From positions 1 through 64,000 of the forward strand of contig NZ_QREG01000001.1 in the NCBI RefSeq assembly GCF_003386095.1: a DNA stretch of 64,000 bases, given 5' to 3'. Source of the stretch: Marinoscillum furvescens DSM 4134. Its GTDB lineage: Bacteria; Bacteroidota; Bacteroidia; Cytophagales; Cyclobacteriaceae. This document shows positions 1-64,000 of the stretch, piece by piece. Within the stretch, counting starts at the first letter, position 1. Every line of letters begins with the position of its first letter. A program made the translations under genes and the position numbers. The notes below the pieces were generated by a model. It did not search any database, was not told the origin of the DNA, and was given only the letters and a program-made list of their open reading frames with translations.

Positions 1-476
1 GTTTGCTTATCTACTACAGATAGCTTTTTGCCGGAAAAGTCAACAAACATCTCGTGACCTGCTTTGTGATCCAGCTTCATGGAGCCCTTTTCTCGCGCAT
101 ATTTGGCACGATAGTGAGCCATAAACTGAGTGTAACTGTACGGGTAATTGCTAATTGCTCTATACTCCTGATAGTGATACTGAAAAGTAAACCCAGGGTG
201 GAATCGCTGCTGGTGCGTTTGTTCTAGATAAATCATCAGCTCATTGAACCGATCATTATCGATAGTGGTCTTAACGGAAAATTGCTCTCGAAGTGCTGCC
301 TGATCAAATTTCAAAAGCTCTTCTAAATTGTATTCGCTGCCCTTGAAGAGCTGAAGGTAGCGGTTGATCGTATTACGACTGATGCCTAGTAACTCGCCAA
401 TCTTGCGGTTACTGAGCCCATCAAGGTGAAGGGTTATGATCTGTTTTAAATCCATCGGGTCAAGGGTTTTTGACAT
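1..476 (-). CDS. istA: IS21-family transposase IstA, N-terminal part (cut by window edge)
   Basis: Reading the minus strand from an ATG at 476 gives an open frame to the window edge (about 158 codons). It begins with a helix-turn-helix (a D-L-K-Q-I-I start, then LSNRKIGELLGISRNTINRYL) and reaches the start of the DDE catalytic domain, with the IS21 hallmark H-E-M-F-V-D-F-S-G-K near the edge. IstA is the DDE transposase that works with the AAA+ helper IstB, which would lie outside the window. Repeated end sequences lie directly upstream at 517-632. Nothing in the visible part is broken, so the element may be intact. Confidence 0.9.
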   Translation of the reverse strand, partial: MSKTLDPMDLKQIITLHLDGLSNRKIGELLGISRNTINRYLQLFKGSEYNLEELLKFDQAALREQFSVKTTIDNDRFNELMIYLEQTHQQRFHPGFTFQYHYQEYRAISNYPYSYTQFMAHYRAKYAREKGSMKLDHKAGHEMFVDFSGKKLSVVDKQ

Positions 477-516
477 ATCAGCTCTTTTTAAAGCCGAGTA
501 TAAAACGCTTTCCCCA

Positions 517-632
517 GAGTGGCACTGTTAGAACCGTGACGCAGGCCGTGAAAGTGGCACAGTCTGAACCGCGCCGCGTAGGCCGAAATCAATGGCACAG
601 ATGCACCGATAAAAGTGGCATAGTTAGAACCG
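517..632. repeat. Multiple terminal repeats of the IS21-family element
   Basis: Four related copies of a roughly 20-bp sequence lie in the same direction: GAGTGGCACTGTTAGAACCG at 517-536, AAGTGGCACAGTCTGAACCG at 552-571, a diverged copy around 590-609, and AAGTGGCATAGTTAGAACCG at 613-632. IS21-family ends are known to carry several internal transposase-binding repeats. The position just upstream of istA fits the left end, with the outer boundary near 632. The exact terminal base and target duplication cannot be fixed without the other end. Confidence 0.75.
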
Positions 633-642
633 TAATATCCAC

Positions 643-945
643 TTTGATAGCCTGTCGGGGCTTGTCCGCTCGCAAATGGATAAAGATCCTTTCAGCGGAG
701 CGGTCTATGTGTTTATCAACAAACAGCGCAATAGAATCAAGCTACTCCACTGGTAAGGCGGTGGCTTTACCACTTGAATCTAACGAGATAGAACCTGAAG
801 CAGAGCAACAAACCATCAGCTATACCAAGGAGAAGAAAGCCAAAAAGAAGCCCATTCGTATGGTACTTCCTGCCCACCTGCCTAGAGAGGAAGAAGTACT
901 AGAGCCAGAGGATAAGCAGGACAATGCCGAAAAGCTAGACGTTAG
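643..945 (+). pseudogene. Decayed IS66-family element: TnpB and TnpC fragments
   Basis: From 643 to 753 one frame reads FDSLSGLVRSQMDKDPFSGA and continues to KLLHW, which is the conserved core of the IS66 accessory protein TnpB (Orf2). The next codon (754-756) is TAA, followed in frame by G-G-G-F, where intact TnpB has an acidic residue before that motif, so a nonsense change is visible. From about 764 another frame gives a segment with ISYTKEKKAKKKP, then LPAHLPREEEVLEPED, matching the N-terminal part of the IS66 transposase TnpC. The rest of both genes is missing. The IS21 end abuts this fragment, so the IS21 copy probably inserted into or next to the older IS66 remnant. Confidence 0.75.
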
Positions 946-996
946 ATTTCATTCGAGGCTTTAGCAACTTTCAGCTCAACTCCATAACTTTATAAA

Positions 997-1224
997 ATGA
1001 ACGTCAAGGAAAGAATAAAAGAACGGGTTAACGACATCAACGACCCAAGGCTGTTGGACGAACTTTTGAAGGCCGTCGAATTGGAATATGAAATAGAACA
1101 TGTAGAGGAACTAACAGACCTTGAGAAGAAAGCAATAGATGAAGGGATTTCTGACGCTGAAATTGGCAAACTTCACACTAATTCAGAAGCAAGCCAGCTT
1201 GTTAAGGAATGGCTAAAAAAGTAA
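997..1224 (+). CDS. Antitoxin of a type II toxin-antitoxin pair (RelB-like addiction module protein)
   Basis: This 75-residue acidic protein (start NVKERIKERVNDINDPRLLD) has a short N-terminal helical region and a C-terminal helical tail that would wrap the toxin. The length and the 16-bp overlap with the toxin gene downstream fit type II antitoxins of the RelB/addiction-module class. Such antitoxins neutralise the toxin and usually repress their own promoter. No obvious operator palindrome was found in the short upstream gap after the IS66 remnant. The exact family is inferred from size and context rather than from a sharp motif. Confidence 0.7.
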   Translation: MNVKERIKERVNDINDPRLLDELLKAVELEYEIEHVEELTDLEKKAIDEGISDAEIGKLHTNSEASQLVKEWLKK

Positions 1225-1502
1225 GATGGACAACTCGATCAATTTCTGATCGGACGGACATTTACAGATATTGGCTAGAAAGGAATCAATCTGATTCATA
1301 TCCTGAAAAACTTGAGCAACTGTTCGAGAAATCGGCAGAACTCATTTCAAACTTTCCAAATATTGGAATACGCACGGACTATCGTAATGTGTATTCAAAA
1401 GTAGTGCGGCATTACAAAATTTTCTATCGCATCGAACCTAATGAAATTCAAATTCTGAGAGTCTGGGATACTCGGCAAAATCCTAACTCAACTGGATTGT
1501 AA
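1209..1502 (+). CDS. RelE/ParE-superfamily toxin
   Basis: This 97-residue basic protein has the RelE/ParE layout: two N-terminal helices (from TTRSISDRTDIYRYWLERN), then the strand-rich core with F-P-N-I-G, VVRHYKIFYRIEPNEIQILR and the terminal VWDTRQNP. RVWDTRQNP is typical of ParE/RelE plasmid-stabilisation toxins. Members either cut mRNA on the ribosome or poison gyrase; which applies here cannot be read from the sequence. It overlaps the antitoxin gene by 16 bp, so translation is probably coupled. The pair sits beside transposon debris, as is common for mobile addiction modules. Confidence 0.85.
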   Translation: MAKKVRWTTRSISDRTDIYRYWLERNQSDSYPEKLEQLFEKSAELISNFPNIGIRTDYRNVYSKVVRHYKIFYRIEPNEIQILRVWDTRQNPNSTGL

Positions 1503-1898
1503 ACGAAAATCTAACAATCGCTGAGCAGGAATGCGCCTAACTGCCCCTTTGCTGGTGTAAGTGCAATACATCACTCTGAATCAGCCGCGGGTAAAGGTTT
1601 GTACTTTTGCCATAGGCATGCCTGCGGCACTACCGTCTTCATCTCGCAGGATTTTTTCACTTTCTGAACCTGCCTAAGCCGGCAGCCGGCAAAGGCAAGT
1701 ATACGGCGGACCAGGCGTCCCCGTTCACTGAATTTCGGGTTGTGTTTTACGGTAATAGGAAAGCATCGGTTCGTAGCTCCGTAGTAGTACGTCCCGCGGG
1801 CAATCACATTCAGATATAGACAAGCTATCCTTAGAATTGGAAAAGTTTTAGCATTTCTAATGGCCCAGTTTTGCATTGTAAAACAAACAATCACGAAT
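1503..1898. other. Intergenic stretch with no convincing gene
   Basis: Between the toxin and the SDR gene there is a gap of nearly 400 bp. It contains a GC-rich patch with GCCGGC twice (1678-1690) inside a TGCC/GGCA inverted pair (1671-1696). An open frame on the minus strand over 1571-1954 runs into the SDR gene and resembles nothing, so I treat it as spurious. The first 70 bp after the toxin (CTAACAATCG, then GCGCCTAAC) loosely recall cassette-type recombination sites but do not form the required hairpin. Confidence 0.4.
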
Positions 1899-2657
1899 AT
1901 GAGCACTAAAATTGCAATCATAACTGGAGCGAGTCGGGGACTAGGAAAAGACATGGCACTAAACCTGGCAAAGGATGGCGTTCACATAGTGTTTACCTAT
2001 CACAGCAACAAAGCAAAGGCCGATGAAGTAATAACTGAAATTGAAAGGTTAGGCTCGAAAGCAAAAGCATTTCAGTATGATGCTTCCAACCCAATTTCTG
2101 CGGAAAAATTAATATCTCAAGTCTCTGTTTACTTAAAAAAGCATCACGGAAATACCAGGTTTGATTTTTTAATCAATAATGCCGGTACAGGGTTATATAA
2201 AACCATCGAAGAAACTACAGTGCAGGACTTTGATGAAATGTTAAAAATTCACTTAAAAAGCGTATATTTCTTAACCCAGTCTGCATTACCACTCATGAAA
2301 GACGGAGGAAGAATTATTAATATTTCAAGCGGCCTTACACGATTTAGTTTTCCAGGCTCTTCGGCATATGCCATTATGAAAGGGGGAGTTGAGGTTTTTA
2401 CGCGCTACCTTGCCAAAGAACTGGGAACAAGAAAAATATCTGCCAATGTAGTAGCTCCTGGTGCAATTGCTACTGATTTTGGTGGAGGCACCAACCGGTT
2501 TAACGAAGAAAAAAGAGCTCTTATCTCTAGCACAACTGCGTTGGGCAGAGTGGGCGAAGCAGCAGATATTGGCGGGGTGGTAGCATTTTTATGTTCAGCT
2601 CAGGCTGGTTGGATAAACGGACAACGTATCGAACTATCCGGAGGAATGCTTATCTAA
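1899..2657 (+). CDS. SDR-family NAD(P)-dependent oxidoreductase
   Basis: Classical short-chain dehydrogenase of 252 residues. Near the N-terminus is the nucleotide-binding TGASRGLG, then the N-N-A-G motif, a catalytic serine in the IINISSG segment and the Y-A-I-M-K catalytic pair, ending with the usual GQRIELSGGMLI. The frame is open upstream to 1860, but the ATG at 1899 places the first beta strand at the normal distance from the start, so I prefer it. It is followed after 39 bp by an AraC-type regulator in the same direction, suggesting a regulated pair. The substrate cannot be inferred; 3-oxoacyl-ACP reductase-like or sugar alcohol dehydrogenases share this fold. Confidence 0.9.
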   Translation: MSTKIAIITGASRGLGKDMALNLAKDGVHIVFTYHSNKAKADEVITEIERLGSKAKAFQYDASNPISAEKLISQVSVYLKKHHGNTRFDFLINNAGTGLYKTIEETTVQDFDEMLKIHLKSVYFLTQSALPLMKDGGRIINISSGLTRFSFPGSSAYAIMKGGVEVFTRYLAKELGTRKISANVVAPGAIATDFGGGTNRFNEEKRALISSTTALGRVGEAADIGGVVAFLCSAQAGWINGQRIELSGGMLI

Positions 2658-2696
2658 CTACAGGCATCATTATAAGGCAATAATTTTAATCTCAAT

Positions 2697-3623
2697 ATGG
2701 CACATCTACAACGATTCTCGAAAATCAGAGACTACCATAATTTTGCACATTTACCTCCTCCACAGCACCCCCTGATCAGCCTGGTGGATTACAGCAATGT
2801 ACGGCATGAAACAACGTCTAAAAAGCTCAGTTTGGTCCATGATTATTACACCATTGGTCTAAAACGCAATGTCCCGTATAAGTTCTATTATGGACAGCAA
2901 GAATATGATTTTGATGAAGGCATTATGACTTTTGTCTCCCCAAATCAGGTAATCAGCTTGCAGGATAACCCAAATATTGGCACTGATATATCCTGCAAGC
3001 CCACGGGCTGGTTACTGTTCATTCATCCTGATTTTATGTGGAATACTCCGCTCGCGGAAACGATCAGATCCTATAACTTTTTCAATTACTCCACAAATGA
3101 GGCCCTTTTTCTATCGAAAAAAGAAGAGCGTACGATGGTTGATATCCTAAAAAGGATTGAACAGGAATATCAAACGAACATAGATAAGTTCAGTCAAAAA
3201 ATTATCATCTCGCAAATAGAGCTTTTGCTTAGTTATGCTGAGCGTTTTTACGAACGACAGTTTATAACACGAAACAAACCAAACCACCTGCTTCTAAATA
3301 AAGTAGAAAATGTACTGTCCAAGTTCTTTAGTACAAACAGTTTTGCAGCATCTGGATTACCAAGTGTACAACAGGTCTCTGATGAGCTTAATATTTCTCC
3401 AGGCTATTTAAGCAATATGCTTAAATCACTAACAGGAATGAATACACAACAGCACATTCATAACAGACTAGTAGAAAAGGCAAAAGAACAACTATCAACA
3501 ACACAACTATCTGTAAGTGAAATTGCATATAAACTGGGCTTCGAACACCCTTCGTCATTTAACAAACTGTTCAAAAGAAAAACCGAAATGTCTCCATCTG
3601 AATTTCGTAGGACTTTTAATTAA
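2697..3623 (+). CDS. AraC-family transcriptional regulator
   Basis: 308 residues. The N-terminal two thirds look like the ligand or cupin-type domain of AraC regulators. The last 100 residues carry the double helix-turn-helix: the first with VQQVSDELNISPGYLSNMLK and TGMNTQQHI, the second with LSVSEIAYKLGFEHPSSFNK, then FKRKTEMSPSEFRR. It lies between the SDR gene and a SnoaL-like gene, all in one direction, and probably controls them or a target elsewhere. The architecture resembles the small single-component AraC regulators of Bacteroidota that act on neighbouring SDR genes. Confidence 0.9.
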   Translation: MAHLQRFSKIRDYHNFAHLPPPQHPLISLVDYSNVRHETTSKKLSLVHDYYTIGLKRNVPYKFYYGQQEYDFDEGIMTFVSPNQVISLQDNPNIGTDISCKPTGWLLFIHPDFMWNTPLAETIRSYNFFNYSTNEALFLSKKEERTMVDILKRIEQEYQTNIDKFSQKIIISQIELLLSYAERFYERQFITRNKPNHLLLNKVENVLSKFFSTNSFAASGLPSVQQVSDELNISPGYLSNMLKSLTGMNTQQHIHNRLVEKAKEQLSTTQLSVSEIAYKLGFEHPSSFNKLFKRKTEMSPSEFRRTFN

Positions 3624-3682
3624 AAAAAACACAGCCGATACGACAGATACTTGATAGTTTTAAACAAACTTCCTTTTAGCTC

Positions 3683-4069
3683 ATGAAACTCAACCTTACC
3701 CCGGACTGTGGCAATGCCCCAAAGAAGGAGCTGATCAAAAACCTAACTATCCACTTTGCGTCTTATGACCTAAAAAAGGCCATGCCCTACCTGGCAGATC
3801 AGGTGACATGGACACTGGTGGGTGAAGCACCGATCGTTGGTAAACAAAACTTTAGGGAAGCATTGGAAGCCATGAGTGGCAACAAGGCCTCGGAGCTGAC
3901 CATCCATACGATCATCACCCATGGAAAAGAGGCTGCTGTAAAAGGAGAAATGCTCATGCAGGACGGAAGCAGTTTTGGGTTTGCTGATTTCTATGTATTT
4001 ACCAGCGCTAAAGGTCAGCTGGTGAAGTCCATTGTATCTTATGTGATAGCCAAAGGCAACTCCATATAG
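3683..4069 (+). CDS. SnoaL-like / NTF2-family small protein
   Basis: 128 residues with the cone-shaped NTF2 fold pattern: an N-terminal helix, Y-L-A-D-Q-V-T-W-T-L, a G-K-Q-N-F-R-E-A-L helix, then paired strands with VKGEMLMQDGSSFGFADFYV. SnoaL-like proteins include polyketide cyclases, isomerases and many of unknown role, so no reaction can be assigned. It ends 10 bp before the 3' end of the converging TetR gene. It begins 59 bp after the AraC regulator and could be part of the same transcript. Confidence 0.7.
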   Translation: MKLNLTPDCGNAPKKELIKNLTIHFASYDLKKAMPYLADQVTWTLVGEAPIVGKQNFREALEAMSGNKASELTIHTIITHGKEAAVKGEMLMQDGSSFGFADFYVFTSAKGQLVKSIVSYVIAKGNSI

Positions 4070-4079
4070 CCCAGGCTGC

Positions 4080-4658
4080 TCACCCCAGCAATGAGAGCGT
4101 CAGATTAGCAGCTTCCAGGAGCTCATGTTTGCTGGTATGGATTTTCGTCACCACTAGTAAGCCATTGTAAGTAACGTAGAGCATGGAAGCCAACACACGC
4201 AGGTTTTTACCATCCAGTTGTCCGCTTTGCTGCCCTGTGTGCAAGTAGTCATAAAACAGTCTTTCGAATGCCAGACGATTAGCTTCCAAAATTTCCTGAC
4301 AGCTTGCATCATTGGGTACCAGCTCGGTGGTGGTGTTTACAGCAAAACACCCCTTTTTATCTTTATCCTCCAGTGCCTCTTCAATGGCCTGAGCAAACAA
4401 GCGCGAAAATCCTTCTTTTACATCCGAATACTCATCAAATAGCTTTTTGATGGACTGGATGCTCTGCTTTCTATACAGTTCAAAAGACTGTTTGAATAAC
4501 CTGTCCTTATCACCAAACGTATCGTAGAGGCTTGCCCTGTTAATGCCCAGATGGGCCACCAGATCCTGTACAGATGTAGCTGCATAGCCCTGCTTCCAAA
4601 ACAACCTCATGGCTTTGGTAAGGACTTCTTCTTCATCAAATCGTTTCGTTCTGGGCAT
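4080..4658 (-). CDS. TetR/AcrR-family transcriptional regulator
   Basis: 192 residues. The N-terminal helix-turn-helix is textbook TetR: VLTKAMRLFWKQGYAATSVQ followed by L-G-I-N-R-A-S-L-Y-D-T-F-G-D-K-D. The C-terminal part is the helical ligand-binding domain. It lies downstream of the SDR gene at 4742-5497 in the same direction with an 83-bp gap, probably in one transcript. Two near-identical palindromes upstream of the SDR gene (5527-5582) are likely its operators, so the pair would be autorepressed until an inducer binds. Confidence 0.92.
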   Translation of the reverse strand: MPRTKRFDEEEVLTKAMRLFWKQGYAATSVQDLVAHLGINRASLYDTFGDKDRLFKQSFELYRKQSIQSIKKLFDEYSDVKEGFSRLFAQAIEEALEDKDKKGCFAVNTTTELVPNDASCQEILEANRLAFERLFYDYLHTGQQSGQLDGKNLRVLASMLYVTYNGLLVVTKIHTSKHELLEAANLTLSLLG

Positions 4659-4741
4659 AAAAAACCTATGTGAAAGCGCAGCATTACGCTTTCACAAAGA
4701 TCTTCATCTGGAACTTTCATTCCAAAATATTTGAAAAAAAA

Positions 4742-5497
4742 TTAAGCAACCAGCGGATTTACATTCACTCCTCCATCGATGTTGTACTCACTACCGGTAA
4801 TGAACCCAGCATCATCAGAAGCCAGAAATGCTACCAGTCGTGCAATCTCTTCAGGCTGTCCATAGCGCTTGAGTGGTATACGCTGCTGCATGGCAGCTCC
4901 CATGCCTTCCAGCTCCTCCTGTTTAAGGCCTGATTTCTCAAAAATGGGCGTGGCTATGGGACCAGGATTTACGGCGTTTACCCTGATCTGCCTGTGGGCC
5001 AACTCGGTAGCAGCCGTGCGCGTAAAGGAGTTTAATGCGGCTTTAGTAGCAGCATAAATTGCAGTATTTGGCATTCCGGTGTAAGCATTGATAGACGACA
5101 AATTAATGATGGAAGCACCATCATTTAGGATCGGCAGAAACTTCTCAGTTGTAAATACGGCACCTTTGAAATTTACCGCGATCTGATTGTCAAAAAGGGC
5201 TTCACTGAGCTGACCCAAAGGTGCCGGCTGAAACACTCCTGCATTGACAAATAACACATCCACCTTCCCGTATTGGGTGCTGATTTGCTCCACTAGCTGG
5301 TCGATATCAGTTAAGTTGCGCACATCAGCCACGATCCCGCTCACCTCCAGCTCTTGTGCTGCCGCTTTTACTTTCTCGGCATTTCGGCCAGTGATGATTA
5401 CCGTAGCCCCCTGGCTTTTTAGCTCCCGGGCTGTGGCATAACCTATTCCGCTGTTGCCACCGGTAACCACAGCTAGTTTCTCATGTAGTTTACTCAT
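4742..5497 (-). CDS. SDR-family oxidoreductase under TetR control
   Basis: 251-residue classical SDR with TGGNSGIG near the N-terminus for NAD(P) binding, FVNAGV in place of the usual N-N-A-G, a serine in INLSSINAY, and Y-A-A-T-K as the catalytic pair. The C-terminus reads ITGSEYNIDGGVNV. The start at 5497 is well placed relative to the first strand. Linkage to a TetR repressor gene downstream and operator-like repeats upstream suggests an inducible enzyme, perhaps for a quinone or xenobiotic carbonyl, but the substrate is unknown. Confidence 0.92.
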   Translation of the reverse strand: MSKLHEKLAVVTGGNSGIGYATARELKSQGATVIITGRNAEKVKAAAQELEVSGIVADVRNLTDIDQLVEQISTQYGKVDVLFVNAGVFQPAPLGQLSEALFDNQIAVNFKGAVFTTEKFLPILNDGASIINLSSINAYTGMPNTAIYAATKAALNSFTRTAATELAHRQIRVNAVNPGPIATPIFEKSGLKQEELEGMGAAMQQRIPLKRYGQPEEIARLVAFLASDDAGFITGSEYNIDGGVNVNPLVA

Positions 5498-5526
5498 TGT
5501 GAATTGTATTTAAGTGTGAAAATTGA

Positions 5527-5582
5527 ATAACAGAACGATCATTCCATTTTTCAAACCTACACATAACAGAACGAACATTCCA
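5527..5582 (-). promoter_or_regulatory. Tandem TetR operator-like palindromes
   Basis: Two 20-bp sequences differ at a single base: ATAACAGAACGATCATTCCA at 5527-5546 and ATAACAGAACGAACATTCCA at 5563-5582, repeating every 36 bp. Each contains an imperfect palindrome GAACGAtCATTC, the form typical of TetR-family operators. They lie 30-85 bp upstream of the SDR start at 5497, in promoter position. A looser third copy, GACGAATCATTC, occurs at 5604-5615. Binding by the adjacent TetR protein is inferred. Confidence 0.65.
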
Positions 5583-5615
5583 AATAAAAACTTATTAATT
5601 CAAGACGAATCATTC

Positions 5616-6150
5616 TAACCAGTAGAAAGGTTACCTCAACTATTTCCCCAAAATCAACTCTTTACTTACCGTTAGAGCTCGTATTGACGATGGTTCATAT
5701 GATTTTAACTTTTGGCACCCGAATCAACAGCCAATGGAGCATGATTTTCCAGTAAGAAGATGAAAACACTCATAACATCGAGGCGATAGATGTACTATCC
5801 CCAGGCAAAAAACAGAGGTGTAACTATCAGACTTTAAGGCTCAAAAAGCACTTCGGAATTACACCGAAATTCTGACTTGGACTTCAAGGTGACTTGGATA
5901 TAAAAAAAGCCTGTTTGCGTTCCAAACAGGCTTTTCAATTCCCAACCAAGAATCCTTTATATTTCCCAACCACGGATTCTTAATGCTAAGATAGATCAGT
6001 GCCGTGCGCTCACCGACCCAACTCGGTGAAGTACTGCTTTACCTCGTTGGGATGGGTTGGTCATTCGTCAGTGTCTTGTTCGTTCAGGTCCTTAGCTAGA
6101 CAGGTATATTCGGGATTGCCTTTACATAGGCTTAAAACCAATTCAAAGCT
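5616..6150. other. Intergenic region with tandem hairpins, no gene seen
   Basis: The gap between the SDR promoter and the end of the GH92 gene carries the terminator at 5905-5935 and a second inverted repeat just beyond it (AAGAATCC at 5948-5955 with GGATTCTT at 5974-5981). A short repeated TTCCCAACCA lies within that second structure. The remainder (5990-6150) shows no recognisable reading frame or RNA gene. Confidence 0.4.
5905..5935 (-). terminator. Rho-independent terminator (bidirectional) after the GH92 operon
   Basis: A perfect 13-bp stem, AAAAGCCTGTTTG (5905-5917) with CAAACAGGCTTTT (5923-5935), encloses a 5-base loop. On the minus strand it is followed by eight T residues in a row (A run at 5902-5908), as expected for termination of the operon ending at 6151. 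On the plus strand a shorter T run also follows. Confidence 0.85.
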
Positions 6151-8379
6151 TCACTCCAACTCCATCTGCAATACTCCGCCATTCACCAGCTTTTCATGGT
6201 CGATGAAGTAGCCTTCGTGTGATGCTCCATCGAGTGTTACCTCGCGGATGTAGCCTTCGGGATTGCCTGTCCGCTCGATCACCAGCTCCTTTCCGGAGTA
6301 ATAATCGCCATCCAGCGTGATAGTCACCCGATCAAACATGGGTGCTGTAAGGGTGTATACCGGATCTCCTGGCGAAATAGGGTAAATGCCCATCATGCTG
6401 TAAATCACCCAGGCAGACATGGTGCCGGTATCGTCGTTGCCCGGTAGACCGTCAGGGCTGTTTTTGAAGTATTCGCGTACGAGCTGGCGCACCCGCTGCT
6501 GACTCTTCCACTCTTCGCCCTTTACATAGTTGAACAGAAAAGGATAGGCAATATCGGGCTCGTTGGCCATGTCAAATTGCCCTTCGTCAAACACGCGCTG
6601 CAGCTGGTCAGCAAAGGGCTTCTCACCTCCCATCAGGTCGATGAGTCCATGTACATCATGCGTCACCATAAACGTATATTGCCAGGCATTGCCCTCAATA
6701 AACCCAACATTCTTCGCAAAGTTGGCACCGGCCGCTGGATCATAGGGCGCATACCAGCTGCCATCAGGGTTTTTAGGCCGAAGCAATTGCAGCTGCGCAT
6801 CGTATAAGTTGCGATAGGAAATCGACTGCTTTGCAAACTTTTCATACTTCGGTTGGTCACCGAGCTCCTTTGCCAGCATGGCAATGGCATGGTCTGTAAT
6901 GTTGTACTCCTGGGTAGTGGAAACGGGGCCAGCATTGGCGATAGTCAGGTAGCCATTAGACCAATATTCGCTGTTTCCCGGTCTTAGCGGGTTATCTTCC
7001 AGGGCCTCAGCACTCTTTTTCATGGCTTCATAGGCCTTCATCACATCAAAATCCTGAATCCCTCGAAGGTAGGTGTCGGTCAGCACGATGCCCGCGGGAT
7101 CTCCCACCATGGTGGTGGTCTCGGTGGCATTTAGCTCCCACTTAGGTAGCCAGCCGCTCTCATCATAAATATTAAGCATGCTCTTCACCATATCGGATTG
7201 TTGGTCTGGGTAAAGCAGCGACATCAGGGGATGTAAGTTTCTATAGGTGTCCCAAAGGGAAAACACTGTAAAACGGGTTCCCTCGGTCTTCAAGGTCTCT
7301 CTTGTAGCCATTGCAGGGTACTCACCGTTGCAATCGTTGAGCGTGCTGGGGTGAATAAGCGTGTGGTAAAGTGCAGTGTAGAAGATGGTCTTATCGTCTT
7401 CCGAACCTCCCTCGACCTTCACACGAGAAAGCAGTTCGTTCCACTGGTCATTATTGGATTTGGAAAGCTCCTCGAAAGTGCGCCCACTCGTTTCTTTTCT
7501 CAGGTTTTCCCGAGCATTGGCTATGCTCACGTATGAAACCCCTACTTTCACCTCTACCTGCGTGGGCTGCTCAAAGCCATAACTAAAATAAACCCCCACA
7601 CTATCGCCCAGCACTTCTTTGCGATAGCCTTTCATGATGCGCGTTTTGCCATTGTAAGGCATCCATTGCGCTTCGGGACCGGAATAGCGATGAGGTGTTT
7701 TCCATACCCCAAACTCATCAGCCGGATGGCTAAACTCTGCCACGAAATATACGGGATAGCTTTCTTCTGGTTTGTAATAACAAAACGACCCTACGGTACG
7801 CATTCCCTCTATTTCGGTCGGGGAAACCACCTTCACTGAGGCACCAGATTCGTTGGTAAGCCCTAATCCCAGGTTGAGCAAAATATTGGATTTACCTGCA
7901 GGAAACGAATATCTGGAAATGCCTGTACGAGTAGTAGCAGTCATTTCCGTCTCCACGTCATACCTGTCTAGCTTTACCCGATAGTAACCAGTAGCGGCCT
8001 CCTCATCGGAGTAGGTGCTACCATAAGCCAGGTGGTTGGTTTCCAGGTCACCTGTGGTAGGCATCAGTAAAATCACTCCCAGGTCAGGACAGCCCACACC
8101 GCTGAGGTTTACATGCGAAAAGCCCGTCAAAAAGGTGTTTTCGTAAACATAGGGGTTGGACAGCCAGCCAGCATCTTTTTCCAATACGTTTTGCTTACCC
8201 GCCACATTGAAAGGTGACACACTCACCATGCCCCGAGGAGCAATCGCTCCCGGATTGGTAGCGCCATAGTTGGAGGTACCTATAAATGGATTGACGTATG
8301 AGGAAAACTCTTGTGCACCAGCAATGCCTACACCACAGATGAGCAGCAACAAACCGAGTCCTCTGATCATTCTTCCCAT
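6151..8379 (-). CDS. GH92 alpha-mannosidase, secreted
   Basis: 742 residues with an N-terminal signal peptide (hydrophobic GLGLLLLICGVGIAGA). The mature start contains VNPFIGTSNYGATNPGAIAP, the N-terminal beta-sandwich signature of GH92. Later come YHTLIHPS (about residue 336) and GNDDTGTMSAWVIYSMMGIY (about residue 650), both GH92 hallmarks. GH92 enzymes are calcium-dependent inverting exo-alpha-mannosidases acting on N-glycan or yeast-type mannans; linkage specificity cannot be read here. It is the last gene of a four-gene operon and overlaps the glycosylasparaginase gene by 13 bp. Its neighbour suggests N-glycan processing. Confidence 0.93.
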   Translation of the reverse strand: MGRMIRGLGLLLLICGVGIAGAQEFSSYVNPFIGTSNYGATNPGAIAPRGMVSVSPFNVAGKQNVLEKDAGWLSNPYVYENTFLTGFSHVNLSGVGCPDLGVILLMPTTGDLETNHLAYGSTYSDEEAATGYYRVKLDRYDVETEMTATTRTGISRYSFPAGKSNILLNLGLGLTNESGASVKVVSPTEIEGMRTVGSFCYYKPEESYPVYFVAEFSHPADEFGVWKTPHRYSGPEAQWMPYNGKTRIMKGYRKEVLGDSVGVYFSYGFEQPTQVEVKVGVSYVSIANARENLRKETSGRTFEELSKSNNDQWNELLSRVKVEGGSEDDKTIFYTALYHTLIHPSTLNDCNGEYPAMATRETLKTEGTRFTVFSLWDTYRNLHPLMSLLYPDQQSDMVKSMLNIYDESGWLPKWELNATETTTMVGDPAGIVLTDTYLRGIQDFDVMKAYEAMKKSAEALEDNPLRPGNSEYWSNGYLTIANAGPVSTTQEYNITDHAIAMLAKELGDQPKYEKFAKQSISYRNLYDAQLQLLRPKNPDGSWYAPYDPAAGANFAKNVGFIEGNAWQYTFMVTHDVHGLIDLMGGEKPFADQLQRVFDEGQFDMANEPDIAYPFLFNYVKGEEWKSQQRVRQLVREYFKNSPDGLPGNDDTGTMSAWVIYSMMGIYPISPGDPVYTLTAPMFDRVTITLDGDYYSGKELVIERTGNPEGYIREVTLDGASHEGYFIDHEKLVNGGVLQMELE

Positions 8380-9374
8380 GTCATTTTAAACGTCGCATCT
8401 TCAAGGCGCGTGCCTGACCCTTCATCGGTGACGGCATAGTTAAAGCCACTACGCAGGCTGTACCCACCGTATTCGCCGGCTTTGTTTACGGCGATAAATC
8501 CTACCTGCAGGTAGCTCATGTCTTTGTGGTTGATGTGTTTTTTGTGGATGCGCTCCACGATTTCTTTACATGCCTCCGCCGGTGACATGCCCTGCCGCAT
8601 GAGCTCTACTACCATGGCACTACCTGCCGTACGTACGATGGCCTCCCCCAGACCAGTAGCAGCTGCAGCTCCTACTTCATTGTCCAGAAAAAGCCCCGCT
8701 CCTATGATGGGCGAGTCTCCTACCCTGCCATGCATCTTCCACGCTGCCCCACTTGTAGTACAGCCTCCTGACAAGTTGCCGTCAGCATCCAGTACCAGCA
8801 TGCTGATGGTATCATGATTTTCGATGTTGATCACCGGCTCATATTTTGATTTTTTGAGCCATTCTCTCCAGTCATGCTCCGACTTGGCTGTGAGCAGGTT
8901 TTCTTGTTTGAAGCCCTGCTCCAATGCAAACTGTAATGCGCCAGATCCTGTGAGCATCACATGAGGTGTATCTTCAAGGACCTTTTTAGCCACCGCTATT
9001 GGGTGTTTGATGCCTTGCAAAAAGGACACCGAACCACAATCACTCTTATGATCCATAATACAGGCATCCAGAGTCACCTTTCCTTCCCGATCGGGCAGTC
9101 CTCCATAGCCCACGCTACGCACCTTTGGGTCGGCCTCCGATACGCCAACTCCCGCTACGATGGCATCCAGCGCACTAGCACCACTTTTGAGTTGCTGCCA
9201 GGCTTCATCGTTGGCCGCTAGGCCGTGATTCCAGGTGGATATGATCAATGGTTTAGTTCCGTTTTGGGCTGTAGCCGAAACGGGGCCTTTCGCTCCCATC
9301 ACACCATGTAGCGCTGCCCCGGCCCCGATACTGCCCAATGCAGCTTTTTTGATAAATTCTCTTCTATCCGACAT
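8367..9374 (-). CDS. N4-(beta-N-acetylglucosaminyl)-L-asparaginase (glycosylasparaginase), Tat-type signal
   Basis: 335 residues of the Ntn-hydrolase glycosylasparaginase family. The N-terminus has a twin-arginine-like signal (DRREFIKKAALGSIGAGAAL). The alpha-chain part includes SGASALDAIVAGVGVSE and the conserved D-H-K-S-D-C-G-S-V region. Autocleavage would occur before Thr189 in N-H-D-T-I-S-M, followed by G-G-C-T-T-S-G and RVGDSPIIGAGLFLDN. The enzyme cleaves the GlcNAc-Asn bond of glycoasparagines, the last step in stripping an N-glycan from its amino acid. Its stop overlaps the GH92 start, and its ATG follows the upstream stop with no gap (TAGATG), so translational coupling is likely. Confidence 0.93.
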   Translation of the reverse strand: MSDRREFIKKAALGSIGAGAALHGVMGAKGPVSATAQNGTKPLIISTWNHGLAANDEAWQQLKSGASALDAIVAGVGVSEADPKVRSVGYGGLPDREGKVTLDACIMDHKSDCGSVSFLQGIKHPIAVAKKVLEDTPHVMLTGSGALQFALEQGFKQENLLTAKSEHDWREWLKKSKYEPVINIENHDTISMLVLDADGNLSGGCTTSGAAWKMHGRVGDSPIIGAGLFLDNEVGAAAATGLGEAIVRTAGSAMVVELMRQGMSPAEACKEIVERIHKKHINHKDMSYLQVGFIAVNKAGEYGGYSLRSGFNYAVTDEGSGTRLEDATFKMTWEE

Positions 9375-10478
9375 CTAGTTTTCTTTTGATGCTTTCACCA
9401 CTTTAAGTTTTTCGTCCGTAAGGGAATTGGCGCTAAAGAATGCCACCCCACCGGCTCCATTGGCTTTGGCCTCTGCTATGGCCGTGTCCAGCTGTGCTGC
9501 GGAGAGTTCAGGCACGAATAGCCCTGTATGCAGACGGACGTCTTTCGCTTCCAAATCCTGAATGCCCTGCGCCGTGGCATAGCCAATCCAGTCCAGTTCT
9601 TCGTTGTAAAAATTATGATAAATCATGGGAAGCACATCATCGATCTTCCACTTATCCCAGCGCTGGCGCACCATATGATCGGCCATTTCCGGATAGGGAA
9701 ACACCGCGGCGCTGAGCTGTTTGTCATAGCCATGCACCAAATCATAAGCTTCATTCACCAGCGTACGGATTTCATTTAATCGGAAGTTTTTCCACTCCAT
9801 ATCGATAGCCGGGTTGTCCATCAGGCGAGGGTCTTTGTGGTGCAAGGCTTTAAATTTGTTAACCGCCGCATCGGAGTAATCAAAGTCAAAATCAGGAAGC
9901 TCCTCTTCCTGCACCAGGTTGTATTTTGGCAGCAGCCCTATAGGCAAAAACACGTCCGGATAGCGGATATAATCTAAATGCACGCTGGTGACACCTTCTA
10001 CCTTCACCAGCCCTTCCACCAGACTGAGGATATGGGCTCGAGCCTCGGGGTGACTCGGAGATAACCACTGGTAATATCCCACATAGGGCCTCTCGTCTGC
10101 ATTAAAACAAGACTTTCCGCTCCGGCTCACCATGTACCACTCAGGGTGCTGCAATGCCACGGTATCTCCAGGACGATTGGTGGTAAACATCCAGGCATGC
10201 ACTTCCAGGCCTGCATCGGTGGCCAGTGGTGTGATGCGTCGTAGTAATTCCGGGTCCGTTCCAGTATTGATTAAAATGGCGTCCAGCCCGTGAGCTTTCA
10301 GCTTCTGAAAGTTGGAGCTATAAGCTGAGTCGGACATGTCTGCCCGTGCGGTCATCCATGCCCAGTATTTAAATTTTTCTGCTTGTTCATCTACGGATGC
10401 TGCAGTGTTTTTTTCTTCGGTCTCACAGGCCATTATGGTAAACAAGGTCACCACCATGAGTAGCTTCAATAATCGCAT
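9375..10478 (-). CDS. GHL10-like putative glycoside hydrolase, lipoprotein
   Basis: With the ATG at 10478 the protein has 367 residues and begins as a lipoprotein, with cysteine 18 in LFTIMACETE. An ATG at 10508 is also in frame but would overlap the upstream gene. The rest is a TIM-barrel of the GHL10 (formerly DUF187) type: WAWMTARADM, then G-L-D-A-I-L-I-N-T, a long beta-alpha run with EVHAWMF, and VHLDYIRYPD, the most conserved block of this family. Related proteins act on unknown glycans or peptidoglycan-like polymers. Its place between CBM9-like and glycosylasparaginase genes suggests a role in glycoconjugate breakdown, but no reaction is established. Confidence 0.8.
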   Translation of the reverse strand: MRLLKLLMVVTLFTIMACETEEKNTAASVDEQAEKFKYWAWMTARADMSDSAYSSNFQKLKAHGLDAILINTGTDPELLRRITPLATDAGLEVHAWMFTTNRPGDTVALQHPEWYMVSRSGKSCFNADERPYVGYYQWLSPSHPEARAHILSLVEGLVKVEGVTSVHLDYIRYPDVFLPIGLLPKYNLVQEEELPDFDFDYSDAAVNKFKALHHKDPRLMDNPAIDMEWKNFRLNEIRTLVNEAYDLVHGYDKQLSAAVFPYPEMADHMVRQRWDKWKIDDVLPMIYHNFYNEELDWIGYATAQGIQDLEAKDVRLHTGLFVPELSAAQLDTAIAEAKANGAGGVAFFSANSLTDEKLKVVKASKEN

Positions 10479-10482
10479 AGTC

Positions 10483-11547
10483 TTATTTCGTTTCAATGTA
10501 TTTTCCATCTTCTCTTACGCTGAGTGTTTTGCCTGTAAAGGGGCTTTTCATAGAGATATTCCAACCCAGGCTATGTACTTCCAGCCCTGGAGCAAGTGAT
10601 TCACCTCCTACTTGCACATCAGTCTCCGCAAAGTCAGCTATTTCATTAGCCATTTTTTTATGTGCACGAATGTAGGCCTTGTGAGCACGGTATAGTTCGT
10701 AGAGTTTCCATTTGATAGGCTCATCTTCAGGAATGGTAAAATTTACATCTGAGCCAACCGGCTGAGTGGAGAAGTAGACATAACCCCACTGTTCTGGTTC
10801 ATGCATGTTGATCACTCCCTGCGGAGACCACACCCAGTTATATTCTGGCAGGTAATTGCCGTTTTCATCTTGTTTTCGCTGATAGACTCCATCCACGAGT
10901 TGGTGGTCCCAGTTGACGCGCGAGAAATTCACTCGCCAAAACTGATCCTCAGGAGCTGCTTGATGAAAAAAGCCTTTGCGGTAAGCTTTCCATGGAATGG
11001 CTACCTCCAGTGTCCAGCCATTGTCCAGATCAGACGGGTCGTTGAGGGTGCCATCTACCTTCACCGCAGACTGTAACCCATGGATGTCCCAATCGTTGAG
11101 CACCAACCCACCGTTCCGATAGGGCTTGGTGATAAACAAATCCCAAACGGTGTTGAGGGCATTGATTTCGAGCTCATAGTAGTTGTGCGTATCGCCATCC
11201 GGGTCTACAAACACCTCAAAATCATTGTTGTAATAGACGATGGTATCACGCTTTACCAAATCGGCCCAAACGTGCGGCTCCTCCATTTGAGCGAGGATGT
11301 AAAAGTAGGTATCATCCCAGAGCATTTTGACCTGGGTTTGGTATCGGGGAGTTTTCACCCCTTCTATATCGATAAAGGGCTGCGTCCAGCTGGCTTGCTG
11401 CCAGTCGGCCTCATTGCCTACACCATCTATGAGCAGGGCTGTGCTCGTCCGATGGGCTACATAGGTTTGCGGCGTTTTGATGGGTTGGGCGCATGCCAGA
11501 GGCATGCAAAAAATGATGACAAGACATCTGATTAGGAATACGGTCAT
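10483..11547 (-). CDS. CBM9-like carbohydrate-binding protein, secreted
   Basis: From the ATG at 11547 the protein has 354 residues and a signal peptide (VFLIRCLVIIFCMPLACAQ). A GTG start at 11586 is possible but would extend the signal awkwardly. The body matches carbohydrate-binding family 9 / DOMON-type proteins: D-W-Q-Q-A-S-W near the start, VKMLWDDTYFYILAQMEEPH, NDFEVFVDPDGDTHNYYELE, and DNGWTLEVAIPWKAY. In Bacteroidota these often stand alone beside glycosidases. It is the first gene of the four-gene operon ending in GH92; its stop lies 4 bp from the preferred start of the next gene. Confidence 0.85.
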   Translation of the reverse strand: MTVFLIRCLVIIFCMPLACAQPIKTPQTYVAHRTSTALLIDGVGNEADWQQASWTQPFIDIEGVKTPRYQTQVKMLWDDTYFYILAQMEEPHVWADLVKRDTIVYYNNDFEVFVDPDGDTHNYYELEINALNTVWDLFITKPYRNGGLVLNDWDIHGLQSAVKVDGTLNDPSDLDNGWTLEVAIPWKAYRKGFFHQAAPEDQFWRVNFSRVNWDHQLVDGVYQRKQDENGNYLPEYNWVWSPQGVINMHEPEQWGYVYFSTQPVGSDVNFTIPEDEPIKWKLYELYRAHKAYIRAHKKMANEIADFAETDVQVGGESLAPGLEVHSLGWNISMKSPFTGKTLSVREDGKYIETK

Positions 11548-11897
11548 TAACAGAAAAATGGTTGAAAACAATCGCAAAACGTACACGAACGAAGCTGATC
11601 GTCATCAGCGCGTGTTGCTTGCTTCTGCTAATTTCAACTAATCCCTGAGTCCAGAAAATTATTTAGACAGACGTCATCGATTTGTAGCTAAACGACATAA
11701 ATGAACATGGGAGTGTTGGTTCATAAAAGGGTTATGGTAGGTTAATTAGACCATCCATAGAAACAAAAATTTTAGCCGAAGAACTTAAAATTGTATTGGA
11801 CTCGGCAATTCCTGCGTGGATAAGGAAAAAAGCAGTTTTACGAAAACTACAGAAAATAAGAATGCATACCGGAAAAAAACCACTCATCTAGCTGCAC
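11548..11897. other. Upstream region of the CBM9-GH92 operon
   Basis: This gap separates the operon start from the terminator of the PL11 gene. It must hold the operon promoter. No clear TAnnTTTG box is seen; the closest is CAAAACGTA near 11575 on the plus strand, whose internal spacing is one base too long. The paired TTCGTA motif found upstream of the pectin genes is absent, suggesting separate control of this operon. Confidence 0.35.
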
Positions 11898-11946
11898 AAA
11901 AAAGCCTGAGTAGCTCCTATAACCATAGAGCTTCTCAGGCTTTTTT
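11898..11946 (-). terminator. Rho-independent terminator after PL11
   Basis: A long stem, AAAAAAGCCTGAG plus AGCTC (11898-11916), pairs with GAGCT plus CTCAGGCTTTTTT (11928-11946) around a loop. On the minus strand the stem ends in six T residues. It starts 23 bp after the stop of the PL11 gene and would close the SusC-SusD-PL11 transcript. Confidence 0.85.
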
Positions 11947-11968
11947 CAATGATATTTATTTAGAAGAC

Positions 11969-14900
11969 TTATTCGTACAGCAATCTGTACACAGCTATAA
12001 TTTCATCATTTACTCGAATGTTCGCCAGATAAATTCCTTTAGAAATTTCTGTTTTTGGTTTCCAGTCATAAATGAATTCACTTCCAGAAGTAGGTTGCAT
12101 TTGATCAGATACTACCTGTTGACCTAACATCGAGATCACTTCAATTTCCGGAAGAAAGTCTCCACTATAATTGACCGAGATGTGCACTTGATCGATAAAT
12201 GGATTCGGGTATGCTACCAAACGTTCGATGTGGTTATCTGAACCTAAAGCTAAGCTTTCTTCAATTCCAAATAAATGTGCAGAAGCTCCATTTGTTCGTG
12301 GAACCAATGACAACCCGACTCCTTCATCGGTTTTCTTCCCTGGGATGGCTATTCCTATTTCCAAATCACTCGCTTTGACAATTCGAAACTTGCCATTTTC
12401 CGTTTGCTCTACTCGCCATTCTCGGCCGGCAGTAGACACGGTGACAGTATTTCCTACATATCCCATGTAGAGATCAGTTTCGGAATTTTTAATTTTATAG
12501 CCTACAAATCCCTTTTCGAATAACCAGTTCTGGCTAACAACGCCAGCGCATTCATTTTGAATAATTTCCTCACCTCCTTCAACACATAGACCAGAGTGAT
12601 CAAGTGAGATCCTATATGTAACGCCTTCAGTGATATCGGAATAGCATGGATCAAACCCAGACGAACCACTAACACACACCCCACAATCATCCAAATAAGC
12701 CGTACCCAAATAAACCCCCATACAATCAAAATCTTCAGGGTTTACCTGCTCACTACTCACAATAACTTCATCAATATTCCCGAAATCATTTCCGGTTGAC
12801 TCAATGGTCAAGAAATTCTGAAATCCTGCATTTAAGTTTAGCAGGAGGGTATCATAAATATAATTATTCCATTGTCCGGTGGACTCCATCGTATAAGAAA
12901 AAGAAGAGTCATTGATATGCAATTTACCAGTCCTACCCTCTCCACTTCCATTCGCATAACGAATGGCCAAATAAGTCCAGCCTTCCTGTTCGCTGTAGAT
13001 ATAAGGCAATTGCAAATAACCTGCACTACTAAGGTTTACAAAGCCTTCTCCTTCGAACCCTACATGATTATTCTCAATGTATCCATTCACCACCAATCCA
13101 GTCTCTGCTTGAATCGTTTTGTAATTTCCTGGTACCACAAACACTTCCTCGGAATCCAGGGATTCTTTGAAACCCATCGCTCGAACGATGTAGTAATAGG
13201 TCAAAGATTCCGATAACCCTTCATGTAGGTAGGTGGTATCGGTAATCAATTCAGTATTAAGCTTAACATATCCGCTTCCAGAAGTCTCTGTGAAATATAC
13301 ATTATAACCTTTGGTCATTTCTGCACTTGAGGCATCCCAATAAATAAGACTCTTTGACTTTCCGGCCCTAACATTGACGTTATCTGGAACATCAGGTCTA
13401 TCCGTTGGTATCCCACTGACTACCTGTGAGGCTGCAGAAGTATTCGCAGAGGTATCTTCACTCAGGATATAGTAAAAGTACTCCACGTCTAATTCTATAG
13501 CATAATCTTTAAATTCATTACCTGTAACTGTATCCGTCAATAGCTGAAAATTGTTCTCTGAGCCTGAAGATTTATAAATGTGATATCCTTGAATATCACT
13601 CTCATAATTGGCCTTCCAATTCAATTGGACGTAAGCTGTATCCAGAGTTAATTCAAGCTCAGTTGGTGGAGAAGGGGGTATTTCGGCAGCAGTTTTAAAC
13701 ATATCGGATCCCAAATAGAATCCCGTGTGAGGAGGTTGGTTGTAGCTATTGTTTTGCCAGGCAACCGATAACCTGTAGACATGGTCCTCCATCAATCTCA
13801 CAAAACGATAGTCAGATGGGATCGTAGTGGTATAGATCCTCAGCGCGGAGTTGTCTTCAGTTCTCCATATGATTTCTTCTCGCCAGTCTCCTAAGATATC
13901 TGCCTGGAGTGCGGGCGTGGCTTTTGTAGAATTATTGGATACACAACCTGTTGCTTCGAAAATCACTGTTTCTCCTCCTGCAGCCACTGTATATTTTCTA
14001 ACAGAAATATTGCTCATCGTTTCTCTGCTGAGGTCTCCATCCCACCAGGTAACAAAATTTACCGACCCTGGTGAAGATCCAACTCGCTGATTGTTGGCGC
14101 TGCGAAGGCCATCGGTGCCACCCCAGCATTCCATTCCATAAAACTCAGGTACTAGATCACCGGCAACACCTCTCCCAACATCTTTATTTCCTGTTTTCCA
14201 GAGCGTTTCTCCAGTACGGGCATCCAATAAAAAGGCTCCAGGATTTCCAGTGCCTTCCATGATCCCAAATTTTTCTAGCCCTTCTCTGTCTGGCATTATA
14301 TCTGTGAGATGACCAGCATCAGCAGAACCTTTCCCAAACTCAGACTGCTTACTCCAGAGTCCGGTACCATCGTGATCGATAGCACAGCTACCATACATGA
14401 TCTCGTCAAACCCATCACTATCGATATCGGCGACACTGAGATTATGACTACCCATGCCGGCATATTCTGAGTTTTCATTATCATCAGCATTGAACAACCA
14501 TTTTTGACTTAGGTTGACCCCATCCCAGTCATATGCTGCTAATTGTGTTTTTTCATAAATACCCCTACACCAAACGATGCTAGGACTTTGGCCATCCAGA
14601 TAGGCAATCGCCCCTAAAAAACGATCCACACGATTACCATACGTATCTCCCCAATCTCCCACATTGCCACGGGCAGGTTGCAAATTCACCGATGCAAGTT
14701 CTTTACCATCTGTTCCATTAAATACAGTAAGGTATTCCGGTCCTTCCAATACATATCCGCTATTGTTTCTATAATCAGCATGATCATCATCATTGGCCGC
14801 TGGGCCACTACTTAGATAATTACCTGTACCGTCCTTGGTACCAGGAGCTGTCTTGCAATACATTTCGGCCTTTCCATCTCCATCTACATCGTATACCATG

Positions 14901-15553
14901 AATTGATTGTAATGTGCTCCTGACCTACAGTTGTAACCAAGGTCGATTCTCCATAGCAAAGTGCCATCTAGTTTATAGGCATCTATAAGTGTTTTACCTG
15001 TATATCCTCCCTGAGAGTTATCCCTTGACCTGGTAGGGTCCCACTTCAAAATAATTTCATAGGTACCATCACCATCAAGGTCAGCTACGCTGGCATCATT
15101 GGCCCTGTAGTCATATGTATTCCCATCTGGCAATACATTTCCGCCTGCAGGGATTTGAAGTGGTATATTTAAATATTGCTCATCCAATACTGCTACTGTA
15201 TCTGATGACTCCTGCTCGGTGCCGTTTAGTACTGGCACAACGGCATATTGATTACCAGATGTTGTAGTGGTAGAGTCAAAGAAGTTAGTTGAAGATAGAA
15301 TTGGCGTCTCATTTAACTTCACACCGGTCCCCCCATCTGTAAAGCGATAGACATCAAATCCCACCTCCTCCGAATCGGAGGATTTCAGCGACCAGTTCAC
15401 ATAGACTCCTTCAGCGCTTTTGATAGCCACCACAGACCTTTTGATGTGAGCTACATCTGTTTGAGCTTGTACATGATTTATCAAAATCAACACTATACCC
15501 ATCAATAAGCCAATAGATTTGGCATTGATTGAAGAAACCCTATAATTTTTCAT
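11969..15553 (-). CDS. PL11 rhamnogalacturonan lyase, multidomain, T9SS-sorted
   Basis: 1194 residues with a signal peptide. The first 620 residues are a PL11 rhamnogalacturonan lyase: VVAIKSAEGVYVNWSLKSSD at the start and repeated calcium-binding propeller segments such as DLDGDGTYEIILKWDP and DVDGDGKAEMYCKTAPGTKD. The family cleaves the Rha-GalUA backbone of RG-I by beta-elimination. Then follow two fibronectin III-like domains (about 628-800), a CBM-like domain (814-920), a cysteine-rich DCMGVYLGTAYLDDCGVC linker (about 943), a ricin-like domain (978-1099) and a T9SS type A sorting domain starting at AYPNPF (about 1113). It is the third gene after SusC and SusD, 52 bp behind SusD, with a strong hairpin in the gap. 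It probably makes the first cut at the cell surface. Confidence 0.92.
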   Translation of the reverse strand: MKNYRVSSINAKSIGLLMGIVLILINHVQAQTDVAHIKRSVVAIKSAEGVYVNWSLKSSDSEEVGFDVYRFTDGGTGVKLNETPILSSTNFFDSTTTTSGNQYAVVPVLNGTEQESSDTVAVLDEQYLNIPLQIPAGGNVLPDGNTYDYRANDASVADLDGDGTYEIILKWDPTRSRDNSQGGYTGKTLIDAYKLDGTLLWRIDLGYNCRSGAHYNQFMVYDVDGDGKAEMYCKTAPGTKDGTGNYLSSGPAANDDDHADYRNNSGYVLEGPEYLTVFNGTDGKELASVNLQPARGNVGDWGDTYGNRVDRFLGAIAYLDGQSPSIVWCRGIYEKTQLAAYDWDGVNLSQKWLFNADDNENSEYAGMGSHNLSVADIDSDGFDEIMYGSCAIDHDGTGLWSKQSEFGKGSADAGHLTDIMPDREGLEKFGIMEGTGNPGAFLLDARTGETLWKTGNKDVGRGVAGDLVPEFYGMECWGGTDGLRSANNQRVGSSPGSVNFVTWWDGDLSRETMSNISVRKYTVAAGGETVIFEATGCVSNNSTKATPALQADILGDWREEIIWRTEDNSALRIYTTTIPSDYRFVRLMEDHVYRLSVAWQNNSYNQPPHTGFYLGSDMFKTAAEIPPSPPTELELTLDTAYVQLNWKANYESDIQGYHIYKSSGSENNFQLLTDTVTGNEFKDYAIELDVEYFYYILSEDTSANTSAASQVVSGIPTDRPDVPDNVNVRAGKSKSLIYWDASSAEMTKGYNVYFTETSGSGYVKLNTELITDTTYLHEGLSESLTYYYIVRAMGFKESLDSEEVFVVPGNYKTIQAETGLVVNGYIENNHVGFEGEGFVNLSSAGYLQLPYIYSEQEGWTYLAIRYANGSGEGRTGKLHINDSSFSYTMESTGQWNNYIYDTLLLNLNAGFQNFLTIESTGNDFGNIDEVIVSSEQVNPEDFDCMGVYLGTAYLDDCGVCVSGSSGFDPCYSDITEGVTYRISLDHSGLCVEGGEEIIQNECAGVVSQNWLFEKGFVGYKIKNSETDLYMGYVGNTVTVSTAGREWRVEQTENGKFRIVKASDLEIGIAIPGKKTDEGVGLSLVPRTNGASAHLFGIEESLALGSDNHIERLVAYPNPFIDQVHISVNYSGDFLPEIEVISMLGQQVVSDQMQPTSGSEFIYDWKPKTEISKGIYLANIRVNDEIIAVYRLLYE

Positions 15554-15572
15554 AACATCTTATTTGAAAGAA

Positions 15573-15597
15573 GACCAGAAGAGCAACTCTTCTGGTC
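15573..15597 (-). promoter_or_regulatory. Perfect hairpin between susD and the PL11 gene
   Basis: GACCAGAAGAG (15573-15583) and CTCTTCTGGTC (15587-15597) form an uninterrupted 11-bp stem with a 3-base loop. On the transcribed strand it lies just after the susD stop and 19 bp before the PL11 start, followed only by TTCTTTC rather than a full T run. It could be a partial terminator or a 3' stabiliser that keeps susC-susD mRNA more abundant than the lyase message. Confidence 0.7.
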
Positions 15598-15605
15598 TGA
15601 TTGTA

Positions 15606-17975
15606 TTAATAACCTGGATTTTGATAGGCATCTAAGGCCTGCTGGTCTAGTGGAGCCCCGTTTGAATCTGTGAGCAGATTCAAAAATGAAATCGGCCATG
15701 GTTTGAATGTATGAAACTTTTGCAACTGGCCTCTTCCGGTACCTATCGCTCCAACAACTCCACCTTGATCCACTACGTCCACAGGGAAGGGATGTGTGCT
15801 TGTGCCTTGTGATGCGATGGGAGCGCCAAAGTAATCTCTGTAGTATACTCTATCGTACAAGATTCCCGCATTGTGCAAATCTTCCGTAATCATTTGTTCA
15901 AAAATGAACTCACGAGCCTTTTCGTTGTATATAAAATGGATGAATCTTTCCATTTCGGTAGATGCTGTGGGCGGGTAGTTTTCGCGTTGAGCCTTGGTAC
16001 CTGTGCCCCACTCTTCTCCTGTTATCATAATCTCATCATAGGAGTCTTGATTTACCGTATATGGTGCTTCCTGCTCATCAGCTGGGATGGAATACCTGCC
16101 GGTAAGCACACCTGGCTCCATAGCTGCAATGATATCTGACCTATTTTCTCCAACGTGGTATGCAGCTCTTTGGCGGATGACATTCAAGTCACTTATAGCG
16201 GCTGCCGGACCATCTCTTCTGCCGAGCGCTTCTGCCCTAATTAGGTAGGTTTCGGCCAGCCGTATCACCGGGATATCGATTGCCCCTTGTCCTCTATCAT
16301 TTACTGCCTGTCCACGGTTTCGATCAATCCACTTCGCCGGGCTCAGGTAAGCTAAGCTTGAACTGGACTCAGCATCACACCCATACCTTCCAATACTAGG
16401 GCCACTCTCTGGGATGATCCGATACCTTACTTCTCTATTGCTCACATCTGCTACTACGGGGTTATCTGGATCGACAGTTACTCCTGGCTTTAGGCCAATA
16501 ATATTGCCATCTCCATCATAGTCATAGTACCCTTCACCATCAGGGCTTCCTGCCACCCATCTGGCTAAAAGGAGATAGGGCTGGCTTGCCACCCACAAAG
16601 AATCTAAAGGTTCATCTTTACTGTTTTCAATAAATACGAGGCATCGTTTTTCAAACTCAATTTTAGATTCACCTGCTACCACATCAGCTCCCTCGTACCG
16701 TTCAGTATAGCGATCTTTCAAGTAGTTATTGTAGTAATATGCAGATTTCTTATCCCATTTCACATCTGAGTTTCTTGCAAAGCTGCCGTTATTTGACGCA
16801 TACTCTGTCAAATAGGTCTTGGCAAACCTGGAATCATTTGCCTTATCTGTAAACATATCATAGGCCCAATCATTGGGACCTGCTGCCCTATAAGGGCGCG
16901 GATAAGTCATATTTGCTCTATCTAACCCACAATTAAGTACGGTATAGTCTTGATTGTAAAAATGAATCAGCGTGGATCCCCCATATCGTCCATTAAAGTT
17001 TCCAGAACCTTCGTACTGTGATGACAAGATCACTTCACTCACCAGATCGCGTGCGTAGTTTTGACTCAAATTATTCGGATCATTAGGGGCCACCTGCCAT
17101 AAGTCGGCAAAATTTGGTGCTAGTCCTCCAAAAGCGGTTTCTCCCGACTTTTGATCGATCACCATAGAAGAATAATAAATCGCCGAATCTAAATCTGTAG
17201 CTACCTTTCCTTTATACAACATGGCGAGGTGCTCTTCAGCGTTGGCCCAGTCTGCTGCCTGAGCTCTATGCAAATACAGCTTCGCAAGTAAATGAGCTGC
17301 TGCTGGTTTGCTTACCCTTCCCAATTGAGTGGCTTCCTCAGGCAGCACTTCCACTGCTGTGCGCAAGTCGGTGATCATCACCTGATATATTTCCTCCAAT
17401 GGAGCTTTGGGGAAATCAAATACAGTGGTATATTCCTTAGGACTGGTCAAAATGAGTGGAACATCACCTAGCACATTTGTCAAAAGATAATAGCTATATG
17501 CGCGGATAAACAAAATCTCGCCCAATGCGTCCTTTACCTGTTCGCGCAGTTCATCACTGCCCATCTCATAATTATCCAAAAACGTATTGCATCTGTTGAT
17601 CACGGGATACATGCCTTCTGTAACTCCTCCAGATTCTTCACCCAGGATTTGTTCCACCATACCTCGCATGGTGGTCCATGAGGAGGAAGCGCCACCCCAT
17701 GCCCCGGAGGTATAAGTTCCTAATGCGATCCGATCATTATTGTTGTGCAAAAAGACTTCACAATCATTGGCTACACCAAAGAGATTGAGACCTGGCAAAT
17801 AATCAGGCTTGAACCTAAAAACCTGATAAGAACCATTGACCAAAGACCTTAAGCCCTCTGCGGTCTTATAATAATTTCCATTTAGAACGGTAACAGCACG
17901 TTCTTCTAAAAACTGATCTTCACAACCGAACCCTAAACATGTCATGAAGAATATGTATAATAATTTTTTCATCAT
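15606..17975 (-). CDS. SusD/RagB-family glycan-binding lipoprotein
   Basis: 789 residues, longer than the usual 500-650 for the family. The N-terminus is a lipoprotein signal with the acceptor cysteine in CLGFGCEDQF. The body shows SusD features: YQVFRFKPDYLPG near the start, VKDALGEILFIRAYSYYLLT for the tetratricopeptide helix, and the C-terminal A-E-T-Y-L-I-R-A-E-A-L segment. SusD proteins sit on the outer membrane as the lid of the SusC channel and bind the target oligosaccharide. It starts 32 bp after SusC. The extra length lies largely between residues 330 and 560 and may be a substrate-specific insertion. Confidence 0.95.
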   Translation of the reverse strand: MMKKLLYIFFMTCLGFGCEDQFLEERAVTVLNGNYYKTAEGLRSLVNGSYQVFRFKPDYLPGLNLFGVANDCEVFLHNNNDRIALGTYTSGAWGGASSSWTTMRGMVEQILGEESGGVTEGMYPVINRCNTFLDNYEMGSDELREQVKDALGEILFIRAYSYYLLTNVLGDVPLILTSPKEYTTVFDFPKAPLEEIYQVMITDLRTAVEVLPEEATQLGRVSKPAAAHLLAKLYLHRAQAADWANAEEHLAMLYKGKVATDLDSAIYYSSMVIDQKSGETAFGGLAPNFADLWQVAPNDPNNLSQNYARDLVSEVILSSQYEGSGNFNGRYGGSTLIHFYNQDYTVLNCGLDRANMTYPRPYRAAGPNDWAYDMFTDKANDSRFAKTYLTEYASNNGSFARNSDVKWDKKSAYYYNNYLKDRYTERYEGADVVAGESKIEFEKRCLVFIENSKDEPLDSLWVASQPYLLLARWVAGSPDGEGYYDYDGDGNIIGLKPGVTVDPDNPVVADVSNREVRYRIIPESGPSIGRYGCDAESSSSLAYLSPAKWIDRNRGQAVNDRGQGAIDIPVIRLAETYLIRAEALGRRDGPAAAISDLNVIRQRAAYHVGENRSDIIAAMEPGVLTGRYSIPADEQEAPYTVNQDSYDEIMITGEEWGTGTKAQRENYPPTASTEMERFIHFIYNEKAREFIFEQMITEDLHNAGILYDRVYYRDYFGAPIASQGTSTHPFPVDVVDQGGVVGAIGTGRGQLQKFHTFKPWPISFLNLLTDSNGAPLDQQALDAYQNPGY

Positions 17976-18007
17976 TTGTATGATTTAATGGTTAATGGTG
18001 TGATCGA

Positions 18008-21000
18008 CTATAGGCCCAATCGCACACCGAACACATAGCTTTTTTCCAATACTCTATTGTTATTCGTACCGCCAATGACATTTCCTACAGAGTTAGTTTC
18101 CGCCCAACCGCCATTGTCATCGGGGTTTATACCCGCTTTAACCACAGGACCTCCAAATAAAAACGGATTTAACACTTGTGCATAGATCTCTAGTTTTTTG
18201 GCTTTCATTCTGTTCAAGATTACCTGGGGTAAATTGTAAGTCACAGAAATATTTCGCACTACAAAGAAGGTACCATCGTTGATCTCTGCACCCCTGCCAG
18301 AGTTTGCATCAGTATTTTGCACCGTCAGTTCAGGGTATTTGGCATCAGGATTGTCACTGGACCAGTAGTCTGACAAATCACTCTTAGGTGCATAGGAGAT
18401 AAAACCACTTGAATTTACACCCCAGGGAACCAGATTACTTCGGTACAGCTGACCTACTCTGGCATAGAGGAATGTACTCAATGTCCAATTTTTATAAGTG
18501 AACGTATTGGTCAATCCTCCCGTCCATAAAGGATTTCTAGACCCGTGGATAACTAAATCCTGTTCATCCAATTTGTAATCTCCATTTACATCAAGCGGCT
18601 TCCAGGTGCCTGGCCGAAAATTGATACTACTTGAGTCTGCCCAAATGGCCATTTCCTCAGCATCTTCTTCGGTATCTTGCCAAAGACCATCTGTACCATA
18701 CGTCCTGAAAATACTTACAGGTTGGCCAATAAACAGATTAGAACCTGGCATATCTTCTTTTCCATTCACAAGTTCCTGAATGCTTTCTCTATTTGCTGAA
18801 AAATTGGCTGTAGTTCTCCAGGTGAAATTTCTAGTATCGATATTGACAGAGCTAATGTTGAACTCAATTCCCCTGTTTCTTAAGCTTCCCACATTGGCGG
18901 CCACTTCCGTATAACCCACCATTGCAGGTAATGGACGTGTGAAGATCAGATCGAAAATATCTGATTGATATAGTTCTAGTGAACCGGTGATACGATCTTG
19001 TAAGAATCCATAATCAAGACCAATGTTTATTTCTCTTTGTTTCTCCCAGGTCAGATTTTCGTTTGGTTGAGCAGCGGGGATGTAACCTACAGCCACACCT
19101 GTACCAAATATATAGTCATATTGTCTTAGAGGACCTGAAGACTCATAGGGATTGATTGATGCCTGATTACCCACTACCCCTACTCCTACTCGCAATTTCA
19201 TCTGGCTTATAAAAGATAGGTTTTGAATGAAATTTTCCTCCTCCATCTTCCAGGCTAAGGCTGCAGAAGGAAAATAGTCCCATTTGTTGCCCTCGGCCAA
19301 AACTGACGAACCATCCAAACGAAGCGTTGCAGTAAGTAAGTATTTATCGAACAACGAATAATTTATTCTGGACATATAAGACTCAAGAGATCGCTCACTG
19401 AAACCTGTACCATAACCAGACGGGTTTCCGGTTAGGTTGGCTTGAAGGTTATACCATCTGGGAGAGTCATTAATCAAGCCATTAGCCGAAACTTCTACCC
19501 CTTCACCTCTATTTTTTTGTGCTGAGTGGAGCAATGTCACTGCAATGTTGTGGATGCCCCACTGCTGATCAACGTAAATAATATTCTCTACCATCCACTG
19601 GTCGGTTTTATCGTACTCATACCTCCCCCAACCTAATGGATTGTCTGCACTCCGTTGCAAGGTTGAGGCCCTTCCTCTCCACTCTCCTTGTCGATGATTT
19701 TTAATACCTCCACCAAAATTCATACGATACTTTAGCCATGGAGCTAGCTGTATTTCTCCGAATAAGTTGGTCTGAAAAAAATTACTTACACGCTCGTCTT
19801 GCGTGTTTTCCAAATCAATCAATGGATTAAACTTTGGTTCCCCCTGGTTATTTCCCGGGTAGATATTCAGGTTTCCTAAAGAATCATACGGTTCGGACAT
19901 TGGATACATGCCTGTAGCCAATCCATACAAATCCCGCGCTCCTGTAGCACTCCCAGCTCTGTATACTGTACCATAGTTTTGTTTAGAGCTGGTCACGGCA
20001 ATAGACCCTCCTACTTTCAACCATTTGGTAGGCTTTACATCTCCATTAATTCTGGCAGTATAGCGGGTATATTCTTGATTTTGTTGGGCACCGTCCTGGT
20101 CGAGGTATCCTAGTGAGAAGTAAATATTGGATTTATCAGTTCCAGAGGAAACAGAAACGTTATGATTATGAGTTACCCCGGTTTGTGTTAGAAAGTCCAT
20201 CCAATCAAATGACGGTATGTTACCTGAATTATAAACTGGCACTTGCGCAGGCCAACCCTTGGCTCGCTCTTCGGCCGTAGTAGGCCTCATCCGAGGCTGG
20301 GTATATGTACCAGGATCTTCCCATTCATAACCTTGCCTTATTGCATTAATTGTTTGATAATCGTTTTTACCAAAGTTTCTTATGTCCTCAAAAGGATCTG
20401 GGTAGTCTGCACGATAAAAATTCGGACTAGGATGATTTTGGTACGCCTGCCTATTTCTATCTAACATTTCACCTGCTGTGGCCCAATCAGTAACTGAGGA
20501 GATCACATCCAGACTCACAGATCCATTATAGTTTACCCGTACGCCTTCTTTTCCAGATTTAGTGGTAATAAGTACAACACCATTGGATGCGCGTGATCCG
20601 TAAATAGCTTTTGCTGAAGCATCTTTAAGTACATCTATCGACTGTATGTCATTAGGGTTGATATCATTGAGGTCACCCATGAGTACAATACCATCTACTA
20701 CATACAGGACGTCTTGTCTTCTATTGATAGACTTATTCCCTCGAATTTGAATACCAGAGGTCTCTCCTGGTCTACGGTTTGTCTGGATATCTACTCCTGC
20801 TACCTTACCCTGCATAGCGTCTATGGCATTCTGCACAGGTCTTTCCTGAATGGTTTCAGCATCTATACTAGAAAGCGCTCCGGTAACGTCACTTTTTTTC
20901 TGTACACCATACCCAACTACCACTACTTCCTCCAGTTCTGAAATATCCATTTTCATAGCAACATCAATCACAGACCTGCCATTGACAGGGATTTTTTCAT

Positions 21001-21262
21001 CCATGAAACCAATATAAGAGATGATCAACGTGGCATCATCAGGAGCTGTGAGGGAGTATTTTCCATCCAGATCAGTGACAGTACCCGTAGTAGTTCCCTC
21101 AATAAGTATACTTACTCCTGGTATGGATTCGCCTGTATCTTCATCCGTGATTGTTCCAGTTACCTTACTTTGGGCAACTGCATTTGCTCCGCCCAATAGC
21201 AGAACAAAGAATAGCATTATGGGTCTTATCCCGAGGTTTTGTTGGTGCAATCGTATCTTCAT
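18008..21262 (-). CDS. SusC/RagA-family TonB-dependent outer-membrane transporter
   Basis: 1084 residues. After the signal peptide comes a carboxypeptidase-regulatory-like domain (VTGTITDEDTGESIPGVSIL), the TonB-box-like V-V-V-V-G-Y-G, the plug domain (AGVDIQTNRRPGETSGIQIR and SNGVVLITTKSGKEG) and a long beta-barrel ending in YVFGVRLGL with the expected terminal aromatic pattern. It imports oligosaccharides through the outer membrane with TonB energy. First gene of the susC-susD-PL11 transcript; a -7-like box and the paired TTCGTA motif are found upstream (21337-21402). Confidence 0.96.
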   Translation of the reverse strand: MKIRLHQQNLGIRPIMLFFVLLLGGANAVAQSKVTGTITDEDTGESIPGVSILIEGTTTGTVTDLDGKYSLTAPDDATLIISYIGFMDEKIPVNGRSVIDVAMKMDISELEEVVVVGYGVQKKSDVTGALSSIDAETIQERPVQNAIDAMQGKVAGVDIQTNRRPGETSGIQIRGNKSINRRQDVLYVVDGIVLMGDLNDINPNDIQSIDVLKDASAKAIYGSRASNGVVLITTKSGKEGVRVNYNGSVSLDVISSVTDWATAGEMLDRNRQAYQNHPSPNFYRADYPDPFEDIRNFGKNDYQTINAIRQGYEWEDPGTYTQPRMRPTTAEERAKGWPAQVPVYNSGNIPSFDWMDFLTQTGVTHNHNVSVSSGTDKSNIYFSLGYLDQDGAQQNQEYTRYTARINGDVKPTKWLKVGGSIAVTSSKQNYGTVYRAGSATGARDLYGLATGMYPMSEPYDSLGNLNIYPGNNQGEPKFNPLIDLENTQDERVSNFFQTNLFGEIQLAPWLKYRMNFGGGIKNHRQGEWRGRASTLQRSADNPLGWGRYEYDKTDQWMVENIIYVDQQWGIHNIAVTLLHSAQKNRGEGVEVSANGLINDSPRWYNLQANLTGNPSGYGTGFSERSLESYMSRINYSLFDKYLLTATLRLDGSSVLAEGNKWDYFPSAALAWKMEEENFIQNLSFISQMKLRVGVGVVGNQASINPYESSGPLRQYDYIFGTGVAVGYIPAAQPNENLTWEKQREINIGLDYGFLQDRITGSLELYQSDIFDLIFTRPLPAMVGYTEVAANVGSLRNRGIEFNISSVNIDTRNFTWRTTANFSANRESIQELVNGKEDMPGSNLFIGQPVSIFRTYGTDGLWQDTEEDAEEMAIWADSSSINFRPGTWKPLDVNGDYKLDEQDLVIHGSRNPLWTGGLTNTFTYKNWTLSTFLYARVGQLYRSNLVPWGVNSSGFISYAPKSDLSDYWSSDNPDAKYPELTVQNTDANSGRGAEINDGTFFVVRNISVTYNLPQVILNRMKAKKLEIYAQVLNPFLFGGPVVKAGINPDDNGGWAETNSVGNVIGGTNNNRVLEKSYVFGVRLGL

Positions 21263-21336
21263 TTCGTTTTCAAACTTTAAATTCTATAGGCATCAAGCCT
21301 GACGAGCTTCGAATCAAATACTGAAGCCATACATCG

Positions 21337-21402
21337 CAAGAGTATCTATTAATCTGTAAAATCGATTGAACTGATTCGTAAGAAAGGTAGGGTATTCTCG
21401 TT
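21337..21402 (-). promoter_or_regulatory. Promoter and paired TTCGTA motif upstream of susC
   Basis: On the plus strand CGTA at 21377-21380 and CGTT at 21399-21402, each preceded by a T/C-rich half-site (ATTCGTAAG, TCTCGTTTT), lie exactly 22 bp apart with a G-rich GGTAGGG between. CAAGAGTA at 21337-21344 reads TACTCTTG on the minus strand, a one-mismatch -7 box, ending 33 bp from the first CGTA. The predicted transcript would have a leader of about 70 bases before the susC ATG. Confidence 0.6.
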
Positions 21403-21585
21403 TTATCCGGTACTCTCTCGCCCTAGGGCGGTTTTTTCAATCCAAAATAGCTTTTATCATCACTTGGAAAGTGTAAGTCTAGCCTTACAAGGTTTGGTAA
21501 TCATTTTATCCAACTAACTTAATTGGTGATGGAATAACAAGATCTACTTTTGAATAGTGCCTGTATGAAGTCTTTTGGTTACTCA
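21403..21585. other. Rest of the gap between HTCS end and susC promoter
   Basis: The stretch contains a perfect 12-bp palindrome CGCCCTAGGGCG (21419-21430) next to a T run on the plus strand. It has no loop, so it is not a normal terminator. No gene is seen, and no clear terminator for the HTCS gene ending at 21586 was found. Confidence 0.35.
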
Positions 21586-24500
21586 TCAAGAATCTTCATG
21601 ATGGGTCTTCGCGTATTGAGTAGGAGTCATGCCATATTTAGTCTTAAAAACCTGACTAAAATACCTGCGATCATTAAAACCTACCTTATAACATGCCTCT
21701 GACACGGTGAGCTTTTGCCTAACAATTAACTGGACGGCATGTTTCAACCTGAAATCTCGCACAAATTCCACAATAGACATCCCCGTCAGGCTTTTAAGTT
21801 TTTTATAGACATTGGATTGACTCATGCCCATCTCTTTACAGAGGTGTTCGGCGGATAGCTCTCCCGAAGACATATTGGCTTCAATGATATCTGATAAGCT
21901 ACTTAAAAACTCCTGATCTGGTGATCGCAGAGCTAATTCTGACGGCTCGATAAGCAAATCAGTCTTATATTTTTCTCTGAGTAAATGACGATTATTCAGG
22001 AGGTTTCTAATTCTGGTTTTTAGGATAATTTCACTAAAGGGTTTGGTGATATAATCATCCACACCTATATCGAGTCCTTCCTTTTTGAAAATCAAGGATG
22101 TTCGGGCAGTCAAGATGATAATTGGGATATGGCTGATTCGAGGGTCCTGTTTGACTTTTCCACTAAAGGTAATACCATCCATCTCAGGCATCATTACATC
22201 GCTTAGGATCAAATCTGGCATTTTCTCATATGTTAATTCCAATGCCTCTCTGCCATTTACTGCAAGAATCACATGAAAATGCTCATTGAGCAGGTCGTAT
22301 AGATACGCTCGAATTCCATCATTATCTTCAGCGACCAGCACCGTAAGCTCAGACTGATCCGGAAAAGATAGCTTTACGTTTTCTCCTTGCCCTTCGGAAT
22401 TACTCGCATACAAAGCTACTTCTTCACTGTCTTTAAAATCCTCTATCAAAAACTCTGACTTTAAATGGGTGTTTCCAAGAGGGAGTTTTATAGTAAATGC
22501 TGAACCTTTGCCTAATTCGCTTTCCGCAATAATCTCACCCCCGTGTAGTTTAATGATTTCGTAAGTTATCGATAGCCCGAGCCCATAACCATCATTATTT
22601 TTATAAGTAGGATCATTATCGCTTTGGTAAAAACGCTTGAATATATCCTTAAGCTGTTTGGCTGGAATACCTTTACCTGTGTCTTCTATTTTGATGTAAA
22701 CAAACTGGTCGTCCTGACTAATCCCTATAAAAACCTTCCCACCTTCAGGAGTATATTTAAATGCATTGGAAATAAGGTTGTACAAGACCTTTTCCATTTC
22801 ATCGCGATCATACCAAAGCTTGATCTCCTGTAGATCCGTATGAAAATCATAGGCTATGCTTTTATTGATGGCTTGCTCAGTGAAAGACAAGCTTATTTCC
22901 TTCAAAAAATTAACAATATTTCCTTCGGCTGCCTTTAATCGAGCATCTCCGGACTCAAGCTTTCTAAAATCAAGTAGCTCTGAAACCAGGTTAAGTAAAT
23001 GCGAACCATTCTTTCGGATATTCTGAACGGCTGAAAGATTGGCCTTATCAGTAATCCCACTTTCCATTAGTCGATTAATTGAGCCCAAAATCAACGTAAC
23101 TGGTGTTCTGATTTCATGAGATATATTGGTGAAAAACCTGACTTTTATCTCATGTAGCTCCGCTTCCTTCTCTCTTCCGAGTTGTTCCAACTTCAGTTGG
23201 TTTTTCATCTTTTCCCAATAGATGTTGTACTTCCTGTAGAAATACAAAAGCACTCCAAATAACAATACATAAAACGTATAGGCCCACCAAGTGGCCCAGT
23301 AGGGCTTACCTACCAAAACCTTCACGCTTGCTTCATTCTCAGATAGCTCTCCTTTTTTATCATAGGTCTTAACGCGAAAAATATATTCCCCTGGATCCAG
23401 ATTGGTATATGTGGCTGATCTGTTGGCTCCATTGTTTCGCCAATCGCCATCAAAATTCTCCATTTTGATTCCATATTCACATTCATCGGAAAACGGATAT
23501 TTCAGCGCTGCAAAATCAAACGTAATGACCCGTTGATCATAGGTCAATTCTATTTTTTCCTGATGATTTATGGTCTTATCCAAGAACTGCCCCTTACCGA
23601 CGGTTACGGACTTATTAAAAAGCTTGAAATCTGTAAAAACAATGTTCGGCTCTTTTTGAACAATTTCCATTTTTAGCGGATCAAATGAAACCACACCATT
23701 TAACCCTCCAAAATACATGTGCCCCTGCTGGTCCTGGAAAGCAGACCCAAAATGATATCCTCCTTTCAGATCCGAATAGTCCAGCACAGTATCTTGCGCA
23801 TGAACGTATTTATAAATACCCTCTGTAGTACTGATCCATACATTTCGTTTAGAGTCCTCTAAAATGCTGCATACTGTAACTCCTTGCAAAAACGGGTAAT
23901 GCTCAAATGTATGCACATCCCCCGTAGCTAGATTGAGCTTACTGAGCCCTTTGGTCCAAGTGCCAAACCACAAATTTCCTAACTGATCGTCATAAATGCA
24001 GGTTAAATTTTTAGATAAGAATTTAGTCCCATAATCTCTGGACACCTGATATTGGTAACGTTCGAATGTCCGGGTTTCAGGATCAAATCGATTGACGCCT
24101 CCACCAAATGTAGCTACCCAAATTTTACCTCCAGAGGCATATTCTAGTGCTACTACATTGTTATTGCTCAGAGTAGTTTCATCATTGGCATCATACTGAA
24201 ATGTGGTGAATTCTTGGGTACGTTCATCTATAAATGAAATTCCACCTCCCCAGGTGCCTATCCAATAACCATTACTTTTTGGATCGTGGAGAATATCTCG
24301 AACGTCATTAGCTGGCAAGCTCCCTGCTTTTGCGCCATACCTCTTAAGTTCTCTCTTGTCTTTCCCGAATAAAATCAGTCCATTAGAGTAAGTACCCAAC
24401 CAATAGTTACCATCTACTCGCTTGTCTATGGTCACAATCTTATATCTCTCATAATACTTCTCTAAATCCCCTGCACGTGCCTGATCATAAATCAATAATC

Positions 24501-25602
24501 CATTACCATCGGTACCCAACCAGACAGTTTCATTTTCTTTATAAATAGACCATACCGTATTTTGATCTTCATTTTCCAAACCTGCGAGAAAGGAAATATC
24601 ATTGTGTAAATGCTCCAACGCATATAAGCCTTTCCAGGCTGACCCAATCCACATATTTTCGTCACGATCAAAGAAGATCGTATAAACTGCATTACCCAGC
24701 CTTTTAGATTCGATGAGCGGTATAAAAAGGGGCTGATCCCGCCATTCTCCATCATGTGCTTCCAAGGCGATCATCCCGTTACCATCCGTCCCTATCCAAA
24801 TTTTCTTGCCATCATCTGAAACCAGAATATCCCATATATTCGAGGATTCCTTGTATTTATCATCAGTCAAAAAACTTTGTAAATCATTAGACTCTGGATC
24901 GAACAACAACACTCCCTGATCTCTAGTGCCGATCAATATCTGATCATTCACAATTGCAAGCGATTGCACTTTAGGCGCAGACGTTAGCTCTGTAAGAAAA
25001 TCCTTAAATTTTTTGGTTTCGGGGTTAAACTGATAAAGCCCTCCACCAAAAGTGCCACACCATATATTTCCTTGATCATCAATTTCAATATCCCGAATTA
25101 ATTGATTAGCAAAAGGCGAACGGAATACCTCAAAGGAGTTCCCATCTTCTATGTACCTATTGAGGCCATGCTTTGTGGCTACCCAAATATTACCCTGACC
25201 ATCCTCAAGGATATCTCGCACATCTGTGGATTCAATAGCATCAGCAACACCTGTTTTGGGCATAAAATGATTGAATGAATCTACCTCATGTACGTACAAG
25301 TTGAGTCCACCATCTGTAGTGCCTACCCAAAGCCTATTATGAGCATCAACCAAAACGGCCGAGACATCATTACCCACCAAACTACTAGATTGGGGCTTAT
25401 AGCTTTTGACCTCCTGACCATCATACCGCTTGAGCCCATCACGCGTACCCACCCAAATGAGGCCCTGGTGGTCCTGATCCATAGCAGTAATCGTTCCTGA
25501 GCTTATTCCTTTTACCCGTGCTACTTTTCGAATGTCATATTGTCCATAGGCAATGAATGTAAGCATAATTAAAAGCGAAAAACAAGCAAACTTATGTCTC
25601 AT
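21586..25602 (-). CDS. Hybrid two-component system regulator (HTCS)
   Basis: 1338 residues, the full HTCS plan in one chain. A signal peptide leads into a periplasmic double propeller of two-component regulator repeats such as GLIWVGTRDGLKRYDG and GNIWVATKHGLNRY (about residues 25-680). Then come a Y_Y_Y domain (about 690-755) and one membrane helix (about 765-785). The cytoplasmic part has a HisKA domain with phospho-acceptor His829 in S-H-E-I-R-T-P, an ATPase domain (N-L-I-S-N-A-F-K, YGLGLSITYEIIKLHGG), a receiver with Asp1135 in LSDVMMPEMDG, and an AraC-type DNA-binding end (VSEACYKVGFNDRRYFSQVF). It would sense RG-I fragments in the periplasm and activate the surrounding genes. Same direction as susC and upstream of it. 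Confidence 0.96.
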   Translation of the reverse strand: MRHKFACFSLLIMLTFIAYGQYDIRKVARVKGISSGTITAMDQDHQGLIWVGTRDGLKRYDGQEVKSYKPQSSSLVGNDVSAVLVDAHNRLWVGTTDGGLNLYVHEVDSFNHFMPKTGVADAIESTDVRDILEDGQGNIWVATKHGLNRYIEDGNSFEVFRSPFANQLIRDIEIDDQGNIWCGTFGGGLYQFNPETKKFKDFLTELTSAPKVQSLAIVNDQILIGTRDQGVLLFDPESNDLQSFLTDDKYKESSNIWDILVSDDGKKIWIGTDGNGMIALEAHDGEWRDQPLFIPLIESKRLGNAVYTIFFDRDENMWIGSAWKGLYALEHLHNDISFLAGLENEDQNTVWSIYKENETVWLGTDGNGLLIYDQARAGDLEKYYERYKIVTIDKRVDGNYWLGTYSNGLILFGKDKRELKRYGAKAGSLPANDVRDILHDPKSNGYWIGTWGGGISFIDERTQEFTTFQYDANDETTLSNNNVVALEYASGGKIWVATFGGGVNRFDPETRTFERYQYQVSRDYGTKFLSKNLTCIYDDQLGNLWFGTWTKGLSKLNLATGDVHTFEHYPFLQGVTVCSILEDSKRNVWISTTEGIYKYVHAQDTVLDYSDLKGGYHFGSAFQDQQGHMYFGGLNGVVSFDPLKMEIVQKEPNIVFTDFKLFNKSVTVGKGQFLDKTINHQEKIELTYDQRVITFDFAALKYPFSDECEYGIKMENFDGDWRNNGANRSATYTNLDPGEYIFRVKTYDKKGELSENEASVKVLVGKPYWATWWAYTFYVLLFGVLLYFYRKYNIYWEKMKNQLKLEQLGREKEAELHEIKVRFFTNISHEIRTPVTLILGSINRLMESGITDKANLSAVQNIRKNGSHLLNLVSELLDFRKLESGDARLKAAEGNIVNFLKEISLSFTEQAINKSIAYDFHTDLQEIKLWYDRDEMEKVLYNLISNAFKYTPEGGKVFIGISQDDQFVYIKIEDTGKGIPAKQLKDIFKRFYQSDNDPTYKNNDGYGLGLSITYEIIKLHGGEIIAESELGKGSAFTIKLPLGNTHLKSEFLIEDFKDSEEVALYASNSEGQGENVKLSFPDQSELTVLVAEDNDGIRAYLYDLLNEHFHVILAVNGREALELTYEKMPDLILSDVMMPEMDGITFSGKVKQDPRISHIPIIILTARTSLIFKKEGLDIGVDDYITKPFSEIILKTRIRNLLNNRHLLREKYKTDLLIEPSELALRSPDQEFLSSLSDIIEANMSSGELSAEHLCKEMGMSQSNVYKKLKSLTGMSIVEFVRDFRLKHAVQLIVRQKLTVSEACYKVGFNDRRYFSQVFKTKYGMTPTQYAKTHHEDS

Positions 25603-25787
25603 GGGCTGTTACATTTTTCGGTCAGGTTGAAAGTAAGGCATTCTGGAAAAACCTTACTGAATACCATAAAAATACAAACTATCTATTACTGCAAACACTA
25701 GGAACGGAGCTGTTTTCTATTCGGTCTACGGTTACCTGGTCCAAAATATTAAAATCGCAAATGGGCTTGATGGCGGGATATTTTCCA

Positions 25788-27740
25788 TCAGCGATTGATA
25801 ATCAACTTAGAATAACTTTCAGAACCATCTGGAGCTATTATACGGAGTAGGTACATACCTTGAGTCATGTCATGACAATCGATAACTTGATCTCCAGTAT
25901 GGAGTATACGAGTTGTTTTTACAACCATACCCTGCATTGTACACAAAGTCACCAACGTACCTTTCTCGACTGAGCTTAAGGTAATTTGACCATTTTGAGC
26001 TGGGTTGGGATATATTAAATCCTCGCTCTGTACTCGGAGTGGCTCCAACTCAAAAGTAAACAAATGTCCTGCTGAGGTATTATTACGAGCAATAATTGCC
26101 AATCGAGCTCCAGATTCTTCATTTTTTAAGGGTATGGCCAGTCCAGCGTTAAGATTATCATGGAGGATCAATTGGTATGTATCCTGAGCTAAACGCTCCA
26201 CTCGTATTTTGGTGCCTTCAGTGCCAAGCACTACATTGGCACCTTTTGTTTCAAGGTATTGACCAGAAGAGGCATTTTTGATTCGATAAACAGCTAACAA
26301 ATCTGTCACTGGCTCTAGTATCCACTGTTGCCTTTGGCTCCCACTACATTGCTCCTGCTGTGCGACTGAACCAGGCGCTATGCACAACCCCGAATGCTTA
26401 GCCTTCATAGCCATGACACCCGACCCGGACTGGATGTAACATGGACTCTTATTTGTACTTCCTGCTACACATGTTTCACATTGATCCAGATATGCATCAC
26501 CTTCGTAGATTCCTGCACAATCCACCTTAGATTTATCATTATCTAGCAAAGCGAAGTAAGAAACTGGGGATTCCGGCATGGTAAATTCATACCGTTTGCT
26601 CAGAGTCAATCGGTTCTCATAAGCGCTATTATCATACCAGCCTCCAAAAACATAGGAGGTATCTTTTGGTAGTATTTTTATAGTAAGAGGAATTCCGGCC
26701 GGGTAGGATTCTGATCTGGTGATTAATGCGGCCGAGCTTACGTTTACAGATACATTGAGGGCATACGTAGGAGTAAAGTGATCATGAAGCGCATTCATTA
26801 GAGGATCCTGACGGTTTAACTCTATACCTTTTACAACCATTTTAGCCATTTGTATGGCTCCCATTTTTTGTAAGTGTACCTGATCGGCCTGCCCCTTGGG
26901 ATAAGAGCTATATTCTCCAGGAGCCAAATACATGTACCAAAATGGGCCAACATAAGCCTTTCCTGCCTCCTCCATTTCTACTTTACACAGACTATCCAAA
27001 TCGATCAGAGGCACCTGTGCTGTCCGAGCCAACTCTCGAGCCGCCCGAGCATGCCCCCCATATGAATCATACACAGTCTTGTTATCACTATTCCAACTAT
27101 GCCTGCGTAGGGTCGAGACAATCACCGGATAGGCGCCTTTTTCTCTAGACTCTTCAATGTAGTTGTTGAGGTATGTTTTAAAAGTGGTCCCAGGGTCGGT
27201 TTTACGGTCATCATCGGCTCGATCATTGATCCCAAATTGTATAAAAACAAAATCACCACTTTGTAATTCGTCGGTAATTTCACGCCAGTACTTCTCATAG
27301 AAACTTTTCGAACTGGTGCCGCCAACAGCGCGGTTGATTACTTCTACAGTTTCTGAATTAAAAAAATAATGAAGCACAGCCCCCCACCCTTCTTTTGGTG
27401 CCCAACCGTCATCCCAATCCTGGACCGTAGAATCTCCAATAGTCCATATGCGATATAATTTTCCATACTTACTCTTAGAAATTTCAATGGATTTGGTGAG
27501 CCTTTGTCCGTTATGGGTGTATTTCACCTGATAAACGCCTGGTAGGTTAACTTCCAGATGCTGAGCAGTATTTTTTTGTATTTCGCCATTAAGGTACCAT
27601 TCATAAGAGTGGCCTGCTGGGGCTCTAACTACCCCGTGCTCCCGATCCCAGATAATCGATTCTGAAGCGGCCAACAGCGGCGTTTGTATCAAAAAAAATA
27701 TTAGCGCACACCCTCCCATCAATTGACTTATTCTTTTCAT
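25788..27740 (-). CDS. CE12-type rhamnogalacturonan acetylesterase with ricin-like and T9SS domains
   Basis: 650 residues. Signal peptide, an Ig/PKD-like N-terminal domain (about 28-92), then an SGNH esterase with IGDSTV (Ser104), FIQFGINDR and the late catalytic D-Q-V-H-L. The esterase removes acetyl groups from RG-I galacturonate. After it come a bacterial repeat-type domain, a cysteine-rich linker (DCAGIYEGDAYLDQCETC), a ricin-like domain with HSGLCIAPG and RQQWILEP, and a T9SS sorting end (YPNPAQNGQITL). It closes the GH105-to-CE12 operon, 13 bp after GH28. It is a clear paralogue of the 646-residue protein at 39489-41429, which shares the same first three parts. Confidence 0.88.
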   Translation of the reverse strand: MKRISQLMGGCALIFFLIQTPLLAASESIIWDREHGVVRAPAGHSYEWYLNGEIQKNTAQHLEVNLPGVYQVKYTHNGQRLTKSIEISKSKYGKLYRIWTIGDSTVQDWDDGWAPKEGWGAVLHYFFNSETVEVINRAVGGTSSKSFYEKYWREITDELQSGDFVFIQFGINDRADDDRKTDPGTTFKTYLNNYIEESREKGAYPVIVSTLRRHSWNSDNKTVYDSYGGHARAARELARTAQVPLIDLDSLCKVEMEEAGKAYVGPFWYMYLAPGEYSSYPKGQADQVHLQKMGAIQMAKMVVKGIELNRQDPLMNALHDHFTPTYALNVSVNVSSAALITRSESYPAGIPLTIKILPKDTSYVFGGWYDNSAYENRLTLSKRYEFTMPESPVSYFALLDNDKSKVDCAGIYEGDAYLDQCETCVAGSTNKSPCYIQSGSGVMAMKAKHSGLCIAPGSVAQQEQCSGSQRQQWILEPVTDLLAVYRIKNASSGQYLETKGANVVLGTEGTKIRVERLAQDTYQLILHDNLNAGLAIPLKNEESGARLAIIARNNTSAGHLFTFELEPLRVQSEDLIYPNPAQNGQITLSSVEKGTLVTLCTMQGMVVKTTRILHTGDQVIDCHDMTQGMYLLRIIAPDGSESYSKLIINR

Positions 27741-27753
27741 ACCACTGCTGACA

Positions 27754-29136
27754 TTAATTCATATCGAATGATTGTACATGCTCATGAATATGCGCTTCGG
27801 ATCTTACTTTTTTGACCACCACGTTGGAAAAATTCACGGCTTCAACCGGTTGCTCAGCTTGTGCAATAATCCGAGTTAGGTATTCCACCTCCCCAGCGGA
27901 AATGTTACTCAGATGAATGGATGAAATGGGTGTCAGCTTACGTTCATACGTCGGCACCAAATTCCTCCACTGGTAGAGCACATCAGTTTCTATTCCTAAC
28001 ACGCCATGCCGGGTATTCCCAGCTTGAATATTACTCACATAAATATTTTTCACATACCCACCTCTTCGTTCATTGGTCTTGATAAATACCAGGTTAAATA
28101 GTTTCGATCCACTTTCGATCACACAACTGTCCATAAAAACATTTTCAACCCCACCAGACAGCTCACTGCCTATTGCTAACAACTGATGTCCATTCTTTAC
28201 CAGGCAATTTCGTACAACGATGTTTTTTGAGGGAGTATCAAGTCTCCAGGCATCTTGATTTCGACCAGCTTTAACTGCAATTGCATCATCACCCTGATCA
28301 AAAACACAATTCTCTATGAGTATATTTTGAGACATTTCTGGATCTACCCCATCATTATTATGGCCATGAGCCGAGACTTTAACATCACGAATGGTCACAT
28401 GCTCCGACAGGTATGGGTGAATGACCCAGAAAGGGCTATTGACGATGGAGACACCTTCTAATAGCACGTTGCGACATCTATTAAACTGAATAAACTGAGG
28501 TCTTAGATTTGACGAATCATTCACCATATTTCGCTCCTCCAGCGGACTATATTCCGATGCTAGTGTATACAATCGTTTTAGGCTGTTCATGTGCGCATCA
28601 GGTCTCCCAAACCAGGTATGCCAGACGTCCATTTTCGCCCGAAGCTCTCCTTTTCCTGTAATCGCAATGTTTTCACAGGTATAGGCAAAGATGAGTGGCG
28701 AGTAATTGTAACACTCCATTCCCTCCCAGGTAGTATGCACAGCAGGCAGGTAGTCCTGCGGGTCTTCAGAAAAAATCAAAGTTGCCCCTTGCTGTAGGTG
28801 AAGGTTTACATTGCTTTTGAAATGGATTTTGGTGGTGAGCCATTCTCCCTTAGGGACTATGACCTTACCACAACCAGCCCCATTGGCCGCTTGTATGGCC
28901 TGAGCAATAGCTCTTCCCGTCATATCCTTATCGCCCATAACTGCTCCAAAATCAAGAATGGAAAATTCCTCGCAATCCGAAAAGTCTGGATATTTGACAG
29001 CAGGCATCTCGAATGGAGCATGTACTGATGTTTCGAGAACCTTTACTGTCGGATTTTTGGTTTTACACGAAAAAAATGAAGCCAGAGAAATAGTGAGTCC
29101 GGTAAATATTCTAAATGTCTTATTCATTTCACTCAT
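27754..29136 (-). CDS. GH28 polygalacturonase / rhamnogalacturonan hydrolase, probable lipoprotein
   Basis: 460 residues with a lipoprotein-like start (LASFFSCKTKN, Cys24). The family-28 parallel beta-helix is evident from the N-terminal FSILDFGAVMGDKDMTG, VNLHLQQGATLIF, and the catalytic blocks HNNDGVDPEMSQN (about residue 262) and DQGDDAIAVKAGRN (about 282). GH28 enzymes in RG-I loci remove galacturonate from oligosaccharide ends or cut between GalUA and Rha. It lies 17 bp after GH78 and 13 bp before CE12, inside the long operon. Confidence 0.92.
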   Translation of the reverse strand: MSEMNKTFRIFTGLTISLASFFSCKTKNPTVKVLETSVHAPFEMPAVKYPDFSDCEEFSILDFGAVMGDKDMTGRAIAQAIQAANGAGCGKVIVPKGEWLTTKIHFKSNVNLHLQQGATLIFSEDPQDYLPAVHTTWEGMECYNYSPLIFAYTCENIAITGKGELRAKMDVWHTWFGRPDAHMNSLKRLYTLASEYSPLEERNMVNDSSNLRPQFIQFNRCRNVLLEGVSIVNSPFWVIHPYLSEHVTIRDVKVSAHGHNNDGVDPEMSQNILIENCVFDQGDDAIAVKAGRNQDAWRLDTPSKNIVVRNCLVKNGHQLLAIGSELSGGVENVFMDSCVIESGSKLFNLVFIKTNERRGGYVKNIYVSNIQAGNTRHGVLGIETDVLYQWRNLVPTYERKLTPISSIHLSNISAGEVEYLTRIIAQAEQPVEAVNFSNVVVKKVRSEAHIHEHVQSFDMN

Positions 29137-29153
29137 TGTTTATCATTATTGGG

Positions 29154-31883
29154 TTAGTGAGTAGTCAATTCGATGTTGTAATATCCGGAACCCACACTTC
29201 CAAGATTTAAATATCCACTTTCTTGTGAGGGTTCTACCGTTTTACCATTGAGTTTCATATCAAAATCACCATCACTGACGTGAGGAATCCAAATATCCGC
29301 TGACATATTCGCAGGGATACTCAGGTCCATGCTGTAGCTACTTGACGTTCTGTTCCATTTTATGCTGATAGTCCCCCTATCAGTAGGCAGTTGACCCTCT
29401 ACAAAAGACAGCTTATCGCCAAAATCAAGAGGCTTTATCTGCACGCGAGCGAATTGTGGCTCCAGTATTGAGATTCCTAAAACATAGCGATGTATACCCA
29501 CAAGACCACTTGCACCCCACGGGTGTGACAGGCTTTGTCCTTCCTGCAATGCATCCCAGGACTCCCAGGTTACGGTAGCTCCCTGAGTTATCGTGTTGGC
29601 CCACCCATCCCAATCAGTCCGAGTATATAGATCTGTAAGATGCTCACCAAGATCCAGGGAACCAATAGCTTCTATTAGCCATCGTACGGTGATCATGCCC
29701 ACACTCATTTTCTGTCCTTCTATTTTTTTTCCTATCAATGGCCTCAGGTCCACAGGAGCAATTCCCAAGGCCACGGGTAAAATATTGGCATGTTGAGAGG
29801 AATGGGTGCTAAGACGCTGATCCGAATAGAGTCCGTCTACATAAAACCCATCATTATGGAGTAAGTGCCTATTAATGCTTTCCTTTAATTGCTGAGCCAA
29901 TAGTAGATAGCTATTTGCTACAATGCTATCTCCAGTCACTTTCGCAATTTCAGCGATTGCTTTAAAATCAGCGTAAGCATAGGCATTGATCACCGTTCGG
30001 TGTGTGGTGGCCATGTCATAGCCATAACGCATGGTTGCGGGCCAATCGATAATTCCATGAAGATAGGCCCCGTTACCTCCGGTCAATTCCTTGACCAGGC
30101 CTGTTTGTGGATCCATGTGACTTGCCACGTATGTGCACACACGCTCAATTTTGGGGAAATGATCTACCAGAAACTGTTTATTACCAGTAATCGTATAATA
30201 TTCCCAGGCCCAAATAGGTAGCATTTGTGTATAATCTGGTATATCGCGTTTGCCATCTCCATTGGGATATACCGCATTGACTCTACCGTCAGTCCAGAAT
30301 TGTTCCTGTGAATTCAAAAATTCCAGTAAAATTCGCAGGTTCATTACGCGCTCTCCCATTTCCTGCATAGCAGCCATGCCGATCAGCCAGGAATCGCCTA
30401 AAAAGCCACCCTTTTCTCGAGTAGGTGTATCGACAAAACTTTCCTGAGCTGCTACTACTAACGAGTGTTTCATCAACTCCCATACTTTATTGAGCATTTC
30501 GTTCGAAGAGTGAAAACGAGACCGCTTGCGGTCCATTTCATGATGACGGGCGATAAATCGCACATTTTCCAAATTCATTGGGTGGGGAGCGCCTTTGACT
30601 TCCAGGTAACGCATACCTAAATAAAGCATTGGCTGAAATGTGCAAGTACTTCCATTTAAAAGGAAAGAATATCCCATATCAGTGGATTGGGTGGTTTGCA
30701 ATGAAACACCTCCATCTGGCGATCGGGTATAACCTCCCCGAATGATCACTTCATTTCCTTCCTTTCCTCCATTAAAAGTAATTTTTGGCACCCCTGCGTA
30801 TATCTTTCCTAAGTCTATCACGTAATGCCCCAAACCTAAAGAGTCTATCCGCTCAGGAACTATTTCTGTTTCTATTAAGCGAGCCAGGTTAGGTTGTAAT
30901 TTTCCTACCCAGGGAGCCACAGGGTGCGCGCCGATGACTATTGGGGACTCCCAGTTGTCATCATCAAAGTTGGTTTGCTCCCAATTTGAAATTTCCAAAC
31001 GAGCATCAATCTTCTCAACAAACCCAACACCTTCTCCGGCATTACGATGTGGCTGACCTACAAGATATTTGGGAGCTGATGTTTGCTTCCAGGTTTCGTT
31101 AGTCAAAATTGATTGTATACTTCCATCTTCGTATTCTATGACCGCTTTCATCAATAGACCTGGTGCACTTTTTGGTCGTCCCTGTCCTGCGCCATACCAG
31201 TGAGTAAGCACTGCCAAAGCTTGTCTTCCCTGTCCGAGTTGGCTGGTCACATCAAAAGTCTTATAATATTGAAATTGTGGATAATGATACCCTGGCCCTT
31301 TACCAATTGGCACGCCATTCAGTGTAAGCTCAAAGTCATGAGCAGCTGAAATATATACCAGAGCTCTCCTGATATTTTTTCCTGCCAGCTCAAACTGCTT
31401 TCTAAAATAAGTATAGGATTCAGGGCCATCAATTGCTCCCCTAATCCACTTTGCCCCGCTCCAATCAGCGTTATCACAAAGTCCCACATCAAAATAATTA
31501 ACATTAGCGTATGCTGAAGGCTGGTGATCATTACCCCAATAGCGAACAGTCCAGTAGTAGCGTTTACCTGACTGCAAGGGTTTGCCACTATAATAAATGT
31601 AATTTTGCTTATTGGAATCTACCTTTCCACTATTCCAATAATCCGCATTGTGCTCTGAAAGCTTGGCTTCACTTGATGCAACTAAAATTTGATAAGATTG
31701 CTGGATGACCCCACTATCCTCTGCATCGATTAACCAACCAAAATAAGGGTTCTGATTTACTCCGGATGGATTAGTAATGTCTGAGCACCTTAGATTATAG
31801 CATTGGGCGACACCAAGTGTAGAGTCTAAAGTGAGTAACAGTAGAAAAATCAAATACGATCTATATACCTTATCCATGATCAT
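29154..31883 (-). CDS. GH78 alpha-L-rhamnosidase
   Basis: 909 residues, normal for GH78. Signal peptide (YLIFLLLLTLDSTLGVAQC), then the N-terminal beta domains starting at NLRCSDITNPSGVNQNPYFG and WSGAKWIRGAIDGPESYTYF, and the (alpha/alpha)6 barrel with DTPTREKGGFLGDSWLIG (about 480-495), which holds conserved acidic residues, and WEYYTITGN. The C-terminal beta domain follows V-T-W-E-S-W. It releases terminal rhamnose from RG-I oligosaccharides. Its ATG overlaps the stop of the mutarotase gene (ATGA), giving tight coupling between rhamnose release and anomer conversion. Confidence 0.94.
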   Translation of the reverse strand: MIMDKVYRSYLIFLLLLTLDSTLGVAQCYNLRCSDITNPSGVNQNPYFGWLIDAEDSGVIQQSYQILVASSEAKLSEHNADYWNSGKVDSNKQNYIYYSGKPLQSGKRYYWTVRYWGNDHQPSAYANVNYFDVGLCDNADWSGAKWIRGAIDGPESYTYFRKQFELAGKNIRRALVYISAAHDFELTLNGVPIGKGPGYHYPQFQYYKTFDVTSQLGQGRQALAVLTHWYGAGQGRPKSAPGLLMKAVIEYEDGSIQSILTNETWKQTSAPKYLVGQPHRNAGEGVGFVEKIDARLEISNWEQTNFDDDNWESPIVIGAHPVAPWVGKLQPNLARLIETEIVPERIDSLGLGHYVIDLGKIYAGVPKITFNGGKEGNEVIIRGGYTRSPDGGVSLQTTQSTDMGYSFLLNGSTCTFQPMLYLGMRYLEVKGAPHPMNLENVRFIARHHEMDRKRSRFHSSNEMLNKVWELMKHSLVVAAQESFVDTPTREKGGFLGDSWLIGMAAMQEMGERVMNLRILLEFLNSQEQFWTDGRVNAVYPNGDGKRDIPDYTQMLPIWAWEYYTITGNKQFLVDHFPKIERVCTYVASHMDPQTGLVKELTGGNGAYLHGIIDWPATMRYGYDMATTHRTVINAYAYADFKAIAEIAKVTGDSIVANSYLLLAQQLKESINRHLLHNDGFYVDGLYSDQRLSTHSSQHANILPVALGIAPVDLRPLIGKKIEGQKMSVGMITVRWLIEAIGSLDLGEHLTDLYTRTDWDGWANTITQGATVTWESWDALQEGQSLSHPWGASGLVGIHRYVLGISILEPQFARVQIKPLDFGDKLSFVEGQLPTDRGTISIKWNRTSSSYSMDLSIPANMSADIWIPHVSDGDFDMKLNGKTVEPSQESGYLNLGSVGSGYYNIELTTH

Positions 31884-32206
31884 TTCATGTAAAAAATTTC
31901 ATCCAGGGGAACAGACTTTGGCGATAAATCGGAGTTTACTTCCATGATATCTGCCATGTATTGCCACCACTTCTGCACAATTTGATGCTCCGCTAAATCC
32001 TGACTTCCGTTGCCTGCTGCCACCTTTTGAAATGCAAATAAGGTGTCCGTTTCCGCATCAAAGAATATGGAGTATTCAGAAATTCCTGCATCACTTAAAA
32101 GCTTCTTCAGCTCAGGCCAAATATTTTCGTGTCTTTGACGATATGCTTCTTTGGCCCCAGTCTTCAATTTCATTTTAAATGCAAGTCGCTCCATTGGAAA
32201 AATCAT
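31880..32206 (-). CDS. rhaM: L-rhamnose mutarotase
   Basis: 108 residues from the ATG at 32206, which lies 2 bp after the upstream stop; an internal ATG at 32194 is equally possible. Matches RhaM through F-K-M-K-L-K near the start, YRQRHENIWPELKKLLSDAG, YSIFFDAETDTLFAF, and WWQYMADIM followed by a C-terminal P-L-D-E-I-F-Y. The enzyme interconverts alpha and beta anomers of L-rhamnose for the isomerase. No signal peptide is seen, so it is cytoplasmic, although its neighbours encode exported enzymes. It sits in the depolymerisation operon rather than beside the rhamnose catabolic genes 24 kb away. Confidence 0.92.
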   Translation of the reverse strand: MIFPMERLAFKMKLKTGAKEAYRQRHENIWPELKKLLSDAGISEYSIFFDAETDTLFAFQKVAAGNGSQDLAEHQIVQKWWQYMADIMEVNSDLSPKSVPLDEIFYMK

Positions 32207-32208
32207 GA

Positions 32209-33474
32209 TTAATTGCCATCTGGTTTTATTACCGATCCCGTGGATGTCACTGGCCATTTCCAACTCAGGTAATCGTCGGGTTGTAGCGGGCTATAGGATT
32301 CTTCAATAGCTAGGTGAGTTTTTAAAGGCGAGTCACTCGCCGAAATCGCTTGCACTACGCATTTTGCGAGCTGAAAAGCCCCATAAGTGCTAAAATGCGT
32401 ATTATCCGCCAGCGCTTTGTCCTGCCAGGGAAAGGTCCCTTTCTCATAATGTACGAAAGCCTTTTTGGATCCCTCTACACCGAGTGTTTCATAAAGCTGA
32501 CGGCTCATTTCGTTTAAGTCTATGAGCAGAATTCCTTCGCGACTGGCCAGCTCTCTCATAGCGGCCGGGTATTCTTCAAGCGTATTGATGATCTTCCCTT
32601 CCGAGTCAAATTTTCTACGATTTGTGGAAGTGATCAGGACGGGAGTGGCCTGGGAGTCCCTGGCCAAACGTACAAATTTCATCAGTTCTTCCTGATAAGT
32701 GGTAAATGGCTCTACATGCGTCCAGCCCGGCTTTTGATCGTTGTGGGCAAACTCCATGCATAAGAAGTCTCCAGGTTTGATTAGAGATTCTATTTTTCGC
32801 AGCCTTTTAGCTGCAATAAATGAGCGTAGTGTTTCACCAGATTCCGCAAAATTAGCTACCACGATATCTGATTTTAAAAAGAGAGGAAGCATTTGCCCCC
32901 AGGAAGCCCAGGGTTCACGCTCTTGATCCACCACAGTGGAATTTCCTGCCAAAAAAATGGTTGGTAAAGTAGTTGCTCGTTCTATAGTAATAGCTCGAAT
33001 ATTTGGACAGCCCCCAGCGAATTCAAGTGTCAAATATTCGTCCCAGTTAAGGTAATCGAGCTCGCGCTCCTTCAGGCTTATTTGTTCCTCAGAATTAATG
33101 ACAGGAGTCCTAACATTCACCGCAAATGTCAAAGTATCGCTATCAGACCGGAGTGTAGTATGGTCATAGACCATAAGACGCCTTGATTCCGCTTTTACAG
33201 TAAGATTTGAGCCACTACCTGTAACTATATTCACCAAATAGTTACCCTCCGGCACCTTGGTCCAAAGCACGAATGAACTTTGTGTTTGACACTGACTGGA
33301 AAAGGAAAAGTCCCCGGAAAAGGAAAAGTCCCAACCTTTAGCTATCCCGGTTGAGGAAGCAGTTACCTTTTCACCTTGAAGATTAATCAATAAGGCGTCC
33401 TTCACTTGGTCCAAATCAGCTTGGCCGGTTGGCTGAAACAACATTATTAACAACAATATCAAATGAATCTGCAT
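32209..33474 (-). CDS. CE12-type rhamnogalacturonan acetylesterase with N-terminal beta domain (GNS variant)
   Basis: 421 residues with a short signal peptide (LILLLIMLFQPTGQA). Residues 30-160 form a beta-sandwich resembling a carbohydrate-binding or PL11-adjacent domain. The SGNH part begins with FLAGNSTVVDQE, where GNS (Ser179) replaces the usual GDS, followed by S-G-E-T-L-R-S-F, FLCMEFAHNDQKPG and the C-terminal D-N-T-H-F. The family removes acetyl groups from RG-I. No T9SS tail is present, so it is likely periplasmic. It follows GH2 by 6 bp and precedes rhaM by 2 bp. Confidence 0.9.
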   Translation of the reverse strand: MQIHLILLLIMLFQPTGQADLDQVKDALLINLQGEKVTASSTGIAKGWDFSFSGDFSFSSQCQTQSSFVLWTKVPEGNYLVNIVTGSGSNLTVKAESRRLMVYDHTTLRSDSDTLTFAVNVRTPVINSEEQISLKERELDYLNWDEYLTLEFAGGCPNIRAITIERATTLPTIFLAGNSTVVDQEREPWASWGQMLPLFLKSDIVVANFAESGETLRSFIAAKRLRKIESLIKPGDFLCMEFAHNDQKPGWTHVEPFTTYQEELMKFVRLARDSQATPVLITSTNRRKFDSEGKIINTLEEYPAAMRELASREGILLIDLNEMSRQLYETLGVEGSKKAFVHYEKGTFPWQDKALADNTHFSTYGAFQLAKCVVQAISASDSPLKTHLAIEESYSPLQPDDYLSWKWPVTSTGSVIKPDGN

Positions 33475-33480
33475 GCGTAA

Positions 33481-35973
33481 TTAATTTAAGTTTGCTGAAT
33501 ATGAATCAAGTTTTTCCCCTTCAATCACGTTCAGTTCCACAGTCTCAGACTTCAGGCCATTGCTCGCTGCCTTCACTTTGATTTTACCTGTATCACGGGT
33601 TGCTCTTACAACGAGCAACGCCTTACCCTGAAAAGTTTTCCTTGAATTACCTTGAAATGGCTCATTACTAATCACGTTTGCATTACTCACTCCGGCGTTT
33701 ACCCCACAACCGGAAACCTCAAAATTGATGGTATACTCAGCATCGGGTACCAGGCGCCCTTGCTTGTCCACCACAGAAACAGTGAGATATGATAAATCAA
33801 GGCCATTTGCCTGCAACTTCTGCCGATCTGGCTCCAATTTCAAGGCGTAGGGCTGTCCTGCAGTCTCTAATTCATATGTAGCCACTACTTTCCCATCAAT
33901 TCTAGCTTTTGCTTCTATCTTTCCTTCAGAGTAAGGCACAACCCATTCTAGTTTTTTATGCAATTCCGGCCCCGTGTTGATGGGGTTTTCTGGGTCATAT
34001 TGCTCAGCAGTGTATGCTTTTACGTCCTTGGTGAAATACGCTTCAGGCACTTTTTTGATTCCTATTGATTTACCATTTATCAAAAGCTCTATTTCCTGAG
34101 CATTACTAAAAGTCATCAATCGGATAGAGTCTCGCCCCTCCCAGTTCCAGTGTGAAAACATCGGCTGAAAACGGAGATTAACTTCATTCCAATATTGCAT
34201 GGTCTCCTCACCAGGATCATAAGCAGCTATGTAAACCATCGGCTCATCGCTGTACAAACTTTGGATATAATAGCTGAAGGGCTTCCAGTGATCATTCCAA
34301 TCAATGATTCCGTTAGGCCAGCCTTTAGCAGGCCATCCAAACGACTCCCCTATGTAGTCTGTACCTCCCCAGTAAAACATTCCTACCCCATAGTCATGAT
34401 TAAAATTGAACCATTCATTGCCTAGATTTCCTACCTGGGCCTCACTAAGAATAAAGGTGAGCTGTGGGTAATTGGAGTGATCTACTGGCCAAAACTCTTC
34501 TCGATAATTGGTACTGACCACATCCATGTAAAATTCCATTTCAGGAGGTCCTGCATAATAATAATCTTCCGTTCGATACGCTCCGCTTTTTCTGGATGGA
34601 TGTAATCCGCAGGTCACGGATCGGCTTGGATCAAGTTTGTGCACAAAGTCAGCCATCTCCTTCATCATGTCCACGCCGAAATTTTCCTTTGGGCTTTTTT
34701 GCTGGTGCGTTTCATTACCCACACTCCAAATAAATACTGATGGGTGATTTCGATCCCTTCGAATGAAGGCCGCTAAACTCGAACGCCAGTGATCTTTAAA
34801 CTCACGCTCAGGACCAAAAAACTGGGGTGCCCACTTATCAAACGCTTCGTCATAGACCAGCATACCGTTACGATCGCACCAGTCCAGGATATACTTGTCA
34901 TGGGGATTGTGTGACAATCGAATGGCATTGCATCCAAGTGCTTTGAGTCCTTCCAATCTCCGCTCAAACCCTCGCTCAAATGCCGCCGCGCCTAATGGTC
35001 CCAGGTCATGATGGATATTCACCCCTTTGACCAGTACTTTCTTGCTGTTCAGTAAAAAGCCCTTATTGGGGTCAAACTCAAGCGAACGCACACCTAAGGC
35101 AGTAGTCAATTCATCTACTTTTTTATCCTCCACATAAATACTCGTGACGACCTGATACAGGTAGGGGTTTTCCAGCGACCAACGAATTGGATTTTCGATT
35201 TCCAGGTTTTGTCTGTAAGTATAAAGCTCACCTGACAACAGCGGAGCCACACTTCTGGTAGAGGTCACAAGTTTGCCTGCCGCATCATAAATGGCAGTTT
35301 TTAGCGTCACATGTTCTTCCTTAGTCTTGGCATGCTGTAGTTCCAGAAGCAAAGACACCTTGGCCAGCTCATCTGTAAGGAAAGGTGTAGTTAGCGCTAT
35401 TCCGTCTTTTAAAATATACGTTGGATTGCGTTCCTTGAGCCACACATCGCGATAAATCCCTTCCCCATTGTACCATCTGGAACTCTCTTCGTAGGTATTG
35501 TCATAAAATACGGCAATCTGATTTTCCCCCTCGTGTACTAAGTCAGTTATGTCTGCCTCAAACTCCTCATATCCGTTCGGCTGGCGAGCAACCAGTCGCT
35601 CATTAAAATAAACCCTGGCATCCCTGTAAACTCCCTCAAACTCCAAAAAGTATCTTTTTTCTTGAGCAATATGCTCAAGCCGAAGGCTTTTTCGATACCA
35701 CCCCTTCAATCTTGGCCTGAATCCATTTTTACGATCACTTCCAAGCGAATCCTGCAAGAAGGGCCCGTAAATCGAAGCATCATGTGGAAGCTGTACCTCT
35801 TGCCAATTGCTATCGTCAAAATCTTTCAGGTAGGCATTATCAATATCCTTTTGAATAAACTTCCAATCAAAATTGATCAGCACATCCCGACGAACCTGAC
35901 CAGCTAACTGATGGCCAATCATGGTAATGAATACCATCATAGAAGCAATGCGAAATATCCTTTTAATTTTCAT
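33481..35973 (-). CDS. GH2 beta-galactosidase-type enzyme
   Basis: 830 residues, exported. Domain order is typical of the GH2 subtype with a DUF4982-like C-terminal region: sugar-binding domain (from about residue 30), immunoglobulin domain, then the TIM barrel with HNPHDKYILDWCDRNGMLVY, the acid/base Glu421 in WSVGNETHQQ and the nucleophile Glu511 in FILSEAQVGN, followed by beta domains. In a pectin operon the likely job is removing beta-linked galactose from RG-I side chains; beta-glucuronidase activity is an alternative in this family. Its ATG overlaps the GH105 stop by 4 bp (ATGA). Confidence 0.92.
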   Translation of the reverse strand: MKIKRIFRIASMMVFITMIGHQLAGQVRRDVLINFDWKFIQKDIDNAYLKDFDDSNWQEVQLPHDASIYGPFLQDSLGSDRKNGFRPRLKGWYRKSLRLEHIAQEKRYFLEFEGVYRDARVYFNERLVARQPNGYEEFEADITDLVHEGENQIAVFYDNTYEESSRWYNGEGIYRDVWLKERNPTYILKDGIALTTPFLTDELAKVSLLLELQHAKTKEEHVTLKTAIYDAAGKLVTSTRSVAPLLSGELYTYRQNLEIENPIRWSLENPYLYQVVTSIYVEDKKVDELTTALGVRSLEFDPNKGFLLNSKKVLVKGVNIHHDLGPLGAAAFERGFERRLEGLKALGCNAIRLSHNPHDKYILDWCDRNGMLVYDEAFDKWAPQFFGPEREFKDHWRSSLAAFIRRDRNHPSVFIWSVGNETHQQKSPKENFGVDMMKEMADFVHKLDPSRSVTCGLHPSRKSGAYRTEDYYYAGPPEMEFYMDVVSTNYREEFWPVDHSNYPQLTFILSEAQVGNLGNEWFNFNHDYGVGMFYWGGTDYIGESFGWPAKGWPNGIIDWNDHWKPFSYYIQSLYSDEPMVYIAAYDPGEETMQYWNEVNLRFQPMFSHWNWEGRDSIRLMTFSNAQEIELLINGKSIGIKKVPEAYFTKDVKAYTAEQYDPENPINTGPELHKKLEWVVPYSEGKIEAKARIDGKVVATYELETAGQPYALKLEPDRQKLQANGLDLSYLTVSVVDKQGRLVPDAEYTINFEVSGCGVNAGVSNANVISNEPFQGNSRKTFQGKALLVVRATRDTGKIKVKAASNGLKSETVELNVIEGEKLDSYSANLN

Positions 35974-37124
35974 TGTTCGTCAAGCAGTTTATAGATTTCA
36001 CTTCCGGCCAGTAGAAAACAACCTAACCCATAGTCTTCAAAATCCGGCTCTTTGAGCTGGGTAACGGGCTGACCAGCAGAAGGGTCTTTACCCGTACTCT
36101 GTACATATCCTAAAAATCCATTGGGTTGCAAGGATTCTTCCAAAAGAGCATTCCAGGCCCTGGCCATTGGTTCGTAGTAAGTCGTCGAATCAATAAGGTT
36201 TTGATTAAGCCCCCATGCCATGCCGTATACGAACAAGGCTGTACCTGTAGCCTCAGGACCTCCATAATTTTCAGGGTCATGTAAGCTTGCATTCCAAAAA
36301 CCATCTGTACGTTGTACTTTGATCAATGCGTCGAGCATTGCTATTAAATCCTCCTCGTATTCCTGACGGTGAGGTTCATTTACTGGGATGTCGTTAAGTA
36401 CTCTGACGAGAGCTGCTACTACCCAGCCATTCCCCCTGGACCAATAACAATCCTCTCCATTGGGCTCTGTATATGGCGGCACATAATCGGCATCTCGCCA
36501 CCACAGCCCATCTACTTCATTGTACAACCCACCACCTTCATCGTATTTGGAATAGGCGTAGAGCTCATACATTTTTTCAAAATATGTGGAATCACCTTTG
36601 ATTCTACCCAGTTTAGAAAATACCGGCATTGCCATCTGAATGGCATCTATCCAGTCCCAGTCATCTACTTTATCTGAAGCTACCATCAGATCTATGGAAG
36701 CCCGGGTACTATCTATTTGAGCACTCGGATGTCCTAGCTCGTATAGGTCCAGGTAAGTCTGGCCAGCACAGTGACTGTCTGCATTACGCGTGGTAATGCC
36801 ATATCGAAAACTCCAATCGTGCGCCTCTGCCCATGACACTGCATAGTCAATATATTTTTCTTTCGGATAGATGCTGTGTAGCGCCATTAACCCTTCGTAG
36901 TACACACCCCGCGTCCATATATGGCTGGGCCAGGTTTTACGTCCTACAATTGGTATTGACGGATCCGGCCACTTCTCCATAAAATAGTCATTGGCCAACT
37001 GCATGGACTGTAGTACTTGTTCCCTGGAGTAGGCGATTTCCTCAGATTGAGGAGCACATGAAAATACAAGCTGTAGCCAAACAAGCGACAAACAGCAATT
37101 CATAGCTAGATACCTTTGATTCAT
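35970..37124 (-). CDS. GH105 unsaturated rhamnogalacturonyl hydrolase, lipoprotein
   Basis: 384 residues with a lipoprotein signal (LQLVFSCAPQ, Cys23). The (alpha/alpha)6 barrel shows the family motifs WTRGVYYEGLMALHSIYP, D-D-W-D-W-I-D-A-I-Q-M-A (about residue 158) and CYWSRGNGWVVAALVRVL (about 230). GH105 removes the unsaturated galacturonate left at the non-reducing end after lyase cleavage, so it works directly on PL11 products. First gene of a seven-gene operon (GH105, GH2, CE12, rhaM, GH78, GH28, CE12), with a promoter and paired motif at 37175-37241. Confidence 0.94.
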   Translation of the reverse strand: MNQRYLAMNCCLSLVWLQLVFSCAPQSEEIAYSREQVLQSMQLANDYFMEKWPDPSIPIVGRKTWPSHIWTRGVYYEGLMALHSIYPKEKYIDYAVSWAEAHDWSFRYGITTRNADSHCAGQTYLDLYELGHPSAQIDSTRASIDLMVASDKVDDWDWIDAIQMAMPVFSKLGRIKGDSTYFEKMYELYAYSKYDEGGGLYNEVDGLWWRDADYVPPYTEPNGEDCYWSRGNGWVVAALVRVLNDIPVNEPHRQEYEEDLIAMLDALIKVQRTDGFWNASLHDPENYGGPEATGTALFVYGMAWGLNQNLIDSTTYYEPMARAWNALLEESLQPNGFLGYVQSTGKDPSAGQPVTQLKEPDFEDYGLGCFLLAGSEIYKLLDEQ

Positions 37125-37460
37125 TATAATGATTGTTATCCCTGTTAAAAAAATGATGGATGTTTACCCCAATGCAAGTGTATGCTGAATTAGACTTCAG
37201 CATGCTTCATGTATTCGTTTATAAGGTGTGGCATTTTCGTATTTCAAGCGATAAAATGCCTTTTAAGCAGTTTTTTTACGATATCCAGCAACTTCAGAAT
37301 CGTTCACCTTGTGTACGGCAACACCATAAACAGAAGAGGCCGCCCCTGATGTGGTGACGACCTCCAATTCTCTGTATCTAAACTTAAACCGACTTACTGC
37401 CAAGTGCCCCGAACGAAAGATTTCTCATCCCACATCCCTTGCACGTTGACGGTCTCTTTG
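37125..37460. other. Leader and promoter region of the GH105 operon
   Basis: This gap holds the promoter and paired motif described at 37175-37241. The remaining part (37245-37460) shows no gene. No clear terminator was found for the CBM-like gene ending at 37461, so some readthrough into the GH105 operon is possible. Confidence 0.4.
37175..37241 (-). promoter_or_regulatory. Promoter and paired TTCGTA motif upstream of the GH105 operon
   Basis: CGTT at 37216-37219 (in ATTCGTTTAT) and CGTA at 37238-37241 (in TTTTCGTATT) are exactly 22 bp apart, with GGTGTGG between. CAAGTGTA at 37175-37182 reads TACACTTG on the minus strand, a -7 box with one mismatch, ending 34 bp from the first half-site. 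Predicted leader about 45 bases. Confidence 0.6.
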
Positions 37461-38405
37461 TTAGCGGGAAATAGCCACTCTTCTAAACTCCCGTACACCT
37501 CCTTTTTCTAACTGAATGATGTACGCTCCATTAGGAAGTGATGCTCCGTAATTGTTGCTACCATCCCAGGTGATTTCATGTCTACCCTTAGTCATTTTAT
37601 CATTGAGCAAATGCTTTACCGCCTGACCTGACATATTGTAAACCACCACGTTTACGGGTGACGCATAATCAAGCTCAAAAGAGATTGTTGCAGCGCTTGC
37701 CAAAGGATTAGGATACACCCCGAAGGCTGTGCCGCGCGTTTGAGCATTAAGTGGCACAGGCTCTATGTACAACGTTTCAGCTCCACCTTGAAGGTTGGTA
37801 CTGTCGTAAGGAATGTAATCTTCATGGTTGGTGATGATGATTTTGTCAATTTTAGCGTTTGGCTCTCTCATGTAGATCTGAAAAGTGTCAATTCCTACCT
37901 CCGCAACATCAAATCGAGCAAAAGAATTGTCATTTACTCTGCGCGTCCAAATCCACACATCGGTTTCCTTTGCTACGCCGCGGTAGCCCATATACTCCAT
38001 GCCCTGAGAGCGGATGCTATCATTAACACCAATATGCCAGGAATCATCAGAGGAATGATCTGCAGAGCTCGCTAAAACCCAAACATAGTGGGTTCCTGTT
38101 TGATTAAATTTAATGGAATACCCCATCTTTGGTGAATTCGCCATCGCAGCTTCCGCATTTCCTTGACCTGCAACATCACTTGGAGCCGCCATATAGAAAT
38201 CCCCAGAAAATCCGGCAAGTGTATTATCTTCTAAAAAGCCGAATCCTTCAGCTCCCGCTACATTAAGATCCGGATCATAGCTTTCAGCTTCCATGATCGT
38301 CACCCAAATGCTGTCATTTACCTGGGTTTCTTCAAACTTCTGTGCACTCACTGTTGTAGTTCCTACAACGAAAATTGCTAATAGTACCTTCTTCATTTTC
38401 TTCAT
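37461..38405 (-). CDS. Secreted CBM35-like protein with T9SS sorting domain
   Basis: Starting at the ATG at 38405 gives 314 residues with a clean signal peptide (KKVLLAIFVVGTTTVSAQ); an ATG at 38423 is also in frame. The middle is a single carbohydrate-binding-like beta-sandwich: TIMEAESYDPDLN, GYSIKFNQTGTHYVWVLAS, DSWHIGVNDS and D-K-I-I-I-T-N. A T9SS type A domain follows (GVYPNPLASAATISFELDYA). No catalytic domain is present. It could tether polysaccharide at the cell surface or serve as a scaffold. It has its own promoter with the paired motif at 38491-38557. Confidence 0.8.
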   Translation of the reverse strand: MKKMKKVLLAIFVVGTTTVSAQKFEETQVNDSIWVTIMEAESYDPDLNVAGAEGFGFLEDNTLAGFSGDFYMAAPSDVAGQGNAEAAMANSPKMGYSIKFNQTGTHYVWVLASSADHSSDDSWHIGVNDSIRSQGMEYMGYRGVAKETDVWIWTRRVNDNSFARFDVAEVGIDTFQIYMREPNAKIDKIIITNHEDYIPYDSTNLQGGAETLYIEPVPLNAQTRGTAFGVYPNPLASAATISFELDYASPVNVVVYNMSGQAVKHLLNDKMTKGRHEITWDGSNNYGASLPNGAYIIQLEKGGVREFRRVAISR

Positions 38406-38490
38406 CAGTATGGTTGTTTTCATAAATTAATATTTCACTTAAACTAACATTCGGTCCATCACATTACCATAGTTTGTCTCAAGACCTGGG

Positions 38491-38557
38491 CTAAGGTATA
38501 GAAAGCATATTGTAGCGATAATTTGCATATTCGTAAATGAAGGGCGGTAAATTCATA
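38491..38557 (-). promoter_or_regulatory. Promoter and paired TTCGTA motif upstream of the CBM35-like gene
   Basis: CGTA at 38532-38535 (TATTCGTAAA) and CATA at 38554-38557 (AATTCATAAT) are 22 bp apart with GGGCGG between. CTAAGGTA at 38491-38498 (TACCTTAG on the minus strand) is a -7-like box 34 bp from the first half-site. The region also lies upstream of the divergent CE12 gene at 38681, so it might serve both. Confidence 0.55.
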
Positions 38558-38680
38558 ATCTAACAGAAAAGGCCCTCAAGATTCAATTTTGGAAGAACCT
38601 ATCCCATTAATTTAACGATCAAAAGCATTCTTGACAATTAATACACTGCTTTCAAGCGAAGCAGTCAAACAACAGAAATT

Positions 38681-39451
38681 ATGACAAATCGCATTATTTT
38701 AAGTGTAGTCAGCCTTTGGATCATCACTAGTTTCATTCCCATCCAGGATAAACCAACCTTATATCTAATAGGTGACTCCACGGTGAAAAACGGAAGTGGA
38801 CAAGGAGCTGATAAACTTTGGGGATGGGGTTCCATTCTTGCTGATTATCTGGATACTTCTCAGGTAAGGGTTGTCAACAAAGCCATAGGCGGTAGAAGCT
38901 CAAGAACCTTTATCACAGAAGGCCGATGGAAATCTGTACATGACAATTTACAACCTGGCGATATAGTATTGATTCAGTTTGGCCATAATGATGGTGGTGC
39001 TATCAACGATGATTTTAGAGCCAGAGGTACGATCAAAGGAAACGGAGAAGAATTCATGGAAATTGACAATCTACTGACCAAACGAAGAGAGGTTGTAAAA
39101 TCATATGGATGGTACCTACGGAAATACATTGCTGATACCAAAGCCAAAGGCGCAACACCCATCGTATGCTCTCTTGTTGCACGAAATCAGTGGGATGGCA
39201 ATAAAGTAAAGCGATCAGACTATGCCAAATGGGCAGAGGAAGCCGCAAAACAAGAAGGTGCTTACTTTATAAACCTGCATGAACTGGTTGCAGAAAAGTA
39301 TGAAAAACTGGGGCAAGGTTATGTTACAGATAGTCTTTTTTTAGAAGATCACACACATACCAATAGGAAAGGCGCTACTATTAACGCCCAGATAGTAGCC
39401 TTAGCACTATCCCTCCTCCAAGATGAGTCTATTCCTTCCCTGGTAAAATAA
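38681..39451 (+). CDS. CE12-type rhamnogalacturonan acetylesterase, compact form
   Basis: 256 residues, only the catalytic SGNH domain behind a signal peptide (ILSVVSLWIITSFIP). Motifs: LIGDSTVKNG (Ser33), A-I-G-G-R-S-S-R-T-F, IVLIQFGHNDGG, and D-H-T-H near the C-terminus. It deacetylates RG-I; without a sorting tail it is probably periplasmic. It is one of only two PUL genes on the plus strand, divergent from the CBM35-like gene and convergent with the next CE12 gene, sharing a hairpin terminator at 39461-39485. Confidence 0.93.
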   Translation: MTNRIILSVVSLWIITSFIPIQDKPTLYLIGDSTVKNGSGQGADKLWGWGSILADYLDTSQVRVVNKAIGGRSSRTFITEGRWKSVHDNLQPGDIVLIQFGHNDGGAINDDFRARGTIKGNGEEFMEIDNLLTKRREVVKSYGWYLRKYIADTKAKGATPIVCSLVARNQWDGNKVKRSDYAKWAEEAAKQEGAYFINLHELVAEKYEKLGQGYVTDSLFLEDHTHTNRKGATINAQIVALALSLLQDESIPSLVK

Positions 39452-39460
39452 TGCAATGTT

Positions 39461-39485
39461 GGAGCCTCTTCTGAATAGAGGCTCC
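39461..39485. terminator. Shared hairpin between convergent CE12 genes
   Basis: GGAGCCTCT (39461-39469) pairs perfectly with AGAGGCTCC (39477-39485) around a 7-base loop. It lies 10 bp after the plus-strand stop and 3 bp after the minus-strand stop. T runs on both sides are weak, but the position between two converging genes fits a two-way terminator. Confidence 0.65.
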
Positions 39486-39488
39486 TCA

Positions 39489-41429
39489 TTACTGTTTGAC
39501 GATTAAATAGCTATATACACGTGTCGCTGTTGTCACTTTGATGAGGTAACTGCCGACCGGAAGTTCATTCCCGATGACACACCTGTCGCGACATGTTCCA
39601 GAGTATACTGCTACACCTGACATAGTTAAAACCTGATAGCTCAGTTTACCAGAAGTCTGGATAGTTAAACTGTTTCGAAACGGATTTGGAAAAAGCGCCG
39701 GCGCGGAATTATTGGCTGCTTGCAAAACCAAACCCGCCTCAAATTCATCCAGATCCAGGGAACAACTGGTAGCCATGAGCTCACTCTCACGATACGTCAT
39801 CAGCATATCCACAGCTAATAAATTTTTCAAATTTGGAAAGACTATTGAAATTGTGTTTTTCCCCTTTTGAATATCCAGATTAAAATAAACTATGGCCCAC
39901 TCCTGTGTAGAAGCTAAATTTATCCCAGACACCTGGAGAGCACCATTTACATAGACGTCAGCCAACTGACTGTCCATATCTCCTTTGAATTTTAACCCAA
40001 AGGAAGTGTTGCCACCAGTCGAAGAGTGGACCGGATAGTGAATAAGCCCTGTTTTTCCCGCAAGAAATATTGTAAACTGATTTTCAACTCCATATTCCAT
40101 TTGCTGGTCCACTATTCCTGAAGCTTCACAGGCATTTTCAGATTCCACACGATTGGCACAAGGAGGGGCCAATAGTGTGTCTGTGAGGCAATTAAAGCAG
40201 TTATCAAACAAGCTACTTCCAGACTCAACTCCCATACAATCGGCAACAATGGCGCTATACGCTTGATCGTATCCTTCCATGGTAAATGTTTCTATTTTTT
40301 GTCCTTCCGACACAGTGGTCCCTGCTCCGTCTTCCCAACGCATAAACGTATAGCCGATATCAGAATTTAGGATAGCTCTTCTGGTGACTCTTGCTCCTTT
40401 AGGTGCCTCAAAGGAAGGGATCACGTACCCCAGGTGTGTCGGGGTTAGTGAAAATTCAATCTGGTAGGTAGGCATCAAAGCTTCTTTTAGGTAATTAATC
40501 TCCTCAAAACCTACAAGATCAGCCACCCCATCACTCACCAACCTAGCCATGGCCAATGCACCCATTTCCTGAAAATGTGTTCCATCGTTTAGCCCTTTGG
40601 GATAGTTGCTATAAACTCCTGCTGGAAACTTCATGAATAAATAATCAGCAGCAAGCTGCTCCCCAACTGAGCGCACATATTCGTAAGATCTCAAATTGAG
40701 GTCAATAAATGGTGCCTGCAGTTTATTGGCTACCTCCAGCATAGCTCCCCGGTAGTCATTCCGCCCTTCTCTAAAGCGATTATACAAAGTATCAGGCTGA
40801 AAAGAGTGCATTACCATTGGGCTTACCAATACGGGGGTAGCACCCAGAGCTCTCGTCTCTTTTACATATATTTCTAAATAGTTTTTATACTGCGCGGTGT
40901 CTGTATGTCGGTCCGGGTTGGAAGACCTGTCATTATGCCCGAACTGAATGAAGACAAAATCACCAACATTCAATTCATTCTTTACAGACTCCCATCGGCC
41001 TTGTTCGTGAAAAGTCCTGGAACTTCTTCCGCCTATTGCCCGATTACTGATCGCCACTTTTTCAGCATCAAAAAAATGACCAAGCACCTGCCCCCATCCT
41101 GTCATAGGGTAGGATGAGGAAGGATAATTTTGAACGGTAGAATCACCGATTAAATAGATACGTCTTACACCTTCCTTGGTCCGTACTACGGCGACTGTGC
41201 TCCTTCTGGTACTTCCCGACTTGTCACGATAAGTTACCAAATAGGTACCATTCTTCTCAACTTCCAACTGTTGTCCTTCCTCACCGGAAAGGACTCCTCC
41301 GTCTAGAAACCAGACATAATCACTTCCTTCAGGAGCTCTCAAATGATTGCCCTTTATGGCAATAGCACCTGACGCAAAGGATTGAAACAAAAAAAAGCAA
41401 ACCACAGCAACGACGGACCAATATTTCAT
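39489..41429 (-). CDS. CE12-type rhamnogalacturonan acetylesterase with CBM-like and T9SS domains
   Basis: 646 residues. Signal peptide, an Ig/PKD-like N-terminal domain, then the SGNH esterase: LIGDSTVQNYP (Ser97), AIGGRSSRTFHEQGRWESVK, FVFIQFGHNDRSS and D-G-T-H-F. A repeat-type domain follows, then a cysteine-rich linker (DCMGVESGSSLFDNCFNC), a CBM6/35-like domain (about 430-555) and a T9SS tail (ALFPNPFRNSLTIQ). Compared with the 650-residue paralogue at 25788-27740 the carbohydrate-binding part is a different fold (CBM-like instead of ricin-like). It would deacetylate RG-I at the cell surface. Confidence 0.88.
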   Translation of the reverse strand: MKYWSVVAVVCFFLFQSFASGAIAIKGNHLRAPEGSDYVWFLDGGVLSGEEGQQLEVEKNGTYLVTYRDKSGSTRRSTVAVVRTKEGVRRIYLIGDSTVQNYPSSSYPMTGWGQVLGHFFDAEKVAISNRAIGGRSSRTFHEQGRWESVKNELNVGDFVFIQFGHNDRSSNPDRHTDTAQYKNYLEIYVKETRALGATPVLVSPMVMHSFQPDTLYNRFREGRNDYRGAMLEVANKLQAPFIDLNLRSYEYVRSVGEQLAADYLFMKFPAGVYSNYPKGLNDGTHFQEMGALAMARLVSDGVADLVGFEEINYLKEALMPTYQIEFSLTPTHLGYVIPSFEAPKGARVTRRAILNSDIGYTFMRWEDGAGTTVSEGQKIETFTMEGYDQAYSAIVADCMGVESGSSLFDNCFNCLTDTLLAPPCANRVESENACEASGIVDQQMEYGVENQFTIFLAGKTGLIHYPVHSSTGGNTSFGLKFKGDMDSQLADVYVNGALQVSGINLASTQEWAIVYFNLDIQKGKNTISIVFPNLKNLLAVDMLMTYRESELMATSCSLDLDEFEAGLVLQAANNSAPALFPNPFRNSLTIQTSGKLSYQVLTMSGVAVYSGTCRDRCVIGNELPVGSYLIKVTTATRVYSYLIVKQ

Positions 41430-41464
41430 GACATAGCAATTTTTGATATTCTATATTCTCAAGG

Positions 41465-41529
41465 CAAGATCCCGAATACATGCCTGATTCATGGTCACAT
41501 TCTCGTATCAGAGGTTGGTAAAATTCATT
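41465..41529 (-). promoter_or_regulatory. Paired TTCGTA motif in the CE12/GH115 divergent gap
   Basis: CGTA at 41504-41507 (TTCTCGTATC) and CATT at 41526-41529 (AATTCATTAT) are 22 bp apart with GGTTGG between. At the expected -7 position only CTTG on the minus strand (41465-41468) matches, so the promoter box is weak. The site lies upstream of the minus-strand CE12 gene and also in the control region of the plus-strand GH115 gene. Confidence 0.45.
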
Positions 41530-41637
41530 ATATCAAAATCTTTTACAATCTTTTTAAAAATGACGCATGCTGCAATGCCTCACTCCATTTACAAATACGA
41601 TAATACCTACATGATAAATGGATAGACACACCCCATT

Positions 41638-41643
41638 GAGGAG
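41638..41643 (+). promoter_or_regulatory. Shine-Dalgarno-like site before GH115
   Basis: GAGGAG lies 5 bases before the ATG at 41649. Strong Shine-Dalgarno sequences are uncommon in this phylum, so it supports the 41649 start over the in-frame ATG at 41691, although the latter would give a more normal signal peptide. Confidence 0.5.
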
Positions 41644-41648
41644 AATAA

Positions 41649-44147
41649 ATGAAATTTTTACAACAGATAAATTCTTCAATTCCACCATCCATGAGAAAAT
41701 TTCATCACTGTAAACCCCAGACTTTCATAACGCTTTTGGTTGTTTTAGCATCTGTATCTTCTGTTTGTAGTCAAATACAGCCTAACACGACCAGTAAACG
41801 CTTGCTTCCCCAAGAGGAAGGGTACTTCGTGTACCTGTCACCGGATTCAGATTCACTCATCTGGTGGGCCGCAGAAGACCTTGCACAAGATATTGCTGCC
41901 ATTACCAACACCGCTGCTCAAGTAGCTGTTGCGGAGGCTTTACTGGCAGACCTCCCTGGCATTTACGTTGGCAACTTCTCAGACAGTGACATTACGACTA
42001 AATCCTGCTGGGAGTGTTTTGAAATCGACTATGTAAAAGGATCACTCATCGTGACAGGTGGAGACGTGCGAGGCACGGTCTATGGTATTTTTGATCTTGC
42101 CGAACAACTTGGAATCTCTCCGTGGAAATGGTGGGCTGATGTGCCGCTACCCAAAAGCGCTACCCTGGACTTTCAGATTCCGGTCGACGGATATCGTGAG
42201 CAACCAGCTGTTCAATACCGCGGCATTTTCCTCAATGACGAGGACTGGGGCTTACAACCATGGGCCGCCAAAACGCTCGAAACAGAGGTGGGAGATATTG
42301 GTCCCAAGACCTACGAAAAAATCTTTCAACTGCTCCTCCGACTCAAAGCCAATACCATCTGGCCTGCTATGCATCCATCCACCAAAGCTTTCTACACCAT
42401 CTCTGGTAATAAGGAAATGGCTGCTCAATATCATATCTATGTGGGCACCTCCCATGCCGAGCCCATGCTCAGAAACAATGTGGATGAATGGTCTAAAAAA
42501 GAAATGGGCGAGTACAATTATGCTGCAAATGCGTCTCGAATAGATGCATACTGGCAGGAAAGAATTGAGGAGCTCGACGAGCAGGACAAATTCCTGGTCA
42601 CCATTGGCATGCGGGGAATCCACGATTCGGGAATGACCGGCGCCAGCACCATCGAAGACAGGGTGTCATTACTCGAAAAGATCATTAACAGCCAACGAAA
42701 CATCCTCGAGCAATCCTTAGATGCCCCAGCTGATCGTATTCCGCAGATGTTTATCCCCTACAAAGAAGTGTTGTATCTCTTCAACAATGGCCTCCAGGTA
42801 CCTGAAGATGTCACGCTGGTTTGGCCAGACGATAACTACGGATACATCCGCAGGCTCAGCGATAAGACCGAACAGCTACGCCCGGGTGGCAGTGGAGTCT
42901 ATTACCACCTCAGCTACTGGGGCCGCCCTCATGACTACTTATGGTTGTCCACCACACAGCCCGGCCTCATCTGGTATGAGATGAAACGTGCATATGCCAA
43001 TGGTGCGCGCAAAATATGGATAGCCAATGTAGGCGACATCAAACCCGCTGAGTACAACATGGAATTCTTTTTGGACCTGGCATGGGATATAGATGAGGTG
43101 AACCCCAAAAATCACTTGACCGCATGGGCAAGTCGTGAATTTGGAACACAACATTCGGAAGAAATCGCCGCTATTATGAGCGAGTATTACCGACTTGCTA
43201 TGCTCAGAAAACCAGAATACATGGGCTGGAGCCAAACCGAACCCACCACACAAATTAAGCAAACGGCCTTTCTTGATACACCCTATGGTGAGCTCACCCG
43301 ACGTGTGACGAATTATCAGGCACTTTACGATCGTGTCGAAAAAGTTTCGAAGCTACTCAACAGCAACCAGCAAGCCGCATTTTTTCAATTGGTGGCCTAT
43401 CCAGTAAAATGTGCTACACGCATCAATCACAAGTTTTTATACAATCAGCAGGCATTAATGGCTGATACTCATGAAAAGAAGTTGGAATTTGACCGCCTTG
43501 CCCTCGAGGCATATCAAGAAATCGTACGATTAACAAATCAATACAATCGGGAAGTTAATGATGGGAAATGGAATCATATGATGGACCTGTCTCCGAGAAA
43601 CCTACCCGTTTATCAGGCACCTCCTTTTGAATACTCCATTTCTCAAGTACCATCAGCAAAACCTGAAACTACTCCCCTATTCCTGAAGGGCTCTGATTAT
43701 GCCAAAGCCAAAGGGCAGCAAGGATTCGAATGGCAGTCGATTGAGGGACTGGGCTATACTTGCTCGGCGGTTACTCTGGCCCCGTTTGTCAACGAGCATT
43801 TTGAATCCTTACCAGAGCTTACATACGAGCTAGAGATAGATCAGCCTGGCGAATATCATCTTGAAGTAAGGTGCCTGCCTACACATGCAAATGATGGTAA
43901 TCATCAACTGAGTATCAGTGTAAATGGCGCTGCTCTCACTACTCACAACCTTAACACCAAAGGTAGAAGTGAGGCGTGGAAGCAAAATGTGTTAAGAAAT
44001 TACCAGGCGATACAAGTGAAAGTCAAACTCAACAAAGGTATGAATAAGCTCACGCTAAGCGTCAATCAGACCGGTATAGTCATCGATCAACTGGCCGTGA
44101 TACCCGTGTCAATGCCATTACCCTATGAAATTCCGGTAAAAAAATAA
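41649..44147 (+). CDS. GH115 family glycosidase (alpha-glucuronidase type)
   Basis: 832 residues. The signal sequence ITLLVVLASVSSVCS is preceded by a 14-residue extension if the first ATG is used. GH115 blocks are clear: the N-terminal domain to about residue 160 with GDVRGTVYGIFDLAEQLGIS, then Q-Y-R-G-I-F-L-N-D-E-D-W-G (about 189), LKANTIWPAMHPSTKAFY, HAEPMLRNN, and RKIWIANVGDIKPAEYNMEF. The C-terminal beta domain (about 680-825) ends in LNKGMNKLTLSVNQTGIVID. GH115 releases (4-O-methyl-)glucuronic acid from internal positions of xylan or arabinogalactan. In an RG-I locus, glucuronic acid on arabinogalactan side chains is the likely target. Confidence 0.92.
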   Translation: MKFLQQINSSIPPSMRKFHHCKPQTFITLLVVLASVSSVCSQIQPNTTSKRLLPQEEGYFVYLSPDSDSLIWWAAEDLAQDIAAITNTAAQVAVAEALLADLPGIYVGNFSDSDITTKSCWECFEIDYVKGSLIVTGGDVRGTVYGIFDLAEQLGISPWKWWADVPLPKSATLDFQIPVDGYREQPAVQYRGIFLNDEDWGLQPWAAKTLETEVGDIGPKTYEKIFQLLLRLKANTIWPAMHPSTKAFYTISGNKEMAAQYHIYVGTSHAEPMLRNNVDEWSKKEMGEYNYAANASRIDAYWQERIEELDEQDKFLVTIGMRGIHDSGMTGASTIEDRVSLLEKIINSQRNILEQSLDAPADRIPQMFIPYKEVLYLFNNGLQVPEDVTLVWPDDNYGYIRRLSDKTEQLRPGGSGVYYHLSYWGRPHDYLWLSTTQPGLIWYEMKRAYANGARKIWIANVGDIKPAEYNMEFFLDLAWDIDEVNPKNHLTAWASREFGTQHSEEIAAIMSEYYRLAMLRKPEYMGWSQTEPTTQIKQTAFLDTPYGELTRRVTNYQALYDRVEKVSKLLNSNQQAAFFQLVAYPVKCATRINHKFLYNQQALMADTHEKKLEFDRLALEAYQEIVRLTNQYNREVNDGKWNHMMDLSPRNLPVYQAPPFEYSISQVPSAKPETTPLFLKGSDYAKAKGQQGFEWQSIEGLGYTCSAVTLAPFVNEHFESLPELTYELEIDQPGEYHLEVRCLPTHANDGNHQLSISVNGAALTTHNLNTKGRSEAWKQNVLRNYQAIQVKVKLNKGMNKLTLSVNQTGIVIDQLAVIPVSMPLPYEIPVKK

Positions 44148-44216
44148 GCCGTCGGGAACGGCTAAATTGAGCGATAAATTGTAACTATTGGAATCGTAAT
44201 ATTTTTTTTCGAAAGG

Positions 44217-44271
44217 AAAAAAAAGCGTGAGCCTCAATCGGTACATGAGAATACCAATTGAGGCCTCACGC
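44217..44271 (-). terminator. Rho-independent terminator after the PID-CTERM gene
   Basis: GCGTGAG and CTCAAT (44225-44238) pair with ATTGAG and CTCACGC (44256-44271) with small bulges. On the minus strand the stem is followed by eight T residues (A run 44217-44224). It lies 13 bp after the stop of the small gene at 44284-44466. Confidence 0.8.
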
Positions 44272-44283
44272 TCACACAACTAA

Positions 44284-44466
44284 TCAACTTTCATTCTTTC
44301 TCATATCGTTGAGCTTTTTTAATCCATAGGCACCTCCAGCTGCTAGTAGCACTGAAAGCCCTCCATCAATCGGAGTAGCAGGTGGTGCTGGTGGGGATTG
44401 AGCAAACAGAATACACGTGGAAAACAAACCAGTTAGCGTAAAGAGTATTTTATAAATTGATTTCAT
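44284..44466 (-). CDS. Mini-protein with PID-CTERM sorting signal
   Basis: 60 residues: an N-terminal signal peptide (KILFTLTGLFSTCILFAQ), a proline linker (SPPAPPATP) and a C-terminal PIDGGLSVLLAAGGAYGLKK. The Pro-Ile-Asp-Gly-Gly motif followed by a hydrophobic stretch and basic tail is the PID-CTERM protein-sorting domain known in Bacteroidota, thought to be handled by an exosortase-like system. There is almost no mature protein between the two signals. It has its own terminator. The function of these mini-proteins is not known; an envelope or surface marker role is a guess. Confidence 0.8.
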   Translation of the reverse strand: MKSIYKILFTLTGLFSTCILFAQSPPAPPATPIDGGLSVLLAAGGAYGLKKLNDMRKNES

Positions 44467-44576
44467 GACATTTTATTTTTTGAGTCAATCCCCCTTACGA
44501 AAGCACTTCTGGATTTAAAGAAGACAACAGAAGCACTCTTTATGAGAGACTGACAGAGTTATTATTTGATCAATGC

Positions 44577-44601
44577 CCTGCCCCTCTTTTGGAGCGGCAG
44601 G
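44577..44601 (-). other. Hairpin after the 939-residue protein gene
   Basis: CCTGCC/CTC (44577-44586) pairs with GAG/GGCAGG (44592-44601) around TTTTG. No T run follows on the minus strand, so it may be an mRNA 3' stabiliser rather than a terminator. It begins 10 bp after the stop at 44611. Confidence 0.45.
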
Positions 44602-44610
44602 ACAGTATCT

Positions 44611-47430
44611 TTATTGCAAGACAAATTTGATGGACTCATTATTTACTCTGAGGATATACACCTGACGTGTATTAAGCTTCGGAGCAATTACAGCCTGATT
44701 GCCAGTAAACGACACTTGCTTATCAAATACTGATCGACCATCCAAAGCATAGATACTTACACGCTCAGTCTGATCAGAAGTGTAGTTGATAGTAAGTGAT
44801 GAGCGCTCACCAAATACTTTCAGCTTACTGTTTAGCTTGTCAACAGATAAGATTTTTGTTGGAGCCGCCACAAGGGTAAACCTATTTGCACTGTAATCAC
44901 CATCTACAGTAAACGTAATGCTAGATTGCGCTCCCAGCTCATGAGTGACACCCGTCACCTTGTCAAGCAACGTCACCGCTATATCATCAAAACCTTGAAA
45001 CTGCTCCACGGCAAGGGTATATTCTCCTCCTACTTTTAGGTCCACTCCAAGATCCACTTCTATGGCCTCATTGATGGCAGGCAGCCCCTGGGTAGCCATT
45101 TTAGTGTCAGCCATTAAGCTATAGAAGGCCATGTATTCATTTCCTTGAAGGAAGGTCGCATCAAGTGCGTAATCACGACCGAAAGTCGCATCAGTCACAA
45201 AGCCAATAGCAGTTTCATTTCGCAATTCATTACCAGAAACAGATAGTTTCAACAATTGACGAATATCTGAGGCCTTGCGGTAATAATTGGCATCTGAATT
45301 GGCTCCCGCGGTGCTCGTCTGCATGGCTGGCGTAAACAATACATCACCGGCCGCAGATGCTTCCACGAAAAACCCTTGAAGCGAGCCTACATTCACACCT
45401 GTGTTGAGATCATTGGCCACCACATAGTTGCCAGATCGTTCTCCTCCTGTGTTGGCACCTCCATCATTCCATAGGTATATAGATCCGGTGGTGTTCGTGG
45501 CATTTGTGCTTTCTGCAATAAAATCATCAGCAGAAATAGCTGCTGCATAGGGATTAGCTACGATATTGAATCCATCTCCTGAGTTCGTGATGCTCGTGCT
45601 AACATTTCCAGACACCAGGGCACCGCTCAAACTCACCTCCGGACCTACAGCATCGTATCCCAGAAAATATCCTTTACCAGATGCCATAGCACCACTGCTC
45701 ATAGCTACCCATTGGCTGGTAGCCTCATCGTAATCATACAGGTAATCAGCAGCCAGAGCAGACAAATCAGCTCCACTCACGGGTGCTCCTACGATACTAT
45801 AGCCAGCACTACCTGTTGTATTTCTCTTGATTGTCGCATTTCCGGTAGCACTTCCTAGTAACGCCAGGGATGCTCCAGACGCTATGGTCACCTCATTGAT
45901 GCTTACATCACCTGATGCCACTACATCGGCATTTGCAGGGATAGTCACCGCATCAAATTCACCCGGAACATAGCCATCCGACCAGTTGCTCGCTGTTGCC
46001 CATTCGTTAGAAGTTGAACCTGACCAGGCGGTAGGATCATACGTAGCATCGGTGGTAAGAATAATCTGATCCAATAACCCATTTGGATCACGGGTATAAA
46101 TATTGAAGGTTTTCATTCCGGCAGCTGACACTGAAAAACTTCCGAAGTTATACCATACCCATTTTGCATAGCCTCCAGGAAAAGGATATTGATTATAGGT
46201 AATTGCAGTTTCACCATCCAGTCCAAAATGAAAAGAATCACTACTCGCATTTGGAAAATAGACTCTCACCCACAAATGATGCTCACCAGTTTTAACAAAA
46301 TTCACAGCATACTGAACGAACGGGGCCGTTGTAGGATCTCCGTATCCACTACTTGCAGGGGTCGAGATATATGCATTTCTATGACCTTCTTGTATTGATG
46401 CCTCCTCCCAGGTTGCCGACGCACCATTTTGGTTAATGTTATAGTAACTTTCGGCCTGAAAATTTACCAAGCCCGTTGCATCATTGGCTTGTTCATGCTC
46501 TAAGCAATCGGGAATATTGTTAGAATTGGTATCGGCATTGTCGTTGCTTCCCGGGCATCTATCCTCATGATCGGGTACTCCGTCACCATCAGCATCCTGC
46601 ACCTCGGCTTCCACCGTAAGATTAACTGTATACGTAGTAGAAGAAGCATTGCCTTCATAGTCTGTGACCTGAATACTTGTAGAGCCACTTCCACCTGAGA
46701 CATCAATGCTCCCCCCACCAGTGTAGGTAGCAAGTACGTCAGCTGTTGTGACAACCACATCCACAGAGGTAGTGCCGGCAGGGAGCGTGACATTATAAGT
46801 GGTGGTTGCGGCATCAAAAGTGAGTGTCCCAACGCTCAGCGAAATATTGGTCAATGCATCCGAACCAAGATTTGCAGGATCAAAACCAGCATTGGTGAGC
46901 ACTACTCTGTCCACTGCCGCATTGATTTCTCTTAGTTCGATCACCAGGTTTTCGATTCCTCCAGCTGCAGTCAGTGATCCGTCACCTTTACGCCACTGCC
47001 ATTGACCGAGCGTGCCACCTCTCAACTGCGTTCCACTGGCAGTACCCAGTCCATAGAAATAAGAATCAGAGCTGCCATCGGGAAAATAAACATACGCCCA
47101 TATATCATAACTTCCGGCCTCCCCAAAATTGACGCTGTAAGTCATATTGGGTTTGTCATTATCTTGTGTGGACTGATTAGTGGCTCCCGAAGCAATCATG
47201 TATCCGGTACCAGAATATCCCGCGAGTGCTGTTGCTTGCTCCCATGTATATCCTACATAAGCTCCTACTCCGGCATTATTTGCCGTAAAGCTTTCCGCCT
47301 CGAAAATTACAGCCCCATTAGCATTGGTAGCAAAGTCCTGAGCGCTAATACTACTACTGACCAGCATACATGCTGAGAAGAGCAACCCAGCGTGCAACCA
47401 ACTCCATCTGAGTAAGTGTTTACATTTCAT
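44611..47430 (-). CDS. Large secreted multidomain protein with two CBM35-like modules
   Basis: 939 residues, not a recognised enzyme. Signal peptide to about residue 30; CBM-like module 1 (AVIFEAESFTANNAG through VDRVVLTN, about 35-185); a cadherin-like beta-sandwich (about 190-275); a thrombospondin type 3-like calcium segment (DADGDGVPDHEDRCPGSND); CBM-like module 2 (VNFQAESYYNIN through LDQIILTTD, about 318-460); then W-S-D-G-Y-V-P-G-E-F-D-A-V-T-I-P and a region typical of Bacteroidota surface proteins that end in a T9SS-linked domain (last 80 residues, from KILSVDKLNSKLKVFGERSS). The modules suggest a cell-surface polysaccharide binder. It has a paired motif upstream (47513-47538). Confidence 0.65.
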   Translation of the reverse strand: MKCKHLLRWSWLHAGLLFSACMLVSSSISAQDFATNANGAVIFEAESFTANNAGVGAYVGYTWEQATALAGYSGTGYMIASGATNQSTQDNDKPNMTYSVNFGEAGSYDIWAYVYFPDGSSDSYFYGLGTASGTQLRGGTLGQWQWRKGDGSLTAAGGIENLVIELREINAAVDRVVLTNAGFDPANLGSDALTNISLSVGTLTFDAATTTYNVTLPAGTTSVDVVVTTADVLATYTGGGSIDVSGGSGSTSIQVTDYEGNASSTTYTVNLTVEAEVQDADGDGVPDHEDRCPGSNDNADTNSNNIPDCLEHEQANDATGLVNFQAESYYNINQNGASATWEEASIQEGHRNAYISTPASSGYGDPTTAPFVQYAVNFVKTGEHHLWVRVYFPNASSDSFHFGLDGETAITYNQYPFPGGYAKWVWYNFGSFSVSAAGMKTFNIYTRDPNGLLDQIILTTDATYDPTAWSGSTSNEWATASNWSDGYVPGEFDAVTIPANADVVASGDVSINEVTIASGASLALLGSATGNATIKRNTTGSAGYSIVGAPVSGADLSALAADYLYDYDEATSQWVAMSSGAMASGKGYFLGYDAVGPEVSLSGALVSGNVSTSITNSGDGFNIVANPYAAAISADDFIAESTNATNTTGSIYLWNDGGANTGGERSGNYVVANDLNTGVNVGSLQGFFVEASAAGDVLFTPAMQTSTAGANSDANYYRKASDIRQLLKLSVSGNELRNETAIGFVTDATFGRDYALDATFLQGNEYMAFYSLMADTKMATQGLPAINEAIEVDLGVDLKVGGEYTLAVEQFQGFDDIAVTLLDKVTGVTHELGAQSSITFTVDGDYSANRFTLVAAPTKILSVDKLNSKLKVFGERSSLTINYTSDQTERVSIYALDGRSVFDKQVSFTGNQAVIAPKLNTRQVYILRVNNESIKFVLQ

Positions 47431-47472
47431 AAGTCAAATAAGTTAAGTTTAATTGGTAGTTATTTACCTCAC

Positions 47473-47538
47473 CAATTTCCTGCTTCTTCACTGACTTAAG
47501 ATTTGTCATTTCCGTATAAAGAGGGGGTGAAATCCGTA
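47473..47538 (-). promoter_or_regulatory. Paired TTCGTA motif upstream of the 939-residue protein gene
   Basis: CGTA at 47513-47516 (TTTCCGTATA) and CGTA at 47535-47538 (AATCCGTACT) are exactly 22 bp apart with GAGGGGGTG between. At the expected -7 position the match is poor (GGAAATTG on the minus strand, 47473-47480), so the promoter itself is uncertain. Confidence 0.5.
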
Positions 47539-47658
47539 CTATATGCCTCCTGATCAAAAAAACATACGATTTATTGCCTGTTTACCGCTCAATTGGTCCA
47601 AATCCCTATCGGAAGTAGTGGAGTTTTGCCCTATCTAGAGCATCACTCGGCACCTCTA

Positions 47659-48429
47659 TCATTCCTGGTTAAGTTCACTTGTGATTAGCTCGTGAGTTAT
47701 CAGTCGGTTGCAAAAACGCGCCTCTTGCAAATCCAAATAACGAGCGAGTGAACTATTTACCCGTTGCACTTCTCTGGCGAAAAAGTAGGCCACTACCCTG
47801 GCCCCTTTTGTGGATAGATGTGTATCATCAGCTTTATGTGCCGTATGAGTATAAATGGCTTTGGAGTTTTCAACTCCAAGCCCAGTGACCAAAGTCCTTG
47901 TGATATGCTCCATATCCACAAAAGGCACTTCCAGATTTGCAGCAACCGCTTTCGCAGCAAGGATATAATCTCCATGGGTATCTGTGAGCTTTCCGTCTTT
48001 AGTAAAGTGTCTTCTTACGATGGACGAACAAATAATTGGAAATGCACCAGACCGCTCTGATTCTCGAACAAACTTCTCCAAGTTCCTTACAAATTCGCCA
48101 TAAGGCTCTGTATGTAATTTAGCATCGGGTTTTTGATCATTGTGCCCAAACTGAATGATTACAAAATCTCCCGCCTGGAGGCTATCCACTACGTTTTGCC
48201 ACCTCCCTTCTTCTATAAAACTTCGGGTACTCCTTCCACTCGCTGCATGATTGTGCACAATTGTGTTTGGGGTGACAAATGCTTTTAAACCTTCTCCCCA
48301 CCCTGACTCAGGCAATCGGCTGGCTTTCTTTGCAGCCATTGTAGAGTCACCGATCATCCATATATTCACAGGTTTGGTATTTGAGCATGCCATGAGCACT
48401 AGCGTCATGACCAAAATGCAATTTTTCAT
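47659..48429 (-). CDS. CE12-type rhamnogalacturonan acetylesterase, lipoprotein
   Basis: 256 residues with a short lipoprotein signal (LVLMACSNTK, Cys15). The SGNH motifs are IGDSTMAAKK (Ser29), A-A-S-G-R-S-T-R-S-F, FVIIQFGHNDQKPD and D-D-T-H-L. Deacetylation of RG-I is expected, probably from the outer-membrane or periplasmic face. It follows the CE4 gene by 5 bp, so the two deacylating enzymes are made together. It is the fifth CE12-type gene in this region. Confidence 0.93.
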   Translation of the reverse strand: MKNCILVMTLVLMACSNTKPVNIWMIGDSTMAAKKASRLPESGWGEGLKAFVTPNTIVHNHAASGRSTRSFIEEGRWQNVVDSLQAGDFVIIQFGHNDQKPDAKLHTEPYGEFVRNLEKFVRESERSGAFPIICSSIVRRHFTKDGKLTDTHGDYILAAKAVAANLEVPFVDMEHITRTLVTGLGVENSKAIYTHTAHKADDTHLSTKGARVVAYFFAREVQRVNSSLARYLDLQEARFCNRLITHELITSELNQE

Positions 48430-48434
48430 ATCTA

Positions 48435-49406
48435 CTAGTTGGTTTTAACAATTCGTATCGGAGGTCCGTGTGGGTCGATATCCACAAGTATCTTATTGTT
48501 ACCCGGCATAGGTCTCAACAATTTACCACCTTGCGAAATCGTAATGTTTTCGGCAGTCTGTCCTTCTATAACCATGGTAAGCCGAACTCGGAAAAGGGCC
48601 GCATCCAGGGTGCAAATGGGGATGATTTTCCAAGCGTATTCACCCATGGGTACAATTTGCAGCTGTGTATTGTCATAGGCTTTTTGATAGGCCGCCAAAT
48701 CTTTAAAACGTGCCACCCATATCTTATCTTCCAGCGCCTTGACCTGCTCCAAATGATCCCATAAAATAGCGGCTGATGAAAAAGGGTCATGCCCATGAGT
48801 AATCCCATGGATCATCGTAACACAAGCTTCACCCTTGCTGATCAGACTTGTCAATTTTTCTTCCAGCACTTGAGCAGATGACCTACGCCCCATCCTATAC
48901 TGACGAATGCGCACCCCTACCCGTCCTTTTGATACCTGCTGGACCAGTTCAGGATTCATGCTGTTACCGGCAAAACAATAGGTAGTTGGCCAAAAACCTG
49001 TTTGGGCAGCTATTTCACGATCATTTCGGTGTACTTCTTCCTGCACTTCTTCTGGACTGCACTCTGTCAGCTTTTTATGCGACCAGCCATGATTGGATAT
49101 TTCATGACCAGCCTCGGCCATCTCCCTGAGCCCTTTCCAGCTTATGCGTGCTATACCATTGTAGCTCCCATGTTTCTCCGCAACATTGATAGAGTTTCCA
49201 TTGATCCAAAACGTGGCATAAAACCCTAGTTCCTTGAGCCTGGGGAATACCAGTGTATAGTGCTCAAGTACTCCATCATCAAACGTATAGCTAATTGCAC
49301 ACTGCTTGTCTCCGTAATATTTGGAAAGATAAATGGTTGGCGGCTCATTGGAAGAAGCCAGTGGCACGATCATAAAGGTGAAAAGCCAAAGAAGTAATGC
49401 ACTCAT
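48435..49406 (-). CDS. CE4 / NodB-type polysaccharide deacetylase
   Basis: From the ATG at 49406 the protein has 323 residues and a signal peptide (SALLLWLFTFMIVPLASS); the frame is open further up to a TTG at 49439. NodB motifs: ISYTFDDGVLEHY with the catalytic and metal-binding aspartates, I-S-N-H-G-W-S-H with the paired metal histidines, and M-I-H-G-I-T-H-G-H later. CE4 enzymes remove acetyl groups from chitin, xylan or peptidoglycan. In this setting an acetylated pectin or hemicellulose side chain is likely, but the substrate is inferred only from neighbours. First of a two-gene unit with CE12. Confidence 0.85.
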   Translation of the reverse strand: MSALLLWLFTFMIVPLASSNEPPTIYLSKYYGDKQCAISYTFDDGVLEHYTLVFPRLKELGFYATFWINGNSINVAEKHGSYNGIARISWKGLREMAEAGHEISNHGWSHKKLTECSPEEVQEEVHRNDREIAAQTGFWPTTYCFAGNSMNPELVQQVSKGRVGVRIRQYRMGRRSSAQVLEEKLTSLISKGEACVTMIHGITHGHDPFSSAAILWDHLEQVKALEDKIWVARFKDLAAYQKAYDNTQLQIVPMGEYAWKIIPICTLDAALFRVRLTMVIEGQTAENITISQGGKLLRPMPGNNKILVDIDPHGPPIRIVKTN

Positions 49407-49501
49407 AGAAAGCAATTTATATGGCTTGGCCGTCAGCAAAAGGCACCAAATTCACCTTATAGGGAGGGTATTTTCATCACACTTACATGAAATGCTCTTA
49501 A

Positions 49502-49569
49502 AAAAACAAAAACCTGATGTAAACTGGCATCAGGTGAACTCTAAACAATAAAGGCCGATAAAATCGGCC
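49502..49569 (-). terminator. Tandem terminators after the 843-residue protein gene
   Basis: Two hairpins lie after the stop at 49598: GGCCGAT/ATCGGCC (49553-49569), then ACCTGATG (49512-49519) with CATCAGGT (49528-49535). On the minus strand the second is followed by TTTTTGTTTTTTT, a strong U tract. Confidence 0.85.
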
Positions 49570-49597
49570 CTCATTGTTCTTAGAATAGCTGGTGTAC

Positions 49598-52096
49598 TTA
49601 CTTTTTAATGAGCACCTTCGTTTCAATTATTCCACCTGTATTTACAGACACTACATAGTAGCCTTTGGCTAACCCATGAAGGTCTACAGATTTTTCATTC
49701 GCTGAAGTCTCCAGATTGATGTAGGCTCTGCCAGACATATCAGTAATGGTAACCTGATGTGGAGCACTATCATCTGCAAATCTTAAGTGAAGTACCTCGC
49801 TAGCAGGGTTTGGATAAACCATAAACTGAGCTGCTTGCACTTTATTAGTGGCGGCATCACCTGCTCGTGCTCCTCCGCAGTTGGTAGCAGATCCACCAGC
49901 TCCAGAAGGAGTATCACCTTGATTTGTCACATAAAGTTTATCAAGTTTAGTACCTTCTTCACGGTATGCTACGTCAAATGTATGACTACCTGCAGTCAGG
50001 CTAAAAGTAACTACCGAGTTGCCATTGTCAGCATTATGTACTTCATCCCAGTGCCAGGATGATCCCGGAGCGATGTTGTTCCATTTGATCCAGGATCCTC
50101 CATCCATTCTCACCCAGTATGAATCTTCATCTACAGTAGGAGCAATCACTCGTCCCCATACCTTATAGGAGCCAGTTTCGCTCACATCAAAATTGTAAGT
50201 AATTCTTCCATTGGCAGAGCTTGGCGCTGATGACAAGCTATTGTTACCCGCCTGAACAGAAGCGTAAGTACCATTAGAAGCTGATCCATCAGCAGGAGTA
50301 TTCCAAAGTGACCCTACGGTACCACACTCGGCTTCTAGCCAAACTGTATTGCTGCTTGTGCTTGGCGCATTTACGGTGACCACTACATCATCTGTAGCAG
50401 TAGCACCCTGATCATCGGTCACAGTGAGTGTAATCGTATGCGCACCTACAGCCAAAGTAACTGACGGGTTACTGCCTGTAGCTATTTGAGTTCCTCCCTC
50501 AGTCCATACATAGCTGGCGATGGTACCATCAGGATCACTACTACCAGTGCCATTAAGGGTCACCGATTCACTACCATTATCATCCGTATCCGTTACCGTC
50601 TGATCTGCACCTGCGTCTGCAATTGGAGACTGATTTCCTCCACTTCCGCAATTAGAGGCTGTTTCACCCACCCCTGCAGGAGTATTACCAAGTTCATCAA
50701 TAAATATTTTATCTAGCTGAGCACCATCTTCACGGTAACCGATATCTAATGTATGACTCCCCGCACTCAGGGTAAAATCAACTACTTGATTGCCATTGTT
50801 TTCATCGTGAACCTTATCCCAGTGCCAGGTCGATCCCAAATCAATATTGTTCCACTTGATCCAGTTTCCGCCATCTACACGCACCCAGAAAGAATCATCA
50901 CTTGCAGTAGGTGCAATTACGCGTCCCCACACATTATAGGTTCCGGCTTGCGCTACATTAAAAGTAAAGTTCAACTGACCACTAGTGCCTGGAGCGCTGG
51001 ATCCACTGGTATTTCCAGGCTGGATCTCAACAGCCTGCCCATTAGCAGCCGAAACATCGGAGTTGACATTCCACAAAGAACCTACCGTAGCACACTCTGC
51101 CTCCAACCAAACTGCATTGGAGCTACTGCTCCCTCCATCACATGGACCCGAAACATTCGCATAGCTACCTGAACCGGACACCGTGGTACCACTATCATTA
51201 CAACCAGCCTTTACACTGCAGTTGGTTCCATTTTCTATCCAGATTCCAACATCCGAACAGTTTCTAATCTCAGCATAATTCACATGCCCTTCTACAGTTG
51301 GTCCAGACTGGACAATAAAAAACCCACGTCCGCAATGCTCTGCCAAAAGGGTATCAGTAGTAATATTATTACAACCATTGGCATAGCGAAGACCTGCATA
51401 TCCGCCCAACCAGTCACAATTATAAGCGTCTACTTTACTTACAGTTCCATTGAATGTTTTATTAAAAAGAACTCCACACCCTCCGGTATTTCTAGCGGTG
51501 ATTGTTCCTTCAATTGTCACACCATCGATACTATAAGTTTCCACTCCATGAGAGCCAATATTGTCCACATAAATATCTCTCATGTATAAGTTATACTCCG
51601 TATAGTTCCAGGGATTGCTAGACCTACTGTCAATTCGAATTCCGATCCAATCAATATTAGTAAGATTCAAATCGGTAAAACTTAAATTACTGGCCGCACT
51701 GCTACGAATTCCATACCCGCCTACCACATTAGTAAGTGTTAAATCGTGTATCTCAAATCCGTCTCTGCTGTTTGAAATCCCCGTTCCTGTAAAGCTACAA
51801 GTAAAGGTATTTCCATGCCCATAAAGCTTGACATTACTACCGGGTACATTCAGAGTAGCATCTAAGGTTCCTCCAGTCGTCACATGAACTTCCCTTCCTG
51901 TGCCCATACAGCTATTGATAGCTGTGGATAAACTGGAAGAGCTCCCTGCTGTGGTTCCATTGATTCGCCAGTAATAAGTACTGCCTGATTTCCATACCTC
52001 ATTTGGGTAGGTTTGAGCATGCACTATTACAGCACTCAAGAGCAGCGCAATCAGCGCGAAAGACCGCTTTAAATTTTGGTACATTTTGCTTTTCAT
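49598..52096 (-). CDS. Secreted parallel beta-helix protein with two CBM-like modules and PKD domain, T9SS-sorted
   Basis: 832 residues from the ATG at 52096 with a signal peptide (SFALIALLLSAVIVHAQ); an ATG at 52084 is an alternative, and the frame is open to a TTG at 52129. The first 300 residues form a right-handed beta-helix (IRIDSRSSNPWNYTEYNLYM, GVTIEGTITARNTGGCGVLF), the fold of pectate lyases and related enzymes, but I cannot place it in a named lyase family. Then come CBM-like module 1 (VWLEAECATVGSLWN), a PKD domain (IADAGADQTVTDTDDNGSES), CBM-like module 2 (VWLEAECGTVGSLWN) and a T9SS tail (FMVYPNPASEVLHLRF). Possibly an extracellular pectin-active enzyme. Its -7 box is good but the paired motif is degenerate. 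Confidence 0.8.
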   Translation of the reverse strand: MKSKMYQNLKRSFALIALLLSAVIVHAQTYPNEVWKSGSTYYWRINGTTAGSSSSLSTAINSCMGTGREVHVTTGGTLDATLNVPGSNVKLYGHGNTFTCSFTGTGISNSRDGFEIHDLTLTNVVGGYGIRSSAASNLSFTDLNLTNIDWIGIRIDSRSSNPWNYTEYNLYMRDIYVDNIGSHGVETYSIDGVTIEGTITARNTGGCGVLFNKTFNGTVSKVDAYNCDWLGGYAGLRYANGCNNITTDTLLAEHCGRGFFIVQSGPTVEGHVNYAEIRNCSDVGIWIENGTNCSVKAGCNDSGTTVSGSGSYANVSGPCDGGSSSSNAVWLEAECATVGSLWNVNSDVSAANGQAVEIQPGNTSGSSAPGTSGQLNFTFNVAQAGTYNVWGRVIAPTASDDSFWVRVDGGNWIKWNNIDLGSTWHWDKVHDENNGNQVVDFTLSAGSHTLDIGYREDGAQLDKIFIDELGNTPAGVGETASNCGSGGNQSPIADAGADQTVTDTDDNGSESVTLNGTGSSDPDGTIASYVWTEGGTQIATGSNPSVTLAVGAHTITLTVTDDQGATATDDVVVTVNAPSTSSNTVWLEAECGTVGSLWNTPADGSASNGTYASVQAGNNSLSSAPSSANGRITYNFDVSETGSYKVWGRVIAPTVDEDSYWVRMDGGSWIKWNNIAPGSSWHWDEVHNADNGNSVVTFSLTAGSHTFDVAYREEGTKLDKLYVTNQGDTPSGAGGSATNCGGARAGDAATNKVQAAQFMVYPNPASEVLHLRFADDSAPHQVTITDMSGRAYINLETSANEKSVDLHGLAKGYYVVSVNTGGIIETKVLIKK

Positions 52097-52126
52097 TAGT
52101 TTAGGTTTATTGGTTAAACAATACTC

Positions 52127-52170
52127 CAAAACTATGCTGCAATTGCACCAATGATGTTCAAATATTCTTA
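52127..52170 (-). promoter_or_regulatory. Promoter with -7 box upstream of the beta-helix protein gene
   Basis: CAAAACTA at 52127-52134 reads TAGTTTTG on the minus strand, an exact match to TAnnTTTG. A CTTA at 52167-52170 (TATTCTTAAT) lies 33 bp away, followed by GGGG, as in the paired-motif promoters, but the second half-site 22 bp further on is not conserved. Confidence 0.55.
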
Positions 52171-52262
52171 ATTGAAGGGGTGTATTTTGAGAATTTTATT
52201 TTTACCAGAGTGTTTGCGAGGCTATTTTTAGAAAATCATCAAAATACTTCAACAACAACGTA

Positions 52263-53192
52263 TTAGTACTGCTTTTGCAAGCGAGTCATCTCTTCTGCTG
52301 TAATCGGGATAACAGTACCGTGGCGAGGCTTGAAATCCATTTCACCCGCTATTACTTCAAAGGTTATAAAATCCTCAGTCTTGCAAAATTCGTATTGGCC
52401 CCTACGATACACATCATACATAAGGATATAGCCCGATTGATCAATAAGTTGGAATACACAGCCTCCTTCCACATCCCAATCTGATTGATCTACATAGCGA
52501 TCGTGTACCTCATAGCCGGATGTGAGCGTAGAAGAGCTGGCCATCAATAACCCTTTTTCGCCTTGATCTTCATTTTTAAAAAACAAGTAATACCGACCAT
52601 CCTTTTTGACAATATCTCCGTCTATACAAGCTGCATCATGATTCAACAAGACTTTTGGAGTAGTCTGTAGCGCAGTAAAACTCTCATTTGCATAGGCATA
52701 GTATAGAATATCCTTACCTCCAGGCTGCAGCATAGACCAGTAAACCAAATAACTGTCTTTCTCATCATCATAAATGGTTTGAGGTGCCCACACTCTGGTT
52801 ACATCTCCAAATTGGTCTGGAAATTCCGTGGCAATATCCACAACACTAGATTCCCAGGTGATCAAGTCTTTAGACCTCAGGAGCACCATAGCTGTATTTT
52901 GCCAGCCCATCGCTTTTGTCTTTAGGTCTGTAAGCGTCATGTAATAGCTCCCGTGATGGGTCCGTAAAATATGTGGGTCTCTTACTCCTCCCGAAGTACT
53001 GACCTCCTCTGCGTGTACCACCGGGCGGCTTCCATTCAATGCTTTATATTTTAGGCCGTCCGTACTCAGCGCGTAATACACTTGTTCACCAGTGTCTCCA
53101 CCCAAAAAATAGGCGAACAGATAACCATCGTAAGTCTGTGCATGTGCAGCCAAAGTCATTAGAAATGGTATGATCAATACTAATAATCGCAT
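52263..53192 (-). CDS. GH43-like five-bladed propeller glycosidase
   Basis: 309 residues with a signal peptide (MRLLVLIIPFLMTLAAHAQ). The family-43-like propeller is seen from TSGGVRDPHILRTHHGSYYM (general base Asp), VTRVWAPQTIYDDEKDSYLV, DGDIVKKDGRYYLFFKNE and V-E-G-G-C-V-F-Q-L. GH43 members release arabinose, xylose or galactose; in an RG-I locus arabinan or galactan side chains are likely. The usual A-P-E is A-P-Q here, so the exact subfamily is uncertain. It follows GH28 by 60 bp and may share its transcript. Confidence 0.8.
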   Translation of the reverse strand: MRLLVLIIPFLMTLAAHAQTYDGYLFAYFLGGDTGEQVYYALSTDGLKYKALNGSRPVVHAEEVSTSGGVRDPHILRTHHGSYYMTLTDLKTKAMGWQNTAMVLLRSKDLITWESSVVDIATEFPDQFGDVTRVWAPQTIYDDEKDSYLVYWSMLQPGGKDILYYAYANESFTALQTTPKVLLNHDAACIDGDIVKKDGRYYLFFKNEDQGEKGLLMASSSTLTSGYEVHDRYVDQSDWDVEGGCVFQLIDQSGYILMYDVYRRGQYEFCKTEDFITFEVIAGEMDFKPRHGTVIPITAEEMTRLQKQY

Positions 53193-53252
53193 GAGTATGG
53201 CGGTAATAAGATTATCTTAATTAAATGAGGACTCCAAAACAGCCCCCTGATT

Positions 53253-54641
53253 TCACTCAAAAACCTGAAGTGTTTCCTGCTGATCTTCCGATGCCTGGAT
53301 GGCTCCTCCCTCCCAGCGCTGGCCATTGATAACCACATTGCTGAGGGTAAGGCCATCAAATAAGGCCGTATCCAGGGCTGCTGCACCCGAGGTGAACTCA
53401 CAATCCTCCAGCTGAAATGATTGTAACTGATCATGAGCCGTGATGCCTACATCCGCAAACTTCTGTGTTTGCAGGTTGAGTTTTCTAAAGGTAAGATTAG
53501 CAGATGTGGATACGGGTGGTGACTGCCTGCCTTTCAGGTCAAAAAATTGAGTCCATGGCTTGATATAAATCCCCGTGTGTACCGACCCGGAAATTTGCTC
53601 TAACGTGATGTATTCATATCGCTGGGGAGTATCAGGCCGCATTTTCAGATAGATCAGCCGCTGAGCGCCTTCCACGGTGCAGTTGCGCATCAGTACATTG
53701 CGCGTGTGTATGTTTTCACTGCCGCAAGTGAACGTAGAGTGGCAAAACCCATACACATTGTTTTCTATTAGAATGTTTTCATTTGGCCCGTTGTTGGGAT
53801 CTTCATCTGCCCACGGACCTTTACCCCCCTTAAGCGCTACTGCATCGTCATTCACAGACATGTAGCAGTTTCGGATCAATACATTTTTACATACATCGAT
53901 ATCTATAGCATCGGTACTCGGTGCTTTTACCGGACTTCTTGGCGCCAAAATGCGCACTCCCAGCACTTTTACATTTTCACACTGATACAAATGGGTGGTC
54001 CAAAATCCCGAATTCTGTAGGGTAACATCTTGCAACTGTACGTCATCACTATCCCAAATAAATACCAGCCTGGGACGTGAAACTTCTAGATTTGTACAGG
54101 CCGGGTTTTCAGCTCTTCGTGCCCAAAATGCCTTCCAAAACTTAAGCCCGTTACCATCTACTACACCTTGCCCCGAAATGGTGAAGCCATCCACTCCGTA
54201 AGCATTGATCAATGCTGGAAAATAGTCAAGATTTTGTCCTTCCATGCGCGAAGGCTGCTTTGGATAGTGAGTGATATCATTAGATCCTTTGAGTACTGCT
54301 CCTTGCTGCAAATGGAGGTGAGTGCCAGGTTTAAAAAACAATGCTCCAGAATAATACACACCAGGTGGTATAACCACTACCCCTCCACCATTTGAGGACG
54401 CCTCATCAATAAGCTGCTGAATCATCTCTGTATGGAGCACTGTGGTATCATAAGGCCCAACTCCATAATCGCTGAGTATATAAGGCGTACCTAGCTCTGC
54501 TATGGAAACTCTGGTGGTATCTCGAAACCAGTCAGTTATGGGAGTGCCATCGGGGAAATGATCCTGTATCGGCATTTTTTCGGCTCCACAAGACCAAACA
54601 AAAACAGCTAACAATTGAAAAACAACTATTCGATAATTCAT
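53253..54641 (-). CDS. GH28 polygalacturonase-family enzyme, probable lipoprotein
   Basis: 462 residues with a lipoprotein-like start (LLAVFVWSCGAE, Cys18). Family 28 blocks: HLHLQQGAVLKGSNDITHYP, STDAIDIDVCKN (about residue 245), V-N-D-D-A-V-A-L-K (about 266), and C-H-S-T-F-T-C-G-S-E (about 300) where many GH28 enzymes have G-H-G. It differs clearly from the GH28 at 27754-29136 and probably has another linkage preference. It starts 34 bp after the LacI regulator and precedes GH43, giving a probable LacI-GH28-GH43 unit. Confidence 0.92.
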   Translation of the reverse strand: MNYRIVVFQLLAVFVWSCGAEKMPIQDHFPDGTPITDWFRDTTRVSIAELGTPYILSDYGVGPYDTTVLHTEMIQQLIDEASSNGGGVVVIPPGVYYSGALFFKPGTHLHLQQGAVLKGSNDITHYPKQPSRMEGQNLDYFPALINAYGVDGFTISGQGVVDGNGLKFWKAFWARRAENPACTNLEVSRPRLVFIWDSDDVQLQDVTLQNSGFWTTHLYQCENVKVLGVRILAPRSPVKAPSTDAIDIDVCKNVLIRNCYMSVNDDAVALKGGKGPWADEDPNNGPNENILIENNVYGFCHSTFTCGSENIHTRNVLMRNCTVEGAQRLIYLKMRPDTPQRYEYITLEQISGSVHTGIYIKPWTQFFDLKGRQSPPVSTSANLTFRKLNLQTQKFADVGITAHDQLQSFQLEDCEFTSGAAALDTALFDGLTLSNVVINGQRWEGGAIQASEDQQETLQVFE

Positions 54642-54675
54642 AGTGCGTATTAATTTTCAAGAATTTGGAAGGAAA

Positions 54676-55722
54676 TCAGACCAGACTCTCCCGACCAATA
54701 GACTCCCTGGAAGTAGATGAATCACGTATCACTAGCTTTGGTGAAATGACCACCTTTTGGGCTACGGCCACTCCATGACCTTCGATGCGTTGAACTAGCA
54801 ACCTGGCCGCCACACGCCCCATTTCCTGGCTTTGCTGGTCTATCGTGGTAAGAGAAGGCACCAACCATCTGGTAAAAGGTTCATTGCTAAAACCCACCAC
54901 CTTCACTTCATCAGGTACGTCCACATTAAGCGTATTCAAATAACTCATCACACCTAATGCCATATAGTCACTGGTCGTAAAAAATGCATCGGGTGGATTA
55001 GGAGATTTCATTAACCTGGCTGCTGCATCCGCCCCTGACTCGGTAGTGTCATCCACACACACCATCAAATCTTCATTGTGTGCTACACTCGCAGCCTTCA
55101 GGGCTGTCAGAAAGCCCCTCATCCGTTCAGCATATAAATCCAGGTGTAGCGGGCCATGCAGAATAGCTATATTGGAACATCCACTACTGATCAAATGACT
55201 CACAGCATCAAAAGCAGCCTGAAAATCATCCAGCACTACTTTATCACAGTCTATTTGGAAAGATGACCGATCAAACAAAACGATCGGCTTTTGTTTGTCT
55301 TTTAAAGCATTGATATGATCGAATTGATCCGTTTCCCGAGAAAGTGACAGCAATACTCCAGCCACCTGAGTAGCCGACAATGCCTCCAGTGCTTTGATTT
55401 CTTTGGCAAGTTGTTCGTTAGATTGTGCCACGATCACCTGATAGCCATGTTGAAGGATTTCATCCTCTACCCCACGGATCACGGATGAAAAAAATGCCGT
55501 ATCCTGATAGGGCACGATCATCCCGATCAGTTTGGAATGACCGCTGCGTAAATTTGCAGCCATTATATTAGGCTCAAAGTTTAGCTCGCGAGCCAAATCC
55601 ACCACTCGCTTGCGCATTTGTTTACTGATGCGCGGGTGATCTTTCAATGCCCTTGATACCGTAGACGGTGAGACATTGAGCTTTTCAGCGAGGTGATATA
55701 TGGTGGTTTTTTCGGGTTTCAA
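54676..55722 (-). CDS. LacI-family transcriptional regulator
   Basis: 348 residues. The N-terminal LacI helix-turn-helix reads IYHLAEKLNVSPSTVSRALK and is followed by the hinge and the sugar-binding domain (KLIGMIVPYQDTAFFSSVIR, ILHGPLHLDLYAERMRGFLT, AFFTTSDYMALGVMSYL). The start codon appears to be TTG at 55722: an in-frame stop lies four codons upstream and the next ATG would delete the DNA-binding helix. It is probably co-transcribed with GH28 and GH43. The effector may be a pectin-derived sugar such as rhamnose or galacturonate, but this is inferred from position only. Confidence 0.92.
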   Translation of the reverse strand: MKPEKTTIYHLAEKLNVSPSTVSRALKDHPRISKQMRKRVVDLARELNFEPNIMAANLRSGHSKLIGMIVPYQDTAFFSSVIRGVEDEILQHGYQVIVAQSNEQLAKEIKALEALSATQVAGVLLSLSRETDQFDHINALKDKQKPIVLFDRSSFQIDCDKVVLDDFQAAFDAVSHLISSGCSNIAILHGPLHLDLYAERMRGFLTALKAASVAHNEDLMVCVDDTTESGADAAARLMKSPNPPDAFFTTSDYMALGVMSYLNTLNVDVPDEVKVVGFSNEPFTRWLVPSLTTIDQQSQEMGRVAARLLVQRIEGHGVAVAQKVVISPKLVIRDSSTSRESIGRESLV

Positions 55723-55740
55723 AAGGGTGAATTAGGTAAT

Positions 55741-55836
55741 AAAAACTAGAGGGGCCTCAATACCTATGGCTTGCTATACTCACACATCGGATACTAAAAA
55801 TGAGTTACCAAGAAAGCCAAGAGACATGAGGCCCCT
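55741..55836 (-). terminator. Long hairpin terminator after the small lipoprotein gene
   Basis: AGGGGCCTCA (55750-55759) and TGAGGCCCCT (55827-55836) form a perfect 10-bp outer stem; an inner partial stem (GGCTT with AAGCC) lies within the 67-base interior. On the minus strand the structure ends in TTTTT at 55745-55741. It separates the lipoprotein gene from LacI, 30 bp after the former's stop and just before the LacI start. Confidence 0.6.
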
Positions 55837-55865
55837 GCTTATCCATTTGAATCGACTATCATGGA

Positions 55866-56321
55866 TCAGTTTGCATTCAATATTATATTAAACTCACCAA
55901 GACCACCTACTCTGCTATCTGACTGTACAGTAGCAAAATTAACTGTAAGCTGATCTTTAGCAGCTGAAAGCGTAACAGTAGAAGTACCATTGATCTCCAG
56001 ATTTTCCGGAACGAGGTTTACTGTTACATCAGAAATACTTCCATCTTCAGCTACTGTATAGGTACCCCCTGTAGCGTAAGACTCAATATTTCCTGTCAAT
56101 TGAAACCCAGTCTCTGTAAAAGTAGCCGTAACTCCAGAGGCATCTATTTCTGTATTAGCAAAACTAGATGAGGCATCAACAGTCCAAGTACCTTGCAGTG
56201 CAGTCAACACAAGATCTCTTTCAGTTTCCGTTACGGTGTTGTCATCGTCTTTCTTACATGAACTCACAGCAATCATCATGGCTACCACTGCAAACGCCAA
56301 AAGTTGTTTCATACTTTTCAT
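55866..56321 (-). CDS. Small lipoprotein of unknown function
   Basis: 151 residues with a lipoprotein signal (LAFAVVAMMIAVSSCKKDDD, Cys22) and a DDD linker, a common outer-membrane lipoprotein pattern. The rest is beta-rich (TALQGTWTVDASSSF, then FTETGFQLTGNI) and resembles the lipocalin-like small lipoproteins of Bacteroidota without a firm family match. An ATG at 56312 is an alternative start. It has a strong promoter with the paired motif (56438-56504) seen at the pectin genes, so it is likely a member of the same regulon; its job is unknown. Confidence 0.7.
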   Translation of the reverse strand: MKSMKQLLAFAVVAMMIAVSSCKKDDDNTVTETERDLVLTALQGTWTVDASSSFANTEIDASGVTATFTETGFQLTGNIESYATGGTYTVAEDGSISDVTVNLVPENLEINGTSTVTLSAAKDQLTVNFATVQSDSRVGGLGEFNIILNAN

Positions 56322-56641
56322 AATCTCAGTTTTAGGTTTTTTGATTTATAATTTCACTGATTTAGTCGATAGTCAATCCGAAAACTGGTCAAGCTGCAGC
56401 AGCACCTCGCCAGCATTTAGATCTCTTATCGAGGTATCAAAAGTAGGTGAACATACAGACGCAGAGTACTCGAAAATTCGTAATATGGAGGGGGGAATCT
56501 CGTAATTTCATAGAAAAACGTTCCTTTCAGGTACAAATTGGGGCGATTGGAAGACTGAACCCGCTTGAATACCACACTCCATTGTTTGTTACATGCAAAC
56601 ACACTCCTACCAGTTTTGACAAGAGTGCTACACCTCCTCCA
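56322..56641. other. Promoter region of the lipoprotein gene and gap after the permease gene
   Basis: The left part holds the promoter and paired motif listed at 56438-56504. The right part (56510-56641) shows no gene and no clear terminator for the permease gene ending at 56642. Confidence 0.4.
56438..56504 (-). promoter_or_regulatory. Promoter and paired TTCGTA motif upstream of the small lipoprotein gene
   Basis: CGTA at 56479-56482 (AATTCGTAAT) and CGTA at 56501-56504 (ATCTCGTAAT) are exactly 22 bp apart with GGAGGGGGG between, the cleanest copy in the window. CAAAAGTA at 56438-56445 reads TACTTTTG on the minus strand, an exact -7 box, 34 bp from the first half-site. Predicted leader about 110 bases. 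Confidence 0.65.
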
Positions 56642-58003
56642 CTACTTCTTTTTCATCACATAATAGAGCACTCCACATGCCAACCACGCCGGGAGGGTGA
56701 GGTACGACAGGAATACACCGAAGTATACGGACACAAAGTAGAAAACCACGGCAGATACCACCCACGCACCGAAGACTTTCACATCGAAGGATTTGGTAGT
56801 GGCCTGGAGCCTGGTGCCGTTGATAAAAAAGTGGTCAAACACAATCACCGCTCCCATTGGTGCCAAAATAAATCCATATAGCGCCACAAAATCGAGGAGT
56901 TTCATCGCAAAGGCGGGGAACAAACCAGCGATGGTCGCCACTGTACCAGCCACGATGGTCACCCAAAACGTAGACAGCCTGGGCAAGATCGCCTGGAAAG
57001 CCAGTCCTGCCCGATAGATGGTAGGGTTGGCTGTGGTCCAGCCTGCCAATACCACCACAACGATCCCGAAGATCCCGATAGCATTGTAAGCCAGGGGACC
57101 CGGTGCCACAGACGGTGCCTGACCGGACTGCAAAAGCTGCTGTACATCAGGAGACTGCAAGTACACCGCATACAGCAGAGCTGCAGCGACCCAAGCCATG
57201 TAGTGGCCCACATACATACCTGCAGCGGTGGTCCAGCCAGCCTGTGGAGATTTGGCAAAACGAAATACAGACAAATCCGACATCCCTATGTGCATGGCGC
57301 CATTGGCAAACCACGACCAAAAGATCACGTGCCAGATGGTGTATTTGATCTGACCAGGGAAGGGCTCCGAACCTTCACCCCAGATGTTCCAGAAATCTGC
57401 AAAAGAACCTACTTCTAGCTGCACCAGCGCAACGATGCCCGCCGCTACAAAACCCAGCACAATGACCGGAGCCATGAAATTGGCAGCTTTGGCAACCGTA
57501 TCATAGCCACGAGCCGCAATGATGGATATCACCGCTCCCACAGCCAGCACGATAACCACCCAGGTAAAGCTGTTGGGCATGGTATCAGTAAGGCGTGGCA
57601 TCTGCATATCAAACGGCACTCCTACAGCTGTAGCCGAAACGGTGATCATCGACCCGGCCAGGAAGCAAAACAGCACCCCATTGGCCAGGTTGTAAATACT
57701 CACAAGCTTTTTGCCACAGATCTTTTCCAGCTGATAATACAAAGTAAGCCGGTGCTTCACCGCCACTTCGGCAGTAAGAAATCTCCAGGAAAGTACGGCC
57801 AGCAGGTTGCCTACCAGCAGCCCAATGATCAGGTCAAAAGCACTGACGCCAGTGGTCAGAAACAATGGACCAATGACAAACTCGGTACCGGCAGCATGCT
57901 CACCGGCATACATGCCCAAAAAATTCTTCCAGCTTTTGAGCTTCGACTGTGGGACAGGTTCTCTTTCAAACTCTCCGCTGCTTACTGCTTGTTGTTCTTC
58001 CAT
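56642..58003 (-). CDS. NCS1-family permease, candidate rhamnose-pathway transporter
   Basis: 453 residues, about twelve membrane helices, no signal peptide. Matches the NCS1 (cytosine/purine/allantoin permease) family: the N-terminal FLGMYAGEHAAGTEFVIGPL with helix 1, A-A-R-G-Y-D-T-V-A-K-A-A-N-F, and the late GFILAPMGAVIVFDHFF. Family members carry nucleobases, hydantoins, thiamine-like compounds and a few others with cations. Here it is the last gene of the rhamnose operon, 30 bp after lldD, where a sugar transporter is expected. Transport of rhamnose or lactate by this protein is a hypothesis; the family assignment is firm. Confidence 0.85.
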   Translation of the reverse strand: MEEQQAVSSGEFEREPVPQSKLKSWKNFLGMYAGEHAAGTEFVIGPLFLTTGVSAFDLIIGLLVGNLLAVLSWRFLTAEVAVKHRLTLYYQLEKICGKKLVSIYNLANGVLFCFLAGSMITVSATAVGVPFDMQMPRLTDTMPNSFTWVVIVLAVGAVISIIAARGYDTVAKAANFMAPVIVLGFVAAGIVALVQLEVGSFADFWNIWGEGSEPFPGQIKYTIWHVIFWSWFANGAMHIGMSDLSVFRFAKSPQAGWTTAAGMYVGHYMAWVAAALLYAVYLQSPDVQQLLQSGQAPSVAPGPLAYNAIGIFGIVVVVLAGWTTANPTIYRAGLAFQAILPRLSTFWVTIVAGTVATIAGLFPAFAMKLLDFVALYGFILAPMGAVIVFDHFFINGTRLQATTKSFDVKVFGAWVVSAVVFYFVSVYFGVFLSYLTLPAWLACGVLYYVMKKK

Positions 58004-58033
58004 GGTATAGGTTAATGTGAAACGGTTTAAAAA

Positions 58034-59185
58034 TTAAGATTTGATCAGGTGATGGCTAAGCTCCTGAGGCTGCGCACAGCACAGCTGGCTCATGACCTGA
58101 TAAAGTTGTTTTTTGAGGATAGAAATGGTGTGATCTCCTCCCCTGCTTCCCAACGCAGATACTCCATACATAAAGGACCTGCCCAAAAAGGCAAACTCCG
58201 CTCCAGCCGCAAGGCTGGAGGCAATGTCTGGCCCTGTACGGATGCCACTATCCATCATGATGGCTATTTGGTCCTTGTACTGCTCCACGATAGGATGCAA
58301 AGCGCCGATGGAAGACTCCCCATGATCGAGCTGACGTCCGCCGTGATTGGAGACGATGACGCCATCCAGGCCGAGTTTTACGCATTTCTCCACATCCTCG
58401 GTGCTAGCCACGCCTTTCATCACCAGCTTTCCTTTCCACTGATCACGAATGGCTTTCAGGCGGTCTTCATTTAGCCGCCCATCAAAAGTCTTATTCATAA
58501 AAAGCCCCAGGTGCTTGAGGCTCATCCCTTTGGGGATGTAGGGCTTGAGGGTCTTAAACTCCGGAGTACCTGCCAGCAAAGTATGTATAGCCCATTTGGG
58601 GCATCCCATGATTTGCAGGATGTTTCGAAGGGTAAGCTTTGGAGGTATAGAAAGTCCATTGATGATCTCCTTGGATCGGTACCCAAATGTGGGCACATCC
58701 GCCAGCACCACCAATACCGGATACTCTGCTGCCGCTGCCCGGTCGAGCAGGTCCTTGCGCAGGCTATCCTCTGCTGGGTGATACAGCTGAAACCAGGCAT
58801 TTCCCTCGGTGATCTCACTGATTTTTTCCAGACTGGCAGTACCTACCGTACTCAGTATGTAAGGGATGTTATGCTCAAAAGCGGCTTTGGCCAAAATCTC
58901 CGATGCCCGGGGCCACATAAGCCCCTGCAAACCTATAGGAGCAATACCAAAAGGTGCCGCATAGGTTTTGCCCATTAGCTCCACCTCCAGCGACGGGTTG
59001 ATCACCTCCCGTAAGTAATAGGGTTTGAGCTGCAAGTCGCGGATTTCATCCGTGTTGCGCTTGAGGTTTACCTCTGCATTGCAGCCTCCATCCAGGTATT
59101 CGAATGCAAATCGCGGAATGCGTTTGCGAGCTCGCTCTCGTAGGTAAGGAATATCCGGGTAGTTGGAGTTGATATATTCTTTCAT
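58034..59185 (-). CDS. lldD: FMN-dependent L-lactate dehydrogenase
   Basis: 383 residues of the alpha-hydroxy-acid oxidase fold. Key blocks: FAFEYLDGGCNAEVNLKRN at the N-terminus, APFGIAPIGLQGLMWP, Y-I-L-S-T-V-G-T, G-V-I-V-S-N-H-G-G-R-Q-L-D with the catalytic histidine, and DSGIRTGPDIASSLAAGAEF for the FMN phosphate. It oxidises L-lactate to pyruvate. In the rhamnose operon this fits well: the RhaW half of the fusion gene makes lactate from lactaldehyde, and this enzyme feeds it to central metabolism. It lies 9 bp after rhaB and is membrane-associated in related systems, though no helix is evident. Confidence 0.9.
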   Translation of the reverse strand: MKEYINSNYPDIPYLRERARKRIPRFAFEYLDGGCNAEVNLKRNTDEIRDLQLKPYYLREVINPSLEVELMGKTYAAPFGIAPIGLQGLMWPRASEILAKAAFEHNIPYILSTVGTASLEKISEITEGNAWFQLYHPAEDSLRKDLLDRAAAAEYPVLVVLADVPTFGYRSKEIINGLSIPPKLTLRNILQIMGCPKWAIHTLLAGTPEFKTLKPYIPKGMSLKHLGLFMNKTFDGRLNEDRLKAIRDQWKGKLVMKGVASTEDVEKCVKLGLDGVIVSNHGGRQLDHGESSIGALHPIVEQYKDQIAIMMDSGIRTGPDIASSLAAGAEFAFLGRSFMYGVSALGSRGGDHTISILKKQLYQVMSQLCCAQPQELSHHLIKS

Positions 59186-59194
59186 GTGTGGAGG

Positions 59195-60538
59195 TTAATG
59201 GCTTTCGTTTAGAAAATACTGGCTATAAAAATCACTATTCAGTGCTTCATCTGCAACCTCCAGGGCCGCACCCAGCGAAGATCCCAGCGGAGCGGAGATG
59301 GTCCGTATTTCCAGATGGGGAAAGGCATTTTGCAATAACTGCACAAACACCTGATTGTCTGCAAATCCCCCGTCGATATAGATTTTTGCGATAGCTGCTC
59401 CTTCCAATGCCAGCTGGAGCTGAGCCACCTGCACCTCTACCAGCTCCACCATCAACTGATGATAGGCCGCTTCATACGTGGCGATGCCCGTTAAATCGGT
59501 CTGCTCCGGATTGGGAATTGTGCCTCGATCTAATATCTCCATGCGAAACCTGCGAGGCATTTCTTTGATCAGCGATGGTTCGAAAGTGACCTGCTTGTGC
59601 CGGTCCTCAGACACCCCATAATGATCCGCCAATACCTGCACCTGATGGCTATACTCACTTCCTAGAAAAAGCCTGGACACCCGAACGGGTGCTCCATCTG
59701 TCCGAAGAAAATTGAGGCAGTCGCTGGCCAGGTGCTGCTCAGTAAGCTGCTCCTCACTAAATGGATTCATGGCAATGCTCCATGTGCCCGTAGAAAGCAA
59801 TACGAAAGGCTCCTCACTCATCTTGAGGTAAGGCAGCAAGGCCGCCGAACTGTCATGAATGCCCACACCTACCTGTACCTCTTTTCCGCCAAGGTGAGCA
59901 CTGACCCACTGATGCTCCGCAATAGGCGCCATCAGCTGATCCAATCCTTCTGCCTTCACCCACTGATGGTAGTCATTTTGGGCAAAATCCCAAAGATTGG
60001 TATGGCAACCAATGCTCGTATACTCACTGAATTGCTGACCAGAAAACACATAACTGAGGTACTGAGGGAAATGTAGCGATCGATGAATTTTCTTAAAAAC
60101 TTCAGGCTTTCGATGCTTGAGCCAATAAAGCTGCATGCCGGAATTGAGCATCGCCATTTGTGGTGATGCTGTTGCAGCAGCTAGTTGCGCTTTAGGTCCG
60201 TAATCACTATAAAATTGATCCAGCAATTCCGGTGGATACGGCTTGAGGTAATTGTATAAACAACTTACGGGCCGGCCTGATTCATCTAAATGAACCAGAC
60301 TAGCGCCGTATGTTGAGTAATTAATCGACTGAAGGTCGTAATGCTCAGCAGCCAGCACCGGATCGAGCTGTGCATGCATCCAGGATACAATGGCTTCCAA
60401 ATCATCGCATGGATCACCATCTTCATCCTGTATTTCAGGAATGGTGATGTACTCCTTGTGAAGCTCATTGAGCTGCTGATCAAAAAGCACAAACTTTTTG
60501 TTGGTTTTACCTATATCAAATACTGCCGTTACTTTCAT
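59195..60538 (-). CDS. rhaB: L-rhamnulokinase (FGGY family)
   Basis: 447 residues. FGGY-kinase landmarks: DIGKTNKKFVLFDQ for phosphate binding at the N-terminus, N-Y-S-T-Y-G-A-S-L-V, LWDFAQNDYHQW, VGIHDSSAALLPYL, and S-T-G-T-W-S-I-A-M-N-P-F. This version is the shorter RhaB type found in Bacteroidota rather than the E. coli type. It phosphorylates L-rhamnulose to rhamnulose 1-phosphate for the aldolase. It starts 3 bp after the isomerase stop. Confidence 0.88.
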   Translation of the reverse strand: MKVTAVFDIGKTNKKFVLFDQQLNELHKEYITIPEIQDEDGDPCDDLEAIVSWMHAQLDPVLAAEHYDLQSINYSTYGASLVHLDESGRPVSCLYNYLKPYPPELLDQFYSDYGPKAQLAAATASPQMAMLNSGMQLYWLKHRKPEVFKKIHRSLHFPQYLSYVFSGQQFSEYTSIGCHTNLWDFAQNDYHQWVKAEGLDQLMAPIAEHQWVSAHLGGKEVQVGVGIHDSSAALLPYLKMSEEPFVLLSTGTWSIAMNPFSEEQLTEQHLASDCLNFLRTDGAPVRVSRLFLGSEYSHQVQVLADHYGVSEDRHKQVTFEPSLIKEMPRRFRMEILDRGTIPNPEQTDLTGIATYEAAYHQLMVELVEVQVAQLQLALEGAAIAKIYIDGGFADNQVFVQLLQNAFPHLEIRTISAPLGSSLGAALEVADEALNSDFYSQYFLNESH

Positions 60539-60541
60539 GGA

Positions 60542-61825
60542 TTACAATCCTGTAGCTACCACTGTTTTACCTCGCTCTCCTATCAGTTGTCCACGCACAT
60601 CCAGCTTGCGATACAGCCCCAGAGGATCTAGCGCTCCACCTGCCATGGCACGAGCGGCCGCCACTATGGGGCGCACATCGGTACGGTAGGCTCGCTGCAA
60701 GATTTCCTGACACATGGTCACATCATGATTGCGCTGTGCTTCTTCCAGCGCCTGCTGATCTACCAGCAAGGCCTGCGCATAGGCGATGCTAATGGCTTCC
60801 AGTGACTGCATCAGGTCCTCGATCGGGTCTTTCACATTGTGGCTGGCATCGATCATCCAGGCCAGTGGAGGATTCCCTGCATCATTGTTTTGCATACCAT
60901 ATACCAGCTCATTGAAAATCAAAAACAGCTGATAAGGCTTGATGCTACCACAGGTAAGGTCATCGTCACCATACTTGCTATCATTGAAGTGAAAACCTCC
61001 AAGACGGCCTTTGGCCATCAAGGTAGCTACAATTTGCTCAATGTTGGTATTGGGCAGGTGATGTCCTAAATCCACCAGCGTGTGTGCTCGTTCTCCACAG
61101 CCTTCGGCTAGCATGAGCGAGGTACCCCAATCCTGGATGACCGTGGAGTAGAAGTTAGGCTCGTATGGCTTATACTCTACCAGTAGCTTCCAGTCTTGTG
61201 GCAGGTGGCTGTAGATTTCATGCAGGGACTCCTGCGTGTTTTGTAGCGCCTTTCGGAAATTGTTTTGTCCCGGAAAAGATGCTCCGTCTGCCAACCATAC
61301 GGTGAGTGCATTGCTACCCAGCTCCTGTCCATACTGGATCACCTCGATGTTGTGATCAATTGCCAGCTGTCTGCTTGCTTTTTCAGAATTGCTCAGCGAG
61401 CCGTGTTTGTAACTAAACGGCTGCCCCTGCTGATCCTGAAAGGTGTTGGAATTCATGGCATCAAAAACAATCCCATGCTCCTCCGCACGTTGCTTGATCG
61501 CGGCTGTGTCTTTGGGAATATCCCACGGAATGTGCAGTGAAATGGCTCCTGCAGTCTGAGTAAGTGCATGGATCACACCTACGTCATCCAGTTTATCCTC
61601 CAGACTACCTGGCTCCCCACCAATCGAAAATCTCCCGAAGCGCGTACCTCCGGCACCCAGTGCCCAGCTAGGGATGGCTACCTGAAAGTCTTTCAGCTGA
61701 TCAAGCAACAGGGAGAGTGTGACTCCCTGCTTACTCAACTGCGCGTCTAAAAAAGCTAAGTGCGCTTCGTTATCTGCCTGATGCTCCTCGTTGTGAGCGG
61801 CTATATGTTCTTTGCTAATTCGCAT
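60542..61825 (-). CDS. rhaI: L-rhamnose isomerase (RhaI type)
   Basis: 427 residues of the RhaI / Pseudomonas-type L-rhamnose isomerase family rather than the E. coli RhaA type. Diagnostic parts: IPSWALGAGGTRFGRFSIGG near the N-terminus, ISLHIPWDIPKD, EYKPYEPNFYSTV (metal-binding Glu), TLVDLGHHLPNTNIEQI, and GGFHFNDSKYGDDDL. It converts L-rhamnose to L-rhamnulose using a divalent metal. Its ATG overlaps the stop of the upstream fusion gene by one base (TAATG), so expression is coupled. Confidence 0.93.
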   Translation of the reverse strand: MRISKEHIAAHNEEHQADNEAHLAFLDAQLSKQGVTLSLLLDQLKDFQVAIPSWALGAGGTRFGRFSIGGEPGSLEDKLDDVGVIHALTQTAGAISLHIPWDIPKDTAAIKQRAEEHGIVFDAMNSNTFQDQQGQPFSYKHGSLSNSEKASRQLAIDHNIEVIQYGQELGSNALTVWLADGASFPGQNNFRKALQNTQESLHEIYSHLPQDWKLLVEYKPYEPNFYSTVIQDWGTSLMLAEGCGERAHTLVDLGHHLPNTNIEQIVATLMAKGRLGGFHFNDSKYGDDDLTCGSIKPYQLFLIFNELVYGMQNNDAGNPPLAWMIDASHNVKDPIEDLMQSLEAISIAYAQALLVDQQALEEAQRNHDVTMCQEILQRAYRTDVRPIVAAARAMAGGALDPLGLYRKLDVRGQLIGERGKTVVATGL

Positions 61826-63924
61826 TATCTTACAAAAGCTTCAGCCATTCCACCATCTACGTTGATCGTATTGCCGGTACTCTTGTCCAGTATGGCTGTC
61901 ACGGCAAAAACACCATTGGCAATATCCTCAGGACGGATGATTTCATTCATCAGGTTTCGCTTCGCATAAAATGCCGGAAGCTCCTCCACGGTGATACCAT
62001 AGGCTTTTGCTCTACCTTCAGCCCATTCGCCTTCCCAGATTTTGCTACCTACGATCACCCCATCAGGGTTTACGGTATTTACGCGGATCTTGTGAGGGCC
62101 GAGCTCAGCAGCCAGCAACCTTGTCATGTGTTGCTGTGCAGCTTTGGCCGTGCCATAGCCTACATTGTTTTTACCTGCTACGAGTCCATTCTTACTGGCT
62201 ATGTTGACGATATCGCCACCAAAACCTTGCGTTTTCATGATCTCCACACCTTTTTTGGCCATGTTAAACTGACCTTTTACCAGTACATCTTGGAGGATGT
62301 TCCAGTCTTTGAGTGTAGTATCTTCCAATGGCTTGGAAATCGCCAGACCTGCCGAATGCACCACAATATCTACCCCTCCAAACTCGAGACTTGCTTGCTT
62401 ATAAGCCTTGTCGATGGAGCTTTCGTCAGACACGTCGCATACACCATAAGCCGAAATATCTCTTTTGTAAGTAGCGTTTGCCACCTGCAGACGGTCATCG
62501 TCTATATCTGTGAGAAATACATTGGCACCCTCTGCAGCCAGTTTATCAGCAATGGCTTTGCCAATACCACCACCTGCACCGGTGATGATAGCCACTCTTC
62601 GTGAAAGGGGCTTTTCCGGAGGCATACGCTTGAGCTTGTCTTCCTCGAGCAGCCAGTATTCGATATCGAAGGCTTCCTGACGGGGAAGTGCGGTATACTC
62701 GGTGATGGCCTCTGCACCACGCATCACATTGATAGCATTGATGTAAAACTCAGATGCCACGCGAGCGGTCTGCTTGTTTTTGGCAAACGTAAACATGCCC
62801 ACACCCGGGTAAAGGATCACTACAGGGTTCGGGTCACGCATAGCCGGGCTATTGTCGCGCTTACAGTTTTGGTAGTATGCTTCGTATTCTTTTCTGTATT
62901 GCTCAAAAGCAGGTGTGATTTTCTCTTTGATGGCTGCTGGATCTGAAAGGTCCTCATCAGGTGCGATTTCAAGCACCAAAGGCTGGATCTTCGTACGCAG
63001 GAAGTGGTCAGGACATGAAGTACCCAGTGGTGCCAGTCGGTCCAGGTCGTTGCTATTCACAAACTGAAGCACCCGTTCGTCATCGGTGAAGTGACCGATC
63101 ATTTTGTTGTAGCTAGAGCAAAGCCCTCGCAATACCGGCGCAAGTTGTGACGCTTGAGCTTTGCGCTGATCACCTTGAAGGCTTTCGATGCGCGAACCTC
63201 CAAATACAGGCCCTTTGGCACCTTCGCGCTCAGCGATATAGCTGGATGCAGCTTCGATCACTTCGAGGCTGTTCATGTAACACTCATAGCTGGTGTCTCC
63301 CCAGGTAAACAGTCCGTGGCTTCCCAGCACGATACCGCGGATACCCGGATTGTCATTGAGGCATTTTTCCAGCTGTAGGCCCAGGTCGAAACCGGGACGC
63401 TGCCAGGGAACCCAACCCATGGTGTCTCCCCAGATTTCTTTGGTGATGGCCTCACTGTCTTTGGCGGCAGCCACGGCGATCAATGCATCGGGGTGCAGGT
63501 GATCGATGTGCTTGAATGGCAACAATCCGTGTAGCGGCGTATCGATAGAAGGTGCGCGGCTGTCCAGATCGTGCAGACAGTGGTAGTAAAGGGGTACAAT
63601 TTCGTCTTCAAACTCAATACCACGGTAGGCGTTTTTCAGGTTTCTGATCTTGTCTGTATACAAGCCTGCAATTCCGTCTCTGGTAAGCGTTCCGATATCT
63701 CCTCCAGAACCTTTTACCCACAGCACTTCGCGTTCTTCACCCGTCAGCGGGTCCTTTTCCATGGTCTTGCAGGAAGTGTTGCCCCCACCATAGTTGGTGA
63801 TGCGCAGGTCCTGACCAAGGATATTGGATCGGTACAAGAAAAGTGCTACCTGATCGTCTCCCAATTTATCTGCCTGGGCATCATCCCAGAGATAGTCTAC
63901 GTGTTTGAATTCTTTTAACTTCAT
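61825..63924 (-). CDS. rhaEW: Fused rhamnulose-1-phosphate aldolase / L-lactaldehyde dehydrogenase (RhaEW type)
   Basis: 699 residues in two enzymes. Residues 1 to about 420 are a class II aldolase/adducin domain: NYGGGNTSCKTMEKDPLTGE, VKGSGGDIGTLTRDGIAGLY, and H-I-D-H-L-H-P-D-A-L with metal histidines. Residues 440-699 are an SDR: AIITGAGGGIGKAIADKLAA and Y-G-T-A-K as catalytic pair. This is the known bifunctional RhaEW layout, which splits rhamnulose 1-phosphate and oxidises the resulting lactaldehyde to lactate. First gene of the operon visible here; only 76 bp of its upstream region lies in the window and no clear promoter box is seen there. Confidence 0.94.
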   Translation of the reverse strand: MKLKEFKHVDYLWDDAQADKLGDDQVALFLYRSNILGQDLRITNYGGGNTSCKTMEKDPLTGEEREVLWVKGSGGDIGTLTRDGIAGLYTDKIRNLKNAYRGIEFEDEIVPLYYHCLHDLDSRAPSIDTPLHGLLPFKHIDHLHPDALIAVAAAKDSEAITKEIWGDTMGWVPWQRPGFDLGLQLEKCLNDNPGIRGIVLGSHGLFTWGDTSYECYMNSLEVIEAASSYIAEREGAKGPVFGGSRIESLQGDQRKAQASQLAPVLRGLCSSYNKMIGHFTDDERVLQFVNSNDLDRLAPLGTSCPDHFLRTKIQPLVLEIAPDEDLSDPAAIKEKITPAFEQYRKEYEAYYQNCKRDNSPAMRDPNPVVILYPGVGMFTFAKNKQTARVASEFYINAINVMRGAEAITEYTALPRQEAFDIEYWLLEEDKLKRMPPEKPLSRRVAIITGAGGGIGKAIADKLAAEGANVFLTDIDDDRLQVANATYKRDISAYGVCDVSDESSIDKAYKQASLEFGGVDIVVHSAGLAISKPLEDTTLKDWNILQDVLVKGQFNMAKKGVEIMKTQGFGGDIVNIASKNGLVAGKNNVGYGTAKAAQQHMTRLLAAELGPHKIRVNTVNPDGVIVGSKIWEGEWAEGRAKAYGITVEELPAFYAKRNLMNEIIRPEDIANGVFAVTAILDKSTGNTINVDGGMAEAFVR

Positions 63925-64000
63925 CTTACTACTATTTGAAATCGTCTAATACGTCCTTAATTACTTATTTTGATTTTGCTGATTTTTCAGTAAAACGAAT

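Follow-up and report, generated by a model that had tools for sequence, protein, structure and literature searches.

Rhamnose operon and neighbouring region

The window analysed here, 64,000 nucleotides of the Marinoscillum furvescens DSM 4134 genome, contains a tight five-gene operon for rhamnose catabolism, transcribed from the minus strand. The first gene (61825..63924) encodes a rhamnulose-1-phosphate aldolase/short-chain dehydrogenase fusion (RhaD/dehydrogenase), which scored above the cut-offs of both NF006189 (976 bits) and TIGR02632 (935 bits). It is followed by rhaI, encoding L-rhamnose isomerase (60542..61825; TIGR02629, 499 bits, below the cut-off of 647), and by a gene for a FGGY kinase (59195..60538; PF00370/PF21546) that is probably the rhamnulokinase RhaK, rhamnulokinase being its best NCBIfam model, at a score far below cut-off. 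The fourth gene (58034..59185) encodes an LldD-like, FMN-dependent alpha-hydroxy acid (L-lactate) dehydrogenase (PF01070, 386 bits; PRK11197, 290 bits, below the cut-off of 376). The fifth and final gene (56642..58003, minus strand, ATG start) encodes a permease of 453 amino acids, the proposed L-rhamnose importer, characterized here by its open reading frame, a structure model with fold matches to CodB and Mhp1, and its association with rha genes. Gaps between successive genes are -1, 3, 9 and 30 bp. A gene encoding an AraC-family regulator is divergent from the operon and lies just beyond the window (contig C1, about 64068-64928).

No gene for RhaT, FucP or an SSS (sodium/solute symporter) protein is present within the rha operon. 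Open reading frame positions and family profiles thus bear out, for the operon, the original prediction that the permease closes a rhamnose operon which lacks these three types of transporter.

Next to the operon is a large polysaccharide-utilization region (6151-54641) with SusC/SusD-like, GH115-type and pectin-lyase-like genes. It includes genes for an alpha-L-rhamnosidase (29154..31883, minus strand; PF17389, 150 bits, with further rhamnosidase domains), a possible source of rhamnose, and for the L-rhamnose mutarotase RhaM (31880..32263, minus strand; PF05336, 99 bits), whose presence in the window supports rhamnose use.

Family membership and predicted fold

The permease was originally described as a clear NCS1-family protein, which is too strong. 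No Pfam family matched it at E ≤ 1, leaving PF02133, PF06379 and PF00474 all unmatched, and a search of the whole genome with the PF02133 profile gave no match at all. The NCBIfam model for ncs1 (TIGR00800) gave 46.1 bits (E = 2.8e-12), compared with a cut-off of 353.1. Searches of PDB sequences, started from the single protein or from a 20-row profile, gave no credible relative. Because these curated models are unmatched at their thresholds, the permease is not filed as a member of the NCS1 family. What stands is a remote link, made by the weak TIGR00800 hit, the predicted fold and a profile-profile alignment.

An AlphaFold2 model built from 42 relatives (pLDDT 77.8, pTM 0.80) has 12 membrane helices, as read from the listed helices; TM1 is broken at residues 36-38 and TM6 at residues 241-242. 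The top Foldseek matches in the PDB were CodB (TM-score by target 0.80; 19% identity in the structural match) and Mhp1 (0.69; 14 to 15% identity). The next-best folds were SSS symporters of sialic acid, iodide and sugars, together with other LeuT-fold proteins. Alignment of the profile of the permease family with that of CodB and AllW gave a probability of 95.6%. In a tree including CodB and AllW the branches were saturated, so that it shows only that the permease family is one separate group. The model therefore places the permease as a predicted NCS1-fold protein that is very remote from known NCS1 members.

Some functional positions of CodB can be followed into the permease. The Na2-site residues Thr278 and Thr279 of CodB (TM8) align in the profile alignment with T323 and T324, which are conserved across both rhamnose-linked and mannitol-linked clades (see below), and the sodium site is apparently kept. 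The Arg216-Tyr285 pair of CodB probably aligns with R248 and Y330. Trp108 in TM3 of CodB, which stacks on the base, aligns with the invariant Phe112 of the permease, while the register is unsure in TM6, where the second residue (Phe or Trp) of the aromatic pair enclosing the base is located.

Association with rhamnose catabolism

Conservation of the association with rhaI and rhaB in related genomes had been proposed as a check, and the outcome was strongly positive. Among relatives with 72 to 78% identity, 75 of 80 lie beside rhaI, rhaK or rhaD; locus L058 was discounted from this count, its match being an unrelated short-chain dehydrogenase. For three of the five relatives without such linkage, a contig end is close by. 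At about 50% identity, in other families and classes, 14 of 17 relatives adjoin rha genes. RhaI was present in every genome with the permease in two samples, one of 247 genomes across the phylum (23/23) and one of 300 Flavobacteriaceae genomes (69/69), although genomes in both are non-independent by descent. In the Flavobacteriaceae sample the permease gene was within 10 kb of rhaI in 66 genomes. Across all the relatives, a few permease genes are located away from rha genes.

Two metagenome bins, labelled Rickettsiales and Thalassobius (L004 and L063), also contain close relatives (75 to 78% identity), which are probably either on mis-binned Bacteroidota contigs or the result of recent transfer. 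More distant Flavobacteriaceae relatives with 46 to 51% identity (L239-L242, from genomes G371, G423 and G457 and as a second copy in G431) lie within or close to clusters that contain sulfatase, SusC/SusD or glucuronate (UxaC, UxuA) genes. These were counted with caution. A Persicobacter member of the same clade, however, adjoins rhaI and rhaK.

The family extends to plasmids of Alteromonas, Catenovulum and Pseudoalteromonas, where relatives show 41 to 44% identity over the matched part. Three of these have rhaI and rhaD nearby and carry the annotation 'nucleoside transporter'; none of the plasmids concerned is among the RhaT-bearing records. One is pAlt76 of Alteromonas sp., which has been linked to growth on ulvan (PMC6431674). 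In the stretches of pAlt76 that were read, one other carbohydrate importer of the inner membrane is annotated, a TRAP system next to uronate genes. On a plasmid of Alteromonas sp. I4, a relative with 41% identity (L259, 12001-13686) is flanked by glycosyl hydrolase genes, and no rha gene was seen in the stretch.

The annotation of the plasmid proteins, and the fact that CodB and Mhp1 are the closest solved folds, might suggest a nucleobase or nucleoside transporter lying in the rha operon by chance. This is hardly credible given that every permease genome of the two samples has RhaI, that the PF02133 profile is unmatched and that the base-stacking TM3 Trp of CodB aligns with a Phe. No close homologue of the permease with proven nucleobase transport was found.

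Complementarity with RhaT

The permease and RhaT are largely complementary. Of 42 genomes with RhaI in the phylum sample, 22 had the permease alone and 17 had RhaT alone, while one had both and two had neither (Fisher P = 1e-8, with no correction for kinship; of the rhamnose importer families, the survey covered these two). Among 43 named genomes with the permease, 30 were without any RhaT-family gene, including that of Nonlabens ulvanivorans. Exclusion across the genome is weaker in Flavobacteriaceae, where 12 to 17 of 69 permease genomes, depending on threshold, also have a RhaT-family gene; RhaT was never within 15 kb of rhaI in these permease genomes. One genome (G357; L237, 14721-16320) has RhaT in its rha locus, followed directly by a truncated permease of which only the last third is left, likely a relic of importer replacement. 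Another Flavobacteriaceae locus (L238, genome G485) is a rha operon with lldD and with neither the permease nor RhaT.

Since the lldD-like gene adjoins the permease gene in the window, and lldD is found in 55 of the 76 loci scored as rha-linked, the permease might instead move L-lactate, lactaldehyde or 1,2-propanediol in or out of the cell, with rhamnose entering by another transporter. However, at 17 of the 76 loci no lldD or lut gene is within reach, and none of the rha-linked relatives with about 50% identity has lldD, though most have lutAB-type lactate genes instead. All 15 RhaT operons that were read contain rhaD, rhaI and rhaK, 11 keep lldD or lut, and none contains the permease. Because RhaT fills the place of the permease while the lactate genes stay, this argues that the permease does the job of RhaT and not that of a lactate transporter, making transport of lactate or a related compound very unlikely. 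The original prediction left open whether rhamnose or another compound of the pathway was carried; the complementarity with RhaT favours rhamnose over lactate and lactaldehyde.

The same complementarity bears on the form in which rhamnose might be taken up. The operon is near polysaccharide-degrading genes in the window and relatives occur in ulvan-type clusters, as might be expected if the permease imported not free rhamnose but a derivative of it, or oligosaccharides containing it, from pectin or ulvan. RhaT, whose place is taken, is a monosaccharide symporter, however, and the nearest folds carry small substrates. In addition, gene content and Pfam matches revealed no intracellular glycosidase within the rha operon. 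Import of oligosaccharides or derivatives is thus highly improbable.

The genome of M. furvescens is not without any RhaT, an idea which was considered and rejected, as one distant RhaT-family gene is present on contig C18 (36864-37865; also L100, 8874-9878). It is the sole PF06379 match of the genome (81.6 bits) and scored 309.8 bits against the NCBIfam RhaT equivalog model, below the cut-off of 369. It lies in a cluster with genes for a sulfatase, a galactose-mutarotase-like protein, an aldehyde dehydrogenase and a sugar-acid dehydratase, an arrangement suggestive of a non-phosphorylating sugar pathway that has an importer of its own. The RhaT-family protein may transport a different sugar, or rhamnose as well. 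There are more than ten SSS genes (PF00474) in the genome; the permease gene is not among the matches.

Mannitol-linked sister clade

A sister clade with 35 to 38% identity consists of proteins of about 572 amino acids with a C-terminal extension. Its genes directly precede a gene of the mannitol dehydrogenase family at all 17 Bacteroidota loci checked (L243-L256 and L157-L159, with the gene at 8807-10525 in L157 and 8940-10652 in L159) and on three Alteromonadales plasmids, giving 20 of 20; the loci with this arrangement include L260, L261 and L264. A sugar kinase gene is next at some of these loci, and the proteins are annotated as 'hypothetical protein' in plasmid records. From this gene context the clade is a candidate polyol importer.

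The mannitol-linked clade was set apart in the tree with full support. The rhamnose-linked Alteromonadales proteins grouped with it, possibly due to their shared C-terminal extension, and linkage to rhamnose therefore appears on both sides of the root as drawn. Residues conserved within but different between rhamnose-linked and mannitol-linked groups include G39 and L47 (TM1), L115-G117 (TM3), H225, A236, M237 and M241 (TM6), and T328 and I329 (TM8), as well as other sites. TM1, TM3, TM6 and TM8 are the helices where substrates of LeuT-fold transporters bind. As far as aligned residues can indicate, these differences would be the pattern expected of a changed sugar specificity.

Proposed role in rhamnose uptake

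Import of L-rhamnose is by far the best explanation of the permease and very probably correct, both substrate and direction of transport being what we infer from the evidence above. The permease would be the inner-membrane L-rhamnose importer of the operon and, because the alignment places its Thr-Thr pair at the Na2 site of CodB, is probably a Na+-coupled symporter with a LeuT/NCS1 fold. Rhamnose freed in the periplasm would enter through it, to be isomerised by RhaI, phosphorylated by RhaK, and cleaved and oxidised by the aldolase/dehydrogenase to DHAP and lactate. The lactate may then be oxidised by the LldD-like enzyme and passed on to pyruvate. The enzyme roles in this scheme are taken from the named protein families and from PMC3870299. 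The permease would thus be a non-homologous replacement of RhaT.

A broader reading is fairly probable, namely that the permease belongs to an unnamed, widespread carbohydrate branch of NCS1-fold proteins. Members in several deep clades (Bacteroidota and Alteromonadales) would transport L-rhamnose and those of the sister clade a polyol, probably mannitol, with the switch in pocket positions of TM1, TM3, TM6 and TM8. One lineage would have RhaT visibly replacing the permease in place.

None of the literature searched gives rhamnose as the substrate of an NCS1-like protein. Echvi_1617 of Echinicola vietnamensis is reportedly listed in GapMind as an L-rhamnose transporter on the basis of mutant fitness data, and it may already belong to the permease family. 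If it does, one member of the family already has a known function.

Rhamnose is a main sugar of ulvan and is also found in pectin. Many Bacteroidota that use ulvan or pectin have complete rha genes with no recognised importer alongside, a gap which the permease family would fill in many genomes. At present its members escape Pfam or are annotated as 'nucleoside transporter' or 'hypothetical protein'. They would widen the substrate range of NCS1-fold proteins to sugars and polyols, and their rhamnose and mannitol clades would form a natural pair for learning how the pocket changes specificity.

Comparison with known systems

CodB (cytosine) and Mhp1 (hydantoins) resemble the permease in fold; the threonines of the Na2 site are conserved in it, as is probably the Arg-Tyr pair known from CodB. 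They differ from it in that identity is low, the permease has no PF02133 match and, in the alignment, a Phe for the base-stacking Trp, and it is linked to sugar catabolism. SSS proteins such as SiaT and SGLT are LeuT-fold Na+ symporters of sugars, but their fold scores to the permease are lower than that of CodB and the permease does not match PF00474.

Among rhamnose transporters, the available text of PMC3870299 names three families, none of them NCS1-like. RhaY (MFS), predicted from gene context (PMC3870299), and the ABC systems RhaFGHJ and RhaSTPQ are, like the permease, lineage-specific rhamnose transporters, but belong to different superfamilies. RhaT, an L-rhamnose/proton symporter of the DMT superfamily, is from a family unrelated to the permease, which has no PF06379 match. 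It nevertheless occupies the same place in rha operons and presumably does the same job.
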